This document shows, piece by piece, positions 1-64,000 of a DNA stretch of 64,000 bases. Source of the DNA: Clostridioides difficile ATCC 9689 = DSM 1296. Lineage in GTDB: Bacteria > Bacillota > Clostridia > Peptostreptococcales > Peptostreptococcaceae. The notes under the pieces are model-generated. The model was not told the DNA's origin, did no database searches, and saw only the letters and a program-made list of their open reading frames with translations. The stretch lies in assembly GCF_001077535.1 (NCBI RefSeq), contig NZ_CP011968.1:2852001-2916000 (forward strand), written 5' to 3'. The position numbers and the translations under genes were made by a program. Position 1 is the first letter of the stretch. Each line of letters opens with the position of its first letter.

Positions 1-511
1 CATCTACTATAACTACTGTATGAGGAACCCCCATCAACATAGAAGTAACTTTAAGCTCCCTATCTAAAACCTTTATACTTTCTTGCACAAAACGTTCTTT
101 ATTTGTAAGTACAGGAACGTCCTTAGCTATAAAACTTCCTTTTCCCATATTGACTCTTATAGAGTTTATTTCTCTATTGGTAAGATTTATTTTTATATCT
201 TTTATACCATCTAATGTATCTACTGTAAAACTTTCTTTTTTAACTATACAATTATCATAAACAAATTTACAAAAACATCTAAGGCCATTTCCACACATAG
301 CTGCTCTTGAACCATCAGAATTATAATATACCATTTCTACATCTGCAACTTTTGAATCTTTCACAACTAACAATCCATCCGCTCCTACAGAAAATCTTCT
401 ATGGCATACTTTTTTTGCTAAAGCAGTATAATCAGATGGATTTATCTGGTCGAATCTTCCATCTATTGCTATAAAATCATTTCCTATTCCATGTAGTTTC
501 CAAAATTTCAT
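1..511 (-). CDS. dapF: Diaminopimelate epimerase DapF, 3' end cut by window edge
   Basis: Converts LL- to meso-diaminopimelate in the cytoplasm for lysine and peptidoglycan synthesis. The ATG at 511-509 opens MKFWKLHGIGNDF, the usual DapF start, and about 170 residues are visible. The first active-site cysteine lies in the SRAAMCGNGLRC motif near residue 73, and GNDF near residue 11 is the substrate-binding loop. The C-terminal half with the second catalytic cysteine lies outside the window. The gene reads leftward, 286 bases downstream of ltaE and separated from it by a terminator, so it probably has its own promoter. The reading frame is open throughout what can be seen. Confidence 0.95.
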   Translation of the reverse strand, partial: MKFWKLHGIGNDFIAIDGRFDQINPSDYTALAKKVCHRRFSVGADGLLVVKDSKVADVEMVYYNSDGSRAAMCGNGLRCFCKFVYDNCIVKKESFTVDTLDGIKDIKINLTNREINSIRVNMGKGSFIAKDVPVLTNKERFVQESIKVLDRELKVTSMLMGVPHTVVIVD

Positions 512-562
512 AAGTATCGCTCCTTCGTAAATTAACGCTTAAACTATTATAACATAAAAAAA

Positions 563-589
563 TTCCCATAAACTTATAATTTATGGGAA
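563..589 (-). terminator. Rho-independent terminator after ltaE
   Basis: A perfect 10-bp inverted repeat (TTCCCATAAA at 563-572, TTTATGGGAA at 580-589) with a 7-base loop is followed on the minus strand by a run of T. It ends leftward transcription from ltaE before dapF begins. Confidence 0.8.
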
Positions 590-596
590 AAGTTTT

Positions 597-642
597 GTAA
601 TGACAACTATAATTTGAGGATGTGAGGGAGAGTTGCCATTAC
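597..642 (-). other. Second hairpin between ltaE and its terminator
   Basis: Arms of 12 bases (597-608 and 631-642) pair completely as minus-strand RNA with one G-U wobble, but show an A-C mismatch as plus-strand RNA. The loop is 22 bases. No T run follows, so this is not a standard terminator. It may be a 3' UTR structure of the ltaE message. The rest of 643-797 shows nothing I recognise. Confidence 0.4.
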
Positions 643-797
643 AATTAGGGTAATTATATTATGTTTTTAAGCTAGTTCTTTCTATGTTTATATATTAATA
701 TTTCTATATGAATTTTATGTATGTTTTATTTAAACTGTCTATGAATTTTTTAATTAAACATCTGGTAACTAGCTATAATCCTTCTAGTAGATATCTA

Positions 798-1832
798 TTA
801 ACATACACCTATTAATTCTTTAAGTGTTTTTAAAACATAGTCTAAATCTTCCTTAGTAATATCTACATGAGTTACAAATCTATATTCACCATTTTCCATT
901 TTATTAATTTTTATATTTCTTTCAAAAAATTCTTTTATTAAAACATCCTCTTTTATAATATCTTCACTCATCTTAAAAAATACCATACTTATATCTGGAT
1001 TAACATTGTTTACTTCAATGCCATCAATTTTATTTAATTCACAAGCTAAATATTTTGCATTTTCATGGTCTTCATTCAATCTTAAAGTCATTTTTTCAAT
1101 GGCAATTATACCAGCTGCTGCAACTATACCTACTTGTCTCATTCCCCCACCCATAACTTTTTGCTTTCTTCTAGCTTTTGCTATAAATTCTTTACTTCCA
1201 GCAAGTATAGAACCCATTGGTGCAGCTAAACCTTTTGACACACAGAACATAACACTATCACAACACTTTGCTATTTCTTTAGCTTCTACACCCAAAGTTA
1301 ATGCTGCGTTAAATAATCTTGCTCCATCTAAATGTACTGGTAAGTTATGTTTCTCAGCTATTTTTTTAATTTCTCTTAAATTATCAAGACTCACAACTGT
1401 TCCACCTGAATATGCATTTTCTACACATATAAGCCCTGTCTGTGGTTCATGTATGTCATCTCTTCTAATTGCCTTTTCAACAAGTTCAGGATTTAGAGCT
1501 CCACTTTCGTCTTCATCTATAGTTCTAAGCTGAACTCCAGCTATTACAGCAGGTGCCCCAACCTCATGAGTCACAATGTGATAACCTTTACCAATAATTA
1601 TTTCTTGCCCTCTTAGGCAATGAGTAAATAGAGCTAATTGATTCCCAAAAGTTCCACTTGGAAGGAAAATAGCATCTTCTTTTCCAACTTTAGCTGCTGC
1701 TAATTCTTCAAGTTTATTTACAGTAGGGTCATCTCTAAAGATTGAATCTCCAACAGGAGCCTTTGCCATAGCTTCTCTCATTTCGTCAGTAGGCATAGTA
1801 ACAGTATCACTTCTTAAATCGATAAATCTCAT
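798..1832 (-). CDS. ltaE: Low-specificity L-threonine aldolase (PLP)
   Basis: Cleaves L-threonine or L-allo-threonine to glycine and acetaldehyde using pyridoxal phosphate in the cytosol. At 344 residues it has the normal length for the family. The N-terminus MRFIDLRSDTVTMPT is the family signature. HLDGARLFNA (about residues 168-177) carries the cofactor-binding Asp. The PLP lysine is in the CVSKGLAAPMGS motif near residue 200. The ATG at 1832 is preceded by a purine-rich AGAAGG. It is a single gene, ending at the terminator at 563-589 and diverging from rqcH. Confidence 0.92.
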   Translation of the reverse strand: MRFIDLRSDTVTMPTDEMREAMAKAPVGDSIFRDDPTVNKLEELAAAKVGKEDAIFLPSGTFGNQLALFTHCLRGQEIIIGKGYHIVTHEVGAPAVIAGVQLRTIDEDESGALNPELVEKAIRRDDIHEPQTGLICVENAYSGGTVVSLDNLREIKKIAEKHNLPVHLDGARLFNAALTLGVEAKEIAKCCDSVMFCVSKGLAAPMGSILAGSKEFIAKARRKQKVMGGGMRQVGIVAAAGIIAIEKMTLRLNEDHENAKYLACELNKIDGIEVNNVNPDISMVFFKMSEDIIKEDVLIKEFFERNIKINKMENGEYRFVTHVDITKEDLDYVLKTLKELIGVC

Positions 1833-2127
1833 TTTTTCAACCTTCTTTCATATTTATATACTATAGAACCTTAAAATTGATTTTTTCTGTAAAGTTCATA
1901 TACTTTCATAGCTTATACTCTACACAATAATTATACTATATTTACTTTATATTTAATCTACTTTAAATTATTAATTTTAAAAATAAAGTTTCCTCTCTAA
2001 TAAATATAAATAATTATACAATTTAAATATTAATCTCTATTGTTTAAATTCCCCCTAGTCACAAAGCGTATATTATGTGTATAATTAATTTACTGACTCA
2101 TTTTGGTCAAAGAAAGGGGTGCTATAA

Positions 2128-3903
2128 ATGGCATTAGATGGATTAGTTATACATTCAATAGTCGATGAATTATCATCAAAACTTACAGGTGGAAAAATAG
2201 ATAAGATACATCAACCTGAAGATGATGAGGTAATTTTTAATATAAGAAATAATAAAGAAAATTTTAGATTGGTTTTAAGTGCAAGTGCCTCAAATCCTAG
2301 AGTTTATCTTACAAGTAATTATCAAAAAGAAAACCCTCTAAAAGCGCCTATGTTTTGTATGTTACTTAGAAAATACATACAAGGTGGAAATATAGTAGAA
2401 ATTTCTCAAATAGGTTTTGAAAGAATAATAAAAATAAGCGTTGAATCTTTAGATGAATTAAAAGAAAAGACAGTTAAAAATATTATGATTGAAATTATGG
2501 GAAGACATAGCAACATAATAATAACTCATGGTGAAGAAAATAAAATTATAGATTCTATAAAAAGAGTCCCTTTTAGCATAAGTAGAGTTCGTCAAGTTTT
2601 ACCTGGTCATGATTATTCATTACCACCAGAACAAAACAAACTCAACCCTCTTGATGATATATCTAAGGATTTGTTTATTAAAAACCTAGAGGAATTGGAA
2701 GGACCTATCTTTAAGTCTATATATTCTAGATTTCTAGGTATAAGCCCTATTATAGCTAAAGAAATTTGCTACAGAGCAGGTGTAAATCAAAATGCTATCA
2801 TAAAGGATATATCTGATGAACAATTTGATTCTTTACACAAAGTATTTTGTAATTTATTCAATGATATAAATTCTAACAAATACTCTCCTTGCATTATTAT
2901 AGATAAAAAGGTGGATAAGGTAGTTGATTTCAGTTGTATAAACCTTACATTATTTAGCGATTTATCATATATAAATAAGGATAGTATGTCTCGTATTCTG
3001 GAAGATTTCTATAGAACTAAGGATATTAAAGATAGAATTAATCAACGTTCATCTGATTTAAAGAAGAGTATATCTGTTAAGCTTGATAGACTTTATAATA
3101 AACTTAAAAAACAAGAAGAAGAATTATCAGAATCCGAAAATGCAGACATTTATAAGATAAAAGGAGAATTGATTACTTCATATATTTATATGGTAGAAAA
3201 AGGTATGGAAAGTATTGAAGTTGCTAACTTCTATGATGAAAATTGTAATGATGTAACAATAGAATTAAATAAAAACTTGACACCATCTGAAAATGCTCAA
3301 AAATACTTTAAAAAGTATAACAAAATGAAACATGCTAAAGTCGAGATATCTCATCAAATTTCCTTAAATAAGGAAGAAATAGATTACTTAGAAAACATAA
3401 TTTTAAGTATTGAAAACTGTGAAAATTTAGCTGAATTACAAGATATAAAAGAAGAACTTGCTAAAGTTGGATACATCAAGACTCAAAAGAAAAACAGTAA
3501 AAAGGATACTATCCCATCTACAAAACCTCATGAATTTGTGTCTTCTGATGGATTTAAAATATTGGTTGGTAAAAACAATAAGCAAAATGACTATCTTACA
3601 CTAAGACTTGCTGATAATGATGACTTATGGATGCATACAAAGAATATTCCTGGTTCTCATGTAATAATAAAGTGTGCTGGTAAGGAAGTCCCTGATAATA
3701 CTGTATTTGAAGGAGCTATGCTAGCAGCATTCTTTAGTAAGTCAAAACTTTCTTCTCAGGTGCCTGTAGACTATACTAAGAGAAAAAATGTGAAAAAACC
3801 TAGTGGTTCTAAACCAGGTATGGTTATTTATGAAACTAACAGTACTATTTATGTTACTCCTGAAGAAGAAACAGTAGCCAAGCTTAAGGTTAAATCTGAA
3901 TAA
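2128..3903 (+). CDS. rqcH: RqcH/NFACT ribosome quality-control factor (FbpA family)
   Basis: Bacterial homologue of eukaryotic Rqc2. It binds stalled 50S subunits and recruits tRNA-Ala to add C-terminal alanine tails that mark the nascent chain for degradation. The 591 residues show the NFACT-N domain (about 1-180, starting MALDGLVIHSIVDEL), a helix-hairpin-helix region near 200-230, a coiled-coil pair near 300-440, and the NFACT-R domain (about 470-570) with the DLWMHTKNIPGSHVI motif. The start follows AAAGGGG with good spacing. Older literature calls this family fibronectin-binding protein FbpA, so a surface role is an alternative annotation. It is monocistronic and convergent with the ABC-F gene. 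Confidence 0.9.
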   Translation: MALDGLVIHSIVDELSSKLTGGKIDKIHQPEDDEVIFNIRNNKENFRLVLSASASNPRVYLTSNYQKENPLKAPMFCMLLRKYIQGGNIVEISQIGFERIIKISVESLDELKEKTVKNIMIEIMGRHSNIIITHGEENKIIDSIKRVPFSISRVRQVLPGHDYSLPPEQNKLNPLDDISKDLFIKNLEELEGPIFKSIYSRFLGISPIIAKEICYRAGVNQNAIIKDISDEQFDSLHKVFCNLFNDINSNKYSPCIIIDKKVDKVVDFSCINLTLFSDLSYINKDSMSRILEDFYRTKDIKDRINQRSSDLKKSISVKLDRLYNKLKKQEEELSESENADIYKIKGELITSYIYMVEKGMESIEVANFYDENCNDVTIELNKNLTPSENAQKYFKKYNKMKHAKVEISHQISLNKEEIDYLENIILSIENCENLAELQDIKEELAKVGYIKTQKKNSKKDTIPSTKPHEFVSSDGFKILVGKNNKQNDYLTLRLADNDDLWMHTKNIPGSHVIIKCAGKEVPDNTVFEGAMLAAFFSKSKLSSQVPVDYTKRKNVKKPSGSKPGMVIYETNSTIYVTPEEETVAKLKVKSE

Positions 3904-3965
3904 ATTCTGCACTAAATACAAAATAAATGTTAGACAACTACACATTATCATTCTAAATAAAAATA

Positions 3966-4001
3966 GTGGCCTTCTTATAAAGTACAATAATAGGGCCACT
4001 T
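3966..4001. terminator. Probable bidirectional terminator between rqcH and the ABC-F gene
   Basis: AGGTGGCC-type 7-bp inverted repeat (3966-3972 with 3995-4001, sequence AGTGGCC/GGCCACT). The minus strand continues into ATTTTTATTT and the plus strand into TTTCT. It lies between two convergent genes. Confidence 0.6.
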
Positions 4002-4117
4002 TCTAATTAGCTTACTTTTAATTTTCTAACAAAATACTTTTCTGTTTTAATAACTATACTTATATTCCCAACAAATATTTTCAGTTTTCTTATATAGATG
4101 TAATTAAAAAGTTAACA

Positions 4118-5770
4118 CTAAAAGCTATTTTTTAATTTAGTGATTTGTTTTAGTAATTCATTATATTCTGATTCATACAATTCTTTTTTTAGATTATCTT
4201 TTTCTATAGATAACATAGATATAACAGTTGTAAGTCTATTTTCTAATACTAGAAGATTTTCTTTTTTGATTTGGTTTTCTCTACTAGGAGTTTTTTTATT
4301 TCTGCTAATTATATATTCGTCATAATTACAATCAAACTCCCTTATTTTAGCATCTTTTATCTCTATAATATAGTTACAAATATGTGATACAAATACTCTA
4401 TCATGAGACACTATAAGCATAGTTTTATCAGTATTTATCAGTGCCTTTTCCAGTGCTTCCATAGATTTTATATCTAAGTAATTTGTTGGTTCATCAAATA
4501 CTAAAAAATTATTATCTTCCAATATTATTTTACATAGTGCTATTTTTACCTTTTCTCCACCACTAAGTACTTTTACTTTTTTGTAGACATCATCACCTTT
4601 AAACCCAAATAGGCTTAAGTTTATCCTTATAAAAGATTCATCAAATGAACTATTAACTTTAGTATTGTATAGAACACTCTTTTTCTCATCTAATAAACTT
4701 TGATTTTGGTCAAAATAACCTACTTTTACCTTGTTATTTATTTTTATATTGTCATTTTTATCAGCCAATATTTCTTTTATCAGAGTACTTTTTCCACACC
4801 CATTATCACCTAATAATGCTATCTTTTTACCTCTTTTTATCTTAAAGGAAACATTATCTAACAGGAGCTTATTTTCTAACTTTAGAGTCATATCTTTTAT
4901 CTCTACTAGATTTTTGCTAATTATCTCCATACCATCTTGAATCTTAATGTTCATTTCTTTAGAAACTTTAGGTTTATTCTTTACCTCAAGTTTATCAATT
5001 CTGCTTTTTATAGCCTTCACATTTGAGTCCAACTTTTTCTTATTAGTCTGACCACCCATTTTGTGCAACCTAGCTTCTGAATTACCCATTCTTTTTGGTG
5101 TTTTTCTTATGCCCTCACTTAAAGCTTTTTTATATAAAAGAGCTTTTTCAAGCCTTTTTTTCTCTTTAACATATTCTTGATACTCAAAATCAGCTCTTTT
5201 TACTTCTTCATCTTTTTGCATTAAATAATCAGTGTAATTGCCTTTGTAAGCTTTTAGTTTTCCATCTTCTAGTTCTAATATAGTTGTACATAACTCATCC
5301 AGAAAACGTCTATCATGAGATATTAATAATAATGCTCCCTCATGCCTTTTAAACATATCTTCCAAAACCCCAATGCTTTTTTTATCTAAGTTTGAAGTTG
5401 GCTCATCAGCTATTATGATATTTTTCTTATTACTCAGCGCATCTGCTATTTTTAACTTAACCTTTTCCCCTCCTGATAAGTGTTCTTCAAATTTATCTGG
5501 AGCATTTAAAAGACTCTTCTCCTTACTATGACCACATGTTTCAATATTATTTTCACTCTGACTTATATAAGAATAGCTTTCTGTAAGGTAAGTATATCCT
5601 TCATCAATTTCTATTTCTCCCAATATTGCTTTTAATAATGTTGTTTTTCCTTGACCATTTGAACCAACTAGACCTATTTTGTCATTTTCTAATATTTCAA
5701 GTTTATCTATATCCAAAATTAATTTATCTGCATAATATTTCTTTAAATTCTCTACTTTTACTAACAACAT
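4118..5770 (-). CDS. Antibiotic-resistance type ABC-F ATPase (Vga/Lsa/CplR-like)
   Basis: A soluble twin-ATPase that would bind the ribosomal E site and displace peptidyl-transferase antibiotics (pleuromutilin, lincosamide, streptogramin A classes). The 550-residue form has Walker A GSNGQGKT at residues 36-43, LSGGEK with DEPTSNLD in the first domain, a long charged linker, then GDNGCGKST and a second LSGGEK with DEPTNYLD. There are no membrane segments, as expected for ABC-F. I chose the ATG at 5770 because AAGGAGGG lies just upstream. The frame is open for a further 40 codons (to 5890), so an N-terminal extension is possible. C. difficile is reported to encode an intrinsic factor called CplR; whether this is that gene needs an alignment. 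The leader suggests drug-inducible expression. Confidence 0.85.
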   Translation of the reverse strand: MLLVKVENLKKYYADKLILDIDKLEILENDKIGLVGSNGQGKTTLLKAILGEIEIDEGYTYLTESYSYISQSENNIETCGHSKEKSLLNAPDKFEEHLSGGEKVKLKIADALSNKKNIIIADEPTSNLDKKSIGVLEDMFKRHEGALLLISHDRRFLDELCTTILELEDGKLKAYKGNYTDYLMQKDEEVKRADFEYQEYVKEKKRLEKALLYKKALSEGIRKTPKRMGNSEARLHKMGGQTNKKKLDSNVKAIKSRIDKLEVKNKPKVSKEMNIKIQDGMEIISKNLVEIKDMTLKLENKLLLDNVSFKIKRGKKIALLGDNGCGKSTLIKEILADKNDNIKINNKVKVGYFDQNQSLLDEKKSVLYNTKVNSSFDESFIRINLSLFGFKGDDVYKKVKVLSGGEKVKIALCKIILEDNNFLVFDEPTNYLDIKSMEALEKALINTDKTMLIVSHDRVFVSHICNYIIEIKDAKIREFDCNYDEYIISRNKKTPSRENQIKKENLLVLENRLTTVISMLSIEKDNLKKELYESEYNELLKQITKLKNSF

Positions 5771-5774
5771 AAAA

Positions 5775-5870
5775 AATCCCTCCTTAACACACTTAAATAT
5801 AAGGAGAGATTCTATAAATAGGCATAACAAATAAACGTATAGACTATAATCTACTCTCCTTAATTTAAGC
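5775..5870 (-). promoter_or_regulatory. ABC-F leader: mutually exclusive anti-SD hairpins
   Basis: Minus-strand RNA carries three complementary segments. Segment 1 is AAGGAGAG at 5861-5854. Segment 2 is AATCTCTCCTT at 5811-5801. Segment 3 is AAGGAGGGATT at 5785-5775, which is the Shine-Dalgarno of the ABC-F gene. Segment 2 can pair with all 11 bases of segment 3 (one G-U) and hide the ribosome site, or with 8-9 bases of segment 1 and free it. This is the layout of a translational attenuator. A short in-frame ORF starting MLKLRR overlaps segment 1, and a tiny ORF (MRI then stop) lies further upstream. Confidence 0.65.
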
Positions 5871-5989
5871 ATTGCAAATAAAGCCACCAAAATAGGCTTT
5901 TCAAAAATTACAATACTTTAAATTATAAAAAATAGATTATATTCTCATTGTCCTAGTTACCTTGCCCTTTCTTTCATTTATTTTTAATC

Positions 5990-6018
5990 ATTATATCAAC
6001 ATTAATTACAAATGTCTA
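5990..6018 (-). promoter_or_regulatory. Sigma-A type promoter of the ABC-F gene
   Basis: On the minus strand TAGACA (6018-6013) is separated by exactly 17 bases from TATAAT (5995-5990). Transcription would start near 5983, giving a leader of about 210 bases before the start codon at 5770. Confidence 0.7.
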
Positions 6019-6068
6019 TAGAAAATTAACTAATTTTAGTTATTCAATATAGAACTTATTCTTTAAAT

Positions 6069-7280
6069 TTATTCTTCTTCAACTTTAAAGTCCTGATTAT
6101 TTAAAATTCTGTTTAATACAATTCCAACAATTGCAGCTAAACTAAGACCAGTTATCTTTACTGTACTTGTTATAGGGATTCCAACAGAAATACCTTTATT
6201 AGATAAATATGTTGTTCCAAGACCTATTAATAATATAACTGCTATGATTAATATATTTATTTTACTTTCTACACAAGAACTGTCCCTTATAGTTTTTAAT
6301 CCTACATAAGTTATCATCGAAAATAGCATTATACTAATTCCACCCATAACTGAACCTGGTATACTTTGAAGAAATCCACCAAACTTGCCTACACATGCAA
6401 GCAATATAGCAAATATTGCTGTACGTCTAAGTATTGAAGGGTCATAGTTTTTAGTTATAGCAAGTACTGCTGTATTTTCTCCATAAGTTGTATTGGCTGG
6501 TCCTCCTAAACACCCTGCAACTATAGTCGCAAATCCATCCCCAAGTAATGTTCTATTTAATCCGGGATTTTCTATAAAGTTTTTACCTACTACAGCACCA
6601 TTAGTAGTCATATCTCCTATATGTTCCATAAATACAGCTAATACAACTGGAGATATAATCACAATTGCTCCTAAACTGAACTTAGGAACTGTAAAGTTAG
6701 GTATTGCAAATAAACTTGCTTCTGTAATAGTAGTTATATCTACTAATCTTAATATCAAACAGATTATATACCCAGAAAAAACTGCTATTAATATTCCTAA
6801 TTGTTTTATAAATCCTCTACCAAACTTATTGGTTAAAATTGCTATTGCTAAAGTTATAAATGCTATTACAAAATTGGCTGAAGCCATACTAAAAGCTGTT
6901 GGCAATAAATTTAATCCTATAACTACTATCATAGCTCCTGTAACTTGTGCAGGAAAATATAATTTAATTTTATTTACACCAACTACTTTTACTATAATCG
7001 ACATTATAATATAAATTAATCCTGCTACTATTATACCACCTTGAGCATATGCTAAATCTCCACCATACGCCTCTTTAGCTGCTAGTATAACTGGTATAAA
7101 CGCAAAACTTGAACCTAAAAAGGCAGGTACTTTTCCTTCTGTACAAAAATGAAATATCAATGTACCAACACCAGCACAGAAAATTGCAACTGATGGATTA
7201 AAACCTGTCAAAATGGGAACTAATACTGTCGCTCCAAACATGGCTAATAGATGTTGTAAAGACATTATCGTTTTTTTCAT
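6069..7280 (-). CDS. uraA: Uracil permease, NCS2 family
   Basis: Proton-coupled uracil (or xanthine/uracil) importer of the cytoplasmic membrane. The 403-residue protein is hydrophobic throughout, with the 12-14 membrane spans typical of NCS2. It starts with a short cytoplasmic MKKTIMSLQHLLAMFGATVLV segment; this QHLLAMFGA motif is characteristic of UraA/PyrP proteins. The motif GNPALNTT-like region reads GGPANTTYGENTAVLA (about residue 260), near the substrate site. I chose the ATG at 7280 because GGAGG sits directly upstream; the longer TTG start at 7292 would overlap that ribosome site. It lies 284 bases after pyrR in the same direction and is probably co-regulated with it. Confidence 0.92.
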   Translation of the reverse strand: MKKTIMSLQHLLAMFGATVLVPILTGFNPSVAIFCAGVGTLIFHFCTEGKVPAFLGSSFAFIPVILAAKEAYGGDLAYAQGGIIVAGLIYIIMSIIVKVVGVNKIKLYFPAQVTGAMIVVIGLNLLPTAFSMASANFVIAFITLAIAILTNKFGRGFIKQLGILIAVFSGYIICLILRLVDITTITEASLFAIPNFTVPKFSLGAIVIISPVVLAVFMEHIGDMTTNGAVVGKNFIENPGLNRTLLGDGFATIVAGCLGGPANTTYGENTAVLAITKNYDPSILRRTAIFAILLACVGKFGGFLQSIPGSVMGGISIMLFSMITYVGLKTIRDSSCVESKINILIIAVILLIGLGTTYLSNKGISVGIPITSTVKITGLSLAAIVGIVLNRILNNQDFKVEEE

Positions 7281-7564
7281 AAAAACCTCCAAAATTATTA
7301 TATATAAATAAACCCTCTGTTTAATTAATATCTTTTAATTAATTATCATTCCCTAGATTCTATTTTTTAACCTCTATATACTTATTATATAATTTATCAT
7401 TATTTTACATTTTACGACATCAAAAACTCAAATAAAGGAGAATAAAAACTACATTAAGACTCACATCCATAAAATTATAATATTTATTTTGTGCAATCTA
7501 TGTAAGCTTTATCCTCCTCCCTGACTATTCAATGCTAAGCTTTTTATATAATACTTAAAAATAA

Positions 7565-8139
<575 letters not shown>

Positions 8140-8201
8140 ATCTACTCCTTTCTTTTAATTTTTTATAAATTTATTTTTATTTAAAATTTCAATTTAAACA
8201 A

Positions 8202-8295
8202 CAAAAAAACTTCTCATCACAAGACAAGAAGCTCTTATATAAAAAATATACAGTGCAATTTAGCAATTGTCTTACGATATCTCTGTATCGTTTAA
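8202..8295 (-). promoter_or_regulatory. PyrR-responsive attenuator leader
   Basis: On the minus strand a short hairpin with a CAGAGA loop (8290-8275) resembles the PyrR binding loop. An AATTGC/GCAATT segment follows that could form an antiterminator. Then comes a terminator: a 10-bp stem (8232-8223 with 8218-8209, two G-U pairs), a 4-base loop and seven T. UMP-bound PyrR would stabilise the first hairpin and favour termination. Confidence 0.75.
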
Positions 8296-8322
8296 AGATA
8301 ATTTTTTAATCTATCAAATCAA

Positions 8323-8351
8323 ATTATATATTTATATTTCAAATTTTTCAA
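8323..8351 (-). promoter_or_regulatory. Sigma-A type promoter of pyrR
   Basis: TTGAAA (8351-8346), a 17-base spacer and TATAAT (8328-8323) on the minus strand. The start would be near 8316, about 25 bases before the PyrR-binding hairpin. The remaining 8352-8457 is AT-rich with nothing recognised. Confidence 0.7.
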
Positions 8352-8457
8352 GCTTTTTTAAACAAAATACTTTAATATAAGATATTTTATTTAAATTTCA
8401 CTAAATTTATTTACTTATATAAAAACAAAAAATAATTTATAAGTATTATACAAATGG

Positions 8458-9369
8458 TTATTTTATCTTTTTAATAACTTCCTTAAAATACTCAGGTAAT
8501 TCTGAATTAAATTCGATATATTCCTTAGTAGTAGGATGTATAAATCCCAACTTCTTAGCGTGCAAAGTTTGTCCTTTTAATTTAAATTTAGTTTCTTTTG
8601 GACCATATACATAATCACCTAAAAGTGGGTGATTTATAGACAAAGCATGAACTCTTATTTGATGAGTTCTACCAGTTTCAAGCCTAGCTCTCATATGTGT
8701 AAACTTATCAAATCTTTCTACAACTTCAAAGTGAGTGATTGCATTTTTTCCATCTTTTACTACAGCCATTTTTAATCTATCCTTAGGATTTCTCCCTATA
8801 GGTTTATCAACAGTTATTTTATCTTCTTTAACCACACCATAGCATATAAATTCATACTCCCTAGTTATAGTATGTTCCTTTAACTGTTCTGCTAGAAAAT
8901 TATGTGCATAATTGTTCTTAGCTATCATAAGAAGACCAGAAGTATCTTTGTCTATTCTATGAACTATACCAGGTCTAATAACGCCATTTATTGATGACAA
9001 CTTATCTTTACAATGATATAAAATCCCGTTTACTAACGTATTTTCATAGTTTCCAGGAGCAGGATGGACAACCATATCCTGAGGTTTATTTATTATTAAG
9101 ACATCATCATCTTCATATACAATATCTATTGGAATATCTTGAGGTAAAACTTCTAATACTTTAGGTTCTGGTATCTCTATAACAATATTATCTTCCTCTT
9201 TAACCAGATATCTAGCTTTTTCTACTTTATTATTAACCTTTACTTTTCCATCTTTTATAATTTTTTGTATATAACTTCTTGACATATCACCTAATTGTTC
9301 TGCTAGATAAATATCAAGTCTAACTTCTTCTTCCTCTTCAAGTACTAAAAACTCTTTTACTTCATCCAT
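8458..9369 (-). CDS. RluA/RluD-family 23S rRNA pseudouridine synthase
   Basis: Isomerises uridine to pseudouridine in large-subunit rRNA in the cytoplasm. The 303-residue form has an N-terminal S4 RNA-binding domain (about 12-72) and a catalytic domain with HRIDKDTSG at 137-145, where Asp140 is the nucleophile. RTHQIRVH near residue 225 is the second family motif. I chose ATG 9369 (AGGTGAT upstream); the longer frame to 9405 overlaps lspA. It begins 5 bases after the lspA stop, so the two are translationally linked, as in the Bacillus lspA-ylyB pair. The exact rRNA target cannot be read from sequence. Confidence 0.9.
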   Translation of the reverse strand: MDEVKEFLVLEEEEEVRLDIYLAEQLGDMSRSYIQKIIKDGKVKVNNKVEKARYLVKEEDNIVIEIPEPKVLEVLPQDIPIDIVYEDDDVLIINKPQDMVVHPAPGNYENTLVNGILYHCKDKLSSINGVIRPGIVHRIDKDTSGLLMIAKNNYAHNFLAEQLKEHTITREYEFICYGVVKEDKITVDKPIGRNPKDRLKMAVVKDGKNAITHFEVVERFDKFTHMRARLETGRTHQIRVHALSINHPLLGDYVYGPKETKFKLKGQTLHAKKLGFIHPTTKEYIEFNSELPEYFKEVIKKIK

Positions 9370-9373
9370 TATA

Positions 9374-9820
9374 TCACCTACTTTTACTTTCAAAAAATAA
9401 AACATATATACATAAAAACACAGTTCCTACAACTACAAATACATCAGCTATATTGAATACATATTCCCATATAATTCTAAAGTCGAAGTAATCTACTACA
9501 AAACCTAATCGTACTCTATCAATTAGATTTCCCAATGCACCAGATATAATTAATATAATTCCCAACCTTCCAAATATATGTACTTTCCTTGTATTAAGAT
9601 AGTATAGTCCAAATACTGTTGCAAGTAATGCAACAATTATAAATATCCATTGATTATTTTGTAATAATCCAAATGCTGCACCTCTATTTTCGACATAAGT
9701 TAAATGAAATACATTATTTATTATTGGTATTGTTGATACATCCACCAAATTATTCAATACCCATATTTTAGACAGTTGGTCTAAACCTATGAGTAGAATT
9801 ATTATTAATATATATAGCAA
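9374..9820 (-). CDS. lspA: Lipoprotein signal peptidase II
   Basis: Removes signal peptides from diacylglyceryl-prolipoproteins at the membrane. The 148-residue protein has four membrane segments. The catalytic aspartates are in GNLIDR (Asp101) and FNIADVFVV (Asp126). The start is TTG at 9820, chosen because AGGGGG lies at a suitable distance and no ATG is available nearby. It is first in a two-gene unit with the downstream pseudouridine synthase. Confidence 0.93.
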   Translation of the reverse strand: MLYILIIILLIGLDQLSKIWVLNNLVDVSTIPIINNVFHLTYVENRGAAFGLLQNNQWIFIIVALLATVFGLYYLNTRKVHIFGRLGIILIISGALGNLIDRVRLGFVVDYFDFRIIWEYVFNIADVFVVVGTVFLCIYVLFFESKSR

Positions 9821-9882
9821 TGATTTTTCCCCCTATAAATTATTTAAAAACCAATTTTATTTGAAGCACACTATTATTATAC

Positions 9883-9904
9883 AAAAAAAATGCTCTAAAG
9901 AGCA
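9883..9904 (-). terminator. Short terminator upstream of lspA
   Basis: TGCTC/GAGCA stem (9891-9904) followed on the minus strand by eight T. It probably stops readthrough from the polysaccharide deacetylase gene. The 5-bp stem is short. Confidence 0.55.
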
Positions 9905-10067
9905 ACTTTATTAAAATTGTATTTTCTTAATAAAGCTAGAACAAAATTTAAAATAGTACTACTTTTTTTATATTGTAGATTTCTACATATTTAAAATCAT
10001 ATCATTATGTATAAAAAATTTAAAAATACCATACTAATCAATATTTTTTGTGTATTTTATAGATTAA

Positions 10068-10112
10068 AGATTAATGATGTCTGTAATTTAAACTTACAAT
10101 CACCACTAATCT
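10068..10112 (-). terminator. Hairpin just after the polysaccharide deacetylase gene
   Basis: Arms 10068-10079 and 10101-10112 pair over 12 bases on the minus strand with two G-U pairs, with a further inner TGTAA/TTACA stem. The following T-rich tract is weak. Within 9821-10126 I see only this structure, the short terminator and one more AT-rich inverted repeat near 9905-9935. Confidence 0.5.
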
Positions 10113-10126
10113 TCAAACAAATATTT

Positions 10127-10906
10127 TTACTTTTGCACTTGCTTATTTTTATCTAAATGTTGTATAAGTTCAGATACTGTTACGAATTTATATCCTCTCT
10201 CTTTTAATTTAGGAATTACTACTTCTAAAGCTTGTATAGTTTGTGATTTATCATTTCTTTTAGTGTTATAATCATGTAAAAGTATTATATTACCATTTTG
10301 GACCTTTGTAAGGATAGTATTTATAATTGCATCTACTCCAGGGTTAGACCAATCTCTAGGGTCTAAGTTTGACCAAAGAATTATATTCATGCCTTTAGAA
10401 ACTATAATATCACAGACACTTTTACTCATGGCTCTATATGGAGGTCTAAATATCTTTGGTTCTACTCCTATTACACTTTTTATAATATTTTGCGTATCTG
10501 TTATTTCTTTTTCAACACTACTATAACTATTTTTTGCAACATTTATATGTGTAAATGTATGATTCCCTATTTCATGCCCCCCATCATATTGTCTTTTTAA
10601 TAATTCTTTGTTATATTCTACTTTTTCTCCAACTACAAAAAAAGTTGCTTTTACATCATTTTTCTTTAATATATCAAGTACTTGTGGTGTAAAATCCTCA
10701 TCTGGACCATCATCAAAAGTCAATGCTAAAATTTTTTCATCCTCATTTCCTTTTTTTATTATTACATCTTCATAATCGTCTTTTATATTGTCATTTAAAC
10801 TATATGCTTCTTTTGAACTATCTTGATTATGTGTATTATGACTATATGTATATACACCTACTATAGATAATAAACATATACATATACCCCATATTATTTT
10901 CTTCAT
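10127..10906 (-). CDS. Secreted/membrane-anchored polysaccharide deacetylase (NodB domain)
   Basis: Metal-dependent hydrolase expected to deacetylate peptidoglycan or another envelope glycan outside the cell. The 259 residues begin with a signal anchor (MKKIIWGICICLLSIVGVY). The NodB domain spans about 60-250. Motif 1 is TFDDGPD (catalytic and metal Asp), motif 2 is HTFTH (metal His), motif 3 is RPPYR, motif 4 is DPRDW and motif 5 is LLHD. All key residues are present. C. difficile has several such deacetylases linked to lysozyme resistance or spore cortex; I cannot tell which this is. The start follows AGAGGTAATGAC. Confidence 0.85.
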   Translation of the reverse strand: MKKIIWGICICLLSIVGVYTYSHNTHNQDSSKEAYSLNDNIKDDYEDVIIKKGNEDEKILALTFDDGPDEDFTPQVLDILKKNDVKATFFVVGEKVEYNKELLKRQYDGGHEIGNHTFTHINVAKNSYSSVEKEITDTQNIIKSVIGVEPKIFRPPYRAMSKSVCDIIVSKGMNIILWSNLDPRDWSNPGVDAIINTILTKVQNGNIILLHDYNTKRNDKSQTIQALEVVIPKLKERGYKFVTVSELIQHLDKNKQVQK

Positions 10907-10960
10907 GTCATTACCTCTTTTCTAATTCATTCTAGCAATATATTTTATAATGTCAGTTTT

Positions 10961-11443
10961 TTAATCTCTCAATATTCCATTTTTATTTAAATCAGTTAAA
11001 TTTGTTAGGTCTTCTGAATAAAAGTTAGAATCTTCTACATCAGGGTTTTGCATTGCATCACCTAATAAATTATTTTCTTTATTTGCACAATCATTACATA
11101 AACTTGTATCTGGCAATATATCCAATCTTTCTAAATCTATTTGATTATGACATAAATCACAAATTCCATATGTTCCATTCTCTATTTTAGATAATGCTAA
11201 GTCTATTTGATACAATCTTCCCTCTTCATGATTTATTAGACTGTTTTGCATATTTTGCATATATAAATCTGTTCCCATGTCTCCTATATGATTATCATAA
11301 CTAGATAATTCTCCTGATGAATACTTTTCACTTGTATGTTTAGTTGTATCTCCAAATAAAGTATTATCTTTCATATCCTCTACTAAATTAGTTAAATTTT
11401 CTCTTTCTTTCAATAATTTATCTTTATATTTTTTAGTATCCAT
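10961..11443 (-). CDS. DksA/TraR C4-type zinc finger protein (YteA-like)
   Basis: A 160-residue member of the YteA/DksA group. The N-terminal half is a helical, charged region. A C4 zinc finger follows, CDLC (about residue 110) paired with CNDC about 20 residues later. YteA-type proteins lack the clear ppGpp/RNAP role shown for E. coli DksA; in Bacillus they are sporulation-associated. I chose ATG 11443 after AGAGGTG, since the GTG at 11452 overlaps that site. It lies upstream of the deacetylase with a 54-base gap and may be co-transcribed. Confidence 0.8.
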   Translation of the reverse strand: MDTKKYKDKLLKERENLTNLVEDMKDNTLFGDTTKHTSEKYSSGELSSYDNHIGDMGTDLYMQNMQNSLINHEEGRLYQIDLALSKIENGTYGICDLCHNQIDLERLDILPDTSLCNDCANKENNLLGDAMQNPDVEDSNFYSEDLTNLTDLNKNGILRD

Positions 11444-11540
11444 TTTTAACACCTCTAATTTTAATATTTACATCATAAAAATAGTATGTGGAAAAGTAAA
11501 TTAAACATACAATAAAAATAAGATTTGATTCGAAAAATAG

Positions 11541-11665
11541 AATGTCTCAAAATGAAATTTTTAGTTCATTTAACCCTCTTTTTTATATAAAATCAAATAT
11601 ATTTTTATCCTTTCAGCAATAAAAAAGAGACTTATCTCTATTTTGAGATAGCCTCTTTTTTGAAC
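11541..11665 (-). repeat. Interspersed ~115-bp repeat, copy C (reverse orientation)
   Basis: Read on the minus strand this begins with a CTCAAAATAGAGATAAG block, has an AT-rich centre around GATAAAAATATATTTGA, and ends with CATTTTGAGACATT. Copies at 19811-19925 and 48286-48392 have the same order. The ends are imperfectly inverted (TCTCAAAAT with ATTTTGAGA), so the RNA would fold into a long hairpin. This copy sits just after cstA and may act as its terminator. A small ORF inside it is not credible as a gene. Confidence 0.7.
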
Positions 11666-11708
11666 ATAATTTAAATACAATTTTTTGATTTTTATAGTTA
11701 TTATTTTA

Positions 11709-13130
11709 CTAACTTGCCAATTTATGATTATTTTGTTCCTTAATATGCTTTGCTTTTTTAAAGAATAAAAGACCAAGAATTATTGCTACAATAACACCTA
11801 TTCCATTAGATATATTAACTGGTAGTCTAAATCCTTCTTTTGCTTGCATTATATAACTAAATGTTACTACAGTCATAAAAAGTGCTGGTAATGTAGTTAT
11901 ATAATGGTTTTTATTTGCTTTGACTAAATATGCAGAACCAGTCCACAACATTATCATTGCAAGTGTTTGATTTGCCCAAGAGAAATATCTCCAAATTATA
12001 TTAAAATCTATAAATGTAAGAGCAACACCAACTGCGAATAATGGTAAAGCTATTAAAAATCTATTTTTGACTGCATCTTGATTATAATTCATTGCATCTG
12101 CTATTGTCAGCCTAGCACTTCTAAATGCTGTATCTCCAGAAGTTATAGGACATGCCACAACTCCAAGTATAGCTAAAGCTCCTCCAATAGGACCCATTAA
12201 TCCAACAGATACTGTATTTACTACTGTTGCTGCTCCACCATCATTAAATATCACATTAAGTTGAGGTATGCCATGGAAATATGACATGGCTGCTGCTGCC
12301 CAAACTAAAGCTATTATACCTTCTGCAACCATTGACCCATAAAATACTGGTCTTGCCTCACTCTCTTTCTCAACACATCTCGCCATAAGTGGTGATTGAG
12401 TTGCATGAAAACCTGATATTGCTCCACATGCTATTGTTATAAATAAGTATGGGAATAAAGGTGTTCCATTTGGATTCATATTTTGTAAATTTATATTTGG
12501 TATGTTATACCCCTTTATTATCAATCCTCCAGCTACACCTACTGCCATAATTAATAATGCTGCTCCAAATAAAGGATATATTTTACCAATCAATTTATCT
12601 ATTGGTAAAACCGTAGCCATAATATAATAAAGTATTATCACTCCAACCCATATTTGTGCGTTTACACCTGTCAATGTCTTTAATAATCCTGCTGGACCTG
12701 TTACAAATACAACTCCAACCAATACTAAAAGAATAACACTAAATATTCTCATTGCTATTTTTGCACCATTTCCTAGATAAAGTCCTACCAACTCTGATGC
12801 AGATGTACCTTTGTTTTTCATTGATAGATATCCTGAAGCAAAATCGTGTACTCCACCAGCAAAGATTGTTCCAAACACAATCCATAAAAATGCTGATGGT
12901 CCAAATAATGCTCCTTGTATAGCTCCAAATATCGGACCTAACCCTGCTATATTTAGAAACTGAATTAAAAAGATTCTCTTCCATTTCATTGGCACATAAT
13001 CTACTCCATCCCTACAAGCTATAGCTGGAGTTTGATTTTTGTCATTGGTTCCAAAAACCTTTTCTACAAAAGTACCATAGACAAAATAACCTACTATAAG
13101 TACTACTATTGAACCTAAAAAGCTTACCAT
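11709..13130 (-). CDS. cstA: CstA carbon-starvation family transporter, likely pyruvate or peptide uptake
   Basis: Polytopic membrane protein of 473 residues with about 12-14 spans. It is shorter than E. coli CstA (about 700). The N-terminus carries TPAIACRDGVDYVPMKWKR and GPIFGAIQGALFGPSAFLW, both CstA signatures, and GISGFHATQSPL-like AISGFHATQSPLMARC follows near 240. Family members are described as pyruvate or peptide transporters induced on starvation. The adjacent LytS/LytTR pair, upstream and co-directional, is the arrangement of pyruvate-sensing systems, which supports pyruvate as substrate. The start follows AAGGGGATG. Confidence 0.88.
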   Translation of the reverse strand: MVSFLGSIVVLIVGYFVYGTFVEKVFGTNDKNQTPAIACRDGVDYVPMKWKRIFLIQFLNIAGLGPIFGAIQGALFGPSAFLWIVFGTIFAGGVHDFASGYLSMKNKGTSASELVGLYLGNGAKIAMRIFSVILLVLVGVVFVTGPAGLLKTLTGVNAQIWVGVIILYYIMATVLPIDKLIGKIYPLFGAALLIMAVGVAGGLIIKGYNIPNINLQNMNPNGTPLFPYLFITIACGAISGFHATQSPLMARCVEKESEARPVFYGSMVAEGIIALVWAAAAMSYFHGIPQLNVIFNDGGAATVVNTVSVGLMGPIGGALAILGVVACPITSGDTAFRSARLTIADAMNYNQDAVKNRFLIALPLFAVGVALTFIDFNIIWRYFSWANQTLAMIMLWTGSAYLVKANKNHYITTLPALFMTVVTFSYIMQAKEGFRLPVNISNGIGVIVAIILGLLFFKKAKHIKEQNNHKLAS

Positions 13131-13275
13131 AAATTCATCCCCTTAGTTTTTATATAATTGCTTTATAAATTTTTATGAGTTTAAGAAAACTATTTCCAGT
13201 TCAAATAGTAATACTTTTTTATGCTAATATAAATATTAATTACATTAAGTGCATATTTAAGTACATGAAATGACT

Positions 13276-14046
13276 TTATATATGCATTAACAGCCTAAAT
13301 TCTTTTACTTTGCTTCTACTTACAGTTACTTCATAATCACTATTTTTTAATTTTAATATGTATGTATTATTAAACCATGGTATAATTTCTTTTACTTTGG
13401 TTAAGTTTACGATATAAGACCTATGTGTTCTAAAAAATGTTTTATCATTTATAAGATTTTCGACTTCTGATATGCCTTCTTTTAATATAAACTTTTCTTT
13501 CTCAGTATATATAAATGTCTGCCTTTCATTAGCTTCACAGTAATATATATCATCAATATCTATTACAACTAATTTATCACCTTTCCAAAGGCTAATTTTA
13601 TGTGTTATTTCTTCTATCTCCTGATTTACTGCTTCCTTCTTATATTTGTATAAATTACTATTTACATTAGATAGTTCAATATCACTCATCTCACTTTTTT
13701 CTAATTTATTCAGCATAGAAATAATTCTCTCTTCAGAATATGGTTTCAATATATAATCAAATACATCCAAAGAAAAAGCATCTACTGCATAACTTTCATA
13801 TGCTGTTATAAAAACAATTTTAGGTCTTGATTTAAACTGATTTAATGTTTTTGCAAGTAGCATTCCATCAAGATGAGGTATATTTATATCTAAAAAAATT
13901 ACATCTATTTTATTTTCCTGAATAAAGTCTAACACCTCTATACCATTGGTAAATTCACTTACTACCTCGATTCCACTTTTATTTTCAATAAAATATCTCA
14001 ATTCCTTTCTTGCTGGAAATTCATCTTCCACTATTATAGCTCTCAT
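13276..14046 (-). CDS. LytTR-family response regulator
   Basis: A 256-residue DNA-binding response regulator. The receiver domain (about 1-120) has the acidic pocket VEDE at residues 8-11, the phospho-acceptor Asp in DVIFLDINIPHLDG near residue 54, and a conserved KPY lysine near 103. The C-terminal LytTR domain (about 150-254) includes FFRTHRSYIVNLTKV. The start overlaps the end of the sensor kinase region by 4 bases of spacing, so they form one unit. By synteny it should activate cstA. No operator could be picked out with confidence in 13131-13275. Confidence 0.9.
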   Translation of the reverse strand: MRAIIVEDEFPARKELRYFIENKSGIEVVSEFTNGIEVLDFIQENKIDVIFLDINIPHLDGMLLAKTLNQFKSRPKIVFITAYESYAVDAFSLDVFDYILKPYSEERIISMLNKLEKSEMSDIELSNVNSNLYKYKKEAVNQEIEEITHKISLWKGDKLVVIDIDDIYYCEANERQTFIYTEKEKFILKEGISEVENLINDKTFFRTHRSYIVNLTKVKEIIPWFNNTYILKLKNSDYEVTVSRSKVKEFRLLMHI

Positions 14047-14050
14047 ACTT

Positions 14051-15253
14051 CTACTCCTTTACATAAAATACTATCAAAGTCCCATTATCTATTCTTCTTA
14101 TATTAAGCCCTCTTCCATACATCAGTTTAAGCCTTAAATGTACATTATAAAGCCCAATCTTATTTTCTGGCATATTATCTTGATATACATTATTTATAAT
14201 TTCCTCACTTATACCTATACCATTATCCTCTATTGATATTCTCACAGTATTTTCTAATGAATACGGTAACTTTTTTATGGATATTTTCACTACACCAGCT
14301 CTACCACTTTCTAAAATACCATGTATTATTGCATTTTCCACTAATGGTTGTATAATCAAACTTGGAATCTTTATATTTACATCTTCTATATCATAAGATA
14401 CAGTTAGTAATTCTCCAAACCTAGCTTTTTCTATCTCTACAAAAGATTTAACTTGTTCAATCTCTTTATTTATATCAATTAAGTTATCACTATATTCAAG
14501 ATTATATCTTAGATAAGTTGATAAATTTATTATTAACTCTCTAGCCTTATCTGGACTAAATCTTATAAATGAAGCTATTGTGTTTAGGGAATTAAACAAA
14601 AAATGTGGATTAATTTGTCTTTGAAGTGCTTTTATTTCTGCTTTATTTCTCGCTTCTATATCTTTTTTATCTTTCTCAATCCCCTCTACTATAGATATAA
14701 CAAATCCTATTCCAATCTGCCCAACTATTAAAGGTAAATATATTCCACCGATTATTTGAATTGCTAAAGAATGTGGATATGATATTAAGTATATAAGTAA
14801 TATAGTAAAACTTTCAGAAATCATGCCTACCAATATTCCATACATTACTCTATGTTGTTTTGGTATCCTCTTATATAGAAATCCTGATAATACACCTGCT
14901 AGTATACTTGATAAAAGACATGGAACAGATGTTATCCCCCCAATATCCATAAAATATCTATGAATCCCTGAAAAAACTCCTGCTGTAATACCTACCATCG
15001 GACCAAATAAAATGCCACCTGATACTATAGATATTATTCTAGTGTTTACTATTGACCCCATATAATTTATACCACTATAAGTTCCAAATATGGCTAAAAA
15101 AGTAAAAACTAATGCTATACAGACCAAGTCATTAAAACTATATTCTTCCTTTTGAAATATCTGCTTAAATATTTTTAACTTTGTTATTAGAAGAAACAAT
15201 ACTACAATAAGGCTTGTCTTTTCTATTAATGCGATTAAAATTGATGTTTTCAT
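14051..15253 (-). CDS. LytS/YpdA-type sensor histidine kinase
   Basis: Membrane kinase of 400 residues. Five or six N-terminal spans form a 5TM-5TMR_LYT sensor (about 1-190) with the PMVGITAGVFSGIHRYF motif. There is no obvious GAF domain, unlike some homologues. The His_kinase domain has the phospho-accepting His in QINPHFLFNSLN near residue 219. The ATP-binding domain follows with VENAIIHG and DNGIGIS. It is immediately upstream of its response regulator and of cstA. Related systems sense extracellular pyruvate; that ligand is inferred here from context only. Confidence 0.88.
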   Translation of the reverse strand: MKTSILIALIEKTSLIVVLFLLITKLKIFKQIFQKEEYSFNDLVCIALVFTFLAIFGTYSGINYMGSIVNTRIISIVSGGILFGPMVGITAGVFSGIHRYFMDIGGITSVPCLLSSILAGVLSGFLYKRIPKQHRVMYGILVGMISESFTILLIYLISYPHSLAIQIIGGIYLPLIVGQIGIGFVISIVEGIEKDKKDIEARNKAEIKALQRQINPHFLFNSLNTIASFIRFSPDKARELIINLSTYLRYNLEYSDNLIDINKEIEQVKSFVEIEKARFGELLTVSYDIEDVNIKIPSLIIQPLVENAIIHGILESGRAGVVKISIKKLPYSLENTVRISIEDNGIGISEEIINNVYQDNMPENKIGLYNVHLRLKLMYGRGLNIRRIDNGTLIVFYVKE

Positions 15254-16118
15254 AATCCCCCTTTAAAAAATAAATTTTTACACACTCTAAATTTATTATG
15301 GTTGTTATAAATTACATATTTGAAGTAATCCTATCACAAAACTTTCCACATTTAATCTTTTAATTAAATAAGAAATAGTTGTACTTCTATTAACAACTAA
15401 TACTAGCTAGCATAAGCTTGTAATAACTTGTAGTTATTATTAACTTTACAATTCTAGTATTTAATTTTATACTTTAGAAATCTCTTTTCTTAGAAATAAT
15501 ACTTTCGAATATCATATAATACAATATTATGTAGATTCTTACTCATACAACATATTTCTTTAAAAATTTTATACTATTCTTTGTTCAAATATCTCATTTG
15601 ATTTAATTGTGTTAAACACACATTATCATCTCTCTGTTATATATTTATTATATAGCCGTATATCGATAAAGTAAATAAATCCCATATTTAAAATAATATG
15701 TTTGACAATAAATTATTATAATGTATATTTACCATAATAATTTGTCAACCTTGAAAGTTACTTCTATAATTATTGTTAAATAATTCTTCTAAAAAAAATA
15801 CCTATAAATTTTATTTTCTGAAATACATAGTTATAACTATTTTTATCACGTATAAGAATAAAAATTCCAGAAAATTTTTATTATCTAAGTTAATATAAAA
15901 CATATTATTTAATATAAATAAATTTTTTATAATAATATATTGATTTAATTTACTTTATTATTGTAAACTATAAGTATAAGATATACTATATAAACAAGCA
16001 TAAATATACCTTAATTCTAACTATCCTTAATCTTATTTATCTCCTAGTGTTATTTTATGTATTTTCTATAAAATACTTTTGTTTTTTTACTTTTGAATTT
16101 TTTATAGGAGGGTATTTA
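15254..16118. other. 865-bp AT-rich intergenic region upstream of cdtR
   Basis: No ORF of note, no riboswitch consensus and no tRNA. It holds the divergent control regions of the LytS operon and cdtR. An upstream edge of the CDT locus should lie here, but I cannot place it without a comparison genome. Small palindromes (for example CTAGCTAG near 15408) occur but are not distinctive. Confidence 0.5.
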
Positions 16119-16865
16119 GTGGATATATTAATCTTTGATAATGATGTTTGTTTTGGAATGAAACTAAAAGAAAAAATAAATAATATTTTAATAAAAGAAG
16201 GTTTTGATAATGATGTTGTAAGATTATATCATAATGCAAATTTGTTATTAAAAGAGCTTACTGAAAAAAATAAAGTAAGAATATATTTTATAGTTGTAGA
16301 CGCAAAATATAAGATAAGTAATGAATTATCTGATGGATTATGGATAGCACAAAAAATTAGAGAATCAGATTATATTAGTCCAATCATATTTCTTACAAAT
16401 CATATAGAAATGATTTTAGGGATCTTCGATTATAGGTTAGAAGTTATGGACTTTATACTAAAACATGATATGGAAATTGCTGAAAGTAAAATAAAAGCTT
16501 GTATTAAAATTGCTCACAAAAGATACATTAAAGAAAAAAATTATCGCTCTAATTTTTTTACTATCTATTCAGATTTCTCACTATGGAAAATTTCATTTGA
16601 TGAAGTTATATATTTTGAAACAAGCACTATTCCACATAAAATAAAATTAGTGACTACTTCTAGAATATTTGAATTCTATAAAAGTTTAAAGTCTTTACCA
16701 GATTTAGATGCATGCTTTATCCGTGTACATAAATCTTTTGTAGTTAATAAATATCATATTGTTTCTCTCGACCTAAAGAAAAATAATATTAAAATGAGTA
16801 ATGGCCATATATGTCGTATATCTAATACATATAGAAATATTTTAAAGAATATTATTAAAACATAA
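16119..16865 (+). CDS. cdtR: CdtR, LytTR-type regulator of the binary toxin locus
   Basis: Orphan response regulator that activates cdtA/cdtB and, in some ribotypes, influences TcdA/TcdB. The 248-residue form starts at GTG 16119 behind a strong AGGAGGG (16106-16112); the frame extends to 16047 without such a site. It has a receiver-like domain with the phospho-acceptor candidate Asp61 (FIVVDAKYK) and a C-terminal LytTR domain with FIRVHKSFVVNKYHI. The gene is intact although its target genes downstream are destroyed. No cognate kinase is adjacent; the nearest is the LytS-type kinase starting at 15253. Recognition is from memory of CdtR. Confidence 0.92.
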   Translation: MDILIFDNDVCFGMKLKEKINNILIKEGFDNDVVRLYHNANLLLKELTEKNKVRIYFIVVDAKYKISNELSDGLWIAQKIRESDYISPIIFLTNHIEMILGIFDYRLEVMDFILKHDMEIAESKIKACIKIAHKRYIKEKNYRSNFFTIYSDFSLWKISFDEVIYFETSTIPHKIKLVTTSRIFEFYKSLKSLPDLDACFIRVHKSFVVNKYHIVSLDLKKNNIKMSNGHICRISNTYRNILKNIIKT

Positions 16866-16867
16866 TA

Positions 16868-16935
16868 AATAGAAAAAGGAGATGTCTCAAGATAAAAATT
16901 TGAACCATCTCTTTTTTATACAAAAAGAGTAATCC
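16868..16935 (-). repeat. Partial copy D of the interspersed repeat, after cdtR
   Basis: GGAGATGTCTCAAGAT through CTCTTTTTTATACAAAAAGAG corresponds to one end of the repeat family in the same orientation as copy C. The other half is missing. AGAGATGG/CCATCTCT pairing would give a hairpin with a T run, so it may terminate cdtR. The remaining 16936-17253 is AT-rich promoter space of the former cdtA; no gene seen. Confidence 0.5.
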
Positions 16936-17253
16936 CTAAGAATCCTCTATATAATAATCATATTGTGAAAAAACACATACTGACTATATCATATATAACT
17001 ACTATTAGATATTATAACAATTGTTCCTAGATTATGATTCGATAAGATAGCTCATTAAATCATAAAAGTACGAAATAGTCTCTTTAAAATATTCAGTTGT
17101 TATTTTGTACTGACATATCATATAAATACATATTTTTATGATATATACCTACATATTTTATGAAATTTATATAAAAAATTCTTATTTAGATTATATAATC
17201 TAAATAAATTAAAATTCAAAAGTTAACTAAACTAATATTTGTAGGGAGAATAA

Positions 17254-17780
17254 ATGAAAAAATTTAGGAAACATAAAAGTATTAGTAATTGTATATCTAT
17301 ATTGTTGATATTATATCTAACTTTAGGTAGTTTGTTACCTAATAACATTTATGCACAAGATTTACAAAGCTATAGTGGAAAAGTTTGTAATACTACTTAC
17401 AAGGCTCCTATAGAAAGATCAGAAGGATTTTTTTAAAGATAAAGAAAAGGCTAAAGAATGAGAAAGAAAAGATCAAAAACTTGAAAAATCTGAAAAAGAA
17501 GTATTAGGATCATATAAAAAAGATTCTATAGAGATAAGCAAATATTCTCAGACAAGAAATTATTTTTATGATTATCAAATAGAAGCAAATTCTTGAGAAA
17601 AAGAATATAGAGAACTTCGAAATGCTATATCAAAAAATAAAATAGATAAACCTATGTATGTATATTATTTTGAATCTCCAGAAAAATTTGCATTTAATAA
17701 AGTAATAAGAACAAAAAATCAAAACGAAATTTCATTAGAAAAATTTAATGAGTTTAAAGAAACTATACAAGACAAATTAT
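17254..17780 (+). pseudogene. cdtA: Remnant of cdtA (binary toxin ADP-ribosyltransferase), 5' part
   Basis: Matches the start of CDTa: signal peptide MKKFRKHKSISNCISILL to IYAQDLQSYS, then the start of the N-terminal domain. Lesions visible are a one-base insertion near 17421-17434 that ends the frame at 17434, TGA at 17459 (expected Trp), a small in-frame loss after ERK, and TGA at 17594 (expected Arg). Homology stops after KETIQDKL. The ADP-ribosyltransferase domain is absent, so no enzyme can be made. Comparison is to the CDTa protein as I remember it. Confidence 0.9.
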
Positions 17781-19339
17781 TACCATACAACAGATAATTC
17801 AACTGCTGTTCAAAATAGCAATGGATAATCATGAAATACTGGATTAAGTATAAACAAAGGAGAATCTGCATATATAAATGCAAATATTAGATACTACAAC
17901 ACAGGTACTGCACCTATGTACAAAGTGACACCAACAACAAATTTAGTGTTAGATGGAGATGCATTATCAACTATCAAAGCACAAGAAAATCAAATTGGCA
18001 ATAATCTATCTCCTGGAAATACTTATCTCAAAAAAGGATTTTCACCTATGGCTCTTAACACAATGTATCAATTTAGTTCTAGACTGATTCCTATAAATTA
18101 TAATTAATTAAAAAAATTAGATGATGGAAAGCAAATTAAATTAGAAACAACACAAGTAAGTGGAAATTTTGGTACAAAAAATGGTTCTGGACAAATAGTA
18201 ACAGAATGAAATAGTTGGTAAGACGATATAGGTCAAATTGACAGTATTTCTGTATCTATTATATTAGATACAGAAAATGAATCTTACAAAAGAAGAATTA
18301 CTGCTAAAAGTTTACAGGTCCCAGAAGATAAAACACCTGAACTTACAATTGGAGAAGCAATTGAAAAAACTTTTGGCACTACTAAAAAAGATGGTTTGTT
18401 ATATTTTAATAATATACCAATAGATGAAAGTTGTGTTGAACTCATATTTGATGATAATATAGGCAATAAGATTAAAGACAGTTTAAAAACTTTGTCTGAT
18501 AAACAAATATGTAATGTTAAACTTGAAAGAGGAATGAATATACTTATAAAAACACCAACTTACTTTACTAATTTTGATGATTACAATAATTACCCTAGTA
18601 TATGGAGTAATGTTAATACTACAAATCAAGATGGTTTAAAAGGCTCAGCAAATAGATTAAATGGTGAGACGAAGATTAAAATACCTATGTCTGAACTAAA
18701 ACCTTATAAACGTTATGTTTTTAGTAAAATTCAAAAAATCCTTTAACATATAATTCAATAATTGTAAATATAAAAGTAAAAGAAGAAAAAACGGATTATT
18801 TGGTACTAGAACAAGGATATACAAAATTTAGTTATGAATTTGAAACTACTGAAAAAGATTCTTCTAATATAAATATAGCATTAATTGATAGTGATACAAT
18901 ATACTTAGATAACTTATCTATTACAGAGCTAAATAGTACTCCTGAAATACTTGATGAACCAGAAGTTAAAATTCCAACTGTTCAAGAAATAATAGTTACA
19001 CATAAAATATATTCTGCAGATTTTAAATTTAATCCAAGTACAATAAAGGCTTATATAAATGGTATGTATTTTACACCAACATAAACTAATAAAGAAGCTC
19101 TCGATTATGTCCAAAAATATAGAGTTGAAGCTACTTTACAATATTTTGGATTTAAAGATATTGAAACTAAAGATAAAGAATTGCGTAATTATTTAGGAGA
19201 TACAAATCAACCTAAAACTGATTGTGTTAATCTTAGGAGTTATTTTACAGGTGGAGAAAATATTATGACATACAAGAAATTAAGAATATATACAATTACT
19301 CAAGATGATAGAGAGTTATTGGTTCTTAGTGTTGATTAG
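17781..19339 (+). pseudogene. cdtB: Remnant of cdtB (binary toxin translocation component), 3' part
   Basis: Starts abruptly at HTTDNSTAVQNSNG, within the pore-forming region of CDTb, and runs to the native C-terminus RELLVLSVD at 19337. Stops interrupt it at 17826 (TAA), 17832 (TGA), 18105 (TAA), 18207 (TGA), 18219 (TAA) and 19082 (TAA). A one-base deletion near 18727 shifts frame. The N-terminal activation domain and the first half of the pore domain are missing. The segment is joined to cdtA out of frame. It is non-functional. Several pieces look like ORFs of 60-116 codons but are fragments of this gene. Confidence 0.9.
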
Positions 19340-19381
19340 TATCAAATGATTTAAATTTATCCCCACAATACAATATGTATT

Positions 19382-19425
19382 TACCTTATAAAGTATTAAA
19401 AAATTAACTTTATAAGGTATTTTTT
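19382..19425 (+). terminator. Terminator of the former cdtA-cdtB operon
   Basis: Perfect 13-bp inverted repeat (19382-19394 with 19407-19419), 12-base loop, followed by TTTTTTATTT. Confidence 0.85.
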
Positions 19426-19567
19426 ATTTAAATATTATCTTCTTCTAATATATTCTTTTTTAGAACTATATTGTATTAAAAAGATAATTATCTGTATCAT
19501 ATCACCTATATATAAACATAAATTCATTTAATTATATAAATTTAAAAAATATTTTTTTGATATATTA

Positions 19568-19596
19568 TTGACAATTTTCATTATAAGAGTTAAAAT
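19568..19596 (+). promoter_or_regulatory. Strong sigma-A type promoter in the gap before trpS
   Basis: TTGACA (19568-19573), 17-base spacer, TAAAAT (19591-19596). No protein-coding gene follows on this strand, which points to a non-coding transcript. Confidence 0.65.
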
Positions 19597-19602
19597 TAAC
19601 TC

Positions 19603-19678
19603 ATAAATTACATATTGGGTATAAAATACAATGTATGTTAGAAGTTGTTTCAGAAGGCTATGGTTTTCTGATTTTTTT
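19603..19678 (+). ncRNA. Candidate small RNA (~75 nt, possibly ~200 nt by readthrough)
   Basis: The predicted start is near 19603. A first hairpin pairs ACATA..TTG with CAA..TGTATGT (about 19609-19638). A terminator follows: TCAGAA (19650-19655) with TTCTGA (19666-19671) and seven T. Readthrough would pass AAAGTTGAC/GTTAACTTT (19707-19728), a TTATTC..ACTTT hairpin (19734-19762) and a second terminator ending near 19802. No ORF with a ribosome site lies inside. This is inferred from promoter plus terminator spacing only. Confidence 0.5.
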
Positions 19679-19706
19679 ATGCTCAGTAGTGATATGCAAA
19701 AAAGAC

Positions 19707-19728
19707 AAAGTTGACATCAGTTAACTTT
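19707..19728 (-). terminator. Possible terminator for leftward trpS transcripts
   Basis: AAAGTTGAC/GTTAACTTT stem, 4-base loop. On the minus strand it is followed by GTCTTTTTT. It would stop trpS readthrough before the CDT remnant. Confidence 0.5.
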
Positions 19729-19775
19729 TACCTTTATTCTACTTTCCCCAAAGTAAGAATAATCTAACCCCTTTG

Positions 19776-19802
19776 AGATGAGCAAAAGCTCATCTTTTTT
19801 TA
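19776..19802 (+). terminator. Strong rho-independent terminator
   Basis: AGATGAGC AAAA GCTCATCT (19776-19795) followed by a run of T to 19802 on the plus strand. No protein gene precedes it; it may be the distal end of the candidate RNA transcript. Confidence 0.75.
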
Positions 19803-19810
19803 TTATCAAA

Positions 19811-19925
19811 AGATGCTGTCTCAAAATAGAGATAATCCTCTTTTTCATTGTTGAAATGATTAAAATATATTTTATTTCATACAAAAAAGAGTGCCTCATG
19901 AACAAAAGTTCACTTTGAGACTCTC
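19811..19925 (+). repeat. Interspersed ~115-bp repeat, copy B
   Basis: Runs from CTGTCTCAAAATAGAGATAA through TTGTTGAAATGATTAAAATA to CACTTTGAGACTCTC. It aligns along its whole length with the copy at 48286-48392. The ends are inverted (GTCTCAAA with TTTGAGAC), so it can fold on itself. It sits between the CDT remnant and trpS. Confidence 0.75.
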
Positions 19926-19990
19926 TCTTTCATATCATATACCTTTTTAATAACTTTAAAATTTATTTATCAAGTAAAGATAGCTAATAA

Positions 19991-20992
19991 TTAGTATCTT
20001 CTCTCTATAAATCCAACTTTTTTATAAACTTTTCTAAGAGTTTTTCTAGCTTGTTTTTCGGCTTTTTCTGCTCCCATACTATATATTTTTTCTAAATAAT
20101 CTTTATTATTAAGAAGGTCAACATATTTTTCTCTTATAGGTCTTAAAGCTTCTGATACTACTTCAGCCACATCTTCTTTAAATATGCCATAACCCTTTCC
20201 TTCATACATGTTTACAATCTCTTCTACACTCTTTTTACTTAAATTAGAATATATATCAATTAGATTTTTAATACCTGGTTGTTCATCATTGTATTTTACA
20301 ACACCTAAAGAATCAGTAACACTTCTTTTTATCTTTCTCTTTATAGAATCTGAATCATCTGCTAATAGTATAAATGCATTTTCATTTGAATCGGATTTAC
20401 TCATTTTTTTAGTTGGCTCTTGCAAACTCATCACTCTTGCTCCACCTTTTGGGTAGTATCCTTCTGGAACTACAAAAGTAGGTGAAAATCTATTATTAAA
20501 TCTATTTGCTAAATCACGAGCTAATTCTAAATGTTGTTTTTGGTCATCTCCAACTGGAACTAGGTCAGTTTGATACAACAATATGTCAGCAGCCATAAGA
20601 ACTGGATATGTGAATAAACCTGCATTTAGATTTGCTTCACTCTTTTGTGATTTATCTTTGAATTGAGTCATTCTACTTAATTCACCCATATAAGTCATAG
20701 TATTCAATACCCACATAAGTTCAACATGCTCTTTGACATGTGATTGTATAAATATAGTATTTTTTTCTGGGTCTAATCCACAAGCTATATATTGAGCAAG
20801 TAATTCTATAGTATTGGCTCTTAAAACTTTAGGGTCTTGAGGTACTGTTATTGCATGTAAATCAACTATACTATAATAACAATCATAATTGTCTTGAAGT
20901 TCAGTCCAGTTTTTTATAGCTCCTAAATAATTTCCTAAAGTCATTTTGCCTGATGGCTGTGCTCCACTAAATATAACTTTTTTTTCACTCAT
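19991..20992 (-). CDS. trpS: Tryptophanyl-tRNA synthetase
   Basis: Class Ic synthetase charging tRNA-Trp. The 333-residue length is typical. The HIGH-type motif is PSGKMTLGNYLGA (13-25) and the KMSKS loop lies near residue 195 (TKKMSKSDSN). It follows mtnN by 22 bases, and both genes are downstream of a T-box whose specifier codon is TGG, so expression rises when tRNA-Trp is uncharged. The start has AGGAGG at 21003-21008. Confidence 0.97.
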   Translation of the reverse strand: MSEKKVIFSGAQPSGKMTLGNYLGAIKNWTELQDNYDCYYSIVDLHAITVPQDPKVLRANTIELLAQYIACGLDPEKNTIFIQSHVKEHVELMWVLNTMTYMGELSRMTQFKDKSQKSEANLNAGLFTYPVLMAADILLYQTDLVPVGDDQKQHLELARDLANRFNNRFSPTFVVPEGYYPKGGARVMSLQEPTKKMSKSDSNENAFILLADDSDSIKRKIKRSVTDSLGVVKYNDEQPGIKNLIDIYSNLSKKSVEEIVNMYEGKGYGIFKEDVAEVVSEALRPIREKYVDLLNNKDYLEKIYSMGAEKAEKQARKTLRKVYKKVGFIERRY

Positions 20993-21014
20993 TTTTTTGT
21001 ACCTCCTTATATAT

Positions 21015-21713
21015 TTATATTGATTTTAACATATTTAAAACTATGTCTTTAGAGTTATTGGCAGCATCATGTACAAATACATCATAAGTAACATCAGCAC
21101 TTCCATCTGCCTTATCAGACATTGCTCTTATTATTACAAATGGAGTATTATTTAAATAGCATACATGAGCTATAGCTCCACCTTCCATTTCTCCACAATA
21201 TCCACCAAAATCATTTACTAATTCTTCTTTTAATTCTTTAGAATTTATAAATTTATCTCCTGTAACTACTCTTCCTTTTAATACTTTATGAGTCTTTACT
21301 TCTTCCACAGAAGATTTGTAAGCAGCATCTATAAGTCTTTCATCTGCTTTAAATACAGAAGTCTTCATTCTTGGTATAACTCCCTTAGGGTCTCCAAATG
21401 CTGTAGTGTCTACATCATACTGTATAGCATCAGTTGATATTACTATATCATTAACATCAAGTTTTTCGTTTAAAGCTCCTGCAACACCTGTATTAACAAT
21501 AGCATCAACCTTAAATTCGCTTATTAGTATCTGGGCACAAAGAGCAGAGTTAACCTTACCTATGCCACACTTTACTAATACTACATTCTTACCTTCCAAA
21601 ATTCCCTTATAAAATTCTAAGCTAGCTTTTTTTATAGTCTCTCTAATATCCATTAAATCAACTAAAATACTAACTTCTTCATCCATTGCACCTATAATTC
21701 CTATTACGTTCAT
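21015..21713 (-). CDS. mtnN: 5'-methylthioadenosine/S-adenosylhomocysteine nucleosidase
   Basis: Cleaves MTA, SAH and 5'-deoxyadenosine to adenine plus the thioribose, recycling by-products of SAM chemistry. The 232 residues include Glu12 (GAMDEEVSIL), the substrate-binding EMEGG near 175-179 and the catalytic Asp200 in AMSDKADGS. It is the first gene behind the Trp T-box and is directly followed by trpS. Placing this gene under tryptophan-tRNA control is unusual. The start follows AGGAGG. Confidence 0.95.
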   Translation of the reverse strand: MNVIGIIGAMDEEVSILVDLMDIRETIKKASLEFYKGILEGKNVVLVKCGIGKVNSALCAQILISEFKVDAIVNTGVAGALNEKLDVNDIVISTDAIQYDVDTTAFGDPKGVIPRMKTSVFKADERLIDAAYKSSVEEVKTHKVLKGRVVTGDKFINSKELKEELVNDFGGYCGEMEGGAIAHVCYLNNTPFVIIRAMSDKADGSADVTYDVFVHDAANNSKDIVLNMLKSI

Positions 21714-21737
21714 TTTTCCTCCTAAATTTTCTATATT

Positions 21738-21960
21738 AAAAAATCCGTCCTAAATCAATAGGACGGATATATTTTCCGTGGTACCACCTAAATTTATATA
21801 CACTCAAAATTGAATATATATATCTTAATATATGCTATAACGTGCATACACGATATCAAATACTCTGTAATCTTAAATTACATTTCATTTTACTCCTCAA
21901 AGACCCATTCAATAAATACTTTTTATTAAGTTCTCAGCATCCTTAATTCTCTGTGCAAAA
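21738..21960 (-). promoter_or_regulatory. T-box leader with Trp specifier, controlling mtnN-trpS
   Basis: Minus-strand RNA starts stem I with CAGAGAATTAAGGATGCTGAGAA-type sequence. The specifier TGG (21907-21905) lies in GAATGGGTCTTTGAG. The T-box AGGTGGTACCACGG is at 21789-21776. The terminator ATCCGTCC/GGACGGAT (21743-21768) with T tract ends at 21738. Uncharged tRNA-Trp would favour the antiterminator. Confidence 0.93.
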
Positions 21961-22016
21961 ATATATTTATTTACTATTTCTTATCTCAGGATTTAATTTA
22001 TTAATTTCTTTATTTT

Positions 22017-22045
22017 ATAATATTCCTTACACTATAAATTGTCAA
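22017..22045 (-). promoter_or_regulatory. Promoter of the Trp T-box operon
   Basis: TTGACA (22045-22040), exactly 17 bases, TATTAT (22022-22017) on the minus strand. Confidence 0.75.
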
Positions 22046-22086
22046 CTATATATTATAATATCCAAAAGAAATTTTTAAAATACATT

Positions 22087-23490
22087 TTATTTAGCTGTTT
22101 TCTTTTCATATCTATTCCATAACCATAGACCAGATAATATAACTAGAAGACCTCCACCAATCATCTCTATCTCATATATAACATTTTCAGCAAATGTAGG
22201 CATAACTGGTGCTGCAGATAATAATATACCCACTACAGTTACAACTAAAACCATTTTTGCTAAACCTAGGCAAGTACTTGTTGATTTTGCCATAGTATAA
22301 GGTCTAATTTCATCTGGTCTCTCTTTTCTTAGTTTAATATAAGAAGCATATAACAATACATATGGGAATAATGCAGTTAATGCTGTCATAGTTACAAGAA
22401 CATTGTATATAGCATCAACAGAAGGCATTAATGTAGTCACCAATAGTATTATAGTAACTATTATTGCTTGAAGTATAACTGCTTTAGAAGGTATCTTGTG
22501 TTCATTTACCTCTACTAAACTATCTGGAAATATTCCTTTTTTAACACTACCAAATAACATTTTTATTGGTGATGCTATGTAAAGAACTATTGCTCCTAAT
22601 ACTGAAAAAGCTATACCAAAAGCTATTAATTGAACCAACCAAGAACCAATTCCTAAAGACGCACAAACAGCAGAAAGTGCATCTAATACACCTTTAGAAG
22701 CAGTAATTTGGTCTGGTGGTATTATCATTGTTATTGCAATTGAACCTAATACATATAATGAAGCTACTATTCCAGCTGATATTAATATTGCCTTAGGGAA
22801 GTTCTTTTCAGGCTTATCTATTTCTGTTATGAAGTTAGCAGCAGTCTCTGCTCCTGCTAAACCAAACATTATAGCTGATATAGCAACAAATGCATCCATA
22901 TTAAGTTTTGGAGTCATTGAAGCTATTGTGTATGTAGAAGCTATATCATGTTTTTTCAACACAAATACTGCTACAAATGAAAATATTATAAGTATAGCAC
23001 TTGGTATTGTTGAACCTAATGCACCTGTATTAGTAAATATTTTTGTAAAACTTATTCCTTTAGTTGCTATAAGAGATAATGCCCAGAATATTATTAAAGA
23101 TAATATAAGTACAAACATCTTATTATCAGCAAGGGCTGGATTTCCTATTGTATAAGAAACATTTACTGCTAAGAAAGTTAAAAATGAAGAATACCAAAAT
23201 ATTTTAGCTGTCCAGTTTAACCAAGAAACTAAAAATCCATACTTTTCTCCAAAGGCTTCCTTAACCCAATCGTAAAGACCTCCATCACCTTTTTGATATG
23301 TAGAAGCTAATTCAGCACAAATTAAAGCTCCTGGTACAAAGTATATAAATGAGAATAATAACCACATAGGTATTGCACCTAATCCTAAACCAAAGCTTGA
23401 TGCTGTAGATTTAGCTATCCATCTTATACCATATAAAGCTGATACATTCATAAATACCAAACTCCATAGGCCTATTTTTTTCTTTTCCAT
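22087..23490 (-). CDS. APC-superfamily amino acid permease (paralogue 1)
   Basis: Membrane transporter of 467 residues with about 12 spans. It opens MEKKKIGLWSLVFMNVSALYGIRW, with the first-helix GI motif, and GAETAANFITEIDKPEKNFPKA lies near 225-246. These are features of the glutamate/GABA-antiporter-like APC group, but the substrate is not readable. It is very similar along its length to the permease at 44698-46107. It diverges from the M24 peptidase at 23987, suggesting the pair handles peptide or amino acid substrates. The start follows an AGAGGGG and AGG sequence. Confidence 0.85.
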   Translation of the reverse strand: MEKKKIGLWSLVFMNVSALYGIRWIAKSTASSFGLGLGAIPMWLLFSFIYFVPGALICAELASTYQKGDGGLYDWVKEAFGEKYGFLVSWLNWTAKIFWYSSFLTFLAVNVSYTIGNPALADNKMFVLILSLIIFWALSLIATKGISFTKIFTNTGALGSTIPSAILIIFSFVAVFVLKKHDIASTYTIASMTPKLNMDAFVAISAIMFGLAGAETAANFITEIDKPEKNFPKAILISAGIVASLYVLGSIAITMIIPPDQITASKGVLDALSAVCASLGIGSWLVQLIAFGIAFSVLGAIVLYIASPIKMLFGSVKKGIFPDSLVEVNEHKIPSKAVILQAIIVTIILLVTTLMPSVDAIYNVLVTMTALTALFPYVLLYASYIKLRKERPDEIRPYTMAKSTSTCLGLAKMVLVVTVVGILLSAAPVMPTFAENVIYEIEMIGGGLLVILSGLWLWNRYEKKTAK

Positions 23491-23986
23491 CCTAATTTAA
23501 TTTCCCCTCTCTATTAATTATTTTAAATTTAATTTCAAAATTAATAAAATAGATTCATTATTATTAAACTGATATTTTTCAAAATATTTGCATATTCAAA
23601 AACAGTTTTAATAATAAACCTTAAATACTTTGAAATCAAATCTTATTAAAAATGATAAATTTAAAAGTTTTACCACTTTAATTCTAATGATACTAAATTT
23701 TTAAAATTGTTTCAATATTATTTTATTATAAAATTTTATTTATTATTTTTCATTAGTATATAAAAAGATAAAATACATAACTTTATAGACTTAATTTATT
23801 ACTTTTATAGAATTTTCACAATAAAAAGTCATTTTACTTCCGTATTTAATGCAAAAGTAGAGATTAAACTTAATATAAAAAATATATAACAAATTTTTTT
23901 TATATTTCTAGAAGAAAAGTATACTCTTTTTTGTTTAATAATGCTAAAATTGATTTGTATTGAATTTTGATTAGGAGGAAATTATT
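23491..23986. other. 496-bp divergent intergenic region
   Basis: AT-rich control region between the permease and the M24 peptidase. I found no ORF, riboswitch signature or strong inverted repeat. AGGAGG (23972-23977) serves the peptidase. Confidence 0.5.
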
Positions 23987-25063
23987 ATGAAAGCTCAAAG
24001 ATTAAATGCTGTACTTGAACAAATGAAAAAAGATGATATTTCTCAAATGTTAGTAAGTGACCCTACTTCTATATTTTATCTTACAGGAGTACTAATCCAT
24101 CCAGGCGAAAGACTATTAGCATTATACTTAAATTTAAATGGCAATAATAAATTATTTATAAATGAATTATTCCCAGTTTCAGAAGATTTAGGTGTTGAAA
24201 TGGTTTGGTTTAATGATACTCAAAATCCAGTAGAAATAATAACTGAACATATAGACAAAAATGCTACTATGGGTGTTGATAAAAACTGGCCAGCTAGATT
24301 CTTATTAAACTTAATAGAATTAGGTGGAGGAAGTAAGTTTGTAAATTCATCTTATATAATAGATACTTTAAGAATGTGTAAAGATGAAGAAGAAAAAGAG
24401 TTAATGAGAATAGCTTCAAAATTAAATGACAAGGCTATGGAACAACTTAAAGCTACTGTTTCTGGTGAACTTACAGAAAAACAACTTGTTGGTAAATTAT
24501 CTAAAATATATGAAGACCTAGGTACTGATGGATTTTCATTTGACCCTATTATAGGTTTTGGACCTAATGGAGCTAATCCACATGGTGAACCTGGAAATGC
24601 ACTTGTGAAACCAGGAGATGCAATAATCTTAGATATAGGTTGTATAAAAGATAACTATTGTGCTGATATGACAAGAACTGTATTCTATAAAGAAATACCT
24701 GAAAAAGGTAGAGAAATATTTGAAATAGTTCTTGAAGCTAATAAGAGAGCTGAAGCTATTGTAAAACCAGGTGTTAGATTCTGTGATATAGATGCTGCTG
24801 CTCGTGACTACATAACTGAAAAGGGATATGGACAGTACTTCACTCATAGAACTGGTCACTCTATAGGACTTGAAGTTCATGATAAAGGAGATGTATCTTC
24901 TATAAATACAGATACTGTACAACCAGGAATGATATTCTCTATAGAGCCAGGTATATATTTACCAGGTGAGTTCGGAGTTAGAATAGAAGATTTAGTACTT
25001 GTTACTGAAGATGGTTGTGAGATATTAAACAAACATGACAAAGAAATATGTGTAGTTGGTTAA
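23987..25063 (+). CDS. M24 metallopeptidase, Xaa-Pro aminopeptidase/dipeptidase type
   Basis: Cytosolic peptidase removing the residue before proline. The 358 residues comprise a creatinase-like N-terminal domain (about 1-125) and a pita-bread catalytic domain. All five dinuclear-metal ligands are present: Asp in ILDIGC, Asp in ADMTRT, His in TGHSIGLEVHD, Glu in IEPGIY and Glu in VRIED. It faces the APC permease at 22087. The other M24 protein in this window lacks some of these ligands. Confidence 0.9.
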   Translation: MKAQRLNAVLEQMKKDDISQMLVSDPTSIFYLTGVLIHPGERLLALYLNLNGNNKLFINELFPVSEDLGVEMVWFNDTQNPVEIITEHIDKNATMGVDKNWPARFLLNLIELGGGSKFVNSSYIIDTLRMCKDEEEKELMRIASKLNDKAMEQLKATVSGELTEKQLVGKLSKIYEDLGTDGFSFDPIIGFGPNGANPHGEPGNALVKPGDAIILDIGCIKDNYCADMTRTVFYKEIPEKGREIFEIVLEANKRAEAIVKPGVRFCDIDAAARDYITEKGYGQYFTHRTGHSIGLEVHDKGDVSSINTDTVQPGMIFSIEPGIYLPGEFGVRIEDLVLVTEDGCEILNKHDKEICVVG

Positions 25064-25089
25064 TTCTAAAATCAATTTGATAAAATTAA

Positions 25090-25130
25090 AAAGCCATATA
25101 AAAATGTTTTAAACATTTTTATATGGCTTT
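25090..25130. terminator. Long bidirectional terminator hairpin
   Basis: Perfect 20-bp inverted repeat (25090-25109 with 25111-25130) around a single central T, flanked by A-rich and T-rich sequence. It lies between the convergent peptidase and degV genes. The loop must open several central A-T pairs. Confidence 0.8.
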
Positions 25131-25179
25131 AATTTCTCAATCTATGATTTATTTCAATCCATTATTTATATTGCAGTAT

Positions 25180-26022
25180 TTATATTGCAGTTATTAAGAT
25201 TGCACCCTTTGAAGTATATGTCCCCATCACTGAACCAATTTCACAGATTACAACATCTTTGTATTTTACATCCTTTTCCATAACCTCCCTCACCTTTTGA
25301 GCTTTTTCTGGGCAATTAGCATGTCCTATAAATAAAACCTTTTCTTCTTTATCTTTAATTTTTGACTCTACTAAAGTAATCAGCTTTTTCAAACTGTTTC
25401 CTTCACCTCTTGCCTTATCTATAGGAGTTACAACGCCATCTGCAACTTGTATTATCGCCTTAAAATTCAAGGTATTTATAATTTTTCCTGCTATTGGATT
25501 TATTCTACCACCCTTAATAGCATTTTCTAAAGTTTCAAGTGTTCCAAAAAATGGAGGATTATCTTTATATTTATTTATTATTGAAACAATCTCTTCAATT
25601 TCTTTTCCTTCTTTTATTAATATTGCTGCTTTTAACACTAATTGTCCTATTCCAATTGACCCACTAAGTGAATCTATAACCTCAACTTTCTTGTTATTTC
25701 CTTCCTTTTCAAACATATCTTTTGCTAAAAGTGCACTATTATAAGTCCCAGATAATCCTGAACTTATATTAATCACTAATACACTTTCTTCCTGACAATG
25801 GTATGCTTCTAAAAATTTATCAGGAGAAGGACATGATGTTTTTGGTAGTACTTTACTCTCACTCATTTTTCTATAGAAAGTTTCATTATCTATTTCCTTT
25901 CCAGATATATAACTTTCTTCTCCAAAAGATACATTTAAACCAACAACTTCTATGTTGTATTTTTCTATTATATCATCAGGTAAGTCACATGCACTGTCCA
26001 CTATCAATTTTATTTTATCCAT
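25180..26022 (-). CDS. DegV-family fatty-acid-binding protein (FakB-like)
   Basis: Binds a fatty acyl chain and can present it to the FakA kinase for phospholipid synthesis. The 280-residue protein has the family N-terminus KLIVDSACDLPDDII with the SACD motif and the TSCPSPDKF segment near 60-70. GGRINPIAGKI near 168 is the second conserved region. It diverges from a TetR regulator with a palindromic operator between them, so it is probably under that regulator. No fakA gene is adjacent. Confidence 0.9.
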   Translation of the reverse strand: MDKIKLIVDSACDLPDDIIEKYNIEVVGLNVSFGEESYISGKEIDNETFYRKMSESKVLPKTSCPSPDKFLEAYHCQEESVLVINISSGLSGTYNSALLAKDMFEKEGNNKKVEVIDSLSGSIGIGQLVLKAAILIKEGKEIEEIVSIINKYKDNPPFFGTLETLENAIKGGRINPIAGKIINTLNFKAIIQVADGVVTPIDKARGEGNSLKKLITLVESKIKDKEEKVLFIGHANCPEKAQKVREVMEKDVKYKDVVICEIGSVMGTYTSKGAILITAI

Positions 26023-26059
26023 ATTAACCTCACTATAAGATATTATTTTATTTATTCAG

Positions 26060-26075
26060 TCGGTCGTACGACCGA
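26060..26075. promoter_or_regulatory. Perfect 16-bp palindromic operator between degV and tetR
   Basis: TCGGTCGTACGACCGA is a perfect palindrome and is strikingly GC-rich for this genome. It lies 38 bases upstream of degV and 131 upstream of the TetR gene. The form matches binding sites of FadR/TetR-type lipid regulators. Confidence 0.8.
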
Positions 26076-26205
26076 TTTAATTATTATTTTATATATTGAA
26101 TGAAAAAAAGTCAATAGATATAGATTCTCGCTTTATTGACAATAAATATCCATAAGCTTATAATGTTATTAATTTGTTATAAATATACATGGAAAGGTAG
26201 GTTTT

Positions 26206-26778
26206 ATGAAAACAAATAATATGAAACAGGCTATTTTATCATCTGCAACCAATTTAATAGCCAAAAATGGAGTTCAAAATACTAGCCTTGCTGATATTGC
26301 AAAAGATGTAAATATAAGTAAAGGTACTTTGTATTATCACTACGCATCTAAAGATGATATTATATATGATATTGCGGATACTCATTTAGAAGTTATAACT
26401 AGTGCTATACTAAACTGTGTAAAAAATGTCAAATCAAAAAATTCTCAAATAGAAATGGTTAACTTAATCTTAGAGAAAATATCTACTATAGAAAGTCGTG
26501 GTAGGGTACATATGTATCTTATTTGTGAGGCAATTACTTCAAATAATGATTTAAAGGAAAGAATAAGATTAAAATATATTGAATGGAGAACTACTCTTAA
26601 ATCTGAAATTGTTGAATCACTAGAAAAATATAATAGTAGCAAAAATGAACAGGATGCTGAATCATTTTCTTTTTTGCTCATGTCAATAGTTGATGGTTTA
26701 GTTGTCCAAAGTTTATTAAAAACAGAAAAAATACCTTATGAAAATATAGCTTCTTTTTTAGTTAATCATTGGATTTAA
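26206..26778 (+). CDS. TetR-family transcriptional regulator
   Basis: A 190-residue repressor. The N-terminal helix-turn-helix (about 10-55) contains NGVQNTSLADIAKDVNISKGTLYYHYASKDDI, a textbook TetR motif. The C-terminal ligand domain is variable; its ligand is unknown. It diverges from degV across a perfect palindrome, so a fatty-acid or acyl-CoA ligand is a reasonable guess. It ends at the hairpin at 26802-26842. Confidence 0.9.
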   Translation: MKTNNMKQAILSSATNLIAKNGVQNTSLADIAKDVNISKGTLYYHYASKDDIIYDIADTHLEVITSAILNCVKNVKSKNSQIEMVNLILEKISTIESRGRVHMYLICEAITSNNDLKERIRLKYIEWRTTLKSEIVESLEKYNSSKNEQDAESFSFLLMSIVDGLVVQSLLKTEKIPYENIASFLVNHWI

Positions 26779-26801
26779 ACTTAATACTTAGATAATTAAT
26801 A

Positions 26802-26842
26802 AAAGTGAACTATTTAAGTTATCTACTTTAACAGTTCACTTT
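26802..26842 (+). terminator. Terminator after the TetR gene
   Basis: Perfect 10-bp inverted repeat AAAGTGAACT (26802-26811) with AGTTCACTTT (26833-26842), then TCTTATTTATT. Confidence 0.65.
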
Positions 26843-26940
26843 CTTATTTATTCTCAATAATTTTTACTTAAAACATTCAATTTTTATTTAAACCTTCATG
26901 GAATCACAAAATAAAAATCTCTTATAAATTTAAAATGTTT

Positions 26941-27213
26941 TTATTTATGTTCATGTGTATGCCCATCTGAATGTTCATGACCATGTGTATGTGTATGTTC
27001 GTGGCTATGCTCATGAGTACCTGAAAAACCATCATCATGATTATGGTCGTGACCTACACCATTTACATGCTCATGTTCATGCCCATGACTGTGAGAATGT
27101 TGATGTGAATGTTCATGGTTATCTCCTCCACAGCATCCTTCTCCTCCAGTCCCACAACACCCACTTGTATGTGGATTATGATGATTTCTTACTACAAATC
27201 TTTCTCTTAACAT
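26941..27213 (-). CDS. Histidine-rich small protein, probable metal-binding
   Basis: A 90-residue protein containing 26 histidines and 4 cysteines. After a short basic start (MLRERFVVRNHHN) come two CC pairs (SGCCGTGGEGCCGG), then alternating HEH, HSH, HTH units to the C-terminus. The composition suggests binding of Ni, Zn, Co or Cu as a buffer or store, as in Hpn-like or HypB-type His tracts. No signal peptide or membrane span is seen. I chose ATG 27213 after a strong AGGAGG; the open frame extends to 27276. It is a single gene with no metal transporter adjacent. Confidence 0.75.
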   Translation of the reverse strand: MLRERFVVRNHHNPHTSGCCGTGGEGCCGGDNHEHSHQHSHSHGHEHEHVNGVGHDHNHDDGFSGTHEHSHEHTHTHGHEHSDGHTHEHK

Positions 27214-27339
27214 AATTCTTATACCTCCTAGTATATTATTGAGTACTTCATGTACCCCATTAACTACAGTATACATCTAACTAGGTATAATCTCAATACA
27301 TATGGCATTTTTTAACATATATAATTAACATATATAATC

Positions 27340-28212
27340 TTAAAGAAATTTATCCTTAAAACCTCCACCTTTTACTTCTTCAACGTTATTGACAGAAATA
27401 AAAGCTTCACTATCCATATCATAAATTAAATCTTTAAATTTACCTATTTCATTTGCAGATATTATGCAATAAATCATCTTTTTCTTATTTTGTGTATATG
27501 CACCTTCTGCCTCCAAAAAAGTGACTCCTCTACCCATTTTATTCATTATCACTTTGGATATTTCATCATATTTATTTGATATTAAAAGTATAGATTTTTT
27601 TCTATCAAAGCAATCTTTTCCTATATCCATAGTAAAAGAAATTATATACATTGTAATTAAAGTGTACATCACCAATTTAGCTCCAAATAAAAAAGCTCCT
27701 GCACATACTACAAAAAAATTAATAAATAAAAATGTATTTTTCATAGGTATATCATACTTTCTTTTCATTATGGCTGCTATTATATCAAGTCCTCCAGCAG
27801 TAGCTCTTGCTTTAAAAGTTAACCCCATACCTATACCAGTTAATGCACCACCATAAATACACTGTAGCATAGTATCATCTATTGGGAAATATTTAGCAAT
27901 ATCTTGTGTTAGCCCCAGTGCTAGAGAAAATAGTAACATATTGACAAAACTTATTAGCAAAAATTTATTATCAAAATACTTTCTAGCTATAATAAATATT
28001 GGTATGTTCATCAAGAAACTTGATATTCCCTGATTTATACCAAATAATTTGTATAATATAACACAAATTCCAGCTACTCCTCCACTTAATAACTTGGCTG
28101 GTGCTAGATATAAATTTATTCCTAAGGTTGATAGAATCATACCCAATATAATAAGACAATATTGTAAAAATATGTTATTATCAATACTTAGCTTTTTACT
28201 TTCACCATACAT
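27340..28212 (-). CDS. YitT-family membrane protein (DUF161/DUF2179)
   Basis: A 290-residue protein with five or six N-terminal spans (about 12-190) including SGGVAGICVILYKLFG and GGLDIIAAI motifs, and a soluble C-terminal DUF2179 domain (about 210-290, GRGVTFLEAEGAYTQNKKKMI). Function is not established for the family; a transport role has been proposed. I chose ATG 28212 after AAAGGGGTG. It is monocistronic. Confidence 0.85.
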   Translation of the reverse strand: MYGESKKLSIDNNIFLQYCLIILGMILSTLGINLYLAPAKLLSGGVAGICVILYKLFGINQGISSFLMNIPIFIIARKYFDNKFLLISFVNMLLFSLALGLTQDIAKYFPIDDTMLQCIYGGALTGIGMGLTFKARATAGGLDIIAAIMKRKYDIPMKNTFLFINFFVVCAGAFLFGAKLVMYTLITMYIISFTMDIGKDCFDRKKSILLISNKYDEISKVIMNKMGRGVTFLEAEGAYTQNKKKMIYCIISANEIGKFKDLIYDMDSEAFISVNNVEEVKGGGFKDKFL

Positions 28213-28445
28213 CAAAACGCACCCCTTTGCATAATAAATAAACCACCCTGCAGAACACACGATAAATTTACAAATAAATTTATCAGAAGTAGCTTACTAA
28301 AAATATTATTCATCCTCACTTAAACGTTTATTCATTAATATTCTATCACATGACATAAATAATTTATATGATTTATATAGATTTATTTATTGTAAATTTT
28401 GGAATATTAAAATATTTTATTGAATAGATAATTATATTACATAAA

Positions 28446-28487
28446 AAATCCCTATAGAAATCTATAAACTAATTTCTATAGGGATTT
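28446..28487 (-). terminator. Terminator of ileS
   Basis: Perfect 16-bp inverted repeat (28446-28461 with 28472-28487), 10-base loop; on the minus strand TTTTTTAT follows. Nothing else is recognised in 28213-28507. Confidence 0.85.
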
Positions 28488-28507
28488 TGGTTAACTAACT
28501 ATTCTCT

Positions 28508-31500
28508 TTATTTTTTTATAACTTTTATACCTGTCATATGGTCATTTAAGTTTTGTTCCTCTAAAGATTTATCATCTACTCTGTTTATTTCTAAAGCTAA
28601 AGTTTCAGACTTGATATATTCATTAAAATGGTCAACAGCCTTAGCAATTTCATCATCACCACAGTATTCTATTACTATATTATCTAATACTTCAAAGTTA
28701 TTAGATTTTCTTAATTGCTGTACTTTAGATATAAATTCTCTAGCATAACCTTCATTAATCAACTCTTCAGTTAGCTTAGTATCTAGTATAACAAAAAGAT
28801 TGTTTTCAACAGATACATTAAATCCTTCCTTAGCAGTTATACCTATTAATACTAAATCCTTATTAAATTCAAAAGCTTCACCATCTAAATCAACTGTTAA
28901 AGTCTCACCTTTTTCAAGTTTATTAGCAGTTTCATGAGCATTTAATTTACTTAATGCTCCAACGAATAAATTCATCTTAGAACCTAATAATGGCCCTGCT
29001 TCCTTAAAGTTTGGTTTTAAACTAAAGTTCATATACTCATCTAAATCCTTAGCAAATATTACCTCTTTAACATTAAGCTCTTCTTTTATTAAATCAACTA
29101 CATCACTTATTGTATCTTCAAACTTACCATCTACTAACACTTTTTGTAATGGTTGACGAACTTTTATTCTTTCTACTTCTCTTGAAGCTCTACCTAAAGT
29201 AACTAAGTTTTTAGCTAAATCCATTTTTTCTTCTAATTTAGTATCTACTAACTCTTCATTACATTTAGGATATTCAGCTAAATGAACAGATACTTCTCCT
29301 GTTAAGTTTCTATACATTTCTTCTGACATATATGGTGCAAATGGAGCTATAGCTCTACAAAGACCATGTAACAATTCATAAGTTGTATTGTACACTGCTT
29401 TTTTATCTTCTGTTAATTCAGTTGCCCAGAATCTTCTTCTTGAACGTCTTATATACCAGTTAGATAAATCATCATTTATAAAATCTTGTATCATTCTTAA
29501 AGTTTTATTTAACTCAAATATAGCTAAATTTTCTTCTACATCTTTCATTAAATTATTGAACTTAGATAATATCCATCTATCAAGTTCTGGTCTATCTTTA
29601 TATTCTACAAAAAATTCAGTTGGATTTATATCATCTGTGTTTGCATATAAAGTAAAGAAGTTATATACATTCTTCATAGTACCTATAAATTTACTTTGGA
29701 TTTCTTTTAATCCATCCATATCAAATTTAGTTGGAGTCCATGGTGGAGAAACATATAGTAAATACCATCTTAATGCATCTGCTCCATATTGGTCAAATAA
29801 TTCCATTGGATTTACTGTATTTCCTCTTGATTTACTCATTTTCTTACCATCTTTATCAAGTACAAGGTCTGGAACTAAAACACTCTTATATGGTGCTTTT
29901 CCTAATACAAATGTTGATACTGCAAGTAATGAGTAGAACCAACCTCTAGTCTGGTCTATACCTTCTGATATATAGTCAGCTGGGAACAATTGGTCAAAGT
30001 TTTCCTTATTTTCAAATGGATAGTGGTGTTGAGCAAATGGCATAGCCCCACTATCAAACCAACAGTCTATAACCTCTGTTACTCTTGTCATTGGTTTTCC
30101 ACATTTTTCACATTTTAAGTGTATATCATCTACATATGGTCTATGAAGTTCAACTGTTTCTGGATTTACATCTTCTATAGCTTTTTCAGCTAATTCAGCT
30201 CTTGAACCAACTGAATCTGTATGACCACATTCACATCTCCATATAGGAAGTGGAGTTCCCCAATATCTAGTTCTTGATATTGCCCAGTCATTTAGATTTT
30301 CTAACCAGTTTCCAAATCTCTTCTCTCCTACAAAACTTGGGAACCATTTTACACCATTATTATTTTCTATTAATTTATCTTTAAGTTTAGTCATCTCTAT
30401 ATACCAGCTTGGTTTTGCATAGTATACTAATGGAGTTTGACATCTCCAGCAGTGTGGATAATTATGAACTACTTTTTCTTTGCTATATAATTTATTTTCA
30501 GAAGCTAGCCATTTTATTATTTCAACATCTAGCCCATCTTCCATTACAAATCTACCTTCCCAAGGAGTAGATGTAAATTTACCAGTTTCATCTACTGGTT
30601 GAATAACTGGTAAATCATATCTTTTACCTGTGTTGTAGTCATCTTCACCAAATGCTGGTGCTGTATGAACTATACCAGTTCCATCTTCAGTAGTTACATA
30701 ATCTCCTACTGTAATAAAAAATGCTTTTTTGTCAACTTCTACAAAAGGCATTAATTGTTCATATTCTAAACCTTCTAGGTCTTTACCTTTCATTTCTTCT
30801 AAAACTTCATAATCTTCACCTAGTACTTTATCAGCTAAAGGTTTAGATACATAATATACCTCATCACCTTTTTTAACTTTTAAATAATCTACATCAGCAT
30901 TTACTGTTAATGAAACGTTTGATGGTAAAGTCCATGGAGTTGTTGTCCATGCTAAGAAGTATTCATCAGCATCTTTTTTCTTAAATTTAGCTATAACTGT
31001 ATTAGTTTTTACTTCTTTATATCCTTGTGCAACCTCATGACTAGCAAGACCAGTTCCACATCTTGGGCAATAAGGAAGTATTTTATGTCCTTCATATATA
31101 TATCCTTCTTTGTTGAATTTGTTTAGTATCCACCATACAGACTCTATATAGTTATTATCTAAAGTTATATATGGATTATCTAAATCAACTTCATAAGCCA
31201 TTCTCTCAGTCATTATTCTCCATTGTTTTTCAAATGAGAAAACTGACTCTCTACATTTTTGGTTAAATTCAGCTATTCCATATTCTTCTATTTGTTGCTT
31301 GCTAGTAAGACCTAACTCTTTCTCTACTTGTATTTCAACTGGTAATCCATGTGTATCCCAACCAGCTTTTCTCTTTACTTGATAACCAGACATTGTTTTA
31401 TATCTACAAACTGAATCTTTAAGCGTTCTAGATAAAACATGGTGTACTCCAGGATTTCCATTAGCTGTTGGAGGTCCTTCATAGAATACGAAACTTGGGT

Positions 31501-31615
31501 CATCTTTCCCTTTTTCTAAAGTTTTTTCAAGTATATTTATGTCTTTCCAATAATCAAAAACTTGTGCTTCTGCTTGTTTTACAGAACTGTCTACCAATGG
31601 CTTAAATTTCGCCAT
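28508..31615 (-). CDS. ileS: Isoleucyl-tRNA synthetase, type 2
   Basis: Class Ia synthetase with editing, charging tRNA-Ile. The 1035 residues and signature FYEGPPTANGNPGVHH (near 47-62) place it in the eukaryote-like type 2 group; type 1 enzymes have GPPYANG..HIGH. The KMSKS loop is KDGKKMSKSRGN near 595-606. Cysteine pairs HCWRC and CEKC suggest bound zinc. Type 2 enzymes are generally insensitive to mupirocin. I chose ATG 31615 after AAAGGGTG. It is controlled by an Ile T-box and lies just downstream of divIVA. Confidence 0.96.
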   Translation of the reverse strand: MAKFKPLVDSSVKQAEAQVFDYWKDINILEKTLEKGKDDPSFVFYEGPPTANGNPGVHHVLSRTLKDSVCRYKTMSGYQVKRKAGWDTHGLPVEIQVEKELGLTSKQQIEEYGIAEFNQKCRESVFSFEKQWRIMTERMAYEVDLDNPYITLDNNYIESVWWILNKFNKEGYIYEGHKILPYCPRCGTGLASHEVAQGYKEVKTNTVIAKFKKKDADEYFLAWTTTPWTLPSNVSLTVNADVDYLKVKKGDEVYYVSKPLADKVLGEDYEVLEEMKGKDLEGLEYEQLMPFVEVDKKAFFITVGDYVTTEDGTGIVHTAPAFGEDDYNTGKRYDLPVIQPVDETGKFTSTPWEGRFVMEDGLDVEIIKWLASENKLYSKEKVVHNYPHCWRCQTPLVYYAKPSWYIEMTKLKDKLIENNNGVKWFPSFVGEKRFGNWLENLNDWAISRTRYWGTPLPIWRCECGHTDSVGSRAELAEKAIEDVNPETVELHRPYVDDIHLKCEKCGKPMTRVTEVIDCWFDSGAMPFAQHHYPFENKENFDQLFPADYISEGIDQTRGWFYSLLAVSTFVLGKAPYKSVLVPDLVLDKDGKKMSKSRGNTVNPMELFDQYGADALRWYLLYVSPPWTPTKFDMDGLKEIQSKFIGTMKNVYNFFTLYANTDDINPTEFFVEYKDRPELDRWILSKFNNLMKDVEENLAIFELNKTLRMIQDFINDDLSNWYIRRSRRRFWATELTEDKKAVYNTTYELLHGLCRAIAPFAPYMSEEMYRNLTGEVSVHLAEYPKCNEELVDTKLEEKMDLAKNLVTLGRASREVERIKVRQPLQKVLVDGKFEDTISDVVDLIKEELNVKEVIFAKDLDEYMNFSLKPNFKEAGPLLGSKMNLFVGALSKLNAHETANKLEKGETLTVDLDGEAFEFNKDLVLIGITAKEGFNVSVENNLFVILDTKLTEELINEGYAREFISKVQQLRKSNNFEVLDNIVIEYCGDDEIAKAVDHFNEYIKSETLALEINRVDDKSLEEQNLNDHMTGIKVIKK

Positions 31616-31685
31616 GTAAATCACCCTTTCCTACTAAATATTATAATTCCAAAATTTTTTATTCTTTCACATAAATTTAAATACT

Positions 31686-31935
31686 AAAAAACTCGCCCCC
31701 TTTAAACCAAAGGGACGAGTTATAAATCGCGTTACCACCCTAATTCTATATGTAAACTAAATACTAGCTACATATAACACTCTAATAGTATAACGGTACT
31801 AACCGGCACAGCTTAGTAGAATTTAATCGTTCAGCCTGCAGCTCAAGAGTGATTTTTATCTTTATAAATTCATTGGTTCTCAGCATACCCAATTCTCTGT
31901 AAAATTATCTAAAGATAAATGTCTCTATCAACGCT
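31686..31935 (-). promoter_or_regulatory. T-box leader with Ile specifier, controlling ileS
   Basis: Minus-strand stem I contains ACAGAGAATTGGG and GCTGAGAACC-type sequence. The specifier ATC is at 31853-31851, in AAAATCACTCTTGAG. The T-box AGGGTGGTAACGCG is at 31741-31728. The terminator stem spans 31691-31720 and is followed by six T. Confidence 0.95.
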
Positions 31936-31963
31936 TTTAAAAATTTATCTGTGTTTATATGAA

Positions 31964-31992
31964 ATTCTATAACAAATAATTTGAATAGTCAA
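31964..31992 (-). promoter_or_regulatory. Promoter of the ileS T-box transcript
   Basis: TTGACT (31992-31987), 17-base spacer, TAGAAT (31969-31964) on the minus strand. So ileS can be transcribed independently of divIVA. Confidence 0.65.
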
Positions 31993-32114
31993 TATATTTT
32001 TGAAAAATATAATAATTTCTATTTTTCTTACATTTTTATCCTATTTTTAATCTTTGTTATAGATTTCTCAAACTCACACAATTATTCTACATAAAAAATA
32101 AACAAATTACAAGC

Positions 32115-32642
32115 TTATTCTAAAGTTGTAGCAGCTTCATCATTACTATAATTATACACTGTTGTTCCTTCAAATGCGTTTACACATTTTTCATCTACAT
32201 CATAAAAAATCTCATCAACACTTCTTATTTCATCTTCTAACAGTGATTTAAATTTATTTCTAAATATCTTAAATTCTTTGACTAAAGCATCATACTCTTT
32301 TCTTATCTCTATAACACGGTTATTAGCTTGTTCTATAATTTGTCTAGCTTTTAAATCAGCTTCTTCAACAATTATCTTAGCCTTTTTATTAGCCGCACTA
32401 CAAGTGTCTTCTGCTGCACTTTGAGCAGTTATTAAAGTGGCTTTTAGTGTTTCTTCAATATTTTCATACTTGTTTACTTGGTCTTGATATAACCCTAATT
32501 TTTCTTTAAGAGCTGTATTTTCCCTACATAGAGATTCATAATCTTCCTTGATGATATCTAAAAATTCATCAACCTCTTCATCTCTATACCCTCTTAAACC
32601 TTTTTTAAACTCTTTATTTTCTATCTCAATTGGAGTTAGCAT
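32115..32642 (-). CDS. divIVA: DivIVA cell-pole/septum scaffold
   Basis: Membrane-curvature-sensing coiled-coil protein that organises the septum and poles. The 175 residues start MLTPIEIENKEFKKGLRGYRDEEVDEFLD, the conserved DivIVA lipid-binding head with FxxGxRGY. A long coiled coil follows (about 30-145). The C-terminus is acidic. It is last in the ylmE-sepF-ylmG-ylmH-divIVA cluster, 34 bases after ylmH, with ileS next, as in Bacillus. Confidence 0.95.
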   Translation of the reverse strand: MLTPIEIENKEFKKGLRGYRDEEVDEFLDIIKEDYESLCRENTALKEKLGLYQDQVNKYENIEETLKATLITAQSAAEDTCSAANKKAKIIVEEADLKARQIIEQANNRVIEIRKEYDALVKEFKIFRNKFKSLLEDEIRSVDEIFYDVDEKCVNAFEGTTVYNYSNDEAATTLE

Positions 32643-32676
32643 TACATTTCCTCCCAGCTATAATTTAAATTAGTCC

Positions 32677-33462
32677 TTATACAATTAATCTTGCTTGAAC
32701 TTTTATTTTTCCTTTTTTAGTAATATCTCCTATTTGTGTTACCTTAGCTCTTCCTTTGCCTCTAATAGAAATCAAATCATCATTTTTTACTATTTTAGAA
32801 GTTGAAGTTATCTTTTCATAATTGACATGGACTTTTTCTCCATTTATGTATTTTGCACTATCTTGTCTAGATATATTGTAAATACCACTTATCACACAAT
32901 CTAACCTATCTGAAGATACTGTAAATGATACTTCTTTATATTTTGAAGAACTATTAACAATATTTTCTCTGGAAATTTCCTTTACAATTACATTATTTCT
33001 TGAAACCTTTTCTAAGTTTACAATTATAAAATCGCAAATATCACTACTTACAACTACTTGACAAAAGCTATCATGTATAATTATATCTCCAATTTTTTCT
33101 CTTTTTATACCTAGACCCAGTATTGACCCTAAGTAATCTTTATGAGATATATTTTTAAATTTGAAATTCCCTTCTATTTGTAAAAATCTAAGAGTATCTT
33201 CTATATCTTCATATTCCATGTAAAATGGATAAATAAATACAGTGCTTCTTTCAGCTCGTTCATAACCTCCATCCACACTGTATTTTATTTCATTTGTAGA
33301 ATTTAATATTGCTACAGCATTTTTCACTTCATATGGATTAAGAAACTCCGTAGACTTAACATCATAGTTTTTTATACAACTATTAGCCTTGTCTATCACT
33401 TTAAACATTTTATTTTTCAAGTCTATATCCTTTATGTGATTTGTTAGTTTTAATTTATCCAT
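32677..33462 (-). CDS. ylmH: YlmH-type S4-domain RNA-binding protein
   Basis: A 261-residue protein with a C-terminal S4 domain (about 180-245: RLDCVISGIYNISRQDSAKYINGEKVHVNY). Family members bind the 50S subunit and have been tied to ribosome quality control and to division-cluster function. The N-terminal part holds the family-specific YlmH domain. It lies between ylmG and divIVA, 9 bases after ylmG, in one operon. It is notable that rqcH, a ribosome-rescue partner pathway, is elsewhere in this window. Confidence 0.9.
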   Translation of the reverse strand: MDKLKLTNHIKDIDLKNKMFKVIDKANSCIKNYDVKSTEFLNPYEVKNAVAILNSTNEIKYSVDGGYERAERSTVFIYPFYMEYEDIEDTLRFLQIEGNFKFKNISHKDYLGSILGLGIKREKIGDIIIHDSFCQVVVSSDICDFIIVNLEKVSRNNVIVKEISRENIVNSSSKYKEVSFTVSSDRLDCVISGIYNISRQDSAKYINGEKVHVNYEKITSTSKIVKNDDLISIRGKGRAKVTQIGDITKKGKIKVQARLIV

Positions 33463-33471
33463 CCTATCACC

Positions 33472-33729
33472 TTAGAATATAACCAATACTAATTGTCTTA
33501 GGAACATCAATAATACTATTGCAATTAAAGGAGAAAAATCTATAGGTCCATTTGTATATTTATACATTATAGACCTTATTGGCCCTTCTATTGGCTCTGT
33601 AAGATTTTCCAAAATATCAAAAATTTTACTTTGTCTTCCATTTGGAAACCAAGTCATCAAGCTTTTTATAACTATCATCCATGCTATTATATCTAAAAGA
33701 TAATAAAGTGCAATTCTTATTGTTCCCAT
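33472..33729 (-). CDS. ylmG: YlmG/YggT-family membrane protein
   Basis: An 85-residue protein with two membrane spans (about 3-22 and 63-85). The central PNGRQSKIFDILENLTEPIEGPIRSI segment is the YggT signature. The family is linked to division or osmotic protection without a defined mechanism. It lies 18 bases after sepF. Confidence 0.9.
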   Translation of the reverse strand: MGTIRIALYYLLDIIAWMIVIKSLMTWFPNGRQSKIFDILENLTEPIEGPIRSIMYKYTNGPIDFSPLIAIVLLMFLRQLVLVIF

Positions 33730-33747
33730 ATATTAACCGCCTTTTTA

Positions 33748-34206
33748 CTATTTATTTTGCCAAGGGAAGAATGCTTTACTTTCTAATTCTTTTTTCATAT
33801 TTGCATCTATATCCACATTATTAGGAGCTAGTATAAATATTGATTTAGAAACCTTTTGTATACTTCCATCTAAGACATAAACTGCCCCATTCATAAAGTT
33901 AAATATAGATTTACGAACTTCAGAATTAGTCAATCCTTCCAAATTCACTATAACTGCCCTTCTTTGTTTTAGATGGTCTGCTATAGTTGCAGCTTCATCA
34001 TAAACCTTAGGTTCAACTATTACAACTTTCATTTGGCTAGTTGTATGTAAATTTACAATTTTATTTGCTTTTGTAGTACTAAAGCCACTGTTCATTTCTT
34101 CTTCTTGAACTATATCGTCCATGCCACTTTCATATTCATCTTCAATGTAATCTTCTTCTTCATCAACTATCCAATTCTTAAATTTAGATATTATTCCATT
34201 TGACAT
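33748..34206 (-). CDS. sepF: SepF, FtsZ-tethering division protein
   Basis: Links FtsZ filaments to the membrane. The 152 residues have an N-terminal amphipathic stretch (MSNGIISKFKNWIVDEEED), an acidic linker, and the SepF core (about 55-140) with RRAVIVNLEGL and GAVYVLDGSIQKVS. It lies 39 bases after ylmE in the division operon. The length is normal. Confidence 0.95.
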   Translation of the reverse strand: MSNGIISKFKNWIVDEEEDYIEDEYESGMDDIVQEEEMNSGFSTTKANKIVNLHTTSQMKVVIVEPKVYDEAATIADHLKQRRAVIVNLEGLTNSEVRKSIFNFMNGAVYVLDGSIQKVSKSIFILAPNNVDIDANMKKELESKAFFPWQNK

Positions 34207-34245
34207 TATTAACTTCCTCCTTAAAATTTATTCAAATTTGAGTAA

Positions 34246-34950
34246 TTATTTTTTATTGTAGTTTCTTTCTCCAAAGATTGATGTTCCAACTCTAACAATG
34301 GTAGCCCCTTCCTCTATAGCAATTTCATAATCGTGACTCATTCCCATTGACAAAACATCCATCCCTACATTAGGGATGTTTAGTTCTTTTATTTGTTTTG
34401 ATAAATCTTTAAGACCTTTAAATACACCTCTTATCTCATCTTCATCTTCTATAAAAGGTGCCATTGTCATTAGACCCTTTATTTTTATATTTTTATATTT
34501 TTCTGACACTTCTTTGACAAAGTCTACAACTTCTTCTCTATCAAGTCCATGCTTAGACTCTTCTTTAGATATATTCACTTGTACTAAGCAATCTATTTCT
34601 CTGTTTATTTGTTCTGCACGTTTTTGAATTTCTTCGCATAATGCAATTCTATCTAAAGAGTGTATCATACAAACTTTATCGATTATGTACTTAACTTTAT
34701 TGGTTTGCAAAGTTCCTATCAGGTGCCAGTTTAATTTATCACCTATAATATCATACTTTCTAGCTAATTCTTGGGGTTTATTTTCACCAACAGAAGTGAT
34801 TCCTTCCCTCATTGCCTCATTGACTAAGTCTACATCAACAGTCTTTGTGACTGCCAAAAGGGTAATCTCTTTGCTGTCTCTATCTACTTTTTTTGCAGCT
34901 TTATCAATTTTGTTTCTTATCTCAGACAAATTATCTTTAATAGAACCCAT
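34246..34950 (-). CDS. ylmE: YggS/YlmE PLP homeostasis protein
   Basis: Pyridoxal-phosphate binding protein that buffers PLP and affects amino acid pools. The 234 residues form an alanine-racemase-type barrel. The PLP lysine is in LLAVTKTVD (near 37), and the phosphate-binding SMGMSHD is near 203. I chose ATG 34950 after AGGTGAT; GTG at 34959 is the alternative. It follows a HlyD-like gene by 9 bases, so that gene heads the operon. Confidence 0.95.
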   Translation of the reverse strand: MGSIKDNLSEIRNKIDKAAKKVDRDSKEITLLAVTKTVDVDLVNEAMREGITSVGENKPQELARKYDIIGDKLNWHLIGTLQTNKVKYIIDKVCMIHSLDRIALCEEIQKRAEQINREIDCLVQVNISKEESKHGLDREEVVDFVKEVSEKYKNIKIKGLMTMAPFIEDEDEIRGVFKGLKDLSKQIKELNIPNVGMDVLSMGMSHDYEIAIEEGATIVRVGTSIFGERNYNKK

Positions 34951-34959
34951 TATTATCAC

Positions 34960-35595
34960 CTACTTTATCCTTATATTTGTGTTTATACTGTTAGGTCTTA
35001 AAATTATTTTGTCATATAGATTAACACTTGTAACTCCATTTATGTCATTTTTATAATAATCCACAAATACAGAAGATTCATTCTCATAAGTTATTCCTTC
35101 TAATATGACAAATTTTACACTTTGTGATTGTTCATCAATTACATATACACCACGTTTATTGTCTTTTGTTTTTATAGAAGTTTTAGGTATTTTTAAACAT
35201 TCCATCTGATTATATATTATATCAAATTCTTCGACACTTGTATCCTGATTTGCAACAATTTGGTTACTTATTTTTAATTTTACCATTATTTTATTATTAT
35301 TTTCATATATTTTGTAAACTTTTGCATCTAATTTTTGCTCATGATATTCAATTATTACATTTTGATTTTTTTCAAAGTTATTAGAATCTTCTTTACTGAT
35401 GTATGTAGATAGATAATTACTCTGGTCATTGGCATCTTTTTCTATACTTCCTTTTACATGAATCTTTGCATCAACTTTTTCATTTTTTAACACCAACGTA
35501 TTTACATTTTTGCTAATTATCATTACTAATATATTAAATACTAAATATATAAGAATACCAAGTATCACTAATCTGGTATATTTTACCTTTTTCAA
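34960..35595 (-). CDS. HlyD-like membrane-anchored protein of unknown function
   Basis: A 211-residue protein with one N-terminal span (VILGILIYLVFNILVMII, about 11-28) and an extracytoplasmic part rich in beta strand, resembling periplasmic adaptor (HlyD/barrel-sandwich) folds. No ABC transporter or outer partner is near. It ends 9 bases before ylmE, so it appears to be the first gene of the division cluster in this organism. The role is unknown; wall or septum association is only a guess from context. Confidence 0.7.
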   Translation of the reverse strand: MKKVKYTRLVILGILIYLVFNILVMIISKNVNTLVLKNEKVDAKIHVKGSIEKDANDQSNYLSTYISKEDSNNFEKNQNVIIEYHEQKLDAKVYKIYENNNKIMVKLKISNQIVANQDTSVEEFDIIYNQMECLKIPKTSIKTKDNKRGVYVIDEQSQSVKFVILEGITYENESSVFVDYYKNDINGVTSVNLYDKIILRPNSINTNIRIK

Positions 35596-35975
35596 AGACT
35601 CTCCCCCTATAAAATTACTTTCATTATAAGTACTTCTTCTAAAAAATGTTTATTCCTTTTTTATAAGCTAATATTTTACGTTCTAATAATTATTTTTTCC
35701 ATATTAAATTTATTTTTTATCAATCTTCCTATACAAGACTGCATTATTTATATATAATTGTATTATAAAGTATAAGTTTAATTTACATTTTATACGTTAA
35801 GCTTACTTTATATGTTTTTATAGTTATTTTTATTTTTAGATACAATATAAAACCAATTAAGATTTAAAATAACTTTTGTTATGTTGACATTTATTTAGGT
35901 AATCATTTACGAATCAGGATAACGTTATCATAACAAAAGTTTATGTCCTAAAAAAAATACAAGGAGGATTTTCTT
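35596..35975 (+). promoter_or_regulatory. Control region with nested palindromes upstream of the IIC-like gene
   Basis: A perfect 13-bp inverted repeat (35871-35883 with 35929-35941) encloses a perfect 12-bp palindrome GATAACGTTATC (35918-35929). TTGACA at 35884-35889 could be a -35 element, although no good -10 follows at 17 bases. The palindrome resembles LacI/GalR-family or catabolite (cre) operators. The rest of the 380-bp gap is AT-rich with no gene seen. Confidence 0.55.
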
Positions 35976-37016
35976 ATGTCAGAAATTTTATTAGGAACAG
36001 GTTTACTTTTATTGGTTCTATGTTGTTTCACAATTTTTAGTTACAAGGCCCCATATGGTATGAAGGCTATGGGAGCTCTAGCAAACGCTGCATGTGCTAC
36101 TTTCTTAGTAGAGGCATTCAACCTTTCTTTACTTGGTGATGTTTTAGGTATGGAATTTTTTAGAAGTGTTGGAGCTGCTAATGGTAGTCTTGGTGGAGTT
36201 GCTGCTGCTATACTTGTGCCTTTAGCCTTAGGTGTATCTCCAGTTTATGCAGTTTTAATAGGATTATCTTGTTTAGATTTTTCTATATTATCTGGATTCG
36301 TTGCTGGATACTTTGTTTCTTTCTTAATTAAGTTTATAGAGAAAAAAGTGCCACCTGGAGTGGATTTAGTGGTTGTAATTCTTCTATGTGCACCACTATC
36401 TCGTCTTATAGCATCAAATGTAGACCCATTAGTTAATAGTACACTACTACAAATTGGACAAGTTTTGATAGAAGCTACCAACATTAGCCCTATAATAATG
36501 GGAATTATACTAGGAGGTCTAATAACAGTAGTTGGAACGTCTCCACTTAGTTCAATGGCTCTTACATCTATAATTGGTCTTACTGGTCTTCCTATGGCAA
36601 TAGGAGCATTAGGTGCTTTTGGTTCAGCTTTTATGAACTCAACACTATTTGCAAAATTGAAATTAGGTTCTAAAAAAGATATTATATCTGTTGCTATTGA
36701 ACCATTAACCCAATCAGACATAATTTCAGCTAATCCAATACCTATATATTCTACTAATTTCTTTGGAGGAGCCTTTTCTGGTATCATTGTAGCCTTGATG
36801 GGTCTTGTAAACATGACACCAGGTACAGCTACACCTGTGGCTGGTTTTGCTATAATGTTTGCTTATAATCCAGTTCAACAAGTTCTTATAACAGCTGGTT
36901 TATGTGCTTTATTCAATGTAATTGCAGGATTTTTAGGTTCAAAAATATTCAGTACCTTTAAAGTTCTTACTGCTGGTGAAATACGTGGTACTGATGTAGA
37001 AGAAGAAATTGCTTAA
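35976..37016 (+). CDS. PTS-IIC-like (EIIC_2) membrane protein
   Basis: A 346-residue membrane protein with about 8-10 spans and repeated Gly/Ala-rich segments (SVGAANGSLGGVAAAILVPL, TVVGTSPLSSMALTSIIGLTGLP). It fits the PTS_EIIC_2 family. No IIA or IIB domain is fused or adjacent, so transport by phosphotransfer cannot be assumed. The start follows AAGGAGG. It is monocistronic and ends well before the terminator at 37298. Confidence 0.75.
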   Translation: MSEILLGTGLLLLVLCCFTIFSYKAPYGMKAMGALANAACATFLVEAFNLSLLGDVLGMEFFRSVGAANGSLGGVAAAILVPLALGVSPVYAVLIGLSCLDFSILSGFVAGYFVSFLIKFIEKKVPPGVDLVVVILLCAPLSRLIASNVDPLVNSTLLQIGQVLIEATNISPIIMGIILGGLITVVGTSPLSSMALTSIIGLTGLPMAIGALGAFGSAFMNSTLFAKLKLGSKKDIISVAIEPLTQSDIISANPIPIYSTNFFGGAFSGIIVALMGLVNMTPGTATPVAGFAIMFAYNPVQQVLITAGLCALFNVIAGFLGSKIFSTFKVLTAGEIRGTDVEEEIA

Positions 37017-37297
37017 AAAACAATAGGATTTATAAATTTATATCTCAAGTAGTAGAGTTTTATATTGTAGGCAATTTTATTAATTGCAAACGTTTTATTT
37101 TTTATTTATGTTTATGATTATTATGTGTGTTGAATATTTAGATAAATTTTTATTTATTATTTTTATTTAGATTTTTGTTTAGTTTTTTATTTGGTTGATA
37201 TATTAGGAATAAAAATTAGTATAGTTTATTACTAGTTAGATAGCATAACTTTTTAGATACATAAAAAATTTTATATTAATTAGATATTATTAAAATA

Positions 37298-37343
37298 AAA
37301 GCGATACATGAATTTTTAAATGTCCATGTATCGCTTTATTTTT
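37298..37343. terminator. Bidirectional terminator
   Basis: Perfect 13-bp inverted repeat AAAGCGATACATG (37298-37310) with CATGTATCGCTTT (37325-37337), with TATTTTT on the plus strand and TATTTTAAT on the minus strand. It lies between the convergent IIC-like and DUF711 genes. The rest of 37017-37478 shows no gene. Confidence 0.8.
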
Positions 37344-37478
37344 GCCATAATCTTAACAACTAATTTTTAAAGTTTATTATCTTAACAAAGTTCATTATCT
37401 TATATAATATTTAAATGCATAGACTTCTTTAATTTAACCATCTAAATATTTAATTAAATATTATTATATGTAATATAA

Positions 37479-38834
37479 CTAATTTTTAAATGAATGTATA
37501 GGAGCTGGAATCCTTCCTCCTCTTTGAGTAAATAATTCAGATGAATTTGTATTTATAGGCATTACTGGTGCTCGTCCTAAAAGTCCTCCAAATTCTACCA
37601 TATCACCTACATCACATCCTGGGGCTGGTATAATTCTAACGGCTGTAGTCTTATTATTAATCATACCTATTGCTGCCTCATCAGCTATCATGGCTCCAAG
37701 CGTACCTGCTGTAGTATTTCCTGGCACAGCTATCATATCAAGACCTACAGAACAAATAGCAGTCATTGCTTCAAGCTTATCTATACTTAAAGCACCTTTA
37801 ATAACAGAATCAATCATACCTGCATCTTCAGATACTGGTATAAACGCTCCACTAAGTCCTCCAACATGTGAACATGCCATTACTCCACCTTTTTTAACAG
37901 CATCATTTAAAAGTGCTAATGCTGCTGTAGTCCCATGAGTACCAACAACTTCAAGACCCATTTCCTCTAATATATTTGCTACTGAATCACCAATAGCAGG
38001 TGTAGGAGCTAGTGATAAGTCTATTATCCCAAATGGAACATCCAATCTACTAGAAGCTTCCTTTGCCACAAGTTGTCCAACTCTTGTAATTTTAAATGCA
38101 GTCTTTTTAACTGTTTCTGAAACAACATCAAAAGGCTCTCCCTTTACTTTCTCTAAAGCTCTCTTAACAACACCAGGGCCACTTACACCAACATTTATAA
38201 TTCTATCAGCCTCACCAACACCATGGAAAGCTCCTGCCATAAATGGATTATCTTCTACTGCATTACAAAATACTACTAATTTTGCACAACCAAAACCTTT
38301 TGCATCTTTTGTTAATTCTGCAGTTTCTTTTATGATTTCTCCCATTTCTTTCACTGCATCCATATTTATACCACATCTTGTAGAACCTACATTTACTGAA
38401 GCACATACTTTATTAGTACTTGCTAGAGCTTTTGGAATTGACTTAATTAGTATCTTATCACCTTTTGTATATCCCTTTTGAACTAATGCTGAGAATCCAC
38501 CAATAAAATCTATACCTAAATCCTCTGCAGCCTTATCCAATGTCTGTGCAAACTTTACATAGTCATTTTCATCTGTTGCACCTGCAATAATGGAAATTGG
38601 AGTTACTGATACCCTTTTATTTACAATTGGGATACCAAATTCACGCTCTATATCTTTTCCAACCTTCACCAAATCTTTAGCAGAACTCATAATCTTATTG
38701 TATATTTTTTCTCTAGCTTTATCTCCATCAGGGTCTATACAATCTAATAAAGAAATCCCCATAGTTATAGTTCTTATATCCAACTGTTCTTCATCTATCA
38801 TCTTTATTGTTTCAAGTATATTTCCTACATTCAC
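37479..38834 (-). CDS. DUF711 / PFL-family (UPF0210) protein
   Basis: A 451-residue cytosolic protein of the UPF0210 family, distantly related to pyruvate formate-lyase folds. Visible signatures are [17 protein letters not shown] near 85-100, [18 protein letters not shown] near 150, and [21 protein letters not shown] near 320. The biochemical role is unknown. I chose GTG 38834 because GGGGAGGTGAT lies directly upstream. It is in an operon with the ACT protein 25 bases upstream, the normal pairing for this family. Confidence 0.88.
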
Positions 38835-38859
38835 TATTATCACCTCCCCTTACTGTCTA

Positions 38860-39129
38860 CTACAGATTATGCATTGAATTAAATATTTCTTCTCGCTGAA
38901 TTTTTACATCCACTGATAATTTCTTACCTCTTTCAACCAAGTCCTCAACCGTTTTCTCAAAAGAATTTAATGATTTCTCTAAATCAACTATCATAATCAT
39001 AGTAAAATAATCCTGTAATATTTTTTGTGATATATCTACTATGTTGATATTTTGCTTGTATAATTCATCACTAATTCCTGCCACTATACCTGGTTTATCC
39101 TTTCCAATTACTGTTAAAATTGCTTTCAT
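38860..39129 (-). CDS. ACT-domain protein (UPF0237)
   Basis: An 89-residue single ACT domain (MKAILTVIGKDKPGIVAGISDELY), like the regulatory domain of GcvR and amino-acid enzymes. It probably binds an amino acid and regulates the DUF711 partner immediately downstream. The start follows AGGGAGG. Confidence 0.9.
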   Translation of the reverse strand: MKAILTVIGKDKPGIVAGISDELYKQNINIVDISQKILQDYFTMIMIVDLEKSLNSFEKTVEDLVERGKKLSVDVKIQREEIFNSMHNL

Positions 39130-39366
39130 AATAATATCCTCCCTTATTTTTTTATAAATCTTATATTTTTACAAATTGAACTATGTGTTAACATATATTT
39201 CATTTATTTGTTAGTAAACCACTTTTTATGTATATATTTAATATATTTTAATACCTATACATTCATTTGTCAATTTTTTTTCAATATTCTATTATTTTTA
39301 TACTATTTAGAAAATTCATATATTATATATGTTTTCTCAACAACAAATACAGTTTTCATAATAATG

Positions 39367-39411
39367 AAAGGTATTACTTAGCAATCTCATGATTTTCTAA
39401 ATAATACCTTT
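39367..39411 (-). terminator. Terminator of the surface protein gene
   Basis: AAAGGTATTA (39367-39376) pairs with TAATACCTTT (39402-39411). It lies directly after the surface protein stop on the minus strand. The T run is weak (TCATTATTATG). No gene is seen in 39130-39366. Confidence 0.6.
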
Positions 39412-39418
39412 CTAAAAA

Positions 39419-41389
39419 TTATTTTTTTAATTTTATGAATTTAATTATACTTTTTCTAGTATCAGGATTTACAATTAATATAGAACCAATCATAATTGGT
39501 GTTAGTATACAAAATAAAAAAATAATATCTTTTTTTAGATTATATTCTTTAGATTCTAATTTATAATTATTATTTATTATTCCATCATAATCACTTATAT
39601 TTGACTTATTTTTATTTGTATCTTGATTTTTGTTAGAAATACTTTCCCTATAAGGAAAAGAATGTTCATTGGTACCAAATACTGATTTTGAGCTTAAATC
39701 ATAATTATCATCATTTTCTGTAATTGAATTTTTATTGTAAAATCCTTTTTCTTTATCAGAATTATTTTCTTTATTACCATCTTTAGGTATATCATGAGGA
39801 TTTTTATTTTCATTGCTATCAGTACTTGATTCTACATCATCTTTAGGAGTATTTGGTTGTTTCTCATCAGAATTATCATTTTCATTATTATTATTTTCAT
39901 TATTATTATTTTCATTATTATTGTTTTGATTGTTATTACTATCATTATTTTCATTTCCATTATTCCCATCTTGATTGTTATCATCCTCATCTCTATCCGG
40001 GTCGTCTCTACCTCCTCCTCCACGGTCACCATCAATATCATCATTTTCCCGTTCATCATCTGGTGTCTCTTGGTTGTCTCCGCCTCCCATTATAAATCCT
40101 GGTTTAAAAACTATATTTGAATACCCTTCTTTTAATCCTCCTACAACTTTTACTCTAAAACAACGCAACTTAAAATCTTCAAAAAAAAGTATAGCTTGAT
40201 CTCTAATATCCTCCTGTTCTTCAGATATCCAATTGATTCCATCGCTTGAATATTCAACAAAAACCTTACTTGCACTATACGGCATATCATAAAATAAAAC
40301 AGCTACATATCCATTTTTTGTATTTTGAAATTCCAGTTCCAAATTGTCTATTGGTTTTTTCTCTATAACAGATACATTCAAAATAGGAACTACATCATCA
40401 TTTATTATAATTTTTTCTTTATTTAACATTTCTGTTTTAAACTTTCCTGTTATATTAAAATTTTCTCCCTTTTCCAACTTTTCATAATAATCAGTAAAAT
40501 CCCATTCTACATCTATATCAAGTCGATTACCACTAGATGTTTCTAATACCATATATTTGGGAAATTTTATATTTTCTATTTTATCATCTTTACTTACTTT
40601 TATTTCATCACTAAATACACCAATTCCCCTATGACAACATTTCACAATATCATAGCCAGAATCTTCAGCTATAGAGGGTATAAGCTCATTATAATCATCA
40701 ATTATATAAACTTTCTTACTTTCTGATATAATTGATTGTGCCAACTTATTATTATCTCTTAGTAACCCACTTTCATTGTTGCTACTATATGCTTTTATTG
40801 AAGTTTCTTCTATCTCAACATCACCTTTAGAATAAACACCTATAGCATGTTCTCCATTCACTTCAATATCCTTATTTAGTATTCTAATATCATTTTCAGT
40901 ATAAATTCCTATTGCATCTTTTCCATTTGCCTTTATTTTTTCAACAGATTCGTAGGATGATTTAATATGTAAGTCTCCTCCTTCTTCAACGTATAAGGCT
41001 GTCCCATCAGTAGCAATTATGTTGTTTATACCAATACTTATACTTCCACCATTTTCTATATGTATTACTCCTTCTTTTCCTCCTTCACCTATTATATTCA
41101 ATTCATTATCATCAATAATAAATCTCCCATGATTTTTTATCAATATTTTATATTTGTTGGTATCTATTGTAAAATTACTGTCATAAGGAATATAAAATCT
41201 AAACTCTTCATCTATTACCATATCACAAGAAAGAGTATAAACTATTTCTTCTTTATTATTTTTATTTTCTTGAACCCACCTTTCAAAATCTTCAAGACAA
41301 TTTTCCTCTTGTCCAAAAACTTTATGTGGAAAACTTATAAAACACAAAACTATTATACTCATAAAAATAAATATCTCATACTTTTTCAT
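39419..41389 (-). CDS. Secreted, membrane-anchored surface protein with Asn/Asp-rich stalk
   Basis: A 656-residue protein. It has a signal peptide (MKKYEIFIFMSIIVLCFISFPHKVFG), a region of repeated short beta strands typical of right-handed helices (about 60-210), an Ig-like region (about 280-430), then a low-complexity stalk (about 430-600) rich in D, E and N. It ends with a transmembrane segment (ILFLFCILTPIMIGSILIV) and a basic tail. No sortase motif, cell-wall-binding 2 repeat or S-layer domain is seen, so anchoring is by the membrane span. The family is not recognised. It lies between the ACT operon and spoIVA. Confidence 0.7.
   Translation of the reverse strand: MKKYEIFIFMSIIVLCFISFPHKVFGQEENCLEDFERWVQENKNNKEEIVYTLSCDMVIDEEFRFYIPYDSNFTIDTNKYKILIKNHGRFIIDDNELNIIGEGGKEGVIHIENGGSISIGINNIIATDGTALYVEEGGDLHIKSSYESVEKIKANGKDAIGIYTENDIRILNKDIEVNGEHAIGVYSKGDVEIEETSIKAYSSNNESGLLRDNNKLAQSIISESKKVYIIDDYNELIPSIAEDSGYDIVKCCHRGIGVFSDEIKVSKDDKIENIKFPKYMVLETSSGNRLDIDVEWDFTDYYEKLEKGENFNITGKFKTEMLNKEKIIINDDVVPILNVSVIEKKPIDNLELEFQNTKNGYVAVLFYDMPYSASKVFVEYSSDGINWISEEQEDIRDQAILFFEDFKLRCFRVKVVGGLKEGYSNIVFKPGFIMGGGDNQETPDDERENDDIDGDRGGGGRDDPDRDEDDNNQDGNNGNENNDSNNNQNNNNENNNNENNNNENDNSDEKQPNTPKDDVESSTDSNENKNPHDIPKDGNKENNSDKEKGFYNKNSITENDDNYDLSSKSVFGTNEHSFPYRESISNKNQDTNKNKSNISDYDGIINNNYKLESKEYNLKKDIIFLFCILTPIMIGSILIVNPDTRKSIIKFIKLKK
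39883..39927 (-). repeat. 15-bp tandem repeat coding for (NNNNE)n in the surface protein
   Basis: Three consecutive 15-bp units (39883-39897, 39898-39912, 39913-39927), the last with one A/G change, encode Asn-rich pentapeptides ending in Glu. Whole codons are repeated, so copy number could change without a frameshift. Confidence 0.7.
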
Positions 41390-41520
41390 CTTACACTCCT
41401 AGAAATTTTTAGCTTTGAAACAATCCTGTCGAAACATATACTTCACCCACTATAATTTTTCCACAATTATCAATTATTGTCAATTTATATAAGTATCTTT
41501 ATTAATTGTTATAAATAAAA

Positions 41521-41565
41521 AGCTACTTACTAAAGCAAACAGACGTTTCACTTTAATAAGTAGCT
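41521..41565 (-). terminator. Terminator of spoIVA
   Basis: AGCTACTTA (41521-41529) with TAAGTAGCT (41557-41565), extended by TAAAG/CTTTA. On the minus strand TTTTTATTTAT follows. It starts 6 bases after the spoIVA stop. Confidence 0.75.
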
Positions 41566-41571
41566 ATATTT

Positions 41572-43047
41572 TTATAACAAAATAGTTATAATATTAGAAC
41601 TTCCTTCATTTACAATTTTTTGTAAAGTCTTTTGCATTTTAACTCTTATCTCTTCTGGCATAGTATATAATTTACTTTGTAATTGCTCTTTTACTAAGTC
41701 ATGTAGTGATTTACCAAACATATTTGATTCCCATAAATCTGCTGGTTGCTCTTCAAATACTTCCATAAGATATTTTATCATCTCTTCACCTTGATTTTGA
41801 TTTCCAACTATTGGAGAAACCTCTGTAGATATATCTGCTTTTATAATATGAAGTGATGGTGCATTGGCTTTTAACTTGATACCATATTGTTTTCCTTGTT
41901 TCATTATTTCTGGTTCTTCCAGACTAAGTTCTTCTAAGGAAGGAGCTACTACTCCATATCCTTTTATCTTGGCATCTATTAAAGCACTTTCTATTTTATC
42001 ATACTCATTTTTAACTTTAGATAGTCTAGTTATCAGACTAAGCAGTTGATAATCTCCTTCAATTTTAAATCCACTTTTTTCTTCAAGGACATTATAGAAT
42101 AAATCTTGCTTTGTCTGTAAATCAATATTTATAACACCTTCTCCTAGCTCTACATTATCAACACCTGTATCTTCCAAAAACTCTAACTCAGAAAATCCTT
42201 GTATAATACCTTCTATATCCCTTATTTTACCTATATCTATAATACTTTGTTTTAATGTTGTTATTATGCTACTTTTTATCCAATGATTTCTTTCAAGACC
42301 TTCAACCCATTTTGGTAAGTTGATTCTTATTTCTGTAAGTGGAAAATCATATAATACAGCTTCCATAACCTCCTCTATATCTTCTTCTTCCATTTCAACC
42401 ACATTCATTGGAAGAACTGGAACTTCATACTTTTCTTCCAATTCACTTCTAAGCATACTCGTTTCCTCACTTTTTGGACTTAACGTATTTAAAACCACTG
42501 CAAATGGTTTTTTAAGATTTTTCAATTCTTGTATAACTCTCTCTTCTGGTTCTACATAGCTTTTTCTGTCAATTCCAGTAACTGAACCATCTGTCAAGAC
42601 AACTATCCCTATTGTAGAATGGTCTTTTATAACTTTTTTAGTTCCTATCTCTGCTGCCTTTTCAAATGTCATAGCTTCTTGTGACCAAGGAGTGGATACT
42701 AATCTTTGTTTTCCACCTTCCTCATGCCCTAAAGCTCCTTCAACTATGTATCCAACACAATCTACCATTCTTACTTTTAAAGATACTGTGTCTTTTATTT
42801 TTATTTCTACACCATCTGCTGGTACAAATTTTGGTTCTACTGTCATTATCGTTTTACCTGAACCACTTTGGGGTATCTCATCTCTTGTTCTATCCTTTTT
42901 AAATTCATTGTCTATATTAGGTATAACCAACTTTTCCATAAATTTTCTTATAAAAGTTGATTTTCCTGTTCTTACAGGTCCAACTACTCCAATATATATA
43001 TCCCCCTGAGTCCTTTTGGATATATCTTCGTATATGTTATTATTCAT
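41572..43047 (-). CDS. spoIVA: SpoIVA, spore coat basement-layer ATPase
   Basis: Polymerises by ATP hydrolysis on the forespore surface to form the coat platform, in the mother cell under SigE. The 491-residue protein starts MNNNIYEDISKRTQGDIYIGVVGPVRTGKST, with Walker A GPVRTGKST near 24-32. The middle and C-terminal domains that mediate assembly are of normal length. I chose ATG 43047 after AGGAGG; the frame extends to 43065. It ends at its own terminator. Confidence 0.97.
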   Translation of the reverse strand: MNNNIYEDISKRTQGDIYIGVVGPVRTGKSTFIRKFMEKLVIPNIDNEFKKDRTRDEIPQSGSGKTIMTVEPKFVPADGVEIKIKDTVSLKVRMVDCVGYIVEGALGHEEGGKQRLVSTPWSQEAMTFEKAAEIGTKKVIKDHSTIGIVVLTDGSVTGIDRKSYVEPEERVIQELKNLKKPFAVVLNTLSPKSEETSMLRSELEEKYEVPVLPMNVVEMEEEDIEEVMEAVLYDFPLTEIRINLPKWVEGLERNHWIKSSIITTLKQSIIDIGKIRDIEGIIQGFSELEFLEDTGVDNVELGEGVINIDLQTKQDLFYNVLEEKSGFKIEGDYQLLSLITRLSKVKNEYDKIESALIDAKIKGYGVVAPSLEELSLEEPEIMKQGKQYGIKLKANAPSLHIIKADISTEVSPIVGNQNQGEEMIKYLMEVFEEQPADLWESNMFGKSLHDLVKEQLQSKLYTMPEEIRVKMQKTLQKIVNEGSSNIITILL

Positions 43048-43125
43048 ATTATTCCTCCTATACATCTAATCTTATTAAATTATATTTAGAGTTAAGGGTT
43101 AATATTCTTAAAATAGAAAAATAAA

Positions 43126-43199
43126 GACCAGCAATATTAATTTAATTTACATATAGAAATTTGTAAATTTCAATGTAAATTAAATTAATATTGCTGGTC
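43126..43199 (-). terminator. Very long hairpin after the MFS gene
   Basis: A perfect 27-bp inverted repeat (43126-43152 with 43173-43199). Inside it is a further 7-bp stem (43156-43162 with 43165-43171). On the minus strand TTTATTTTTC follows. The total hairpin is 74 bases. It separates the MFS gene from spoIVA and may also act as a DNA cruciform. Confidence 0.75.
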
Positions 43200-43218
43200 C
43201 AAATAGTAGTGTATTATA

Positions 43219-44514
43219 TTAACTGACTTTAGTAGTATTTTCATTTGAATTATTATTCATCTCAATAAGTTCTTTACGTCTTTCTTTTGTCATGTTCATC
43301 CATATAAATGTAAACACCAATCCAATTATGGCTACTATAGTAAGAACTATGAAGTAGTACCTATATCCAGTTACACCCGGAAATGCATCCAATATCTTCC
43401 CTGCTGCTAAAGGACAAAGTACTTCTGGAAGATATCCTAATGTAGCAACTATTCCTATAGCAGTTCCTGATATTGATAATGAATAATTACCTTCTTCAAG
43501 TAACGAATAGTGTAAACCTTGAATTGCATACATAGATACATATATTGCAACACATCCAATCAATAGTATATAAATCATAGATGATTTTGTTGGTGTAAAT
43601 ATTACACCTAAAAGACCTGCAATCATAAGTATAAATCCATAAGATATAATCTTTGATGAACCAACTTTATCTCCAAGTAATCCAGAAGCAGCTGATGCTA
43701 CTGGTCTACAATACTGAGCTAATATTGAGATTGCAGATGCAAACACCACAGTAGCTCCAAATGCTTCAGTTGAATAAGGCGTAAAATAATAAAATGACAT
43801 ATTAGCTGAATATGAACAAAACATTATTATTGTTATTATCCATGTATGAGGCATTTTTATTACTGCAAAAAAGGCTTCTTTATCAAATTTTGCTGATACC
43901 TCTTTTTCATTATCCTTTAATTTGAAAAATACTAATACTCCAACTATTACATTTATTGCCGAGTATAATACTATAATAGCTGTAAGACCAGATTTATCAC
44001 TTACTTTTGATGAAATATACCCAAATAGTATCAATACTAGAGATAGATGAATTGCATTGGTAATTCCACGACCACTTTCCATAAATCCAAAAGCTTTTCC
44101 TTGTTCATTTTCAGATGCTAACATTCTAACAGCTTTTACAAGAGCTGGCCAAAAAGTAAGTATTGTTGTTATTCCCCATAAGGCATGGATTAAAAACACA
44201 ACAATATATGGAGGATAAAGTGTTAATACAAGACCAGATATTCCTGTAATAATTAAAGAACCTGAAAGCAATTTTCTGGCTGAAATACGGTCTGCTAAAA
44301 AACCACCAAAAAGGTATGATACCATTGCAAGTAGACCATAAATACTTCCTAAGCTTCCCATTTGTGTATTTGTAAGATTAAATGCTTGTGCAAAAGTATC
44401 ATAATAATAATTCTTTAAATATGGTAAAGCATATATAAATGCTCCTGCTACAAAGAGTATTATCAAGACTTTGAAATTTTTCCAAATGCTTGGTTTATTT
44501 ACTTCAACTGACAT
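43219..44514 (-). CDS. MFS transporter
   Basis: A 431-residue major facilitator with 12 spans. The motif GGFLADRISARKLL after helix 2 is the MFS signature A, and GLLGDKVGSSKII is its repeat in the second half. The family resembles OPA/organic-acid carriers, but substrate is not readable. It lies 183 bases downstream of the APC permease and reads in the same direction. It may belong to the same module, or be transcribed separately across the hairpin at 44631-44677. Confidence 0.85.
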   Translation of the reverse strand: MSVEVNKPSIWKNFKVLIILFVAGAFIYALPYLKNYYYDTFAQAFNLTNTQMGSLGSIYGLLAMVSYLFGGFLADRISARKLLSGSLIITGISGLVLTLYPPYIVVFLIHALWGITTILTFWPALVKAVRMLASENEQGKAFGFMESGRGITNAIHLSLVLILFGYISSKVSDKSGLTAIIVLYSAINVIVGVLVFFKLKDNEKEVSAKFDKEAFFAVIKMPHTWIITIIMFCSYSANMSFYYFTPYSTEAFGATVVFASAISILAQYCRPVASAASGLLGDKVGSSKIISYGFILMIAGLLGVIFTPTKSSMIYILLIGCVAIYVSMYAIQGLHYSLLEEGNYSLSISGTAIGIVATLGYLPEVLCPLAAGKILDAFPGVTGYRYYFIVLTIVAIIGLVFTFIWMNMTKERRKELIEMNNNSNENTTKVS

Positions 44515-44630
44515 ACTTCCTCCTTATGTAAATACCTGTAAATTTTCATGATAATTAATTATTGCTTATTGTATTGTTTATTCAATATTTCGGAATATTT
44601 ATTAATATATTAGGTTAATCTATCAATAAT

Positions 44631-44677
44631 TTATGGTGAGTTATGAGCTAAAAGTAAACTCTTTTAGCTCACCATAA
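44631..44677 (-). terminator. Hairpin after the APC permease gene
   Basis: GAGCTAAAAG (44645-44654) with CTTTTAGCTC (44661-44670), and outer TTATGGTGAG (44631-44640) with CTCACCATAA (44668-44677) overlapping at CTC. The strand following on the minus side lacks a strong T run, so termination may be partial. Confidence 0.5.
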
Positions 44678-44697
44678 TAATTATATTTTTATTTATA

Positions 44698-46107
44698 CTA
44701 ACGTCCAGAGTTATTAGATATCTTTTTTTCATAGTTCTTCCATAGCATTAAACCTGTTATTATAACAAAAAGACCTCCTCCTATCATTTCAATCTCATAG
44801 ATTATATTATCTTTTAAAGTCTCCATAACTGGTGCCGTTGAGAAAAGTATGCCAACTACAGTTACTACAAGTACCATTCTGGCAATATTGATACAAACTG
44901 AATCACTTTTTGCAATTGAATATGGTCTTTCTTCATTTGGTCTTGTCTTTCTAAGTCTAATATAAGATGTAAAAAGCAAGACATATGGAAATAATGCTGT
45001 TAATGCTGTCATAGTAACAAGAACATTGTATATATTATCTACTGATGGTAATAAGTTTGTTCCTACAAGAAGTAGACTCACTATTATAGCCTGAACTATT
45101 ACTGCATTTGATGGTATATTGTATTTATTTGTAACAGTCAATTGCTTAGGAAATACACCTTCTCTTACATTTCCAAAAAGCATCTTTACTGGACCTGCTA
45201 TATAAAGTATTAATGCTCCTAGTACTGATAAAGTTATTCCAAATGCTACTATTCTTATAAACCAACTTCCTATACCTAAATCTTGTGCAACTTTAGCTAA
45301 TGCATCTAGTATCCCTGTAGATGCTGCAATTTTATCTGGAGGAAGTATCATTGTTATTGCTACTGAACCTAAGATATAGATTCCTCCTATTAAAACAGCC
45401 ACAGTTAATATAGCTTTAGGAAAGTTTTTCTTAGCATTATCCATTTCGGTTATGAAATTAGCAGTCGTTTCAGCTCCTGATAATGCAAATATTATAGCAG
45501 ATATAGAAACTAATGAATTGGCATCTATTTTTGGTATTATATTTTGGATTGTATATATCGATGCTGATGGAGCTTTTTTGAGAATAACTACAGACATAAA
45601 TGCCATCACTATAAGTAATATAGCAGGAATTGTAGAACCTAATGCTCCTGTATTCGTAAAAAATTTTCCAAATGCCATCCCACGAGTACTTACTAAGGAC
45701 AACAGCCAAAATATTATGAGTGAAAGTGCTAAAATAAACATCTTATTGTTTGATAAATCTGGATTTCCAAGCATATATGCAATATTTATCGCTAAAAAAG
45801 TCAAGAAAGAAGAATACCAAAATATCTTTGATGTCCAATTTAGCCATGACACCATAAATCCCCACTTCTCTCCATAAGCTTGTTTAACCCATTCTCCAAG
45901 TCCACCATCTTTTGGATATGTTGCAGCCAACTCTGCACATATAAGTGATGCAGGAACAAAGAATATAAAAGCAAACAATAACCAAACTGGTATAGAACCA
46001 AGACCCAATCCAAAACTAGAGGCAGTAGATTTAGCTATCCATCTAATCCCAAATAGTGCTGATATATTCATAAATACTAAATCCCAAAATCCAATTTTCT
46101 TTTTCAC
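44698..46107 (-). CDS. APC-superfamily amino acid permease (paralogue 2)
   Basis: A 469-residue, 12-span permease highly similar to the one at 22087-23490 (both open KKKIGxWxLVFMNxSALxGIRWIAKSTASSFGLG and contain GAETxANFITEMDxxxKNFPKA). The longer ORF to 46149 is possible, but GTG 46107 is preceded by GGAGG with 7-base spacing and matches the paralogue's start. It lies 51 bases after the M24-fold gene in the same direction, forming an operon with it. Confidence 0.85.
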   Translation of the reverse strand: MKKKIGFWDLVFMNISALFGIRWIAKSTASSFGLGLGSIPVWLLFAFIFFVPASLICAELAATYPKDGGLGEWVKQAYGEKWGFMVSWLNWTSKIFWYSSFLTFLAINIAYMLGNPDLSNNKMFILALSLIIFWLLSLVSTRGMAFGKFFTNTGALGSTIPAILLIVMAFMSVVILKKAPSASIYTIQNIIPKIDANSLVSISAIIFALSGAETTANFITEMDNAKKNFPKAILTVAVLIGGIYILGSVAITMILPPDKIAASTGILDALAKVAQDLGIGSWFIRIVAFGITLSVLGALILYIAGPVKMLFGNVREGVFPKQLTVTNKYNIPSNAVIVQAIIVSLLLVGTNLLPSVDNIYNVLVTMTALTALFPYVLLFTSYIRLRKTRPNEERPYSIAKSDSVCINIARMVLVVTVVGILFSTAPVMETLKDNIIYEIEMIGGGLFVIITGLMLWKNYEKKISNNSGR

Positions 46108-46158
46108 TGTAATTCCTCCAATTTCAAATTTATTCAGACTCATACACAATGTATTGAC

Positions 46159-47298
46159 TTAAATATCAAGTATAAGTTCTTCAACACTTCTTGGATAATT
46201 AGTTATAATTGTAGCACCATTCTTACCTACTATTGCTGTATCTGAGTGTCTAAATCCTCCAACTCCAGGTATATATATCCCTGGCTCCATAGAAAATACC
46301 ATTCCTTCTTCTAATATTAATTCATTGTCAAATCTTAAATATGGCTCTTCATGTTCTGATAAACCTAAACCATGACCAATTCTATGATTTGAATATAACT
46401 CTAGACCATACTTTGCAACAACAGCTCTTGCTGCTTCATCCACCATTCTTGCTGGTATACCAGCTTTTATTGTATCTAATCCAGCTTGTTGAGCCTCTAC
46501 TGCAATCTTAAACACTTCTTTTTGTCTTTCTGTTGGTTTGCCTATAATAAAAGTTCTTTCATTTTCTGCTCTATAGTTTTCATACCAAACCTGTCTACTA
46601 TGTATTACTATATCTCCTCTTTGAAGTATTCTAGTATTGGAATCTAAATGAGGTTGTGCTGTTCTATCAATCCCTGAACAAGTCCAGTTTGCAAATCCTA
46701 TATATGTATCAGGATAATTTTCAGAAACATATTTTAGTAAAGCATTATCCCCTGCAACGTCAAACTCCAATTCACTCATCCCAACTCTAACATTTTCTAA
46801 AGACCCTTTTATTCCTATATCAGATAGGTAACCTGCTATCTTCAAAAATTCTATTTCTTTTGCATCTTTTACATATCTCATTTCAAATATTTTACTTCCA
46901 ACATCTTTGATAGCAAATGACTTATCAGTTATATACTCTGAAAAGCTTGCAGATACTATATCTTTTTCTATTCCAACAGTTGTTCCTTTAGGGTATTTAT
47001 TTAAAATTATATCTAAGTAATGTTTATGTGATATTCCATGTTCTTTCATTTCTGGTATTTCATAATACACATATACATTATCAACTTTTGCAACTTCTTT
47101 AGCATGTAATTCTTCTAATCCAGGTACTATTAATTCTATTTTATCTTGAGTTACTACTGTTACAATTGGTCTAGAATAAGTTATTGCTTTAAATCCACTA
47201 ATATAAAATTGATTGTCTGGTTCAAATATTAAAGCAATTTCAATGCTTTTTTCATTCATGTACTTTCTCAATCTTTCTAGTCTCATATTATTTGACAT
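46159..47298 (-). CDS. M24-fold hydrolase with degenerate metal site (creatinase/DoeA-like)
   Basis: A 379-residue protein of the M24 fold. It has a creatinase N-terminal domain and a pita-bread catalytic domain, retaining NHRIGHGLGLSEHEE and MEPGIYIPG. Aligned to the intact peptidase at 23987, the ILDIGC Asp is Ser (VIHSRQVW), the ADMTRT Asp is Glu (RAENERT), and the last Glu in VRIED is Ser (FRHSD). Three of five ligand positions therefore differ. Creatinase and ectoine hydrolase lack metals in this fold, so amidase action on a small molecule is plausible. It is upstream of an APC permease and diverges from a TetR gene. Start after AGAGGTGC. Confidence 0.85.
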   Translation of the reverse strand: MSNNMRLERLRKYMNEKSIEIALIFEPDNQFYISGFKAITYSRPIVTVVTQDKIELIVPGLEELHAKEVAKVDNVYVYYEIPEMKEHGISHKHYLDIILNKYPKGTTVGIEKDIVSASFSEYITDKSFAIKDVGSKIFEMRYVKDAKEIEFLKIAGYLSDIGIKGSLENVRVGMSELEFDVAGDNALLKYVSENYPDTYIGFANWTCSGIDRTAQPHLDSNTRILQRGDIVIHSRQVWYENYRAENERTFIIGKPTERQKEVFKIAVEAQQAGLDTIKAGIPARMVDEAARAVVAKYGLELYSNHRIGHGLGLSEHEEPYLRFDNELILEEGMVFSMEPGIYIPGVGGFRHSDTAIVGKNGATIITNYPRSVEELILDI

Positions 47299-47433
47299 AA
47301 TGCACCTCTTTCTTAATATTCAGATAATTTATTCAATACAACAAGGATGAATATATTATTTTAAAATTCTTAATATTTTTAGTACTTGTCGTATTTGTAT
47401 GTAAATTAATTTTATTTGTGATTATTTTATCAT

Positions 47434-47581
47434 AATCATGATTATTTTGTCAATCATGATTTTATTTTAAAAAATTTTTTATATTCTAGTGATTTTAAAT
47501 TATCTAAAATATAACGAGTATACATTGTATTTTGTAATATTATTCTTGATTTATGGTAAGTTTAATGATAAAATCACGATT
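47434..47581. promoter_or_regulatory. Three operator-like palindromes between M24 gene and tetR
   Basis: AATCATGATT occurs twice, at 47434-47443 and 47452-47461, spaced 18 bp centre to centre. A close variant AATCACGATT is at 47572-47581, 36 bases before the TetR start. The 18-bp phase would place two dimers on about the same DNA face. The rest of 47299-47616 is AT-rich with no gene seen. Confidence 0.7.
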
Positions 47582-47616
47582 ATATAAACTATATTGATTA
47601 TTTGTAGGTGAATAAA

Positions 47617-48267
47617 ATGACAAATAAAGAATTACAAAAGAAAAGGATATTGATGTATTTCATAGAAGCTGCTCAAAATATTATGGAAAACGAAGGTATA
47701 GAAAATATTACACTTCGTAAGGTTGCAGATATGGCTGGCTATAATAGTTCAACTCTATATAAATACTTTAAAAATTTAGACCATTTAATATCATTTGCAT
47801 CTATAAAATATTTTAAAGATTATAACTTGAATATTTCAAGATGTATAGAAAATGTCAATGATGAATATAAGAAATATATAATTATGTGGAAATTATTTTG
47901 TAAGCATTCTTTTGATAATGCTCAAGCTTTTTACCAGGTATTTTTTAACTTGTCTAGTGATGAACTTAGCTATATAACAAAACAATATTATGATATGTTT
48001 CCAGAAGATTTAGGTATTCATGATAGTGACATATCTTTAATGATTACAGGAGAAAGTATAAAGGAAAGAAATAAGATACTATTAAACAACCTTGTAGATA
48101 CTGGATATATACCAGCTAAAGATTTAGACATAATCAATGATATAATTATTTCTTTTTATCAAAATCTATTATTCTTAAAAAAGAACACAGGAAAAAATTC
48201 TGATGATGATGAATTAACTATGAAAATGATTTCTTCTATTGAATACATAATAAAACATGCTAAATAA
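47617..48267 (+). CDS. TetR-family regulator of the M24/APC module
   Basis: A 216-residue regulator. Helix-turn-helix at about 8-55 with NEGIENITLRKVADMAGYNSSTLYKYFKNLDHL. The ligand-binding half has no recognisable sub-family. It diverges from the M24-APC operon over three palindromes. I chose ATG 47617 after AGGTGA; GTG 47608 is the alternative. The ligand is probably the module's substrate. Confidence 0.88.
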   Translation: MTNKELQKKRILMYFIEAAQNIMENEGIENITLRKVADMAGYNSSTLYKYFKNLDHLISFASIKYFKDYNLNISRCIENVNDEYKKYIIMWKLFCKHSFDNAQAFYQVFFNLSSDELSYITKQYYDMFPEDLGIHDSDISLMITGESIKERNKILLNNLVDTGYIPAKDLDIINDIIISFYQNLLFLKKNTGKNSDDDELTMKMISSIEYIIKHAK

Positions 48268-48285
48268 AATTAAAATATGGCTGTC

Positions 48286-48392
48286 TCAAAATAGAGATAA
48301 GCCTTTTTTATTGTTGAAATAATAAAAATATATTTAATTTCATATAAAAAAGAGTGCCTCGTAAACTAAAAAGTTCATTTTGAGACACCCCT
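48286..48392 (+). repeat. Interspersed ~115-bp repeat, copy A
   Basis: Begins GGCTGTCTCAAAATAGAG, contains TTATTGTTGAAATAATAAAA, ends CATTTTGAGACACC. It is nearly identical in order to copies B and C. The ends are inverted repeats. It lies between the convergent tetR and gpsA genes and could serve as a bidirectional terminator. Confidence 0.75.
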
Positions 48393-48423
48393 AAAATAAA
48401 TTTATTATTTATTATACAATAGT

Positions 48424-49443
48424 TTATATATCATCACCTAAAACTACTTCTTCCATTTCATGCTTTTTACTTCTCATCATTAGTTCTATTCCAACTTCTT
48501 TAGGATTTGAACCTTTCTTTATTACAGAATATATAGCATTAGTTATAGGCATATCTATATCTAATTTTTCAGAAACATCATGTGCTACTTCAGTAGCAGT
48601 TATGCCTTCTACAACCATCTTTACTTCTTTTAAAGTATCTTCTAAACTCATACCTTTACCTATGAGTATACCAGCTCTTCTATTTCTACTATGCATACTT
48701 GTACAAGTAACTATTAAATCTCCAATACCTGAAAGACCTGCAAAGGTAGACATATTAGCTCCCATAGCAATTCCAAGTCTGCTCATTTCACTAATACCTC
48801 TTGTCATAAGGGCAGCTTTTGCATTATCACCATACCCTAATCCGTCACATATCCCAGCTCCAAATGCTATAATATTTTTTAATGCTCCTCCAAGTTCTAC
48901 TCCAACTATGTCTGGATTCGTATAAACTCTAAGTTTAGGGCTCATAAATAAATCTTGTATCATCTGTGCTATTTTTAAATCTTTAGAAGCAACTACTACG
49001 GTAGTAGGAATATCCCTTGCTACTTCTTCAGCATGAGATGGCCCAGATAGTATTACATATGGATTTTGTGGTAATTCTTCTTCACAGACTTGAGATAATC
49101 TAAGCCCAGTCCCTTTTTCAAGACCTTTAGCTACATTAACAATAACTTGTCCTTCTTTTATAAATGGTTTTATTTTTTGGCAAGTACTTCTTACAGCCTG
49201 TGATGGAACTGCTAAAACTATCACCTTACAATCTTTTATAGTTTTTTCTATATCAGTACTTATAGTTATATTATTTGGAAATAATACTCCTGGTAAATAG
49301 TCTGTATTTTCTTTAGTTCTGTTTATTTTTTTAGCTTGTTCCTCTTTTCGAGTCCACATGCTCACATCATTACCTTTTTTTGCAAGCCCTAAAGCTAATG
49401 CACTTCCCCAGCTTCCAGTACCTAATACACATACTTTCTCCAT
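48424..49443 (-). CDS. gpsA: NAD(P)H-dependent glycerol-3-phosphate dehydrogenase
   Basis: Makes sn-glycerol 3-phosphate for phospholipids. The 339 residues include the nucleotide-binding CVLGTGSWGSALA (4-16), the catalytic Lys in GGALKNIIAFGAG (near 192), and GLSGIGDL. I chose ATG 49443 after AGGTGGTG. It lies directly downstream of plsY, the next step in phospholipid synthesis, in one operon. Confidence 0.97.
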   Translation of the reverse strand: MEKVCVLGTGSWGSALALGLAKKGNDVSMWTRKEEQAKKINRTKENTDYLPGVLFPNNITISTDIEKTIKDCKVIVLAVPSQAVRSTCQKIKPFIKEGQVIVNVAKGLEKGTGLRLSQVCEEELPQNPYVILSGPSHAEEVARDIPTTVVVASKDLKIAQMIQDLFMSPKLRVYTNPDIVGVELGGALKNIIAFGAGICDGLGYGDNAKAALMTRGISEMSRLGIAMGANMSTFAGLSGIGDLIVTCTSMHSRNRRAGILIGKGMSLEDTLKEVKMVVEGITATEVAHDVSEKLDIDMPITNAIYSVIKKGSNPKEVGIELMMRSKKHEMEEVVLGDDI

Positions 49444-49473
49444 GTTTAACACCACCTGAGTATAATATATTTA

Positions 49474-50088
49474 CTATTCTTTCTTTTGACCAATTTTTCT
49501 CTCTGTCCCATTTAATAATCGCTTTATATTTGCTCTGTGATTATATATTACTGATGCAGTTAAGAACAGAGCTACTATTAAACCAGCTTTATTTTTTACC
49601 ATAATCATAAATATTGGTGAACATCCTATTCCTACAACAGAACCCAATGAAACATACTTTGTTATAGCTACCACCAATATAAATACTGCTAGACACATTA
49701 GTGTTATTACTGGATTTACAGCTAGCATTGCCCCTAGTGAAGTTGCAACACCTTTGCCTCCTCTAAATCCTAAAACCGCTGGCCAATTATGACCTGCTAC
49801 AACACATATAACTGCCAGATATCCAGCTAAAAGAGTATCTATTCCAACCAATCTTGCTGCAAATTCTGATATTAAAACAGCCATTACACCTTTAAGAACA
49901 TCACCTAAAAATGTCATTGCTCCTGCTCTTTTTCCAAGTGTCCTAAGTACATTTGTCGAACCTGCATTACCAGAACCTTGAGTCCTTATATCAACCCCAG
50001 CAATTCGCTTTGCAACTATGTATGAGGTAGATATATTTCCTAAAAGATATGCAACTACAGCAATAATTATATAACTAAATATCTCCAC
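49474..50088 (-). CDS. plsY: Glycerol-3-phosphate acyltransferase PlsY
   Basis: Membrane enzyme transferring acyl from acyl-phosphate to glycerol 3-phosphate. The 204 residues have five spans and the motifs GSGNAGSTNVLRTLGK (near 37-52), GHNWPAVLGFRGGKGVAT (near 98-115). Both are diagnostic. The start is GTG at 50088 after AGGGGGG. It lies between der and gpsA. Confidence 0.96.
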   Translation of the reverse strand: MEIFSYIIIAVVAYLLGNISTSYIVAKRIAGVDIRTQGSGNAGSTNVLRTLGKRAGAMTFLGDVLKGVMAVLISEFAARLVGIDTLLAGYLAVICVVAGHNWPAVLGFRGGKGVATSLGAMLAVNPVITLMCLAVFILVVAITKYVSLGSVVGIGCSPIFMIMVKNKAGLIVALFLTASVIYNHRANIKRLLNGTERKIGQKKE

Positions 50089-50122
50089 TGAATTTCCCCC
50101 CTTTAGTTATATTTTAAGATAT

Positions 50123-51448
50123 TTATTTTTTATTTTTTTGTCTATACTCAAACTTTATGGAAGTTCCTTCAAATCCAAAATTTTCTCTTATCTTATTCTC
50201 AAGGTATCTTTGATATGAGAAGTGAGTTAAATCCTTATCATTTATAAACAATGTAATTTTAGGAGGTCTAATGTCAGTTTGAGTCCCATAGTAAATTTTT
50301 AATCTTCTACCTTTGTCAGATGGTGGTTGATTTAACATTACAGCTTCTCCAATTACTTCATTCAGTGCTGAAGTTGATATTCTCTTAGAATGTTCATTTG
50401 ACACATATTCAACTGTATCTAGTATCTTGTTCATTCTTTGATTAGTTTTTGCAGAAACAAATACGATTGGAGCATACATCATAAATGGAAATTTTTCTTT
50501 TATATCTTTTGTGTAATTACTCATAGTCTTATTATCTTTCTCTATTAAATCCCATTTATTGATTACAAATATGCATCCTTTTCCTTCATCATGTGCTATA
50601 CCTGCAACCTTTGTATCTTGTTCTGTTACACCTTCTAATGCATCTATTACTATCAATACTACATCTGCTCTATCTACAGCACTCATAGCTCTTATTACAC
50701 TGTATTTTTCTATTGTCTCATATATTTTACTTTTTCTTCTAAGCCCTGCTGTATCTATTAGAAGAAATTTCTGTCCATTTTTTTCAAAATAAGTATCAAT
50801 TGCGTCTCTAGTAGTTCCTGCAATTGGACTTACAATTACTCTTTCTTCTCCAAGTATCTTATTGAGTATAGAACTTTTTCCTGCATTTGGTTTACCTGTT
50901 ATAGCTACTCTTATTATATCTTCTTCATACTCTGTATCTAATCCTGCTGGAAAATTTTCAACTATCTCATCTAATAAATCTCCAAATCCCATACTATTGG
51001 CTCCTGAAACTGCAAAAGGCGTTCCAAATCCCAACTCATAAAAATCGTATATATTATCAAATTGACTTTGACTATCAATCTTATTAACCACTAAGATTAC
51101 TGGTTTTTTTGTCTTTCTAAGCAATTGTGCAATTTCTTTATCAGCAGCTGTTATTCCAGCTTTACCATCAACTATAAAAAGTATTACATGTGACATGTCC
51201 ATTGCAAGCATGGCTTGATTTCTCATTTGAGATAATATTATATCTTCGCTATCAGGTTCAATTCCTCCTGTATCCACTAATGTAAAATATTTATCTAACC
51301 ATTCTACTTCAGCAAATATTCTATCTCTTGTAACTCCAGGTGTATTTTCAACTATTGATATCCTTTTTCCTGCAAATTTATTAAATATTGTAGACTTACC
51401 AACGTTTGGTCTCCCAACTACAGCTACAACTGGCCTACTTATACTCAT
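50123..51448 (-). CDS. der: Ribosome-assembly GTPase Der (EngA)
   Basis: Tandem-GTPase needed for 50S assembly. The 441 residues carry two G domains: GRPNVGKST (10-18) with DTPG-like DTGGIEP and NKID, then GKPNAGKSS (near 184) with DTAGLRR and NKWD. A C-terminal KH-like domain follows. It lies between a DUF512 gene and plsY, all in one direction. Confidence 0.97.
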   Translation of the reverse strand: MSISRPVVAVVGRPNVGKSTIFNKFAGKRISIVENTPGVTRDRIFAEVEWLDKYFTLVDTGGIEPDSEDIILSQMRNQAMLAMDMSHVILFIVDGKAGITAADKEIAQLLRKTKKPVILVVNKIDSQSQFDNIYDFYELGFGTPFAVSGANSMGFGDLLDEIVENFPAGLDTEYEEDIIRVAITGKPNAGKSSILNKILGEERVIVSPIAGTTRDAIDTYFEKNGQKFLLIDTAGLRRKSKIYETIEKYSVIRAMSAVDRADVVLIVIDALEGVTEQDTKVAGIAHDEGKGCIFVINKWDLIEKDNKTMSNYTKDIKEKFPFMMYAPIVFVSAKTNQRMNKILDTVEYVSNEHSKRISTSALNEVIGEAVMLNQPPSDKGRRLKIYYGTQTDIRPPKITLFINDKDLTHFSYQRYLENKIRENFGFEGTSIKFEYRQKNKK

Positions 51449-51475
51449 TTTATTTCTCCTTCCATCTTTTGTTTT

Positions 51476-52816
51476 CTATTTTAAAATTTTATCCACAAAA
51501 TCTTTTCCTTCATTCAAACAAGGGATAATTTTTATTCTCATAAGTTCTTCTAATTGATTTAATTCAATATTATCTAAGAAAATTTCTTCATCTGCTTTTA
51601 GCATACTTCTTGTTATATAAAGAGCTTCTCCTAATTCTTTATCTTCAAGTTGTTCTTTTAAATCCTTAGCTGTTAAAAGACCTGATACAGTTATTGTCTC
51701 TCCAAAAAACTTGTTTTTGATTTCATATACATTTACTTGAAGATTTTTAAACTTGTCCATCATAGCATCTGCCATACTCTGTATAAATTCATATGCAGAA
51801 TGACCAGTAGCTATTGATACTTTCTTCTCTCTTTTTAGAATATTCTCAGGCAATATATTTAGATACTCTTCAATCTCTGTTTTTAACTTACGTATCATAC
51901 CTACACCATCTTCAAACTGTAAAAAACCTTCATATTCTTCATATCCAGGCAATTCACTATTAGATAGTATATAAAATTCATCTGATAAAAATGCAAATCG
52001 AGTACCTAATTTTTCAAGATATTTCTGTTGTATTTGATGTATTTGCTCTATAGTTTTACTTGCGCTCTTATCATTAAATATATTTAATTCTACTAGATTT
52101 TCTCTATGCTTTGTAATCCCAACTGGAACTATCGCAACACTGTTTACATATGGATAAAGTTGAGCTAGTTCTTTTATTGTTCTATCCAATTCCTTTCCAT
52201 CATTTATACCTGGACATAAAACAATTTGACAGTTCATTTCTATATGAGCATCTGCCAATCTCTTCATTATACCATATAATTTTCCTGCAAATTTATTGCT
52301 TATCATTTTTTGTCTTAACTCTGGATTAGTTGTATGCACAGATATATTTATAGGACTTATTCTATATTTTATAATATTATTTATATCTTCTTCACTCATA
52401 TTTGTAAGTGTGACAAAATTTCCTTGTAAAAAAGATAATCTCGAATCATCATCTTTAAAATAAAGAGTTTCTCTCATACCTTCTGGCAATTGGTCTATAA
52501 AACAAAACATACACTTATTTCTACAGCTTTTAGCTTGGTCAATTATCGGATTTGTAAATTCAACACCCAAATCTTCATCATAGTCTTTTTCTATCTCGTA
52601 TATGTAGACTTCGCCATCTTTTTTTTGTATTTCTACATCTAAATATTCATCACTTAGTAAGAATCTATACTCTATTATATCATGTATTGGCTGTTCATTC
52701 ACAGATATAAGTAAATCTCCTACCTCTATACCCATTTCTTCTGCAATACTATCTTTATAAACCTTACTTATAATATTATTTACTTTTTTTACATTTACTT
52801 CCAATATTTTCACCAC
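51476..52816 (-). CDS. DUF512 radical-SAM protein with N-terminal PDZ domain
   Basis: A 446-residue protein. A PDZ-like domain (about 10-70) includes SIAEEMGIEVGDLLISVN. A radical-SAM-type cluster motif CRNKCMFC gives Cys98, Cys102 and Cys105, and DUF512 follows with GDNFVTLTN-like QGNFVTLTN and PGINDGKEL. The spacing CX3CX2C fits the radical-SAM cluster. Function is unknown; the gene is conserved next to der in clostridia. Start choice is uncertain (GTG at 52816 or 52813, TTG slightly later), as the ribosome site is weak. Confidence 0.85.
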   Translation of the reverse strand: MVKILEVNVKKVNNIISKVYKDSIAEEMGIEVGDLLISVNEQPIHDIIEYRFLLSDEYLDVEIQKKDGEVYIYEIEKDYDEDLGVEFTNPIIDQAKSCRNKCMFCFIDQLPEGMRETLYFKDDDSRLSFLQGNFVTLTNMSEEDINNIIKYRISPINISVHTTNPELRQKMISNKFAGKLYGIMKRLADAHIEMNCQIVLCPGINDGKELDRTIKELAQLYPYVNSVAIVPVGITKHRENLVELNIFNDKSASKTIEQIHQIQQKYLEKLGTRFAFLSDEFYILSNSELPGYEEYEGFLQFEDGVGMIRKLKTEIEEYLNILPENILKREKKVSIATGHSAYEFIQSMADAMMDKFKNLQVNVYEIKNKFFGETITVSGLLTAKDLKEQLEDKELGEALYITRSMLKADEEIFLDNIELNQLEELMRIKIIPCLNEGKDFVDKILK

Positions 52817-52968
52817 TCTTTTGTATTCATCAATGCTTATTATAATGTATTTTAATATGCAATTTATTTATTTGTTATATTTTATGATAGCATTTTTAAG
52901 CATTTCATGTCATAATAACACATTTTAATTCTAATAGTCAATATAAGTAAATAGCTATAAAATAGATT

Positions 52969-53023
52969 AGAACAAATAATATTCAAATTTAAGTTTCTTA
53001 AAAATTTGAATATTATTTGTTCT
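52969..53023 (-). terminator. Long hairpin after the YIEGIA capping gene
   Basis: Perfect 22-bp inverted repeat (52969-52990 with 53002-53023), 11-base loop, T-rich sequence following on the minus strand. It separates the YIEGIA operon from the DUF512 gene. Confidence 0.8.
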
Positions 53024-53041
53024 TAAAAAAATTTTATAAAT

Positions 53042-53242
53042 TTAATGTTTTACTATGATTAACGTCCCATTTGTCATATCATGAACCATTCCACCTACAC
53101 ACTTTGACATCAACAATGCCTTATTTTGTAAGTCTTTCTCATCATTTGCATAAAATATTGGACAACCTCCACCATTTTTCATATTCTTATCCAACGTAAC
53201 TATAGCTAGTGTATATTCATTTAAACCTATATCCATTCCCAT
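53042..53242 (-). CDS. Small capping-complex subunit for YIEGIA
   Basis: A 66-residue protein (MGMDIGLNEYTLAIVTLDKN) of the group named capping complex subunit for YIEGIA in database annotation. Notable is GGGCPIFYANDEKDLQ in the middle and a C-terminal VHDMTNGTLIIV. It overlaps the end of the preceding YIEGIA gene, so it is translationally coupled. ATG 53242 has AAGGA upstream; GTG 53251 is the alternative. Mechanism is unknown. Confidence 0.75.
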   Translation of the reverse strand: MGMDIGLNEYTLAIVTLDKNMKNGGGCPIFYANDEKDLQNKALLMSKCVGGMVHDMTNGTLIIVKH

Positions 53243-53243
53243 C

Positions 53244-54176
53244 TTATGCACTTCCTTTCTTTCCTATTTTATAATTTTTTAGTGATAAGTTTTTTCCTTT
53301 AGAACTTGAAAGTATTGGGCATGACTTTACGGCTTCCATTACTTTTTCCACATTCTTATCTACTGGTAAATAAGCAATCATTATACTTTCATCCTCTTTA
53401 TTCCTTCTAGGTAATGGTACGAATGAAGGTTCTCCATAATCTCCATATAAACCTAACCTTGAATATATATTGTATACTATTGCCTGTCTTTGACCTGAGT
53501 CAAATAATATCCCTGCATTAGCATAATCTTTATTTTTAGGAATTATTTGTATTCCTACACCTCTATTAATATATACTTCTCTATCACTTTTTAGACCTAT
53601 ATTTGTTATTCCCTTTAAATCTCCTACCTTCAATATAGACTCATCTACAAAACTAATCTCAGCAGGCATTACATCAGCTATGTCTCCAATACTTTTTCTA
53701 GTAAGAAGTTTTTTTAATATAAAGGCTAACACTAATCCACAAATTGAACTTATTACCAAACTCATTCCTTCACTTATTTTCGTTTCTGCAAGTATTACAT
53801 AATACAATCCTATTGTTAAAAAAGATGTAACTATACACATATAATTTCTTACTTCATAGGTTCTAGCTATCTCTTCTATGAATGCAGCTCCTCTCTTTAC
53901 AAGTTGAACTTCCTCTAAGTTTTGCAATGTATTTCTTCTATTTGCTCTCACTTGTCTAAATTGCTCTGCTGCTAGGGATAAAAAAGTTATAGATGTATAA
54001 GAACGATTTATAAGAGCTGGAACCAATAATGCTCCTAATGAAGAAGCGACGAATGCTAATATAAGTTGAGATAGTAAAACATTTGGTTGCGTTGGATACT
54101 GTTTTTGGTCTAAATTCAACATTATAATTCTAGATGTTATACCAATAATAACAGCAACAAAAAATACTCTATCCAT
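53244..54176 (-). CDS. YIEGIA-domain membrane protein, copy 2
   Basis: A 310-residue membrane protein with four or so spans in the N-terminal half (about 1-165) and a soluble C-terminal domain (about 180-300). RGAAFIEEIARTYEVRNYMC is the family signature. It is a tandem paralogue of the gene at 54221. Related Bacillus YphB-type proteins are reported in spore-envelope assembly; that link is from memory. Start follows AGGAGTGA. Confidence 0.8.
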   Translation of the reverse strand: MDRVFFVAVIIGITSRIIMLNLDQKQYPTQPNVLLSQLILAFVASSLGALLVPALINRSYTSITFLSLAAEQFRQVRANRRNTLQNLEEVQLVKRGAAFIEEIARTYEVRNYMCIVTSFLTIGLYYVILAETKISEGMSLVISSICGLVLAFILKKLLTRKSIGDIADVMPAEISFVDESILKVGDLKGITNIGLKSDREVYINRGVGIQIIPKNKDYANAGILFDSGQRQAIVYNIYSRLGLYGDYGEPSFVPLPRRNKEDESIMIAYLPVDKNVEKVMEAVKSCPILSSSKGKNLSLKNYKIGKKGSA

Positions 54177-54220
54177 TAAATCACTCCTAAAATATTTAAT
54201 TTGAAATTTTACATGTAAAT

Positions 54221-55153
54221 CTACAAAGTCTTTCTAGAAAAATCACTCTGCTTTCCTTTTGATGTTTCTATGATAGGTGTACTTTTCACTACATCTATCA
54301 TGACATCTATATCTTTGAGTATTGGCATATATGGTATAACCACAGTACTTTTTTCTAAATTGGTCTTAGATATAGCAACAATATCAACCTCATCTACATC
54401 TCTATCTATCCCCATATGAATAAATAGATTATGTATTATAGCTTGTCTTTGCCCTATATCATTTACTATTCCAAATGCACCTAAATCTCTTGGTATAACT
54501 TCTATAGCCAGACATTCATTTCTATACTTTTCTCTTGTACTTTCTAGACCTATGTTAGTTATTATTACACCATTTACCATTAAAATAGGTCCTTCAAAAC
54601 TTATTTTTGCAGGAACTATATCTGCTATATCTGCTATACTGTTCCTTCTTAAAAATCTTCTAAAAATCAAACCAACAATAGCTCCTGACACAATAGCTAA
54701 GATTGTGCAATAAAAAAAGCTAAGGCCATACTTTCTTGCAAAAACGATATAAACTATCGAAGATACCAGTGCAGAAAAAAGACTTATATAACTTCTAGAT
54801 TCATACGTAGATGCTATTTCTTCAACGTAAGCGTCTCCTTTTGGTACTAATTCTTCATTATCGATATTCTTTAGTGTTATTCTTTCTTGTTCTGCAAGAC
54901 CTTGAAACTGTTGTATTGCTACTGCAAAAAATGTCAAGGCTGCAAACTCCTTATCTATAAGTGCAGGTAATGCTATAGCACCTAACGAAGCTGAAAGCCC
55001 AGATATAATTATCTGTTCTAAATAATCTTGTGGTCTTGATGGGTATTGTTTGTCTGTAACTCTTAAAACTAATCCTCTACATAATATTCCTACAACTAAT
55101 GCAACTATAAAAGAGTGTCTAAATAAATTTGCATTCAATAAACTTTCTTCCAT
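54221..55153 (-). CDS. YIEGIA-domain membrane protein, copy 1
   Basis: A 310-residue paralogue of the next gene, with the same length and topology. The signature is KGDAYVEEIASTYESRSYIS, with multiple spans and a conserved soluble C-terminal half containing ISFEGPILMVNGVIITNIGLEST. It is 44 bases before copy 2. The pair plus capping subunit lies between a two-component pair and the DUF512 gene. In a spore former an envelope role is likely, but unproven. Confidence 0.8.
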   Translation of the reverse strand: MEESLLNANLFRHSFIVALVVGILCRGLVLRVTDKQYPSRPQDYLEQIIISGLSASLGAIALPALIDKEFAALTFFAVAIQQFQGLAEQERITLKNIDNEELVPKGDAYVEEIASTYESRSYISLFSALVSSIVYIVFARKYGLSFFYCTILAIVSGAIVGLIFRRFLRRNSIADIADIVPAKISFEGPILMVNGVIITNIGLESTREKYRNECLAIEVIPRDLGAFGIVNDIGQRQAIIHNLFIHMGIDRDVDEVDIVAISKTNLEKSTVVIPYMPILKDIDVMIDVVKSTPIIETSKGKQSDFSRKTL

Positions 55154-55207
55154 TTTCTCAGCTCCTTCTCTTATATAGTTTGTGCAAAAAACAAAAAAAA
55201 TTCCCTT

Positions 55208-56497
55208 CTATTTAAGGAAATTTTTTTGTAATATTGTAACTATAAATTCGCTACCAATGCCAAGTTCACTTTTTACTTTTATACATCCATTTAGTGATTT
55301 GACTATATGCTTTGTTATAGCCAATCCTAAACCCGTTCCTCCTACATCCCTACTTCTTGCTTTATCTACCCTATAAAATCGTTCAAATATGCGTTCTACA
55401 TCTTCTTTTGGTATCCCTACACCATTGTCTATAACTTTAATTACGATTTTTTCTTCATCTTTTAACACTACAACTTGTACAATCCCATTATCTTGGGTAT
55501 ACTTTATAGCATTATCAACTAGGTTTAAGAACACTTGCTTTATATAGTCTTTATTGGATAGTATACTTATTGATTTATCATCACATTTATATAAAACTTC
55601 TATATTTTTTTCACTAGCTGAATGTTGAGTTATTTCATATACCTCTTTAAATACATCATATACTACAACATTTTCCATAAGAAGAGTATCTTTATTTTCT
55701 ACAAATGATAACAGCAATATATCATCAATCAACCTTTTTAATCTATCTGATTCGCTTTCTATTATTTCTAAGAATCTATTTCTAGTATTCACATCTATAT
55801 TTTCATTTGACTTTAGTGTTTCAACAAACCCACTTATAGATGTAAGTGGTGTTTTAAGTTCATGACTTACATTTGCAACAAAATCACTTCTCATATTTTC
55901 AAGTTTAACTTTTTTAGTAATATCTTCTATATTTACTATCGAACCTATTATTACGTTGTTAGTATTCTGAAGATAAACTGGGTCTACTTTTATCTTATAT
56001 ACGATATCATCTTTAGTAGTAATATTAGCAGTTTCATTATCTTTAGAACCAATAAATTGAAGTATTTGTTTTAATATTTCTTCTTCTTTTATTACAACAT
56101 TAATATTATGACCTTCAACTAATTGATTTGGTTCACTCTTTATCATTTCTTTTGCTTCATCATTTATCAGAAGTATATTTCCATTTACATCTATAGCTAA
56201 AATTCCATGAGATATACTCTTTAATATAGACCTTAGCTGTAAATGTTTATACTGTACTTCTTCTAAGGTTTTATCCATATTCTTTATCATATGATTAAAA
56301 TTTCTAGCTAATTCGCCAAGTTCTCCTTTGGCTGATATGTTAAGCCTAGCATGATATTCATTATTACTTACTTTTTTTGAGACGTATATAAACTCTTTTA
56401 AATATTTCCTTAATGTTATTGTGTATCTTACAGCTAATATAACAATGGCTATGGACAACATAACAATAAAAAAATATATACTATTTAAATCTTCCAC
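55208..56497 (-). CDS. PhoR-like sensor histidine kinase
   Basis: A 429-residue kinase with one N-terminal span (about 8-25), a HAMP region (about 30-80), a PAS domain (about 90-180), the HisKA motif VANVSHELKTPLTSI with the phospho-His near 210, and the HATPase (NLVDNAIKYT, GVGIP, GGTGLGLAI). It lacks the large extracytoplasmic loop of typical PhoR, having only one span. The start is GTG at 56497 after AGGAGTG. It is co-directional with its response regulator. Confidence 0.88.
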   Translation of the reverse strand: MEDLNSIYFFIVMLSIAIVILAVRYTITLRKYLKEFIYVSKKVSNNEYHARLNISAKGELGELARNFNHMIKNMDKTLEEVQYKHLQLRSILKSISHGILAIDVNGNILLINDEAKEMIKSEPNQLVEGHNINVVIKEEEILKQILQFIGSKDNETANITTKDDIVYKIKVDPVYLQNTNNVIIGSIVNIEDITKKVKLENMRSDFVANVSHELKTPLTSISGFVETLKSNENIDVNTRNRFLEIIESESDRLKRLIDDILLLSFVENKDTLLMENVVVYDVFKEVYEITQHSASEKNIEVLYKCDDKSISILSNKDYIKQVFLNLVDNAIKYTQDNGIVQVVVLKDEEKIVIKVIDNGVGIPKEDVERIFERFYRVDKARSRDVGGTGLGLAITKHIVKSLNGCIKVKSELGIGSEFIVTILQKNFLK

Positions 56498-56525
56498 AAG
56501 ATAACACTCCTAAAATATAACCTTT

Positions 56526-57218
56526 TTAATCTATTTTGTATCCTACACCTCTTATAGTCTCTATATATTTTTCCGATTTATCTTCATCTTCTATTTTTTT
56601 TCTTAAATATCTTATATGAACATCTACTGTTCTAGTTTCTCCATAGTATTCATACCCCCATATTTTATCCAAAAGATAATTTCTTGAAAGTACTTTTCCT
56701 TTATTTTGAATTAATAATTTTAACAATTCAAATTCCTTAAGAGTTAACTCTATCTTTTCAGAGCCTTTGGTAACTTCATGTTTTGATAAATCTAGTTTTA
56801 AATTACCTGTAGTAAGTATATTGTTTTCTTCACCTAAGCTAGTCAAATTATATCTCCTTAAAACAGAACTAATCCTAGCTAACAACTCTTTTATACTAAA
56901 TGGCTTAGTTATATAGTCATCAGCACCTATTTCAAGCCCTTCAACCTTGTCATTTTCCATATTTTTAGCAGTAAGCATTATAACAGGAATATTTTTTAAG
57001 TCCTTATCACTTCTTATTTTTCTCAAAACTTCTATTCCACTTATATTTGGTAACATCCAATCTAAAAGTATTAAATCTGGTTTAATTTCCTTAGCCTTTA
57101 TAAATCCGTCAAATCCATCATATGAATAACTAACTTCGTAATTTGACACCTCCAAATTGAATTTTAATAGCTCAACTATATGCATTTCATCGTCTATAAC
57201 AAGCACTTTAGTATTCAT
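56526..57218 (-). CDS. PhoB/OmpR-family response regulator
   Basis: A 230-residue regulator. Receiver domain (1-120) with DDEMH near the start, the phospho-Asp in LILLDWMLP near 53 and KPF near 104. The winged-helix domain (about 130-228) has VLSRNYLLDKIWG and TVDVHIRYLRKKIE. It lies 28 bases before the kinase. Target genes are not evident; neighbour genes suggest envelope or phosphate response. Confidence 0.92.
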   Translation of the reverse strand: MNTKVLVIDDEMHIVELLKFNLEVSNYEVSYSYDGFDGFIKAKEIKPDLILLDWMLPNISGIEVLRKIRSDKDLKNIPVIMLTAKNMENDKVEGLEIGADDYITKPFSIKELLARISSVLRRYNLTSLGEENNILTTGNLKLDLSKHEVTKGSEKIELTLKEFELLKLLIQNKGKVLSRNYLLDKIWGYEYYGETRTVDVHIRYLRKKIEDEDKSEKYIETIRGVGYKID

Positions 57219-57232
57219 TAAAAAGCTCCTCT

Positions 57233-57994
57233 CTATTTTATCTGTAGTACCGTTCCTATTCGTTCTGATGCCTTATTATGTTTTCTATAAGAGTGGAATT
57301 TATCTGCTCTACAACTAGTGCATAAATTTAAATTTATTATATTTTCTTTTTTAACTCCACTACATCTAAGCATATACTCATTAATTTTCCATAAATCTAA
57401 ATAGTAACTTCCCTCTTTTATTATATAGAACTTTTCATCATTATTTGTAAGAATTGTGTTAAATTTTTCTACTAAATCTTCAGACACTTCATAACAACAT
57501 GGTCCAATTGATGGTCCAATTATACATACTAAATCTTCAGGAACTGTTTTATAGCATTCAGACATTAATTTTATTGTTTTATGACCTATATTACTAAAAG
57601 TCCCTCTCCAACCTGCATGAGCCAGTCCTATGGCTTTATTTTTAGCATCTATAATTGATATAGGTACACAGTCTGCTGTAAACAGTAAAAGTGGTACTTT
57701 TTCCAAGTTTGTTATAAGTGCATCTCCATCTCTTCTTTTCCCTATAGTATCTTTATTGACTATATTAACTATATCTGAATGTATTTGAGAATTACTAGTT
57801 AGATTTTCAAATGTCAAATCACATTCTTTACATACTTTTAACATATCTTCTCTATTTTTTGCATCTATATTCTTACATGTTATAACTAGATTTACAGAAT
57901 TTAATTTTTCATCAAGTTCTTCACAATTACCACTTAAATTAACATACTCTTTAATATCTTGTACATTTTTTATATTTATATAATCTTTCATCAT
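57233..57994 (-). CDS. pgeF: Multicopper-laccase-fold PgeF (YfiH) purine nucleoside hydrolase/peptidoglycan editing factor
   Basis: A 253-residue member of the YfiH/PgeF family, reported to edit or trim cytosolic peptidoglycan precursors and to act on purine nucleosides. The metal-binding residues lie in [10 protein letters not shown] (His near 133), [11 protein letters not shown] (Cys near 170) and further histidines. It starts in a 4-base overlap with nrdR (ATGA). Start ATG 57994 or 57991. The family name has varied. Confidence 0.88.
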
Positions 57995-58452
57995 TTGTCT
58001 CCTTTTTCTATCAGTATACTTTTAAGTTCATTTACAAAAGTATTTATATCTTTAAATTGTCTATACACAGAAGCAAATCTTACATAGGCAACCTCATCTA
58101 ACTCTTTCAATTTATCCATTACCATCTCACCGATTTTTTTGGTTTCAATTTCTTCTATAAAACATTTATTTATTTCATTTTCAATATGTACAACAATACT
58201 TTCAATCTCGTCAATAGAAACAGGTCTTTTTTCACATGCTTTTAACAATCCATATTTTATCTTTTCTCTATCAAAATATTCTCTACTATTATCCTTTTTA
58301 ATGACCATTAAAGGAGTTGTTTCTATTTTCTCATACGTAGTAAATCTCTTTTTACATGATTCACACTCACGTCTTCTTCTGATAGATTTTAAATCTGTAT
58401 GTCTAGAATCTATTACCTTTGATTCTTTATAATTACAATAAGGACATTGCAT
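57991..58452 (-). CDS. nrdR: NrdR, ribonucleotide-reductase repressor
   Basis: ATP/dATP-binding repressor of nrd operons. The 153 residues have a zinc ribbon with Cys3, Cys6, Cys30 and Cys33 followed by an ATP-cone (about 45-135, [28 protein letters not shown]). It ends overlapping pgeF by four bases. No NrdR-box is recognised within the window. Confidence 0.96.
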
Positions 58453-58473
58453 CTATATTCCTCCTTTGTTTAA

Positions 58474-58737
58474 CTATATCTCAAACTCATCTAAGCTTAA
58501 TTCTGAACCTATATTTACTATTATTGTATCACAACCTATTTTAAGTATATCATTCCAAAATATAACTTCTTCATCCCCTCCTCTTGAAAAAAAACTTCTA
58601 CTTCCATCTCCAAAAATGGTAAATGAGACTACCTTACCTTCGTGAATATCCATGTCTATGTCTATTATAAACCCCATCCTTTTTCCATTTTTTACATTTA
58701 TAATTTCTTTTTCCATTATATCAGAAACTCTAATCAT
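58474..58737 (-). CDS. YlmC/YmxH-family PRC-barrel protein
   Basis: An 87-residue PRC-barrel domain protein (MIRVSDIMEKEIINVKNGKRMGFIIDIDMD) of the YlmC/YmxH family, usually near sporulation genes and often under sporulation control. Function is unknown. It lies 21 bases before nrdR, after sigG. Confidence 0.88.
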   Translation of the reverse strand: MIRVSDIMEKEIINVKNGKRMGFIIDIDMDIHEGKVVSFTIFGDGSRSFFSRGGDEEVIFWNDILKIGCDTIIVNIGSELSLDEFEI

Positions 58738-58785
58738 ATTGTACTCACCCTTTCTTTAAAAATAAATATGTATCGAAGTAAAAAA

Positions 58786-58807
58786 AAATGACCTATATAG
58801 GTCATTT
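58786..58807 (-). terminator. Terminator of sigG
   Basis: A 22-bp palindrome (AAATGACC TATATA GGTCATTT, 58786-58807). On the minus strand it is followed by a run of T. It sits between sigG and the PRC-barrel gene. Confidence 0.8.
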
Positions 58808-58840
58808 AAATTAAAATAATGTTTACAGTCCATGGATTAC

Positions 58841-59614
58841 TTATACATATTTTCTCATATTCTTTAAAGCATTTTTTTCAATTCTTGATACTTGTGCTTG
58901 AGATATACCGATTTCATCAGCAACTTCTATCTGAGTTCTTCCTTTGTAAAACCTTAAATCTAATACCAACTTTTCTCTACTATTTAATTTCTTAATAGCT
59001 TCTTTAAGTGATATTTCTTGCAACCAATTTTCATCAGTATCTTTTTTATCTTGAACCTGATCCATAACGAATATTGCATCTCCATTGTCTTGATATACTG
59101 GGTCAAACAGAGATATTGGGTCTTGTATGGCATCAAGTGCCATTACAACTGATTCTACTTCTAATTCTAATTCCTTTGCTATTTCTGATACTGTAGGTTC
59201 TTTAGAATTTGTTCTAATTAATCTTTCTCTAACTTGTAGTGCCTTATATGCTATATCTTTTAATGACCTACTTACTCTAATTGGGTTATTGTCTCTTAGA
59301 TACCTTCTAATTTCTCCTATAATCATAGGAACAGCATAAGTTGAAAACCTTACATTTTGGCTTAAATCAAAGTTATCTATAGCTTTTATAAGACCAATAC
59401 AACCTATTTGAAATAAATCGTCTATATTTTCTCCTCTGTTGTTAAACTTTTTTATTACACTCAAGACTAATCTTAAATTCCCTCTTACAAACTGTTGTCT
59501 GGCTTCTTCATCACCATTTTTTATTTGTAATAAAAGTTCCTTCATTTGCTTATTTTTAAGAACTGGAAGTTCTGATGTATTAACACCACATATTTCAACC
59601 TTATTAACTTGCAT
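58841..59614 (-). CDS. sigG: Sporulation sigma factor SigG
   Basis: Late forespore sigma factor. The 257 residues have the conserved N-terminal VEICGVNTSELP, sigma region 2 (near 40-115) with FNNRGENIDDLFQIGCIGLIKAIDNFD and region 4 with the helix-turn-helix (near 230). It follows sigE by 91 bases, as in other spore formers. Start follows GAGAGGA. No clear SigF promoter could be marked in the gap. Confidence 0.97.
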   Translation of the reverse strand: MQVNKVEICGVNTSELPVLKNKQMKELLLQIKNGDEEARQQFVRGNLRLVLSVIKKFNNRGENIDDLFQIGCIGLIKAIDNFDLSQNVRFSTYAVPMIIGEIRRYLRDNNPIRVSRSLKDIAYKALQVRERLIRTNSKEPTVSEIAKELELEVESVVMALDAIQDPISLFDPVYQDNGDAIFVMDQVQDKKDTDENWLQEISLKEAIKKLNSREKLVLDLRFYKGRTQIEVADEIGISQAQVSRIEKNALKNMRKYV

Positions 59615-59705
59615 ATATTTTCAGTCCTCTCTCAAAAGTATTCATCTATTGAAATTATTTACATTTCCAATTTTTTTATACTTTTTAAGAAGAATTAATT
59701 TATCA

Positions 59706-60428
59706 TTATACAAATTTTTTCATTTCTTTTTGCAACCTTGAGATTATTTTCTTTTCAAGTCTAGATATGTAGGACTGTGATATTCCAAGCATTCCAGCAA
59801 CTTCTTTTTGTGTTTTTTCAATACCTTTATCAATAAGACCAAATCTTAATTCCATAATTTGCTTTTCTCTGTCACTTAATCTGTCAAGTGCCATAACCAA
59901 CAAATCTCTATCTATTTCTTCTTCAATTATTTTGTATATTTCATCATTTTCTGTACCCAATACATCAGATAATAAAAGTTCGTTTCCATCTAAATCTATA
60001 TTTAAAGGTTCATCAAATGATACTTCTGTTTTCTTTTTATTATTTTTTCTTAAGTACATTAATATTTCATTTTCTATACATCTCGAAGCATAAGTTGCCA
60101 ATTTTATATTTTTATTCAGTTTAAAAGTATTAACTGCTTTTATCAAACCTATAGTTCCTATTGAAATCAAATCTTCTACATCTATACCTGTATTTTCAAA
60201 TTTTCTCGATATGTAGACTACTAATCTAAGATTTCTTTCTATTAAAATTGACTTTACACTTTCATCCGTTTCTAGCTTTTGTAAAAGCTCCATTTCTTCT
60301 TCTGGTTTCAATGGAGGAGGAAGTATATTTGCCCCTCCCATATAGTATATTCCCTTTGGCTTTATTATTTTTAATTTAATACCTAACATAGTAATAAAGC
60401 TTATTATTCTTTCTTTCAATCGTAACAT
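59706..60428 (-). CDS. sigE: Sporulation sigma factor SigE (pro-SigE)
   Basis: Early mother-cell sigma factor made as a precursor. The 240 residues begin with the amphipathic pro-sequence [20 protein letters not shown] that SpoIIGA removes. Then come region 2 ([20 protein letters not shown]) and region 4 ([20 protein letters not shown]). Start at ATG 60428 after AAGGGGG. It lies 24 bases after spoIIGA, in one operon. Confidence 0.97.
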
Positions 60429-60452
60429 TCCTTGTCCCCCTTAAATTTTCAC

Positions 60453-61298
60453 CTAAAATCCAGGCAATATATTTGGATTCATTATTGCTCCATATTCTCT
60501 ATCATTAAAATTTGAAATACCAAGTATTATATTTCCTATCTTTTGCTCATCTACTTCTATATAGTCAGCTTTTAAGCCTATTATTATGCTTGTCTTATTA
60601 CTTCCAGCATGTTTATAAGGTATTATTCTAACTCTACCTGAAGTTTTATCATCTAAACTTCCTATAATTTCTTGTGCTTTCTTCATATCTATATCTTCAT
60701 AATTAATATTTAATAGTTTTTCTGGAATAAATCCTTCTAACACACTAGACTTAACTATTATTACATCACTTTGACTTATTGGGTCTTTTAACAAATTACC
60801 ACTATCTACTAAAGCCTTACAGCAAAAACTTTTTTCTAGTAAGTTTATATTTATAGTCTTTGTAAGCTCCTTAATGTACTTAAGCATTTTCAAATCTTTA
60901 TAAATGTATTTTAATAATTCACAACTCACATAAGTACATGCAATTAAGAAAGATATTTTTAAGTGACTTATTCCTGTAAAATAAATTATAAAATAAGTGC
61001 TTCCAGAAATAAAAATGTTTACTAGATAAAAAACTAACGCTACATGAACATAATCTTTTTTGCTCTTACTTCTAAATGAAATTAAAGTTATTATACTCAT
61101 GATTATTATTTTAAATGGTACAGTAAATAGTATATTCATTGATGGATACAAATAAGCAACAGAATAGGCACCTCCTAAACTAGCCCCCAATAACTTATTT
61201 TTTTTAGGATTATATCTTTTAGTAAGAATAGAAGTACAACTTATAATAATATAATTTATTACTAGGTTTTCTATAACATAGTACTCAATATACACCAT
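60453..61298 (-). CDS. spoIIGA: SpoIIGA, membrane aspartic protease that processes pro-SigE
   Basis: Membrane protease in the septum that cleaves the pro-sequence of SigE on signal from SpoIIR. The 281 residues have about five N-terminal spans and a cytosolic aspartic-protease domain with ALVDSGN, where Asp165 is the catalytic residue. I chose ATG 61298 after AAGGGGGG; the frame extends to 61346. The promoter should lie in 61299-61614, where a single GTCGAA (61368-61373) recalls a Spo0A box but is not decisive. Confidence 0.95.
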   Translation of the reverse strand: MVYIEYYVIENLVINYIIISCTSILTKRYNPKKNKLLGASLGGAYSVAYLYPSMNILFTVPFKIIIMSIITLISFRSKSKKDYVHVALVFYLVNIFISGSTYFIIYFTGISHLKISFLIACTYVSCELLKYIYKDLKMLKYIKELTKTININLLEKSFCCKALVDSGNLLKDPISQSDVIIVKSSVLEGFIPEKLLNINYEDIDMKKAQEIIGSLDDKTSGRVRIIPYKHAGSNKTSIIIGLKADYIEVDEQKIGNIILGISNFNDREYGAIMNPNILPGF

Positions 61299-61532
61299 GT
61301 ATCCCCCCTTAAAACCTTTAAACATATTATAAGATAGTATGTACAAAATTTTATGTCACTTTTGATGGTCGAATCCAAAACAAATTCTATTTAAAAAGAA
61401 CAATGATATATGTCTTATACTTTATGTCGTCAAAAGATATTTTTTTAATACCAAACAAATAGACTTTTTTGTAGAATCCAATATATCTAGGTAGAAGTTA
61501 TTCGCTCTACTTTTGGTATATTTACAAAAAAA

Positions 61533-61596
61533 GACTACATAATTTAATAATATATCAAGTAAATCTTTTACTTATATAAAATCAAATTATATAGTC
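61533..61596 (-). terminator. Terminator of the solute-binding lipoprotein gene
   Basis: A 13-base stem (61533-61545 with 61584-61596, one G-U) with an inner AAGTAAA/TTTACTT stem and, on the minus strand, a following run of T. The rest of 61299-61532 is the spoIIGA control region. Confidence 0.75.
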
Positions 61597-61614
61597 TGTA
61601 AATTCAAATATAAA

Positions 61615-62889
61615 TTATTGTGCTAGTAATCCATTTGCATATTTTGCAGATTCATTTAGTGCTTGTTCTGGAGTTATGTCTCCAGCTATCATCATTTGAA
61701 GTTGTTTCCATAAATATTCATATATCTCTACTCCATGAGGTCCAACTGTCAATGGTCTATACATATGTTTATCTCTTGTCACCATTTCTTCAAATCTTGG
61801 GTCTCCTTGGTATTTTTCACCTTTAGCAACTGGAGCTCTAGGTATTTCTTTGTGGAAAGCTTCCATTGATTCTTTGCTTAGCATATACTCAAGAAGTTTA
61901 AATCCAAGTTCTTTATTTTTACATGCTGACATTAATGTTAAATCATCTACTGAAGCAAAACTTCCAACTGTCTTATCTTCTAATGATGTTACATATCCCC
62001 AGTTTAAATCCGGGAATGATTTATCAAAAGTACTTGTAGCAGCAGAGGATAGCATTATAGTAAATGCAGCTTTTCCTGGTCCAAATACACTTTCAATCAT
62101 TTCATTACTATCTTTTGATAAAGCATCTTCTGGAATATACTTTTTCATATCATTTATAAAGTTTGCAGCTTTCAAGCCTTCTGCATTATTAAATTTAACT
62201 GATTTTAAATCATCATTATATATATCTCCACCAGCTTGCCATAAATACGGATACCAGTTCCAGTTTAAGCTTCCAAATACTTTAGAACCCCAACCTTGTG
62301 CAAGACCCCACTGGTCGATTTTTCCATCTCCATCAGTATCTTTTGTTGCTTTTTCACAGATTCTTTTAAAATCATCCCATGTTTTTGGAGGTTTTTCTCC
62401 TAATTTTTCTAGTATATCTTTATTGTAGTACAATACGCCTGGATTAGCAGCTTCTATAGGTAAACCATAAATACCACCCATCATTTTTGCATCATCTAAG
62501 TATAGATAATTATCTGAAGTTCCTGATTTTTCTAAATAAGGTGTTAAATCTTCTACCGCACCCATTTCTATAAATTGAGGAAACATCTCTGCATACATGT
62601 ATCCTATATCTGGACCTTCACCTGCACTTATTGCTGTTGCATATTTTTCTGCGTAGTTATCCCATGGTACTATCTGAAATTCAATTTCACAGTTATTTTC
62701 TTTTTCAAATTTTTCAAATATCGGCTTCCATGCATCTGCATCATGGTCTGTTAATGGTGCAGACCATACAACTAATTTTTCTTTACCCTCTTTGCCTTTA
62801 GAATCTTCTTTTTTTGAACATCCTGCAAGAATTGATACTGATAGAATCCCTACCATAACTAAAGAAAGAACCTTTTTTAGTTTAATCAT
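61615..62889 (-). CDS. Sugar ABC-transporter solute-binding lipoprotein
   Basis: Extracellular lipid-anchored substrate binder, family 1 sugar type (maltose/multiple sugar class). The 424 residues have a lipoprotein signal with lipobox ILAGC (Cys24) and the SBP_bac fold with AGEGPDIGYMYAEMFPQF and KVFGSLNWNWYPYL. The ligand is unknown. No permease or ATPase gene is adjacent; it sits alone between ftsZ and spoIIGA, an unusual insertion into a conserved block. Start at ATG 62889 after AAAGGGG. Confidence 0.88.
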   Translation of the reverse strand: MIKLKKVLSLVMVGILSVSILAGCSKKEDSKGKEGKEKLVVWSAPLTDHDADAWKPIFEKFEKENNCEIEFQIVPWDNYAEKYATAISAGEGPDIGYMYAEMFPQFIEMGAVEDLTPYLEKSGTSDNYLYLDDAKMMGGIYGLPIEAANPGVLYYNKDILEKLGEKPPKTWDDFKRICEKATKDTDGDGKIDQWGLAQGWGSKVFGSLNWNWYPYLWQAGGDIYNDDLKSVKFNNAEGLKAANFINDMKKYIPEDALSKDSNEMIESVFGPGKAAFTIMLSSAATSTFDKSFPDLNWGYVTSLEDKTVGSFASVDDLTLMSACKNKELGFKLLEYMLSKESMEAFHKEIPRAPVAKGEKYQGDPRFEEMVTRDKHMYRPLTVGPHGVEIYEYLWKQLQMMIAGDITPEQALNESAKYANGLLAQ

Positions 62890-63138
62890 GCTTAATCCCC
62901 TTTCAGACTTTAATTTGTCTTTTTCCTCAAATGTTTACATTTAATTCAGATTTAATATTAACAAATAAGATTACTCTTGTCTAATCATAAAAAACTATAC
63001 TAACTCCTATAACTATATTTTTTTTCTATACCTATTAGATTTAATTCATACTAAAAACTTACTTTTTAAATTTTATCAATATTTAAAAATATTTTTAAGT
63101 CTAGCCACAAACTAACTATCTAAATTGAACAAAATAAA

Positions 63139-63158
63139 AAGAAGTCTATTGACTTCTT
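63139..63158 (-). terminator. Terminator of ftsZ
   Basis: AAGAAGTC TATT GACTTCTT (63139-63158), followed on the minus strand by TTTTATTTTG. It lies 14 bases after the ftsZ stop. The gap 62890-63138 is otherwise AT-rich with no gene seen. Confidence 0.75.
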
Positions 63159-63172
63159 TATAAGCTTACATA

Positions 63173-64000
63173 TTATCTTCTTCTTCTTAGGAATGTAGGT
63201 ATCTCCATGCTCTCATCATCATCTTCTTCAATTATACTTGCCTTTTTAGGAGGCTCTATTTTTTCCTCAGCAATTACTTCTTCTTCAATTTCTTTTACAG
63301 CTTGTTTTACTGTTGTATTTAATGAAGAACGTATGCTTGATTTAGGTTTAGTATCTAAATCTAAGGCACCATTTTGTAATCCTTCAAATCCTGTCGCGAT
63401 TACTGTAATCATTATTTCATCACCTAAATCTTCTTTTATAGAAGCTCCAAATATAACATTTGCTTCTGGGTCACAGGATTCCATAACTAAAGTTGATGCC
63501 TCATTAACTTCAAATAATCCTAAGTTAGGACCACCTGTAACATTAAGAAGTACTCCTTTAGCTCCTTGTATTGATGTTTCTAGAAGTGGAGATTGAATAG
63601 CTTGTCTTGCAGCATCAATTGCTCTAGTTTCACCACTAGCACTACCTATACCCATATGAGCAAGTCCCTTGTCTTTCATTATAGTAGTAACATCTGCAAA
63701 GTCCAAGTTTATTAACCCTTCAACTGCTATAAGGTCTGAAATTGATTGTATACCTTGTTTTAATACATCATCTGCAACTGCAAAAGCATCTAACATTGAT
63801 GTATTTTTTTGTACTATCTGTAAAAGTCTATCATTTGGTATCGTTATAAGAGTATCTACTTTTGATTTAAGTTCTGCTATTCCACCTTCAGCGTTCTTCA
63901 TTCTTATCTTACCTTCAAATGCAAAAGGTTTGGTAACTACACCTACTGTAAGTATCCCCATTTCTTTTGCCAAGCCTGCAACCACTGGAGCAGCTCCTGT
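63173..64000 (-). CDS. ftsZ: Cell-division protein FtsZ, C-terminal part (5' end beyond window)
   Basis: Tubulin-like GTPase forming the Z ring. The visible 275 residues begin [20 protein letters not shown], part of the nucleotide-binding motif region, and reach the C-terminal tail PTFLRRRR, which carries a conserved SepF/FtsA-binding peptide. The frame is open to the window edge. It ends at its own terminator. The start codon is outside the window to the right. Confidence 0.96.

Follow-up and report, generated by a model that had tools for sequence, protein, structure and literature searches.

The window analysed here, a stretch of 64,000 nucleotides from Clostridioides difficile ATCC 9689, carries on its minus strand the gene cplR (4118-5770), whose product, the ARE-ABCF ribosome protection protein CplR, matched profile NF043038 with a whole-protein score of 922.4 bits, above the cut-off of 780. 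Upstream of cplR and on the same strand (6069-8098) lie an NCS2-family nucleobase permease gene (TIGR00801, above cut-off) and pyrR, and no PyrR-type RNA element was found at the Rfam gathering score within the window. A plus-strand gene convergent with cplR (2128-3903) encodes an RqcH/fibronectin-binding-like protein, a ribosome-rescue relative that gave strong E-values yet fell below the NCBIfam cut-offs. Two T-box leaders on the minus strand (31708-31940 and 21756-21996) scored above the Rfam gathering score.

The cplR leader, all of whose elements lie on the minus strand, is preceded by a promoter at 5990-6018 that reads TAGACA-17-TATAAT with TG before the -10 element. The scan gave it a match of 11/12, in line with the good promoter of the original prediction, but a shuffled region would by expectation yield 3.2 promoter-like sites in the same scan, and the match alone is therefore weak evidence. 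From the published 212-nt 5' region (PMC10201436) the transcript start was placed near 5982. Alignment and folding identified a GAAAGGG box (5965-5971), 17 nt before the start of an upstream ORF (uORF), which pairs with 5824-5816 and closes a 5' hairpin. The sensing uORF, ATG AGA ATA TAA (MRI; 5937-5948), was recognized from sequence, alignment and the experiments published for C. difficile 630, and its own Shine-Dalgarno is poor in the window. Folding and alignment also placed strand A (5908-5945), the 5' arm that keeps segment 1 in the OFF state, the full segment 1 (CTTAAATTAAGGAGAG, 5854-5869) and segment 2 as an antiterminator arm (CTCTCCTTATATTTAAG, 5792-5808); CTTAAATTAAGGAGAG and CTCTCCTTATATTTAAG form an antiterminator of 16 pairs with one bulged base. 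Segments 2 and 3 form a hairpin (5773-5813), supported by folding and by published experiments, that is both terminator and cover for the Shine-Dalgarno of cplR (AAGGAGGG, 5778-5785, within segment 3), and its T run (5771-5776), a mutation of which was tested in PMC10201436, stands immediately before the ATG. Sequence and folding agree that a terminator hairpin with a T run hides the cplR Shine-Dalgarno in the window. The leader (5985-5760) folds at -63.5 kcal/mol (z = -6.27), and none of 200 shuffles was as stable. With the Shine-Dalgarno segment held fixed, dinucleotide shuffling of the upstream leader gave an 11-bp partner (G-U allowed) in 126 of 3000 cases, and such a partner together with a third, competing 8-bp segment in 12 of 3000.

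These pairings bear directly on the three mutually exclusive segments from which the original prediction had been built. Segment 2 (5811-5801, AATCTCTCCTT) can indeed pair along the full 11 bases of 5785-5775 (AAGGAGGGATT), with one G-U pair, and the stretch CTCTCCTT within it can pair instead with segment 1 at 5861-5854 (AAGGAGAG). The latter stretch does pair but is only the 3' half of segment 1, which extends over 5869-5854, so that the antiterminator is twice as long (16 bp) as proposed; and although the three segments are exact, a fourth strand (5945-5908), which in the OFF fold, as predicted, normally sequesters segment 1, had been missed.

The window feature is already known: it is the published drug-sensing switch of cplR, whose leader in C. 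difficile 630 (CDIF630nc_084) was dissected experimentally by Obana et al. 2023 (PMC10201436). According to that account, the 630 leader is 212 nt long, transcripts stop at the start codon in the absence of drug, a Met-Arg-Ile uORF is held in a 5' hairpin, and the Shine-Dalgarno sits in the terminator hairpin. The same source reports that lincomycin and retapamulin induce cplR, which bears out the drug induction that had been proposed from resistance families; that induction is lost when the uORF start codon is changed; that expression becomes constitutive, at more than 10-fold the level of the induced wild type, once the terminator stem is broken; and that breaking the U run (the T run) leaves drug control unaffected. 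Control is described there as transcription termination as well as translation, so that a scheme of translational attenuation by stalling was right about the stalled ribosome and the Shine-Dalgarno that is hidden or exposed but left out that the 2:3 hairpin also terminates transcription. When CplR is made in C. difficile is, on this published evidence (PMC10201436), set by the leader switch. We are almost certain that the window leader is the cplR attenuator, acting on both transcription and translation and sensing ribosome stalling on the MRI uORF. What is added here to the published account is how long the antiterminator is and that it pairs across 16 leaders, together with uORFs beyond MR[I/M], the argument for a kinetic trap, and gene-less copies of the attenuator.

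A different sensor had been proposed originally, namely an in-frame upstream ORF that covers segment 1 and runs into cplR without a stop. The frame is in fact open in the window from a TTG at 5890 through cplR, and segment 1 would lie under a ribosome translating it; such a ribosome, however, would favour the OFF hairpin, and the published sensor is the MRI uORF at 5948-5937, which had been overlooked (PMC10201436). In all seven other Clostridioides genomes (L063-L069) the frame is closed by an in-frame stop 78-84 nt upstream of the cplR start, against 150 nt in the window; the T run before the ATG also differs, with seven T in each of the seven and six in the window. Because the open frame is not kept in these congeners, the continuity of leader and gene, which had been called unusual, is a chance property of the window sequence; we judged the extension (5771-5890) non-functional from its reading frames and from the congeners, and rejected it as the sensor, a role that is highly improbable. 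Just as improbable is a second short uORF, MPIYRISPYI (5825-5793), that would lie over segment 2 and serve as a further sensor opening the Shine-Dalgarno of finished transcripts: its frame is present in the window and a ribosome stalled on it would directly block 2:3 pairing, but the ten-codon frame occurs in only two of the eight Clostridioides leaders (window and L063), on which ground it was rejected, and its ATG has no Shine-Dalgarno close before it. There is next to no likelihood that the leader is a riboswitch or a protein-binding element that detects a ligand, whether the drug or something else, directly and with no part played by translation, as the strong folding and conservation of the 5' hairpin and the invariant GAAAGGG box might suggest, since induction requires the uORF start codon (PMC10201436), segments 1 and 2 each have two pairings to maintain, which accounts for their conservation, and none of 4227 Rfam models matched at 5700-6100 up to E = 1, a result that led us to reject any known Rfam class for the leader.

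Stalling on the MRI uORF, the preferred reading, was examined further among relatives. Of 71 family genomes, 16, one of them the window's own, encode a CplR that is at least 58% identical across almost the entire protein, and the cplR leader was present in all 16; the leader alignments accordingly comprise these 16 leaders, the window and L063-L077. The upstream comparison covered 35 loci, in which L062 is the window's own genome; L006, L007, L009-L012, L079, L092-L101, L103 and L104 stood outside the pair counts and the segment-1 motif comparison, and L001-L005, L008, L013-L061, L078, L080-L091 and L102 outside the 35-locus comparison altogether, several of L001-L005 and L008 being the same contigs as G genomes. 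By eye, several of the order-level loci L093-L101, L103 and L104 had, ahead of the start codon, a T run as well as a stretch rich in pyrimidines and a purine-rich Shine-Dalgarno.

An ATG-two codons-TAA frame with invariant start and stop codons was present in all 16 family leaders, and MRI stood at the same place in all eight Clostridioides leaders. The encoded peptides were MRI (nine leaders), MRM (two), MKL (two), MNI, MKR and MNN (one each), so that the published MR[I/M] consensus fits 11 of the 16 and five differ (MKL, MNI, MKR, MNN). The 5' hairpin was paired in 88.7% of 912 cells of the 16-leader alignment, compared with 43-50% when the alignment was slid; 25 cells were changed on both sides (shuffled mean of 11.0, reached in 0 of 500 shuffles), as were nine pairs (5.4 in shuffles; 8 of 500), while further pair types were no more numerous than in shuffles of the 16 leaders (427 of 500). 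Within this hairpin, the helix between the GAAAGGG box and 5824-5816 was paired in 97.3% of cells, with one pair changed on both sides in five sequences; the box itself was invariant in all 16 leaders and may have a role beyond pairing. The competing antiterminator is conserved in these relatives: it was paired in 256 of 256 cells, and its covariation was weak (37 of 500 shuffles) because it hardly varies. The conserved ATTTAAG of the terminator loop is explained by its being part of the antiterminator.

A switch built from these elements would operate as follows. In the absence of drug, ribosomes would quit MRI at once and strand A would keep segment 1, leaving segment 2 to pair with segment 3 in a hairpin that would end transcription at the cplR start codon; in transcripts escaping termination, the same 2:3 hairpin would hide the Shine-Dalgarno. 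With drug present, a ribosome stalled on MRI would cover the base of strand A, and segment 1, thus freed, would capture segment 2 over 16 bp as segment 2 is made, so that the terminator would fail and the Shine-Dalgarno would remain free. Equilibrium folding of the finished window leader failed to show such switching, and growing transcripts were therefore folded at five lengths, either with no ribosome or with one of three footprints on the uORF, each of which began 12 nt ahead of the start codon and ended 18, 24 or 30 nt past the first base of that codon. Without a ribosome, predicted 1:2 pairing was 0.00 in all 16 leaders at every length. With the smallest footprint and the transcript ending 9 nt past segment 2, it was 0.89-0.99 in all eight Clostridioides leaders and 0.97-1.00 in L071, L073 and L074, and five of the 16 leaders did not switch (L070, 0.28; L072, 0.14; L075, 0.01; L076, 0.01; L077, 0.07); with the largest footprint at the same transcript end it reached 0.90 in 15 of 16, L070 staying at 0.17. 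In the finished leader, no footprint tested raised predicted 1:2 pairing above 0.01 in 14 of the 16, the exceptions being L071 and L073, and for this reason simple equilibrium folding fails to reproduce the switch. In the window, the calculated cost of forcing the 1:2 pairing is 26.5 kcal/mol for the ribosome-free leader and about 10 kcal/mol once a ribosome is in place. Because the OFF fold of the finished window leader wins in these calculations even with a ribosome on the uORF, we infer that the ON state is probably a kinetic trap set during transcription, which would fit the published observation that, even when induced, the wild-type leader gives less than a tenth of the expression seen once the terminator stem is broken (PMC10201436).

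To locate further copies, a covariance model, R1, was built from the uORF-to-segment-1 part of the 16 leaders. R1 found one copy in the window's genome; among 398 genomes drawn from the phylum only the window's own matched, and in the order it matched 21 places in 18 of 297 genomes. Sixteen of these places were the cplR leaders, as expected by construction since R1 was built from them, and five were not (L118, L119, L122, L124 and L125). Of the 38 order genomes with a CplR match at E <= 1e-120, R1, run with strict filters, missed the remaining 22. We set L122 (genome G002) aside, a weak match (E = 0.002) that looks like an ordinary short hairpin. At L119 (1501-1800, genome G051) neither the GAAAGGG box nor the uORF start is present, and a few codons resembling the cplR start are followed by a GNAT acetyltransferase gene; the best CplR match in that genome is 36% identical, and L119 looks like a relic of a cplR leader.

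The remaining three, L118 (1414-1677, minus strand), L124 (1429-1700, plus strand) and L125 (1409-1676, minus strand), are R1 matches that represent second, gene-less copies of the attenuator in three genomes of one genus, g8, which belongs to the same family as C. difficile; two of five g8 genomes examined had no R1 match. TAGACA-17-TATAAT precedes all three (found by the scan for L118 and L124 and by eye for L125), and each copy has the GAAAGGG box, an ATG-AAY-ATA-TAA uORF (MNI), segment 1, segment 2 and a hairpin with a T run; strand A, the antiterminator and the terminator are likewise kept in all three. Unlike in the cplR leaders, no start codon follows the T run, and no ORF of at least 80 codons lies downstream on the same strand. 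The copies are preceded on their own strand by a Lit-like gene (PF07314 in L118), and a convergent gene (PF04071, zf-like, in L118) ends 26-53 nt beyond the T run. From promoter to terminator the three copies are 72-92% identical in blocks of 50 alignment columns, against 0-36% in the adjoining upstream sequence (partly gaps) and 30-58% in the adjoining downstream sequence, and the convergent gene is 82-90% identical; since that gene is equally conserved, conservation of the copies is roughly that of the neighbouring gene and no higher. Folded before segment 3 is made, they gave predicted 1:2 pairing of 0.00 without a ribosome and 0.77-0.96 with the smallest footprint, and the finished RNA gave 0.00. 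The copies may still function as a non-coding switch, or they may be recent relics left behind by a gene that was lost. It is conceivable, if rather doubtful, that each works as an RNA switch on its own, operated by ribosomes that stall on the MNI uORF, with read-through that would run antisense into the convergent PF04071 gene or with a short RNA that would act in trans. If functional, they would be a drug-sensing attenuator serving as a non-coding RNA rather than as the leader of a gene. Literature searching, directed mostly at cplR and for the rest at attenuators of this kind, turned up no account of them by title or abstract; they alone look new and merit attention.

In erm-type translational attenuators, a stalled ribosome frees a hidden Shine-Dalgarno by way of competing hairpins. 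The cplR leader shares with them the stalled ribosome, the competing hairpins and the freeing of the Shine-Dalgarno, and differs in that its hairpin doubles as an intrinsic terminator and its uORF has three codons. The leaders of vmlR, vmlR2, lsaA and lmo0919/vgaL also belong to ARE-ABCF genes and are reported to combine very short uORFs (MIN in vmlR, MK[L/Q] in vmlR2, MAGN in lsaA) with premature termination (PMC10201436); the uORF consensus of this group differs from that of cplR, and the likeness is drawn from the published description rather than from sequence. Set against the cplR leader of C. difficile 630, as far as the available parts of that account describe it, the window leader differs in no point of anatomy: the gene, the MRI uORF, the 5' hairpin, the antiterminator, the terminator over the Shine-Dalgarno and the length of 212 nt are the same.
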